Positions 1 through 17,944 of a stretch of DNA of 17,944 nt are shown piece after piece. The DNA is from Oscillospiraceae bacterium (GTDB lineage: Bacteria; Bacillota; Clostridia; Oscillospirales; Acutalibacteraceae). The position numbers and the translations under genes are program-made. The stretch's first letter is position 1; each line of letters starts with the position of its first letter. Below the pieces are notes generated by a model. The model was not told the DNA's origin, made no database searches, and worked only from the letters and a program-made list of their open reading frames with translations. The stretch spans positions 1 through 17,944 of the forward strand of contig WQRM01000008.1 of the NCBI GenBank assembly GCA_009786735.1, read 5' to 3'.

Positions 1-17
1 GATCCTCTTTTGCTTGC

Positions 18-50
18 AAATAAAAAATCACGGGCGGCAGGTTGCCGCCC
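18..50 (-). terminator. Rho-independent terminator of the aro operon
   Basis: On the minus strand an 8-bp perfect stem (positions 43-50 with 32-39, 3-base loop) is followed by GTGATTTTTTATT, and it starts 17 bases after the pheA stop codon. It is placed to end the aroF-to-pheA transcript. The stem also has the form GGGGCGG...CCGCCCG, like the palindrome at 8364-8394, so it may be a dispersed palindromic repeat serving as a terminator. Confidence 0.75.
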
Positions 51-66
51 CTACACGCGAGTTACG

Positions 67-1260
67 CTAACCCAGCGAGTCACAGCGTGTTTGCTCATCG
101 CGAGCAGGCGTTATCTCTTCGTAGCTGCCGAGCACATCAAGCTGTGCGCAGTGCCGCGCGAGCTTCTCAATCATGATGGGATAGTTGGGTGCGGTGGCGT
201 CGCACTCCATGTCGAGATAGAACACGGCATCAAGCGCGTTGCCCAGCACAGGCAGGTTCGTGAGCTTGGTGAGGTTGATTTCCATGCCAGCGATCATCTG
301 CAGGATTTCGGCAAGCGCCCCAGCGTGGTTGGCGAGGGAGATGAGCACACTGCTCTTGTTGGCGCGCGGCGGAATCATCGCCTGCTTGGTGATGCAGATG
401 AAGCGGGTTTGGTTGTCGCTGCGATCCTGAATGTCGTGCTTGAGCACGTTGAGACCATAAAGCTCGGCACATTCCACGCTAGACACCACCGCCACGCCGG
501 GGCGATCCTCTTGCGCGGCGCGCTTGGCGGCGATGGCCGTGTTGTCGCACACGTGCGTGGTCACACGGTCGCCGAGTTTTTGGATGAAACTGTCACACTG
601 GCGCAGCGCTTGCTCGTGCGACCAAATCTCGGTGATGTCTTTGAGGAAGCGCTCGTTGCTCAGCAAGCAGTGGCGCACCGGCAAGCGAATCGCCCGCACG
701 ATGGAGCACTTGTGCTTGCGCAGCAGGTCATACACACGCATCACGCTGCCGTAGGTCGTGTTTTCGATGGGCAGCACGCCGAAGTTGCACAGTCCTTGCT
801 CAACCGCGCGAAAGACCATGTCGAACTCGTGCATGCTGAGGATACGCGGTTGGTCGAACATGTTTCGCGCAGCGATGTGCGAAAACGCGCCCTCCACGCC
901 TTGGCAGGCCACGCTTGCGCCCACCGGCCACGGATCGCCTTGCCCGCGCTCAAGCGCCGCCGCCAACTGCTGGCGCAAGGGCGAGGTTTCTTCGGCCTCA
1001 ACCATCAGCCGATGCTGGCGCGCACGGTTCGCCAAAAATACCGTGCGGTATATCATATTGAGCGGTTGATGCAAGCCCTCGGGTGCATTCTTGCAAATTC
1101 GTTGCAGCACCTCCTGCTCACGCGCCGGGTGATGCACTTGCTCGCCGTCGGCCATTTTTGCTTGTGCCACCTGACTAGCCAGCTCCATGCGCTGTGCCAA
1201 CAGGGGCGCGAGCGCGTCGTCTACGCGGTCGATTTCGCCGCGCAATTCTTCCAGATTCAT
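67..1260 (-). CDS. pheA: Bifunctional chorismate mutase/prephenate dehydratase (P-protein)
   Basis: Converts chorismate to prephenate and then to phenylpyruvate, the committed branch to phenylalanine, in the cytoplasm. Three domains are visible in 397 residues. An AroQ-type chorismate mutase covers about 1-85 (ELRGEIDRVDDALAPLLAQR). Prephenate dehydratase covers about 115-292, with PIENT at 164-168 and the catalytic-type NQTRF at 283-287. An ACT regulatory domain covers about 303-375. The ACT domain keeps GAL (314-316), but the usual ESRP phenylalanine-binding motif reads TNLP (334-337), so feedback inhibition may be weak or altered. The ATG overlaps the methyltransferase stop as ATGA, and a GAGG lies 7 bases upstream. 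It is the last gene of the aro operon, directly before a terminator. No tyrA or trp gene is present in the window. Confidence 0.96.
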   Translation of the reverse strand: MNLEELRGEIDRVDDALAPLLAQRMELASQVAQAKMADGEQVHHPAREQEVLQRICKNAPEGLHQPLNMIYRTVFLANRARQHRLMVEAEETSPLRQQLAAALERGQGDPWPVGASVACQGVEGAFSHIAARNMFDQPRILSMHEFDMVFRAVEQGLCNFGVLPIENTTYGSVMRVYDLLRKHKCSIVRAIRLPVRHCLLSNERFLKDITEIWSHEQALRQCDSFIQKLGDRVTTHVCDNTAIAAKRAAQEDRPGVAVVSSVECAELYGLNVLKHDIQDRSDNQTRFICITKQAMIPPRANKSSVLISLANHAGALAEILQMIAGMEINLTKLTNLPVLGNALDAVFYLDMECDATAPNYPIMIEKLARHCAQLDVLGSYEEITPARDEQTRCDSLG

Positions 1261-1991
1261 CGTGCTACCTCACATACATAAATTTGCTCGCCACCATGGC
1301 GTTTAATCTTGCCTCCGTCGTAGTCGCCGTATTGCTCCACAATGCGAAAACCCGCATCACGTAAGACTTTTCGCAGCTTCCGTGGATACCAATACTTCAG
1401 CGTCAGCGGCTCTTCGATGCGCTGGTTTTCGCCGTGTTCGTACACCATCACCGGGTAGATAATTTGCCGTTTCGTGTCAATGCGCTCGCCAAAACTTTTG
1501 CAGCTCACGCCATCGCGCTCCCAGTGTGTTTTTTCGGGGTAACACCACTTGCGCATACCCTTTTGTGGCACAAAGCAATTGATGATGAAACGCCCGTCTT
1601 TTGCAAGATGGTTTCGCGCATCCTGCAAACAGCCCGCGATGTCCGCGTCCTCCGTCAGCGCCTGAAACGAACGAAACGGGATGATAATCAGCGGGAATTT
1701 CTCGCCCAAATCGAAGCTCGCCATGTTGCCCTGCGTGATGCTGATGCGGTCGCGCACGTCTGGGGCGAGTTGCGGCAGCTTCGCGCGAAAGACATCTAGC
1801 ATTTGCGGCGACAGGTCAAGCCCATGCACGCGCAAACCGCTTTGCGCGAGGGGGATGCTCACCCGCCCAGTGCCGCAAGCGAGCTCCAGGACTGGTCCGT
1901 TTTGTGCATAACGCCGAAAAAACGGTATATCCGCCGCGTATTGATAGTCTAAATCGTAGAAATTAGCCGCATGTTGATAGGTGTTGCTCAT
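1257..1991 (-). CDS. Class I SAM-dependent methyltransferase of unknown substrate
   Basis: A 244-residue Rossmann-fold methyltransferase. Motif I reads LELACGTGRVSIPLA at about residues 35-49, followed by the acidic motif II region GLDLSPQMLD. An IIIPFRSFQAL stretch stands where motif IV is expected. The C-terminal half (LTLKYWYPRKLRKVLRDAGF) has the usual strand-helix pattern of small-molecule methyltransferases. The substrate cannot be read from the sequence. It starts at an ATG inside the aroC stop (ATGA), with GGAG 8 bases upstream, and its own stop overlaps the pheA start in the same way. It is therefore translated as part of the aromatic operon, which suggests a link to shikimate or aromatic metabolism or simple co-regulation. 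No known step of Phe synthesis needs methylation. Confidence 0.88.
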   Translation of the reverse strand: MSNTYQHAANFYDLDYQYAADIPFFRRYAQNGPVLELACGTGRVSIPLAQSGLRVHGLDLSPQMLDVFRAKLPQLAPDVRDRISITQGNMASFDLGEKFPLIIIPFRSFQALTEDADIAGCLQDARNHLAKDGRFIINCFVPQKGMRKWCYPEKTHWERDGVSCKSFGERIDTKRQIIYPVMVYEHGENQRIEEPLTLKYWYPRKLRKVLRDAGFRIVEQYGDYDGGKIKRHGGEQIYVCEVAR

Positions 1992-2956
1992 CGTTCAATC
2001 TCCATCAAATCCAGCAGCACGCAGGCCACAACGGCCTCCACGACCGGCACCGCGCGGGGCACAATGCAGGCGTCATGCCGCCCGCCGATGCGCAACTCAA
2101 CGCTTTCGCGCGCGACTAAATCCACACTCTCTTGTTGCCGCGAAATGGACGGCGTGGGCTTGATGGCCACACGCACGACCAACGGCATACCTGTGGTTAA
2201 TCCGCCCAACACGCCGCCATGGTGGTTAGTGCGTGTGCGAATTTCTCCGTTTTGCACAAAGTATGCATCATTGTTTTGTGAACCTTGCATATCTGCCGCT
2301 GCAAATCCCGCGCCAAATTCCACGCCACGCACTGCCGGTATGCCGAACAGCGCCGCCGCCAGACGATTCTCCACGCCACCGAACATCGGCTCACCCAGCC
2401 CCACCGGCAAGCCTGTGGCGGTGCACTCGACGATGCCGCCAACGGAATCGCCCACGGCTTTGGCGGTTTCAATATCGCCAGTTTTTGTAGCTATTGCGCA
2501 GATTTCGATGCCGCGTTTTTCCAAAATTTGTGCACAAATAGCACCAGCGAAACACAGGGGGGCCGTCAATCGCCCAGACGTGTGACCGCCGCCACGCTTA
2601 TCCGCATAACCACCATGCTTGACAGAAATGGGGAAATCCGCATGCCCGGGACGCGGAATATCGCGCAGAGCATCGTAATCCTGCGAGCGCGTATCGGTGT
2701 TCTCGATGACGGCACACAGCGGCGCGCCACAGGTGGTGTCGTTCACCAAACCGCTGAGAATGCGCGGAATATCCGGCTCTCGGCGGGCAGTATCGCCAGG
2801 GTTTCGACCGGGTGCGCGGCGCGCCATGAAGTCCGAAATCGCTTGTATATCAAGGGTTTCGCCCGCTGGCAGGCCATCGATGACCGCGCCGATAGCCGCC
2901 GAATGTGACTGCCCGAACACGGTGATTTTCACGCGTTCGCCAAAGCTAGAGGCCAT
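1988..2956 (-). CDS. aroC: Chorismate synthase
   Basis: Catalyses the last shikimate step, EPSP to chorismate, using reduced FMN. Recognisable family motifs in 322 residues are FGQSHSAAIGAVIDGLPAGE near the N-terminus, RRAPGRNPGDTARREPD, RPGHADF followed by KHGGYADKRGGGHTSGR, NHHGGVLGGLTTGMP, and GRHDACIVPRAVPVVEA near the C-terminus. It is somewhat shorter than the usual 350-390 residues but appears complete. I chose the ATG at 2956 because TAGGAGGG lies 7 bases upstream; the in-frame TTG at 2962 would be only 1 base from that site. The start overlaps the end of aroA by 11 bases. Its stop overlaps the methyltransferase start, so it is one link in a tightly coupled operon. Confidence 0.96.
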   Translation of the reverse strand: MASSFGERVKITVFGQSHSAAIGAVIDGLPAGETLDIQAISDFMARRAPGRNPGDTARREPDIPRILSGLVNDTTCGAPLCAVIENTDTRSQDYDALRDIPRPGHADFPISVKHGGYADKRGGGHTSGRLTAPLCFAGAICAQILEKRGIEICAIATKTGDIETAKAVGDSVGGIVECTATGLPVGLGEPMFGGVENRLAAALFGIPAVRGVEFGAGFAAADMQGSQNNDAYFVQNGEIRTRTNHHGGVLGGLTTGMPLVVRVAIKPTPSISRQQESVDLVARESVELRIGGRHDACIVPRAVPVVEAVVACVLLDLMEIER

Positions 2957-4061
2957 GCACAATCCCTCCTAATCGCTGATAATCTGCCCAAAAATTGGGG
3001 TATGACTTCGCAACCACTTCTGCGCCATGCAGCGTTACCGGAGCGTCACAATAAAGTGCTGCAATCGCCATCGCCATCGCAATGCGGTGGTCGCCAAAAC
3101 TGTTGACCTCCACGCCGCCGCGCAGCGGTTTTTTGCCGCGAATGACCATACCGTCAGGTAGTTCGGTCACATCTGCGCCCAGCGCGGCAAGATTTTGCGC
3201 CATCGCCGCCAAGCGGTCGCTCTCTTTGATGCGCAGCCGTGCGGCGTTGCGGATTTCGCAGCGCTCGTAGTTCACGGCGGCATAAACCGCCATAATCGGC
3301 ACAAGGTCAGGGCATTGCGACGCATCCATATCACCGCCGAGTTGTAATAATTGCACGATTTCTTTATCTGGTTGAGCGGAATTTTCGTCAAGCCCAACAA
3401 CGTTCAAGCCCGCAGCCAACCAAAACGCAGCGTTTGACCAATCTCCTTCAGGCACGAGGGTGGCAGCCGGCCTGTAAGACCAGTTTTGAAGAACCCAGCC
3501 AATTTGGCTTTTTTCAACGAAAGCGCAAAATTTACCGAGCGTGCGCAACGTCATTTCCACATAACCTGCCGACTCAAGCGGCGAAGTGAGTATGATCTCG
3601 CTGTCTTGCTGCAAAAGAGGCAGCGCAAACAACAACCCTGTGATATACTGCGAGCTGATGTTGCCGGGGAGTTGATAAGTGCCGGGCTGCAGCTGGCCAC
3701 TGATTCGCAGCGGTAAAGTTTCGCCGTTTATCGTGACACCGTGTTGACGCAACAGGCTCAGCAGCGGTTCCAGCGGACGTTCGGGCAGTCTACCCTCGCC
3801 GGTGAAGGTCACCGTGCGCCCCAGCGCCGCCATCACAGGCAGCAAAAACCGAAGTGTTGAGCCACTTTCGCGGCAATTGAGCACGCCGTCGGTCGCCAGC
3901 AGGCAGTCGCGCGTGGCGGCGATGTCTTCGCTGATGATGGGCAACTGGCTGATGTCCTGCCCGGCCAGCCATGCGGCAATCATCAGCCGATGCAGGTCAG
4001 ATTTCGACGGCATGGCAGCGATTTCGCCAGATAGTTTCGCGGGGTGCAGCGTTAGCGTCAT
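2946..4061 (-). CDS. aroA: 3-phosphoshikimate 1-carboxyvinyltransferase (EPSP synthase)
   Basis: Transfers the enolpyruvyl group of PEP to shikimate-3-phosphate. The 371-residue protein shows the duplicated inside-out barrel motifs. MPSKSDLHR (Lys20) is near the N-terminus, followed by CRESGSTLRFLLPV, the RLPERPLEPL loop, SSQYITGLLFALPLL, and CPDLVPIM with the catalytic-type Asp. KESDRLAAMAQNLAALGADV and FGDHRIAMAMAIAALY are near the C-terminus. It is shorter than the typical 420-430 residues, but all core motifs are present in order. In the substrate loop the common GNAGTAMRP or GNSGTT sequence is ESGSTLRF. The ATG overlaps the aroB stop (ATGA), and GGAGGAGAA lies just upstream. Confidence 0.95.
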   Translation of the reverse strand: MTLTLHPAKLSGEIAAMPSKSDLHRLMIAAWLAGQDISQLPIISEDIAATRDCLLATDGVLNCRESGSTLRFLLPVMAALGRTVTFTGEGRLPERPLEPLLSLLRQHGVTINGETLPLRISGQLQPGTYQLPGNISSQYITGLLFALPLLQQDSEIILTSPLESAGYVEMTLRTLGKFCAFVEKSQIGWVLQNWSYRPAATLVPEGDWSNAAFWLAAGLNVVGLDENSAQPDKEIVQLLQLGGDMDASQCPDLVPIMAVYAAVNYERCEIRNAARLRIKESDRLAAMAQNLAALGADVTELPDGMVIRGKKPLRGGVEVNSFGDHRIAMAMAIAALYCDAPVTLHGAEVVAKSYPNFWADYQRLGGIVHGL

Positions 4062-5584
4062 AACTTCTCCTCCAGCATCGCTCTAAAGCTCGAAAGTGGA
4101 AGCGTGCGCAATTCGCACTGCCCAACGCGCAGCGGCACGATGATGGTGATGTCGTCGCCGACGCGTTTTTTGTCCTGCGAAAGCGCGGCGAATAGCTCGC
4201 TCACGGTGAAATCGCAGGTGCTGGGCAGCCCGTTTGCGTGCAGTGCAGCGCACACTTCATCGGTAATCTCGGGGCAAAAAGCCTTGCATATCAAGGTCAT
4301 GCCGATGCCAACCGCCGCGCCGTGGGGTATGGTGTAGCCGCTGACCTGCTCAATCGCGTGGCCAAGTGTGTGCCCCAAATTCAGCAGGCGGCGTGCGCCG
4401 GTGTCGCGTTCATCACCAACCACAACGTCGCGCTTTAACGCGACACAGCGTGCGATTTGCGCCGTGCCCACTCCGCTGCCGTGCGCCAATGCGCTGAATA
4501 GCTCTTCGTCCCACAGAACGCCATATTTGAGGCACTCGGCCACACCGTTTGCGTACTCCGCAGGCGGCAGCGTTGCGTGGGTTTCGGGGTCGCAGATGAC
4601 CAAACTCGGCTGCCAAAACGCACCCACCAGGTTCTTTCCGGCGGGGAGATTCAGCCCAGTTTTGCCGCCCACGCTGGAATCCACAGCCGCCAGAAGGGTC
4701 GTGGGGATTTGCACATAGGCGATGCCGCGACGGTAGGTTGCGGCGGCAAAGCCAGTGAGATCACCCACCACGCCACCGCCGAGCGCGACCAAGATATCGC
4801 CGCCCGTGAGCCCAAACACCGCACTTGCGCGCAAAATCCCCTCGTAACTGGCGAGGGTTTTGTGCTCCTCGCCGGCGTGAAGCGTGAAATATTCACAGGC
4901 GATGCCTGCCGCTTGCAGGCTTTGCAGCGCGGTGTCCACATAACCGCACTTCCACACGTTAGTGTCGCAAATGATGAGCGCCTTTCTCGGCTTTAGCGCA
5001 TCGCGGATTAACGCGCCACACTGCGACAGTAAGCCGCCGCCGATGTGAACATCATAGGCGCGGTCGCCCAAGGGCACATGCACGGTCTGCGCGCGATAAA
5101 CATAGTCCATTTGACACACGTCCTCATCGGTAAGATAGTGTTTTTCCGGCGGGCATGGCGACAGCGGCACAAATCCGCAGCGCGCCAGCATTTTTTTGCT
5201 GCCCACATTGTCGGGGTACACTCCGGCGTGCAGCTCGGTGATGCCCAGGGTTTCGGTTGCGTACTTCGTCGCCAGCGCGAACGCCGAAGTGCCCAACCCC
5301 TGCTTGCGGTAGGCAGAAAACATCCAAATCGCGAGGTCGGCCTCCACTTCGGGTGGCGAAATACCCACAGCCCCGATGATTTCGTCGGTAGCATTATGGC
5401 AAATCATTGCGAAAAAGCGCTGCTTTCGCTCTCGTTGCTGAAATTCTTCAAACGTAGTGGTTAACACATAGTTATAGCCCCGTTGTGTGGCTGGATCATG
5501 CGCATTGTCGTACAATGGGCGGTCATCGCAGGGCTGATATTCCACCAAACTGAGCACTTCGTTTGAGCAATACACAGCTCTCAT
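4058..5584 (-). CDS. aroB: GNAT acetyltransferase - 3-dehydroquinate synthase fusion protein
   Basis: One uninterrupted frame encodes two domains. Residues 1 to about 165 form a GNAT N-acyltransferase of the RimJ/RimL-like type, with acetyl-CoA loop YRKQGLGTSAF (93-102) and YPDNVGSKKMLARCGFVPL (123-141). Residues about 166-508 are a complete 3-dehydroquinate synthase, which converts DAHP to 3-dehydroquinate with NAD and a divalent metal. Its motifs are ALGGGVVGDLTGF (267-279), the Ser/Gly-rich VDSSVGGKTG (301-310), and the expected metal ligands E350, H405 and H421. Stand-alone AroB is about 350 residues. I chose the ATG at 5584: its TGATG overlaps the aroF stop and a GAGG lies 8 bases upstream. 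A GTG at 5587 is also possible. An internal ATG at 5110 (residue 160), with a weak upstream GAGG, could yield a separate AroB, but it lies within the last GNAT strand. The GNAT substrate is unknown. Confidence 0.93.
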   Translation of the reverse strand: MRAVYCSNEVLSLVEYQPCDDRPLYDNAHDPATQRGYNYVLTTTFEEFQQRERKQRFFAMICHNATDEIIGAVGISPPEVEADLAIWMFSAYRKQGLGTSAFALATKYATETLGITELHAGVYPDNVGSKKMLARCGFVPLSPCPPEKHYLTDEDVCQMDYVYRAQTVHVPLGDRAYDVHIGGGLLSQCGALIRDALKPRKALIICDTNVWKCGYVDTALQSLQAAGIACEYFTLHAGEEHKTLASYEGILRASAVFGLTGGDILVALGGGVVGDLTGFAAATYRRGIAYVQIPTTLLAAVDSSVGGKTGLNLPAGKNLVGAFWQPSLVICDPETHATLPPAEYANGVAECLKYGVLWDEELFSALAHGSGVGTAQIARCVALKRDVVVGDERDTGARRLLNLGHTLGHAIEQVSGYTIPHGAAVGIGMTLICKAFCPEITDEVCAALHANGLPSTCDFTVSELFAALSQDKKRVGDDITIIVPLRVGQCELRTLPLSSFRAMLEEKL

Positions 5585-6579
5585 CACTTTGCCCTCACTT
5601 GGTTCACCGCGCGCATCACGTCGTCAAATTGCGCGGGCGTGAGCGATTGCGGGCCGTCGCACAGGGCTTTTGCTGGGTTGTTGTGCACCTCGATCATCAG
5701 CCCGTCAGCGCCCACGGCAGCAGCGGCCACCGCCAACTGCTTCACATAACGCGACACGCCCGTGGCATGGCTCGGGTCAACCACGATGGGCAGGTGCGAT
5801 TTTTCCTTGATCACACACACGGCCGACAGGTCAAGCGTGTTGCGCGTGGCGGTCTCGAAAGTGCGGATGCCGCGCTCGCACAAAATCACCTGCTGGTTGC
5901 CGCCGGCCATGATGTACTCGGCACTCATCAGCCATTCTTGGATGGTATTGGCAAGCCCGCGCTTGAGCAAAATGGGCTTGTTGCAGCGCCCTAGCTCCTT
6001 GAGCAATTCAAAATTCTGCATGTTGCGCGCGCCAACTTGGATGCAATCCACATGCTCGAAGGCAGGCAGATGGCTCACGTTCATGATTTCAGTGACGATG
6101 GGCAGACCGGTTTGCGCTTTCGCTTGAAGCAGCAACTCGATGCCATCATTGCCCATGCCCTGGAAATCGTAGGGCGAGGTGCGCGGTTTGAACGCCCCGC
6201 CACGCAGAATCCCCGCGCCCGAAGCCTTCACCGCTGCGGCAATTTCGCTGACTTGCTCGGGTGATTCCACGCTGCAAGGCCCTGCCATCACCGCAAAATT
6301 GCCCGCGCCGATTTTCACGCCGCCGACCCCCACCACGGTATCGATGGGGTGAAACTTGCGGTTGGCTTTTTTGAATGGCTCCTGCACGCGCTGGACCTTT
6401 TCGACGAAGTCCTGCGCCTCAATGAGGTCGGTGTCGAGCCCTGCGGTGTCGCCAATCAGCCCAAGCACGGTGGAGTGTTCGCCCAGGCTTTGGTGCACGG
6501 CGATGCCTTGTTCCTGCAGCCAGTGCAGCAGCATGTCGAGCTGCTCCTGCATGAAATTTTGTTTAAGTACGACAATCAT
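5584..6579 (-). CDS. aroF: 3-deoxy-7-phosphoheptulonate (DAHP) synthase, type I-beta with N-terminal regulatory domain
   Basis: Condenses PEP and erythrose-4-phosphate, the entry step of the shikimate pathway. The 331-residue protein has a ferredoxin-like, ACT-resembling N-terminal domain (about 1-68, starting [20 protein letters not shown]) of the kind that gives Thermotoga-type enzymes tyrosine or phenylalanine feedback. A TIM barrel follows, with [71 protein letters not shown] and MIEVHNNP. The start at 6579 is fixed by AGGAGG 7 bases upstream; an upstream in-frame GTG at 6681 would run through the leader peptide and terminator and is rejected. It is the first structural gene of the operon and lies directly behind an attenuator terminator. 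Confidence 0.96.
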
Positions 6580-6592
6580 GGTGTTTCCTCCT

Positions 6593-6623
6593 AAAAAAAT
6601 CGCCCGCAGCATTACACTGCGGG
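6593..6623 (-). terminator. Attenuator terminator before aroF
   Basis: On the minus strand CCCGCAG (6623-6617), a 7-base loop and CTGCGGG (6609-6603) form a 7-bp GC-rich stem. CGA and seven T residues (6599-6593) follow, which is a textbook intrinsic terminator. It lies inside the transcript leader, between the promoter and aroF, and its T run ends 1 base before the aroF AGGAGG. It must therefore be bypassed for the operon to be expressed, which marks it as an attenuator. Confidence 0.9.
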
Positions 6624-6692
6624 TTGCATGATATTTCGGGCGTGCCCAAAAGTCTATCGCATACCGCAGCTTGCCCCCCACACGGGGAAGCT
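6617..6692 (-). promoter_or_regulatory. Alternative leader RNA pairings: pause hairpin and antiterminator
   Basis: Segment 1 (6692-6684, AGCTTCCCC) pairs with GGGG (6679-6676) and AAGCT (6672-6668), forming a hairpin inside the leader-peptide coding region. Segment 2 (6669-6664, CTGCGG) overlaps that hairpin and is complementary to segment 3 (6622-6617, CCGCAG), the 5' arm of the terminator. A nearby TGC:GCA match could extend that pairing. The 1:2, 2:3 and 3:4 structures are therefore mutually exclusive, as in trp and phe attenuators. A ribosome stalled early in the leader peptide would free segment 2 and permit readthrough; one reaching the stop codon (6656-6654) would cover segment 2 and allow termination. 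The pairing is seen by eye; the mechanism is inferred. Confidence 0.8.
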
Positions 6693-6719
6693 AAAGTAGC
6701 GGGTAAACGAACGATTCAT
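6654..6719 (-). CDS. Aromatic leader peptide of the aro operon (21 aa)
   Basis: A short frame begins ATG at 6719, 9 bases after AAGGAG (6734-6729), and ends TAG at 6656-6654. It begins MNRSFTRYFSFPVW. Among its 21 residues are three Phe (codons 5, 9 and 11), one Tyr (8) and one Trp (14), far above background and covering all three aromatic amino acids. It lies about 22 bases after the predicted transcription start and before a terminator that precedes DAHP synthase. Its last codons overlap the antiterminator strand. This is the expected layout of an attenuation leader peptide that senses aromatic aminoacyl-tRNA. The stall positions that best free the antiterminator strand are the Phe and Tyr codons; a ribosome waiting at Trp14 would probably cover part of it. 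Phe/Tyr is therefore the more likely signal (inference). Confidence 0.87.
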   Translation of the reverse strand: MNRSFTRYFSFPVWGASCGMR

Positions 6720-6747
6720 TGGGCGCATCTCCTTCAACAGATAAACC

Positions 6748-6776
6748 ATTATAGCACATCTTATGCGCATTGTCAA
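6748..6776 (-). promoter_or_regulatory. Sigma-A promoter of the aro operon
   Basis: Perfect consensus on the minus strand: TTGACA (6776-6771), a 17-base spacer and TATAAT (6753-6748). Transcription should start near 6741, giving a leader RNA of about 160 bases before aroF. A perfect 6-bp inverted repeat (AAGCAG/CTGCTT, 6775-6792) overlaps the -35 box and could be an operator. Confidence 0.92.
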
Positions 6777-6804
6777 GCAGTTTTTCCTGCTTCGTGATAT
6801 TTTT

Positions 6805-7464
6805 TCAGCGCAACAGCGTGAAATCACCCGCGCGGATCGCTTTTGCTAGTTCTTTCGCATCTTTCACAGGGTAGTCCAGCACAATCCCGCCGGGATTCAT
6901 GCCGCCCTCGGTGTCATAGCCATGCCAGTCGCTGCCCGACAGCGCAATCTTGCCGTGCCGCTTGCACCATGCGGCGGCGATGTCGCTGTTGCTCTCCCAG
7001 CGGCCATGACCGTTGTACACCTCGTAGGCATCGATATACTGCGGGTCGCACACCACCATGTTATAACGAAACGGGTGCGCCTGGCAAATCAACAAACCAT
7101 GCTCGCGGGCGAACGCACTGAACGCGGCAATGCCCAACTCATCAAAGCCCTCATGCGCGCGCAAAAACTGCTCGTCCAGCCCCAATATTAAGTAGTCATT
7201 TTCGTCGTCCGCAGCAAAGCGCAGCTCCATGCCCAAGATGACGGTAAAGTCCGCGGGCGCGGCCGCCACCGCAGCATGATAGCCGTGCATGAAGCGATCG
7301 ATGCGCGTTTGCCAGTCGCCGTCACCCATGTACCCGGTGAAAAAATGATTGGTCAGCACCATGCCGTTGTAGCCGCGTGCCAAGCAACGTGCTACACAGC
7401 CCGCGGCATCTTCAGCGGCGCAAAGACTGTGCTCGGTGCTGTGGATATGCATTTCTAACTTCAT
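6805..7464 (-). CDS. PHP-domain phosphoesterase of unknown substrate
   Basis: A 219-residue PHP (polymerase and histidinol phosphatase) family protein, a metal-dependent phosphoesterase fold. Metal-ligand motifs follow the family order: HIHSTEHS (His6, His8), TNHFF (His40), ILGMELRF with a Glu, CQAHPFR, and SGSDWHGYD near the C-terminus. The substrate is not evident; histidinol phosphatase and nucleotide or tRNA-fragment phosphatases share this fold. It begins 6 bases after the jag stop, with only a weak GAAGA ribosome site inside the jag end, so it is probably translated from the same mRNA. It ends 28 bases before the aro promoter with no clear terminator between, so some readthrough into the aro leader is possible. 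Confidence 0.85.
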   Translation of the reverse strand: MKLEMHIHSTEHSLCAAEDAAGCVARCLARGYNGMVLTNHFFTGYMGDGDWQTRIDRFMHGYHAAVAAAPADFTVILGMELRFAADDENDYLILGLDEQFLRAHEGFDELGIAAFSAFAREHGLLICQAHPFRYNMVVCDPQYIDAYEVYNGHGRWESNSDIAAAWCKRHGKIALSGSDWHGYDTEGGMNPGGIVLDYPVKDAKELAKAIRAGDFTLLR

Positions 7465-7470
7465 GTGATG

Positions 7471-8343
7471 CTATTCTTCCGTCTTCACTTCAGCGTCCGC
7501 GCGGCGCGGCTCGATTTTGCCGTAGCGGGCGGCACCTGCGTTGCTCACGTCAGAGCGAGGCGGACGCGTGGGCGTTTTGTCAATCGGCTGGCGGGGCGGG
7601 CGATCGTTGCGGTCACCGGGGAAGCGGCGCGTGTTGGCGTTGCGCTGGTTGCGCTGCATGCCGCCACGGTCGCGGTTGTTGTATCCACCGCCGCCGCCGC
7701 TGCGGCGCGTGTCAGCCTTGCGGTATTGTTCGTCGGGCGCAACCACCACGCGGCGATCGCTGCCTTCGCCCACGGAGTGCGAGCTCACGCCTTCGATGTC
7801 TTGAATCACCGTGTGCACGGTGCGGCGGTCATAGGCACTCATGGGTGGCATGAGCATGTTGCGGCCAAATTTCTTGGCCTTGCCGGCGTTGACAATCGCG
7901 AGGTCATGCAGATTTTGCTCGCGGGTTTCGCGGTAATCTGCAACGTTCACGCTCACACGGCGGTAGTCATCGCGCCCACGGCTGATGACCAAACGCACCA
8001 GATACTGCAGGCTATCGAGGGTTTCACCACGGCGACCGATGACATAGCCGTCGTCGTCGCCGCACTGCAGCGAGAAGCGCACGCCATCTTCTTCTTCCAT
8101 CGTCAGCACCGTGGATTCCTGCACGCCCATGTGGCGCAGCACAGCTTTGATGTATTGTTCGGCTTTGGAGAACTCGGTTTCTTCGTAGTATGCGCGCACC
8201 TTCACTTGCGTGCCTTTGAGCAGTTTTTTCTCCACGCTCAGCACTTCGGTCGAAATTTCGATGCCCTCGGGGGCGTTGAGTTGTGCGATGGCGGCCTGCA
8301 CGGCTTCTTCCATCGTGGCGGCAATGCCAATGGCTTCAGTCAT
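7471..8343 (-). CDS. jag: RNA-binding protein Jag/KhpB (Jag-N, KH, R3H) with long basic tail
   Basis: A 290-residue cytoplasmic RNA-binding protein that follows yidC in most Firmicutes and, with KhpA, is linked to elongation and division control. An N-terminal Jag-type domain spans about 4-52. A KH domain follows, with the GxxG-type loop in GYVIGRRGETLDSLQYL (99-115). An R3H domain spans about 140-204 (YDRRTVHTVIQDIEGVSSHS, then GSDRRVVVAP). Residues 205-290 form a low-complexity tail rich in Arg, Gly, Asn and Pro (RRSGGGGGYNNRDRGG), predicted disordered and longer than in the common short forms. The ATG has GGAGGAG 6 bases upstream. The lysine-containing Jag-N linker motif is only partly conserved. 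Confidence 0.93.
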   Translation of the reverse strand: MTEAIGIAATMEEAVQAAIAQLNAPEGIEISTEVLSVEKKLLKGTQVKVRAYYEETEFSKAEQYIKAVLRHMGVQESTVLTMEEEDGVRFSLQCGDDDGYVIGRRGETLDSLQYLVRLVISRGRDDYRRVSVNVADYRETREQNLHDLAIVNAGKAKKFGRNMLMPPMSAYDRRTVHTVIQDIEGVSSHSVGEGSDRRVVVAPDEQYRKADTRRSGGGGGYNNRDRGGMQRNQRNANTRRFPGDRNDRPPRQPIDKTPTRPPRSDVSNAGAARYGKIEPRRADAEVKTEE

Positions 8344-8363
8344 GGTTTCTCCTCCTTATAGAT

Positions 8364-8394
8364 ACAGGGGCGGGGTGTTGCACCCGCCCGCTGT
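8364..8394. repeat. GC-rich palindrome between yidC and jag
   Basis: The 57-bp gap between yidC and jag holds an inverted repeat: ACAG-GGGC-GGGGTG, a 3-base loop, then CACCC-GCCC-G-CTGT, with one bulged G. No T run follows on the minus strand, so it is not a good terminator. Its GGGGCGG...CCGCCCG form resembles the palindrome at 32-50. It may be a dispersed palindromic repeat or an mRNA-stability hairpin that sets the yidC/jag ratio. Confidence 0.6.
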
Positions 8395-8403
8395 GTGTTT
8401 ACA

Positions 8404-9468
8404 TTATAGTTCTGCGATTTTCTTCTTGCTGTTTTCGCGGCTGCGGCGTTCCACGGTTTCTTCCACCAGCACGCGCGCGAGCATCTTTTGCGGCGGCATG
8501 GCATAGTGCAGCGCCACGGTTTGCACAAAGGCAATGAAGCTGGAGATGATCCAGAAAATGCCCACGCCGATGGGGAACCAAATGGCCCACACTGCGCTGA
8601 ACAACGGCATGATAAAGGTCATGCAGCCGGTCATAAGCTTGCCTTGTTGCTGCATTTGCGGGTTGGTGTCGCGTTGACGGAAAAAGGTGAACAGCGACGT
8701 TGCCATCGCGCCAGCACCGGCCAGCACAGGAATCAGCACGCCGATGAGCGCACCGGCATCGCCGGGCATTTGCCCCAAGCTCAGCCCAAACAGCTGGAAG
8801 TCGTTGGTGGCAAACTCTTGAATCCGCGGCAGATAGTCGGCATAGTGCGCAGGAATCAGCGCAATCGCTTCCACGTATGCACAGCTGCCATAGTAGGCAT
8901 ATTCGCAATATTGGCAGACATAGCGATAGCCTTCGCCGAACCAATCCGCGAACTTTTCGATGTTTTCCACAATGCGCAACTGCACTTGCAGCGGACCGCC
9001 ACCGGCTCCCATGCCCAAAAAGTTGAATCCGCCTTCACCCACGGCTTCAAGCACGAAAGGCTCGATGCGTTCAAGTGCGGCAAGCAGTGCTTGCGGCAGC
9101 TGCATGGTGTATTGCAGTGGGCGGTTGATTGCCGCCACCAGACCAAACATAATGGGGAACTGCGCCAGCATGCCGCCCGAACAGCCCGCCTTGAGCGGAT
9201 TGTAGCCTTCACGTTGGTAGAACTTTTGGGTTTCTTCCTGTTGGCGGCGTTTGTCGTCTTTATAGCGGTCGGTGATTTTGCGCAGCTTCATGGTCATGCG
9301 CGTGTTTTTGGCCATGTTGCGTTGTTGTTTCACCGCAAACGGCAGCTGAACCAAACGGCACAACAGCGTGAAGACGATGATCGCCACGCCGTAGTTGCCC
9401 ACCAGCAAGAAAATCCAGCGCATGATTGGGCCAAACACAACGCCCAGGATATCAAAAATAAATGTCAT
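8404..9468 (-). CDS. yidC: Membrane protein insertase YidC (Oxa1 family)
   Basis: Inserts and folds membrane proteins, alone or with SecYEG. The 354-residue protein lacks the large periplasmic domain of Gram-negative YidC. Hydrophobic segments lie near 5-40, 97-118, 238-262, 280-300 and 302-322. The conserved groove arginine is R38 (LLCRLVQLPF). A charged cytoplasmic loop at 45-90 (KQQRNMAKNTRMTMKLRK) matches the family hairpin, and the C-terminal tail is basic (RRSRENSKKK). About 100 residues between segments 2 and 3 (about 125-225) are extra compared with short Gram-positive YidC and contain Cys185, Cys188 and Cys196. The ATG overlaps the yidD stop by one base; GAGG lies 6 bases upstream. 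No lipoprotein signal is evident at the N-terminus. Confidence 0.95.
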   Translation of the reverse strand: MTFIFDILGVVFGPIMRWIFLLVGNYGVAIIVFTLLCRLVQLPFAVKQQRNMAKNTRMTMKLRKITDRYKDDKRRQQEETQKFYQREGYNPLKAGCSGGMLAQFPIMFGLVAAINRPLQYTMQLPQALLAALERIEPFVLEAVGEGGFNFLGMGAGGGPLQVQLRIVENIEKFADWFGEGYRYVCQYCEYAYYGSCAYVEAIALIPAHYADYLPRIQEFATNDFQLFGLSLGQMPGDAGALIGVLIPVLAGAGAMATSLFTFFRQRDTNPQMQQQGKLMTGCMTFIMPLFSAVWAIWFPIGVGIFWIISSFIAFVQTVALHYAMPPQKMLARVLVEETVERRSRENSKKKIAEL

Positions 9469-9701
9469 TATAGTCCTCTTTTATCGCGTTTGGGTGGAAC
9501 GGGGTCATAGCCCCCGGGGAACAGCGGGTTGCAGCGCAAAAACCGCGCAATGCCCAGCAACAAGCCCACCAATGCGCCGTGCACTTCAATGGCCTCCACG
9601 GTGTAGTGCGAGCAGCTGGGCTGGAAGCGGCACATGGGCGGCAGCACCGGCGAGATGAACCGCTGATAAAACTTGATGGGCGCGATGAGTACTTTTCTCA
9701 T
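9468..9701 (-). CDS. yidD: Membrane protein insertion efficiency factor YidD
   Basis: A 77-residue YidD protein. It begins [20 protein letters not shown], has the three-cysteine core [15 protein letters not shown], and ends with the typical [13 protein letters not shown] stretch. It is a small membrane-associated protein that assists YidC-dependent insertion. The start at 9701 is supported by the conserved N-terminus, by GGGGGTGA a few bases upstream and by ATGA overlap with the rnpA stop. A longer in-frame extension to 9917 is an antisense-like artefact through rnpA. Its stop overlaps the yidC ATG. Confidence 0.95.
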
Positions 9702-10024
9702 GCAATCACCCCCAGCTTCTTGAGTTGCAACTTCATCACGCGCTGAATGTCGGTGCTTTTCGCTTGGCTTGTCCGTCCGCGTGCAACGAAAACGATGTCC
9801 CAGTTGCCGCGCAGGGGCTCGTCCAGGGTGCGAAATGCCTCGCGAATCACCCGGCGGCAGCGGTTGCGCACCACGGCGTTGCCCACCTTTTTGCTGGCGG
9901 TGATGCCATAACGACAACGACCCGCGCGGTTGCGCAGCGCGTACGTAACCAGCGCAGGCGCCGTGAGGGATTTGCCGCGCCCATAGGCACGGCGGAAATC
10001 CCCATTTAATTTCAGTGTCTCCAC
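9698..10024 (-). CDS. rnpA: Ribonuclease P protein component
   Basis: A 108-residue protein subunit of RNase P, which binds the catalytic RNA and removes tRNA 5' leaders. It has [14 protein letters not shown] at the N-terminus and the hallmark basic RNR motif region [20 protein letters not shown] in the middle, followed by WDIVFVARG. It starts at GTG 10024, 3 bases after the rpmH stop, with no strong ribosome site, so translation is probably coupled to rpmH. The stop overlaps the yidD ATG. Confidence 0.95.
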
Positions 10025-10027
10025 GTC

Positions 10028-10162
10028 TTAGTGCGTCAGGCGCTTGCGGCCTTTGGCGCGGCGGCGCGCAAGAACTTTGCGGCCACTGCGGTCGAACATG
10101 CGCTTGCGAAAGCCATGTTCTTTTTTTCGATGCAGCTTTTTGGGCTGATAGGTGCGTTTCAT
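10028..10162 (-). CDS. rpmH: Ribosomal protein bL34
   Basis: A short frame of 44 codons encodes the near-invariant bL34 sequence: [18 protein letters not shown], then [20 protein letters not shown] and RKRLTH. It is a small basic protein of the 50S subunit. AAAGGA lies 9 bases upstream of the ATG. It heads the rnpA-yidD-yidC-jag block as in most bacteria. I see no convincing promoter in the 131 bases upstream, so it may share the rplM-rpsI transcript. Confidence 0.97.
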
Positions 10163-10215
10163 TATCGTAATCCTTTCAGGAAAATGTCAACTGTACAAAT
10201 GGATGCACACGGTTT

Positions 10216-10259
10216 TTCGCTAGGCGAAGTTTCGAGAAAGGACGCGTATGCGATACGCG
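10216..10259. repeat. Cluster of small hairpins between rpsI and rpmH
   Basis: Three palindromes stand in a row in the rpsI-rpmH gap: TTCGC-TAG-GCGAA (10216-10228), TTTC-GA-GAAA (10230-10239) and CGCGTAT-GCG-ATACGCG (10243-10259). None is followed by a T run on the minus strand. They could be RNA-processing or stability structures in a long rplM-to-jag transcript. Confidence 0.45.
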
Positions 10260-10293
10260 ACTGACGAGAAACAAAGCATAGCGGAAAATCCCT

Positions 10294-10695
10294 TTAGCGT
10301 TTCGAGAACTGCGGCGCACGACGTGCTTTCTTGAGGCCGTATTTCTTGCGCTCTTTCATGCGTGGGTCACGCGTGAGGAAGCCTGCGGACTTCAGCGCCG
10401 GACGCAGCCCGGGGTTATACAGCAGCAGCGCACGCGCAACGCCGTGGCGAATCGCACCCGCTTGACCGCTCACGCCGCCGCCGTTTACGCGGCAAACGAT
10501 GTCGATTTTGTCCAAAGTTTCGGTCAACGCGAGGGGTTGGCGCACCACCAGCTTGAGCGTTTCGAGACCAAAATAGTCATCGATGTCACGGTCGTTGATG
10601 GTGATTTTGCCTGCGCCGTTGTACAAACGCACACGCGCCACACTTTTTTTGCGGCGGCCGGTGCCATAAAAGAACGGTACACTTTCAAAGTTCAT
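10294..10695 (-). CDS. rpsI: Ribosomal protein uS9
   Basis: A 133-residue uS9 of the 30S subunit. It has [19 protein letters not shown] at the N-terminus, [20 protein letters not shown] in the middle and the conserved basic tail [12 protein letters not shown], which reaches the P-site tRNA. It starts 2 bases after the rplM stop, with GGAGG (inside the rplM end) upstream of its ATG. It is the second gene of the conserved rplM-rpsI operon. Confidence 0.97.
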
Positions 10696-10697
10696 GC

Positions 10698-11135
10698 TTA
10701 CTTACCTCCCAATTCCCAAGCGATGGGTTGCTGTGCGGCGTGTTTGTGCTCTGCGCCGTCAAACACTTTCAGGCGAGTGAACGACGTGCGGCCAAGGCTG
10801 GTGTGCGGCAACATGCCTTTCACGGCCAGTTCCATGGCATAGCTCGGGCGCTCTTTCATCAGCTTATCGTAGCCGATTTCCTTCAGGTGACCGACATAGC
10901 CGGTGTGGCGGTAGTGCTTTTTTTGCTCCAGCTTGCGACCGGTGAGCACTGCCTGGCTTGCATTGATGATGATGACGAAATCGCCGCAGTCGGCATGGGG
11001 CGCAAACGTGGGTTTGTGCTTGCCGCGCAGCAGGGTAGCAGCTTGCGTTGCCACGCGACCCATGGGCACGCCGGCAGCGTCAAGCACATACCAGTTGCGG
11101 GTGATGTCGCCCGCTTTTGGCATATAAGTAGACAT
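10698..11135 (-). CDS. rplM: Ribosomal protein uL13
   Basis: A 145-residue uL13 of the 50S subunit with [20 protein letters not shown], the [19 protein letters not shown] stretch, [15 protein letters not shown], and [19 protein letters not shown] near the C-terminus. It starts at the first of two nearby ATG codons, with GGAGG 6 bases upstream. The untranslated leader is short (about 25 bases), leaving no room for the structured L13 leader known in other Firmicutes. Confidence 0.97.
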
Positions 11136-11168
11136 AATGAACCTCCGAAAAATTTATCATACCTTAGA

Positions 11169-11197
11169 ATTATACCGCAAAGCGCAGCGCTTGTCAA
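11169..11197 (-). promoter_or_regulatory. Sigma-A promoter of rplM-rpsI
   Basis: TTGACA (11197-11192), a 17-base spacer and TATAAT (11174-11169) on the minus strand, a perfect consensus. Transcription would start near 11162, about 25 bases before the rplM ATG. The gap of 137 bases to the upstream gene contains no strong terminator. Confidence 0.92.
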
Positions 11198-11272
11198 GCA
11201 TTTTTTCACAGAATTTTAAAAATTCGGGCGCGAACTGCGTTTTGCTCTCGTTTGCTCGTATTTTCGGCATGT

Positions 11273-12448
11273 TTACTTGACGATGAATTTGCGGATCAAA
11301 TCCGGCGCATGCGCAAGCACATTGCCGGTTGCGGCGGCGGTTTTCTCGCTCACGCAGTCCACGCCACGGTTGCTGCCGCGCCACGACTTGCGGAACATCA
11401 TGTAGGGCACGGGATCTTTCGTGTGGGTTTTGCGCGCAAGCGGCGTAGGATGATCCGGCAAAATCATCAGCGCGTAGTCATCTTGCTGCTCCAGATAGTC
11501 CAGCACGATGGGCAGCACGATTTCGTCAATCAGCTCAATGCCGCGAATCTTGCTGGCCACGTCGCCGCGGTGTCCGGCTTCATCGGTTGCCTCAAAGTGC
11601 AGGAAGACGAAATCCTGCCCCGCCTTGAACTCATCCACGGCAGCCTGCGCTTCACCGGCGTAGTTGGTGTCAATCCAGTCGGTCGCGCCGGGCACGGTGG
11701 GCGTGCGCATGTCGGCGAGCATGCCAATGCCTTTGAGCAAATCCACCGCCGAAATGATGCTGCCGCGCAGCCCGGTCATGTGTTCAAAGCTCGGCAGGGC
11801 GGGGCAAGTCCCCTCCCCCCACAGCCAGATGGCATTCGCCTTGTTGCCGTTGAGTATAGCTGTGCTGCGTTGCATCAAGTCAAGCAGTTCGGGATGGCTG
11901 GGCATGTGTGTGACAATCGGCTGACCGATGATATCATGCGGCGGAGTGTTTCTCATGCCCGCGAGCTTGGTTCTGCCGCCCTTCCACAGCAGGCAATGAC
12001 GATATTGCACCCCCGCGAAGAACTGGAACTCATCGCTACCCAGCTGCGCCTGCAGCTTGGCGATGACCTCACGCGCTTGCTCCGTGGTGATTTCGCTGCC
12101 TGCGTAGTCCACCATGGTTTTGGCGGCGTAGTCGTCCTCATCGCTGAGCGTAACGAGGTTGCAGCGCAGGCACAGATCATCAGCCTCCATGGGCACGCCG
12201 ATGCTCACCGCCTCAATGGGGCTGCGACCGGTGTAGTATTTCGTGCTGTCGTAGCCGAGGATGTTGAGGTTGGTGTTGTCGCTGCCTGCGGATTGCCCGG
12301 GCGGCGTGGTGTGCACCAAACCGACCTCGCCGTCGCGCCCCATGACATCGAACCGCGGCTTGCGGGCGACTTCCATGGGCGTTTTGCCGCCCAGTGCGGG
12401 CAGGGGCTCGTCGGCCATGCCATCGTATAGAATGATGATGTGTTTCAT
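11273..12448 (-). CDS. Archaeal-type cofactor-independent phosphoglycerate mutase homologue
   Basis: A 391-residue alkaline-phosphatase-superfamily protein of the ApgM branch. It shows the N-terminal metal site ILYDGMADEP (Asp9), the catalytic serine region AGSDNTNLNILGYD (Ser56), YTGRSPIEAVSIGV, HFEATDEAGHRGD, and the C-terminal metal site LPDHPTPLARKTHTKDPVP. The family interconverts 3- and 2-phosphoglycerate. In many bacteria homologues have instead been proposed to replace homoserine kinase, so the substrate should be left open. It is transcribed alone from its own promoter; the ATG has GAGGT 6 bases upstream. No glycolytic or threonine gene is adjacent to decide between the roles. Confidence 0.88.
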   Translation of the reverse strand: MKHIIILYDGMADEPLPALGGKTPMEVARKPRFDVMGRDGEVGLVHTTPPGQSAGSDNTNLNILGYDSTKYYTGRSPIEAVSIGVPMEADDLCLRCNLVTLSDEDDYAAKTMVDYAGSEITTEQAREVIAKLQAQLGSDEFQFFAGVQYRHCLLWKGGRTKLAGMRNTPPHDIIGQPIVTHMPSHPELLDLMQRSTAILNGNKANAIWLWGEGTCPALPSFEHMTGLRGSIISAVDLLKGIGMLADMRTPTVPGATDWIDTNYAGEAQAAVDEFKAGQDFVFLHFEATDEAGHRGDVASKIRGIELIDEIVLPIVLDYLEQQDDYALMILPDHPTPLARKTHTKDPVPYMMFRKSWRGSNRGVDCVSEKTAAATGNVLAHAPDLIRKFIVK

Positions 12449-12481
12449 GATATTACCTCGTCAAGTCTTTCTATACCAACC

Positions 12482-12510
12482 ATTTTAGCACGCGCTTGCG
12501 CATTTGTCAA
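12482..12510 (-). promoter_or_regulatory. Sigma-A promoter of the phosphoglycerate mutase homologue
   Basis: TTGACA (12510-12505), a 17-base spacer and TAAAAT (12487-12482) on the minus strand, about 30 bases before the start codon. It lies directly downstream of the terminator at 12521-12552. Confidence 0.85.
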
Positions 12511-12520
12511 TAACCCGCCC

Positions 12521-12552
12521 AAAAAACACAACCCTCAGCATCCGCTAAGGGT
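12521..12552 (-). terminator. Rho-independent terminator after the AbrB-family gene
   Basis: On the minus strand ACCCTTAGC (12552-12544), loop GGAT and GCTGAGGGT (12539-12531) form a 9-bp stem with one G-U pair, followed by TGTGTTTTTT. It lies 38 bases after the stop codon of the AbrB-family gene. Confidence 0.9.
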
Positions 12553-12589
12553 CGTCGTTTTTCACTGAGCACTAAGCATTAAGCAGCGC

Positions 12590-12859
12590 TTACTCGCCTT
12601 CCACCTGTTGACCAACGATGCGATCGAGATTTTCCACACAGTTGCGGCAGATTTTGTAGCCGTTGTATTCGATCATGCCGTCCGCATTGTCGCAAAACGT
12701 GCAGGCAGGAATGTGCTTGCGCAGCACAATGCGGTCGCCTTCCATCGAAATCTCGAGCGAATCCTCTTTGTCGTTCACTTTCAGCATCCGACGATACTCT
12801 TTGGGGATAACAATGCGCCCCACTTCGTCGATTCCGCGAATGATTCCTGTTACTCTCAT
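12590..12859 (-). CDS. AbrB/SpoVT-type transition-state regulator with Cys4 tail
   Basis: An 89-residue DNA-binding protein of the AbrB swapped-hairpin family. The N-terminal domain (about 1-48) reads RGIDEVGRIVIPKEYRRML and LEISMEGDRIVLRKH, as in AbrB, Abh and SpoVT. The C-terminal 40 residues differ from Bacillus AbrB and carry CTFC (Cys53, Cys56) and CRNC (Cys71, Cys74) around a short linker, a likely zinc ribbon. Such proteins usually repress stationary-phase or sporulation genes as dimers or tetramers. The ATG has GAGG 5 bases upstream. It is a single-gene unit with its own promoter and terminator, divergent from the phoH operon. Repeated TTCGACAT sites near its promoter may be autoregulatory. 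Confidence 0.9.
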   Translation of the reverse strand: MRVTGIIRGIDEVGRIVIPKEYRRMLKVNDKEDSLEISMEGDRIVLRKHIPACTFCDNADGMIEYNGYKICRNCVENLDRIVGQQVEGE

Positions 12860-12907
12860 GTTAACCTCTTTCCTTGTGACCCATAAATTCCCTTGGTTGA
12901 TGCTACC

Positions 12908-12936
12908 ATTATATCACATTTTTCGACATTTTTCAA
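12908..12936 (-). promoter_or_regulatory. Sigma-A promoter of the AbrB-family gene
   Basis: TTGAAA (12936-12931), a 17-base spacer and TATAAT (12913-12908) on the minus strand. The spacer contains the repeated ACATTTTTC, which would place any bound repressor directly on the promoter. Confidence 0.88.
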
Positions 12937-12962
12937 GCCCCCAAGCCGCCAAAATTCGACAT
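12922..12962. repeat. Direct repeat TTCGACAT around the AbrB-family promoter
   Basis: TTCGACAT occurs at 12922-12929 and again at 12955-12962. Each is followed by a T-rich stretch, and the two start 33 bp apart, about three helical turns. One copy lies in the promoter spacer and one upstream of the -35 box. This is compatible with a two-site operator for the divergent region (inference). Confidence 0.45.
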
Positions 12963-13056
12963 GTTTTTCCAATTCCATTTTGTGCAAGTTTCACATAATG
13001 AAGTGTCCTGCTGCAGCGCGAAAAAGCGCGTTAAGAAAAAATTTACACTTTCTCCC

Positions 13057-13085
13057 TTGACAGTTTCGCAGAAAAATGGTATACT
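13057..13085 (+). promoter_or_regulatory. Sigma-A promoter of the phoH-ybeY operon
   Basis: TTGACA (13057-13062), a 17-base spacer and TATACT (13080-13085). Transcription should start near 13092, about 45 bases before the GGAGG at 13136-13140. Confidence 0.9.
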
Positions 13086-13148
13086 TATATAAAATCCCCG
13101 AGATTTTTTGGCAATTATCAACGAAATACGCTATCGGAGGGCAGAGCC

Positions 13149-14132
13149 ATCGAAGAACGCGTCATTCCCATCGACCGCATGGAACACATCGTGCAGCTTT
13201 TCGGCAGTTTGGACGAAAACGTCAAGCTGCTGCAGGCGCATTACGGCGTGAGCATTGTCTATCGCGGCACTGAAGTCAAGCTCAACGGCGAGCCCGAGGC
13301 CTGCGCCCGTGCCGCCCGCGCGGTTGATGCTCTGCTGGCGGTGCTCGTGCGCGGCGAGCAGCTCAGCGAGCACACCGTGCGCTACGTCATCTCCATGGTG
13401 GATGACGACGAAGACCTCACGCAAAAGCTTTCCGCCATGACGGACGGCAGCATCGGCATCACCGCGCGCGGCAAGCCGCTCAAGCCCAAAACGCTTGGGC
13501 AGAAGAAATACATCGATGCCATCAAGCAGCACACCATCACCCTCGGCGTTGGCCCCGCCGGCACCGGCAAAACCTACCTCGCGGTGGCCATGGCGGTGAG
13601 CGCTTTTCGTGCCAAAGAGGTCAACCGCATCATCCTCACGCGCCCGGCGGTGGAGGCTGGCGAGAAGCTGGGCTTTTTGCCCGGCGACATGCAGCAAAAA
13701 GTTGACCCCTACCTGCGCCCGCTGTACGACGCGTTGTTCGACATGTTCGGCGCAGAGCAATTCGCCCGCCATCAGGAGCGCGGTGCCATCGAAGTCGCGC
13801 CTCTGGCCTACATGCGCGGTCGCACGCTCGACGACAGCTTCATCATCCTCGACGAAGCGCAGAACACCACCATCGAGCAAATGAAGATGTTCCTCACGCG
13901 CTTGGGGCAAAACTCCAAGATTATCGTCACCGGCGACATCACGCAAATCGACCTGCCCGACGGCAAGCCATCGGGGCTAGTGAACGCCACGAAAGTCCTC
14001 AAAGGCGTGGAGGACATCGCCATCGTCAAGTTCACCGAACGCGATGTGGTGCGCCACAAGCTGGTGCAATCCATCATCAAGGCATATGAGAAAGAGCAAG
14101 CGCGGAAGAAGCAGCAAGGAAGGCGAACATGA
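13149..14132 (+). CDS. phoH: PhoH family ATPase (PhoH-like), probable AUC start
   Basis: A cytoplasmic P-loop ATPase of the PhoH/YbeZ family, functionally tied to YbeY and RNA metabolism. Counted from the ATG at 13179, Walker A is GPAGTGKT (125-132) and Walker B is FIILDEAQNTT (221-231). GDITQIDLPDGKPSGL and the family motif RPAVEAGEKLGFLPGD are present. The usual N-terminal domain (LFGSLDENVKLLQ, VSIVYRG) precedes them. The only GGAGG (13136-13140) lies 38 bases from that ATG but 8 bases from an in-frame ATC at 13149. The ten codons between encode IEERVIPIDR, which looks like the normal start of this protein. I therefore place the start at ATC 13149 (327 aa), a rare initiation codon, or a point change from ATG. 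If wrong, use 13179 (317 aa). The stop overlaps the next ATG (ATGA). Confidence 0.94.
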   Translation: MEERVIPIDRMEHIVQLFGSLDENVKLLQAHYGVSIVYRGTEVKLNGEPEACARAARAVDALLAVLVRGEQLSEHTVRYVISMVDDDEDLTQKLSAMTDGSIGITARGKPLKPKTLGQKKYIDAIKQHTITLGVGPAGTGKTYLAVAMAVSAFRAKEVNRIILTRPAVEAGEKLGFLPGDMQQKVDPYLRPLYDALFDMFGAEQFARHQERGAIEVAPLAYMRGRTLDDSFIILDEAQNTTIEQMKMFLTRLGQNSKIIVTGDITQIDLPDGKPSGLVNATKVLKGVEDIAIVKFTERDVVRHKLVQSIIKAYEKEQARKKQQGRRT

Positions 14133-14728
14133 ACGACATCAGCGATTTGTTGCGCAACGAGCTGCTGTGCCACGGCGCGGATTTGGTCGGCTTCGGCGAC
14201 CTCACCGGGCTGCCCGCCGAAGTGCGTGAAAGTCTTCCGGTGGGGGTCTGCGTGGCGGTGCTCTACCCAAAAGAACAGCTCGCAAACGACAACGACTATG
14301 CCTGCGACAACGCGCTGCGCGACCGCTTGGATAAACTGGTGACGCTAGGCACAGAGCTGCTGCAAATGCTCGGCTACCAAGCCGTGGCGAAAACGAGGGC
14401 GCAGGTTTCGCGCACCAAGTTATCGCATCACGTCACGCTGCTGCCACACAGAACCGTCGCCATTCTCGCGGGCATGGGCTGGGTTGGCAAAAGCAAGTTG
14501 CTGGTGCACGAGCAATACGGCTCAATGCTTCGCCTGTCGAGCATCCTCACCGACGCACCGCTGCAATGCGCAAAGCCCATTGAACCACGCTGCGGAAACT
14601 GCACGGCCTGCATCACCGCCTGCCCCGCCAACGGGGACATCACACAATGCTGCTCAACAGACGCCGTTGTGTGCCGCAAATGCATCGAAGTCTGCCCCTA
14701 CACAAAACGATATTTAGAGCGCCGATAA
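14129..14728 (+). CDS. Short QueG-like double 4Fe-4S cluster protein
   Basis: A 199-residue protein related to epoxyqueuosine reductase. The DUF1730-like part carries AGMGWVGKSKLLVHEQYGSM (114-133) and LRLSSILTDAPL. The ferredoxin-like part has CGNCTACITACPA (Cys155, 158, 161, 165) and CRKCIEVCPYTKRY (Cys182, 185, 189). True QueG is about 300-390 residues with further C-terminal helices, and this protein stops directly after the second cluster. It may be a shortened enzyme or a related redox protein; whether it reduces epoxyqueuosine and binds cobalamin cannot be told here. It is translationally coupled to phoH and followed by ybeY after 22 bases, so it belongs to an RNA-maturation operon, which fits a tRNA-modification role (inference). 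Confidence 0.82.
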   Translation: MNDISDLLRNELLCHGADLVGFGDLTGLPAEVRESLPVGVCVAVLYPKEQLANDNDYACDNALRDRLDKLVTLGTELLQMLGYQAVAKTRAQVSRTKLSHHVTLLPHRTVAILAGMGWVGKSKLLVHEQYGSMLRLSSILTDAPLQCAKPIEPRCGNCTACITACPANGDITQCCSTDAVVCRKCIEVCPYTKRYLERR

Positions 14729-14750
14729 AGACAGAAAGAAGGTAACCCCC

Positions 14751-15251
14751 ATGGCAACCAAAGTGAAAGTGATTATCACCGACGACCAACAAGATGTGAA
14801 AGTGCCCACGGGCATCCGCATGCTGGTGCGCCGCGCCTGCGTGGCCGTGCTGGTGAATGAACAATTCTCCCAAGCCGCTGAAATCAGCGTGCGCTTTGTC
14901 GATAACGACGAAATCCAGCGCCTCAACCGCGAGCACCGCAGCAAGGACGACATCACCGACGTGCTGTCCTTCCCCCTCGGCGCAAACGGCGAATATGACA
15001 TCAACCACGCCACCGGCTCTGCGCTGCTGGGCGACATCGTCATCTGCCTGCCACGTGCGCAAGAGCAATCGCGGCTATACGGTCACACCTTCCAGCGCGA
15101 GATGGCCTATCTCACCGTGCACTCCATGCTGCACCTGCTGGGCTATGACCACACCGCCGGTGGACTGGAAAGCGTGCGCATGCGCGAAAAAGAAGAGCAA
15201 GTGCTGGTGCAGCTCGGTCTGCCGCGCGGCTATCAATACATGCAAGACTAG
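14751..15251 (+). CDS. ybeY: Endoribonuclease/rRNA maturation factor YbeY
   Basis: A 166-residue zinc-dependent YbeY that acts in 16S rRNA 3' maturation and ribosome quality control. The metal site HSMLHLLGYDH (HxxxHxxxxxH) is near residues 124-134. The family signatures VRFVDNDEIQRLNREHRSKD and TDVLSFPL lie before it, then LLGDIVICLPRA. The ATG has GAAGG upstream. It follows phoH as in most bacteria, with the QueG-like gene inserted between. The rest of the usual cluster (diacylglycerol kinase, era) is absent, because a terminator and a convergent gene follow. Confidence 0.96.
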   Translation: MATKVKVIITDDQQDVKVPTGIRMLVRRACVAVLVNEQFSQAAEISVRFVDNDEIQRLNREHRSKDDITDVLSFPLGANGEYDINHATGSALLGDIVICLPRAQEQSRLYGHTFQREMAYLTVHSMLHLLGYDHTAGGLESVRMREKEEQVLVQLGLPRGYQYMQD

Positions 15252-15265
15252 TGCGCGAAGATTCT

Positions 15266-15415
15266 GTTCTTTTTTGAAAAAAAGAACCAAAAAACTTTAG
15301 CCGCTTCGCGGTGGACGATTAACAAAATAGCCAAAACCCACTTCCCGTCACGCAGGAGGTGGGTTTTTATAAAAGTCTAGGGTTTTTTGATTACTTTTTT
15401 TGCAAAAAAAGTAAT
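15266..15415. repeat. 150-bp element with inverted-repeat ends between ybeY and the M23 gene
   Basis: The left end (15266-15300) and the right end (15377-15415) are imperfect inverted copies. Read from the left end's complement, both run CTA-x-x-G-TTTTTTG-x-TT, then T7, then an A run. Each end also contains its own A/T palindrome: 10-bp arms at 15266-15287 and a perfect 26-base palindrome at 15390-15415. Between them lies the terminator at 15334-15368. It may be a miniature inverted-repeat element or a compound terminator region shared by two convergent genes. Confidence 0.55.
15334..15368 (+). terminator. Terminator of the phoH-ybeY operon, possibly bidirectional
   Basis: AAACCCACTTCC (15334-15345), a 9-base loop and GGAGGTGGGTTT (15355-15366) form a 12-bp stem with one G-U pair, followed by more T residues. 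On the other strand the stem is followed by TTTTGGCTATTTT, so it could also slow transcription from the convergent M23 gene. Confidence 0.85.
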
Positions 15416-15454
15416 GCCTGCGCGGCGAGCGCATTTCGCGCCTGCGGGGGCGCA

Positions 15455-17467
15455 CTAGCGCCGTATTGCCGGGTCTTGCGCGCCGTTGGCGGGGCCGACG
15501 AAGTTCAGCGGGTTTTGTGCTCTGCCGCCGATGATGACTTCAAAGTGCAGGTGTGGACCGGTGGAGTTGCCGGTGCTGCCCACGCGACCGATGGGCTGCC
15601 CCATCTCCACGCGCTGCCCGCGCGACACGGCGATTGAGCCCGCAATCAAGTGGGCATAGCGCGTTTGCATGCCGCCGCCGTGGTCGATGAGAATCATGTG
15701 CCCCCAGCCGGAGTTGCTGAACTGCGTTTCTACCACGGTGCCTGCACGTGCGGCCACCACGCCGGTGCCGTTGATCCCCGGGCCTGCGATGTCGATGCCT
15801 TGGTGCATTCTGCCCCAGCGCATGCCAAACGGCGAGGACACGCGTCCAAAGCCGGGCACGGGCCAAACCAGACCGTGCGATGATGGGCGCAGCGTGACCG
15901 TACCACGGTCTTGGATGAACACGCGCGGGTCTTGGCGACCGATTTCGCGGCGTTGCGGCACAGGTTCACGCAGGCGACGGCGTGAGATCTCCTCGGGTCT
16001 GCCATAGCGCACACCGTTGACGTAAGTGATGCGCTCGGTCACTTCATCTTCACCCATTGTGCCGCGCACGCGCACGCGCACTTCACCTTGGAAGATGTTG
16101 TAGTTGTTGGTGTCAATCGTGCCATAGGGCACGGGCGCAATGCGGGTTTCCACACGCACCACGCGCACTTGCAGCGGATCGCTCGCCTGCTCTTCTTCGG
16201 CAATGTCGCTGAGTGTTTGCAGCAGCTGCTGTGCGTCAATCATTTGGTTGGCGGGATAAAACCCCGGCACAATCTCAATGTTTTGGATAAACTCCACGCT
16301 GTCGGCCGCGCGCAGGTCAAGGTCAAGCGCTGCGGTTTGCTCGGCGATAATCGAACCCAGCACGCTTTCGGCATCCGCCACGTGGTGCACCGTGGCAATC
16401 AGTTCATCGTCGATGAACACACCCGCACCGGTAATCATCTCATTCGGCGAGCTTTCCAGCAAACGGTCGGTCAGCACATCCACCGGCACGAGATTCTCCG
16501 GTTGCACGCGCGCCACTTGGAACTGCGCAACCACTTGCATGTTTTCGTCCACCGCTTCCATCGCGCGGTTGAGTGCGTCGCCGTTGCCACCGCCGTTTGC
16601 GGCAAGGGCAATCGGCTGCATGTGTGCATTGGCCGCAGCTTGCGCCAGGGTGAGCACGCGCTCGTTGGCGATATAGCCCACCGGCACGTCGTTGAACGTC
16701 ACGCTGAGTGCAAAGGTTTGGTTCGCCATGGTTTGTATCACCACCAGCAAAACCAGCAGCGCCGCTGCCGGCATGGCAACGTTCACCGCGCCACGCACCA
16801 TGCGGCGGTGGTCGTGCAGCGAGGCAGTGAAGCGCTGCAGCGGATTGCTCGGACGACCGTGCTTTGCCAGGCGATGCTCACGTTGCGCATGCGCATGGGC
16901 ACGCGCACGCTTCACGCGGCCAATCGTCGCATGATGCACCAGCAGCACGCCGGTGCGCAGCAGATGCCACAGCGCCTGCAGCAAAAACAGCACATGCGGC
17001 CGCACAAAGCGCCCAGCAGTCATGATTGGGCGTGCAAAGCGCAACCCAAAGAAATACATTTGGCGATAAAACGCGCGCGCAAACGCCACCAGCGGCGGTT
17101 GATATAGCGGCTCATCGTCGCGCCAAAACTCGTCAGCGGCCATCTCGGCCCAGCTCACGCGCATTTCGCGGATTACTTCTCTGTGCGTATCTTTCGTTTT
17201 TTCGCGCTTAGCCTTGCGCGGCTTCTTTTCTTTAATAAGCTCTTCTTTGGCCTGCGCCTCGGCATGCATGTCGAGCATCTCCTGCTTTGCCTGCTCGATG
17301 TCTGCCTGCGCGGGTGCTGCGTCGCGCGCTTCCACTTCATCTTGGTTGCGCAGCATTTCGCGAATCAGCGCCAGCGGGATTTCGCCGGTCATTGCCATGT
17401 CGGCGGCGATGTCATTCACGGTATTGTTGGGGCCTGGCAGTCCGGTGCCGTTTTCTCGTTTGCTCAT
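15455..17467 (-). CDS. Membrane-anchored M23 peptidoglycan metallopeptidase with G5 domain
   Basis: A 670-residue cell-wall hydrolase. The C-terminal M23 (LytM) domain, about 533-655, has the metal ligands His555 and Asp559 (MHQGIDIAGPG) and HLHFEV (catalytic His639, metal His641), with YAHL (His606) between. All catalytic residues are present, so it should be active on peptide cross-bridges. A G5 domain covers about 436-512 (VETRIAPVPYGTID to ITYVNG). One clear membrane segment lies at about 229-250 (AMPAAALLVLLVVIQTM). About 228 residues precede it, highly charged (KEKKPRKAKREKTKD at about 80-92) with a His/Arg-rich stretch (RARAHAHAQREHR), which should be cytoplasmic. This is a long inner domain for such an enzyme. 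It is a single gene with its own promoter; AAAGGA lies 12 bases before the ATG. Confidence 0.92.
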   Translation of the reverse strand: MSKRENGTGLPGPNNTVNDIAADMAMTGEIPLALIREMLRNQDEVEARDAAPAQADIEQAKQEMLDMHAEAQAKEELIKEKKPRKAKREKTKDTHREVIREMRVSWAEMAADEFWRDDEPLYQPPLVAFARAFYRQMYFFGLRFARPIMTAGRFVRPHVLFLLQALWHLLRTGVLLVHHATIGRVKRARAHAHAQREHRLAKHGRPSNPLQRFTASLHDHRRMVRGAVNVAMPAAALLVLLVVIQTMANQTFALSVTFNDVPVGYIANERVLTLAQAAANAHMQPIALAANGGGNGDALNRAMEAVDENMQVVAQFQVARVQPENLVPVDVLTDRLLESSPNEMITGAGVFIDDELIATVHHVADAESVLGSIIAEQTAALDLDLRAADSVEFIQNIEIVPGFYPANQMIDAQQLLQTLSDIAEEEQASDPLQVRVVRVETRIAPVPYGTIDTNNYNIFQGEVRVRVRGTMGEDEVTERITYVNGVRYGRPEEISRRRLREPVPQRREIGRQDPRVFIQDRGTVTLRPSSHGLVWPVPGFGRVSSPFGMRWGRMHQGIDIAGPGINGTGVVAARAGTVVETQFSNSGWGHMILIDHGGGMQTRYAHLIAGSIAVSRGQRVEMGQPIGRVGSTGNSTGPHLHFEVIIGGRAQNPLNFVGPANGAQDPAIRR

Positions 17468-17519
17468 CTCACAACACCATCCTTTCTTGCAAAAATACCC
17501 AATTCAACTCTCCACTCAT

Positions 17520-17548
17520 ATTATATCACAAAACGCGCTTTTTTTCAA
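17520..17548 (-). promoter_or_regulatory. Sigma-A promoter of the M23 peptidase gene
   Basis: TTGAAA (17548-17543), a 17-base spacer and TATAAT (17525-17520) on the minus strand, about 55 bases before the start codon. Confidence 0.88.
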
Positions 17549-17640
17549 CCCCTTGCGCCGCAAAAGTTACATTTTGTTAACCTTTTTGGTTTTCCACACC
17601 CTCAATTGGGAAAATCTTGATGTTTCCAAGCAAATTATGC
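17549..17640. other. Part of the 341-bp divergent intergenic region, no gene
   Basis: The interval 17468-17808 has no gene. It is much richer in A and T than its surroundings. Beyond the promoters listed separately it holds TTTTCCACA (17590-17598) and TTATCCACC (17697-17705), each 8 of 9 with the DnaA box consensus, and a GTTAAC at 17577-17582. No RNA gene or terminator is recognised in this part. Confidence 0.4.
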
Positions 17641-17669
17641 TTGACAAACACCACATATTGTGGTAAACT
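17641..17669 (+). promoter_or_regulatory. Upstream promoter with internal inverted repeat
   Basis: TTGACA (17641-17646), a 17-base spacer and TAAACT (17664-17669). The spacer holds a perfect inverted repeat ACCACA-TAT-TGTGGT (17650-17664) touching the -10 box, a position typical of repressor operators. It would give a long leader before the gene at 17809. Confidence 0.7.
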
Positions 17670-17739
17670 AGAGTTGTTCACTCATTTTCACCAAAGTTAT
17701 CCACCAACCAAACGTGTCAAATTTTCACGTTTTGTTCGA

Positions 17740-17768
17740 TTGACAGCGCGCGAATTTTGTGTTATAAT
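17740..17768 (+). promoter_or_regulatory. Sigma-A promoter of the partial membrane protein gene
   Basis: TTGACA (17740-17745), a 17-base spacer and TATAAT (17763-17768), a perfect consensus. A 12-base palindrome AAACGTACGTTT (17782-17793) lies just after the expected start point and could be an operator. Confidence 0.92.
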
Positions 17769-17808
17769 AGGTTTGTTCGCGAAACGTACGTTTAGAAAGG
17801 GCTGTGAC

Positions 17809-17944
17809 ATGTCGTTTTTTTCCATCTTGGGCTTGGTGATTTTCGGGCTAGTGTGCCTGTTCGCCGTGGCGGGCGCAGTGTTTTCCAAGCGCTTGGTTGC
17901 GTGGGAAAACCGCGTGCTGCTTGCTTTGGCGGCCGCCGTGCGCA
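17809..17944 (+). CDS. Unrecognised membrane protein, N-terminus only
   Basis: The frame starts at ATG 17809, about 8 bases after AAAGG, and runs off the end of the window after 45 codons. It begins MSFFSILGLVIFGLVCLFAV, continuing with AGAVFSKRLVAWENRVLL, so there is one hydrophobic segment at about 3-25 followed by a positively charged stretch. This fits an N-terminal membrane anchor. Too little is visible to name a family. Two promoters upstream and possible operators suggest regulated expression. Confidence 0.7.
   Translation, partial: MSFFSILGLVIFGLVCLFAVAGAVFSKRLVAWENRVLLALAAAVR

Follow-up and report, generated by a model that had tools for sequence, protein, structure and literature searches.

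The window, i.e. the whole stretch of 17,944 nucleotides analysed here, comes from an Oscillospiraceae bacterium whose available genome (1.59 Mb) is 71% complete. Its minus strand carries the genes aroF, aroB, aroA, aroC, a methyltransferase gene and pheA, in this order and with overlapping gene ends:

5584–6579, minus strand: aroF, DAHP synthase (PF00793 and PF18152), with the Shine-Dalgarno sequence AGGAGG at 6592–6587
4058–5587, minus strand: AroB (3-dehydroquinate synthase) carrying an N-terminally fused GNAT acetyltransferase domain
2946–4061, minus strand: aroA, EPSP synthase (PF00275; NCBIfam aroA at 277.8 bits, just below the cut-off of 287.25)
1988–2962, minus strand: aroC, chorismate synthase
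1257–1991, minus strand: methyltransferase-domain protein, overlapping aroC and pheA
67–1260, minus strand: pheA, with chorismate mutase and prephenate dehydratase domains

The genome, incomplete as it is, contains one DAHP synthase of the AroF kind. Because the gene ends overlap, a single leader plausibly governs the whole operon from aroF to pheA. Upstream of aroF, on the same strand, we find the following elements:

6748–6776, minus strand: promoter of the sigma-70 type, TTGACA (6776–6771), 17-nt spacer, TATAAT (6753–6748), 12/12 match, TG before the -10 element
6729–6734, minus strand: Shine-Dalgarno sequence AAGGAG of the leader, as read from the sequence
6654–6719, minus strand: leader ORF MNRSFTRYFSFPVWGASCGMR, 21 codons from ATG (6719) to TAG (6654)
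6698–6696, 6695–6693 and 6689–6687, minus strand: Tyr8, Phe9 and Phe11, predicted sensing codons
6680–6678, minus strand: Trp14, predicted by constrained folding not to sense; Phe5, by the same method, a weaker sensor
6673–6691, minus strand: hairpin P1, 6691–6685 with 6679–6673, the Val13-Trp14 codons at its loop
6659–6670, minus strand: strand 2, the 5' side of the putative antiterminator, GCTGCGG (6670–6664) and TGC (6661–6659)
6616–6627, minus strand: strand 3, CCGCAGT (6622–6616), pairing with 6670–6664, and GCA (6627–6625), pairing with 6661–6659
6593–6623, minus strand: intrinsic terminator (strands 3:4), stem 6623–6603, spacer CGA, T7 run 6599–6593

The aromatic codons of the leader ORF are Phe5, Tyr8, Phe9, Phe11 and Trp14, and the promoter would place the transcription start near 6741. 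The T7 run directly abuts the aroF Shine-Dalgarno sequence, ending at 6593 where the latter begins at 6592, and the aroF start codon follows at 6579. The CCGCAGT segment of strand 3 sits within the 5' arm of the terminator, and P1 has an alternative register in the window (6692–6688 with 6672–6668) that overlaps strand 2. This anatomy agrees with a first-pass annotation of the locus, which had described a perfect promoter in this place and on this strand, a 21-codon leader with its own ribosome site and with three Phe, one Tyr and one Trp codon, a strong terminator before the aroF AGGAGG, and a strand CTGCGG (6669–6664) that is indeed fully complementary to CCGCAG (6622–6617); to the terminator we add the CGA spacer. 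Likewise, the fold of the RNA from 6741 to 6580, proposed there as a check, reaches -59.4 kcal/mol (z -2.73), and none of 200 shuffled sequences is as stable. Read-through of the leader into AroF, suggested by an ORF that spans 5584–6681, was considered and rejected, as the leader is in another frame than aroF and stops at the TAG at 6654.

The mutually exclusive structures proposed in that annotation were examined by folding the window RNA under constraints that place a ribosome at Phe5, Tyr8, Phe9, Phe11, Trp14 or the stop codon, or leave it out. The predicted antiterminator consists of GCUGCGG (6670–6664) with CCGCAGU (6622–6616) and UGC (6661–6659) with GCA (6627–6625), and attains probabilities of 0.99 with the ribosome at Tyr8, 0.76 at Phe9 and 0.99 at Phe11. 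The terminator is predicted with probabilities of 0.96 for a ribosome at Trp14, 0.75 at the stop codon and 0.96 without a ribosome. Thus, antitermination is predicted for stalls at Tyr8, Phe9 and Phe11, in line with the suggestion that Phe and Tyr are the main signals, but a ribosome at Phe5 would maintain the antiterminator only until strand 4 has been made. The ordering of states is the same for assumed ribosome footprints from +11 to +17, with some shifts at the extremes: at +17, the Tyr8 state weakens to 0.50 for the antiterminator and 0.43 for the terminator, and at +11 and +12, a ribosome at Trp14 leaves strand 3 paired upstream (0.77–0.80) until strand 4 has been made.

The idea that one leader senses several aromatic amino acids is therefore supported for Phe and Tyr but, by the predicted folds, not for Trp. 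A stall at Trp14 is predicted to lead to termination, because no more than 11 nt separate the start of this codon from strand 2; the corresponding distance in the E. coli trp leader is about 17–20 nt. By this model, Trp14 is probably not a sensor in the window. Four related leaders (L085, L088, L089 and L093) have a distance of 22 nt between the start of a Trp codon and the GCTG motif that marks strand 2, and judging from this spacing, they may sense Trp. More broadly, 326 of 424 aromatic codons in 47 loci start 21–56 nt before GCTG, 25 start at 6–20 nt and 21 at 3–5 nt, where a Phe codon is itself part of the strand; these counts come without a shuffle control.

To what extent such leaders recur was assessed in aroF upstream regions from the best 80 contig loci among the matches listed and from additional searches in the genus and the family (at most 30 loci each). 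Of the resulting 123 loci, 119 were distinct, and after exclusion of duplicates and of three loci with less than 400 nt upstream (L062, L092, L094), 116 remained. Under a strict rule (regions of at least 400 nt; an ORF with ATG start and Shine-Dalgarno sequence and at least five aromatic codons in 12), 85 of these 116 regions, the window included, contain a leader, compared to 1.45 on average in dinucleotide-shuffled sequences; since the loci were picked by AroF similarity, this proportion is not a frequency for Clostridia at large, and since they are related to each other, the shuffles overstate their independence. A relaxed rule recovers four of the 31 negatives (L009, L012, L025, L079; 1.10 in shuffles), and together with the two loci discussed below (L082 and L083), this brings the count to 91 of 116. 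The relatives thus bear out the expectation of a leader rich in aromatic codons, and by the same token, such a leader is, contrary to what the first-pass annotation had supposed, not exceptional but frequent before aroF in similar genomes. Phe accounts for 17.9% and Tyr for 11.9% of the leader residues, and Trp is present in 17 of the 85 leaders. Promoter-like sites matching at least 10 of 12 positions lie upstream of 66 of them (1.5 in shuffles), and a terminator follows in 83 by a strict rule, compared to 20% of shuffles. This rule misses L013 and the window; in the latter, the CGA spacer parts the stem from the T run; a terminator scan does find the window terminator.

The closest relatives, L082 and L083 (AroF identities of 97% and 96%), at first appeared leaderless, with none within 500 nt of aroF. 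This was rejected, as the leader sits farther upstream, with hairpin and terminator kept. In both loci, a histidine-phosphatase gene that is absent from the window lies between the attenuator and aroF (885–1490 in L082, 142–744 in L083; the Pfam assignment rests on the L082 protein). Separately, Phe/Tyr leaders also precede aroF in two contigs (L012, where the leader starts with TTG, and L057) whose titles name MAGs of Treponema and of Coriobacteriales, which would reflect either horizontal transfer or misbinning.

Within the genus, the structure of the leader can be followed in an alignment of 12 sequences, on which the P1 and terminator structure was itself picked. P1 is paired in all 12 leaders (100% of cells), with double changes at three of its seven pairs, and the terminator helix is paired in 89.6% of cells; RNAalifold, run on the same alignment, returns the same P1 and an almost identical terminator. 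For P1 and the terminator together, the covariation score is 0.287 compared to 0.171 in shuffled alignments (reached in 0 of 500), and five pairs changed on both sides compared to 2.5 (12 of 500), while the number of further pair types, 12 compared to 11.1 (188 of 500), gives no signal. At the changed P1 pairs, U-A and G-C of the other genus leaders correspond to C-G and C-G in the group of the window, and the encoded peptide differs accordingly, with Pro and Gly-Ala in the window group and Ala and Gln-Gly elsewhere. As the double changes alter residues, it is the RNA pairing and not the peptide that has been kept.

This bears on a rival explanation, in which the leader peptide would act in the manner of TnaC, sensing a free aromatic compound from within the exit tunnel and stalling the ribosome. 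The motif F-A-Y followed by W-Q-G does recur in several genus leaders, but in the window group F-P and W-G-A stand in the place of F-A and W-Q-G, exchanged by the very changes that preserve P1. What persists across the wider set of relatives is the composition, not the sequence, with Phe and Tyr runs in differing order, and the leaders before pheS, described below, are Phe-only. We therefore regard nascent-peptide arrest as very improbable, even if it is the strongest of the competing accounts.

The evidence for strand 2:3 pairing is more varied. In the genus alignment of 12 sequences, this stem shows no covariation, whichever of the two registers is used. In the larger set of 83 loci with leader and terminator, TGCTG[CT] follows the aromatic run in 31, compared to 3.5 in shuffles. 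When 45 loci are aligned on GCTG and CAGY, the helix extends in the 5' direction into the terminator loop: the pairing at offsets -5, -4, -2 and -1 is reached by 0, 11, 7 and 5 of 2000 shuffles, respectively, and that at offset -3 (229 of 2000) and at the 3' offsets +5 to +9 is no better than in shuffles. Terminator pairing by itself would not account for these partners of strand 2, because part of them falls in the terminator loop. Furthermore, strands 2 and 3 of the same locus pair better on average than foreign combinations (0 of 5000 permutations), but only in eight loci, where five are expected, does the own arm rank within the best five of 83, and the duplex energy of the individual locus is significant (p ≤ 0.05) in just 14 of 83. 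These comparisons, too, treat related loci as independent. The window belongs neither to the 45 loci nor to the set of own and foreign pairs, because the strict terminator rule had dropped it. Of the covarying stems that the annotation had proposed to look for, the 3:4 terminator is supported when scored together with P1, but the 2:3 stem is not in the genus and is at some offsets in the 45 loci.

The constrained folds of other genus leaders are likewise divided. At equilibrium, a stall-dependent switch is absent in nine of 10, L082 being the only one with a terminator probability below 0.5 in a stalled state; the lowest such value among the other nine is 0.65 (L088, at Tyr12), and L086 has a terminator probability of 0.37 without a ribosome, the wrong direction for the model. 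The order of co-transcriptional folding might account for these nine failures. The mutual exclusion of antiterminator and terminator by ribosome position is therefore predicted for the window and L082 and finds support in the 45 loci, but not in nine of 10 other genus leaders.

With a model built from the genus alignment (R1), similar elements can be sought irrespective of aroF. R1 matches 13 of 14 genus genomes, 12 of which had supplied its sequences; the remaining genome (G009) may have its leader off the contig, as its aroF starts 154 nt from the contig end. In the family, 20 of 150 genomes match, two of which belong to the genus. Of the matches beyond the genus, 10 have E-values of at most 1.5e-4, and nine of these lie directly before aroF (G060, G042, G053, G027, G140, G156, G058, G114 and G057), the exception being G076; among the weaker ones, only that in G102 is before aroF. 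Further weak matches are L220, L221 and L222.

Three strong genus matches lie outside the training set and away from aroF, each with a P1-like hairpin and a terminator. Two of them (L217 in G005:C286 and L218 in G007:C25) precede pheS (TIGR00468 above the cut-off), with a pheT-like ORF behind, and Phe is the sole aromatic residue of their leaders; among pheS upstream regions of the genus, a leader of this type is present in two of 13. The third (L216 in G005:C431, leader at 784) is likewise Phe-only and precedes a gene similar to phenylacetate-CoA ligase (paaK-like; TIGR02155 at 547 bits, under the cut-off of 646), which may contribute to making Phe from phenylacetate. Moreover, leaders rich in Ile, Leu and Val precede ilvB in three of its 14 genus loci (L236, L245 and L249), one of them with a run of IIIII. 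Each is followed by a terminator, and equally rich leaders occur in 1, 0 and 1 of 300 mononucleotide shuffles, respectively, for these loci picked after looking. The acetolactate synthase assignment of ilvB was borne out for L219, which scores 528.6 bits (cut-off 538.35) with its sequence cut by the locus end. R1 finds just one of the three ilvB leaders, L236, and that weakly, so that their common descent is unproven. Upstream of the pheS (L228) and ilvB (L248) genes of the window genome itself, we found no such leader. As read from these sequences, the codons of the leaders follow the function of the gene behind them, Phe before pheST and the paaK-like gene, and Ile, Leu and Val before ilvB.

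This agreement also weighs against a second rival, in which a protein or small ligand binds the RNA fold, P1 in particular, and the leader ORF is incidental. Such a reading would account for the compensatory changes and the presence of P1 in 12 of 12 genus leaders, but not for codon content that follows gene function, nor for an aromatic enrichment that extends beyond the genus; moreover, the window matches no Rfam family at gathering score. We consider it slightly less probable still than peptide arrest. No better placed is a leader peptide that acts mainly on aroF translation or via Rho, with the hairpin as a minor or constitutive terminator: the T run of the window does abut the aroF Shine-Dalgarno sequence, but this sequence lies outside the hairpin, hairpin and U tract accompany 83 of 85 leaders, and in L082 and L083 another gene follows the hairpin.

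We thus consider it very likely, from sequence and modelling, that the aroF leader is a ribosome-mediated transcription attenuator that senses Phe and Tyr. It combines a leader ORF with its own Shine-Dalgarno sequence upstream of the operon, codons for amino acids that the operon makes, a feature that recurs in the relatives far above shuffles, and an intrinsic terminator between the leader and the first gene. Together with the exclusive antiterminator predicted for the window, the conservation and the match of codons to gene function, this supports the attenuation of the trp/phe type that the first-pass annotation had proposed. RNA polymerase would start near 6741, with a ribosome translating the leader closely behind. 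A shortage of charged tRNA-Phe or tRNA-Tyr would make the ribosome wait at Tyr8, Phe9 or Phe11 and open the leader hairpin, so that strand 2 (6670–6659) could pair with strand 3 (6627–6616), no terminator would form, and aroF to pheA would be transcribed. With ample Phe and Tyr, the ribosome would reach Trp14 or the stop codon and cover strand 2, or it would leave and the leader hairpin would take up strand 2; in either case, strands 3 and 4 would form the terminator. The anatomy, the conservation, the pairing potential and the predicted switch of the window are drawn from the sequences; the coupling, the stalling, the efficiency of termination and the response to each amino acid are what we infer from them.

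In low-GC Gram-positives, aromatic amino acid control is usually ascribed to T-boxes, and in Bacillus also to TRAP. The T-box (RF00230) resembles the aroF leader in that it reads tRNA charging and sits before aroF in some genomes, but it binds the tRNA itself and works without a leader ORF. At the window leader, there is no T-box match at gathering score, and the best of the Rfam leader families, Leu_leader, reaches 14.3 bits (cut-off 50), outside family membership. Likewise, 20 genus and family loci yield only one tRNA at gathering score, and 18 loci negative under the strict leader rule, one of which (L009) is positive under the relaxed rule, yield no Rfam match. The window genome does have one T-box match just before trpE (L124, 1501–1731, in G000:C3; 72.2 bits, below the gathering score of 93), with UGG at what appears to be the expected specifier position; the TrpE behind it scores 465.6 bits, under the cut-off of 517.7. 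T-box matches occur in 13 of 14 genus genomes, three of them over the cut-off, and a TrpE-like gene is present in eight of 20 fetched genus T-box loci.

A wider view is given by the best 60 aroF regions from 216 genomes of the phylum with a match, which represent the top of the similarity list rather than a random sample. All 60 were scanned, and eight have a T-box above the gathering score before aroF: one of the 27 with the most window-like aroF (L166), and seven of the other 33. Relaxed-rule leaders are present in 16, with the opposite distribution: 12 of the 27 most similar (1.30 in shuffles) and four of the other 33 (1.00 in shuffles), the latter four (L191, L193, L195 and L202) being doubtful. 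None of the eight T-box regions contains such a leader. Given this and the opposite split by similarity, leader and T-box look like alternatives before aroF. Accordingly, the expectation of a T-box in an organism of this type holds before trpE in the same genome and before aroF in eight of the 60 regions, but not at the leader described here.

The mechanism as such is known. The enterobacterial pheA, pheST (pheM) and trp attenuators have a brief leader ORF enriched in end-product codons, strands whose pairings exclude one another and an intrinsic terminator before the operon; pheST, too, is under such control there. The aroF leader shares the ORF and the terminator with them and, as predicted for the window, the exclusive strands; it differs by its lineage, its mixed Phe/Tyr(/Trp) codons, the DAHP synthase operon behind it, a P1 with codons in its loop and the lack of a match to an Rfam leader family.

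Among described elements, uORFC-13-1 before aroF of Acholeplasma comes close, having a Phe-codon uORF, a possible promoter and an adjacent terminator, with the same mechanism proposed (PMC8632094). It comprises 24 sequences from Acholeplasma and environmental DNA only, and the section devoted to it, on whose description our comparison rests, names neither Tyr nor Trp (PMC8632094). Upstream of shikimate genes, a study of five genomes, Clostridium novyi among them, reported two candidate uORFs containing Phe and Tyr; they share the codons and the gene class, and the passage on them names neither genome nor gene (PMC6429828). Leader-peptide attenuators of Gram-positives, but for other amino acids, operons and lineages, are the his operon leaders of some Firmicutes (PMC9413887), the trp leaders of Actinobacteria (PMC1262725) and the ilvB uORF of Corynebacterium (PMC11109978). 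Among the open-access titles and abstract beginnings listed by our literature searches, none describes the aroF leader family or P1, nor the pheST, paaK-like and ilvB elements. The mechanism is ribosome-mediated attenuation; the leader family before aroF appears, by these searches, to be new.

It is conceivable, though on balance we would not presume it, that in one branch of the Clostridia, copies of an attenuator core, composed of the P1 leader with codons in the hairpin loop, the GCTG strand and the CGCAG terminator, have spread between operons and been retuned by codon swaps, displacing T-boxes on these operons while trpE kept one. If true, the core would have come to carry Phe/Tyr(/Trp) codons at aroF and Phe codons alone at pheST and the paaK-like gene, with Ile/Leu/Val leaders before ilvB. 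The apparent alternation of leader attenuator and T-box before aroF in part of the Clostridia makes such a regulatory replacement testable, and as the leaders vary naturally in their Phe, Tyr and Trp codons, they would allow a dissection of how one element senses several amino acids.
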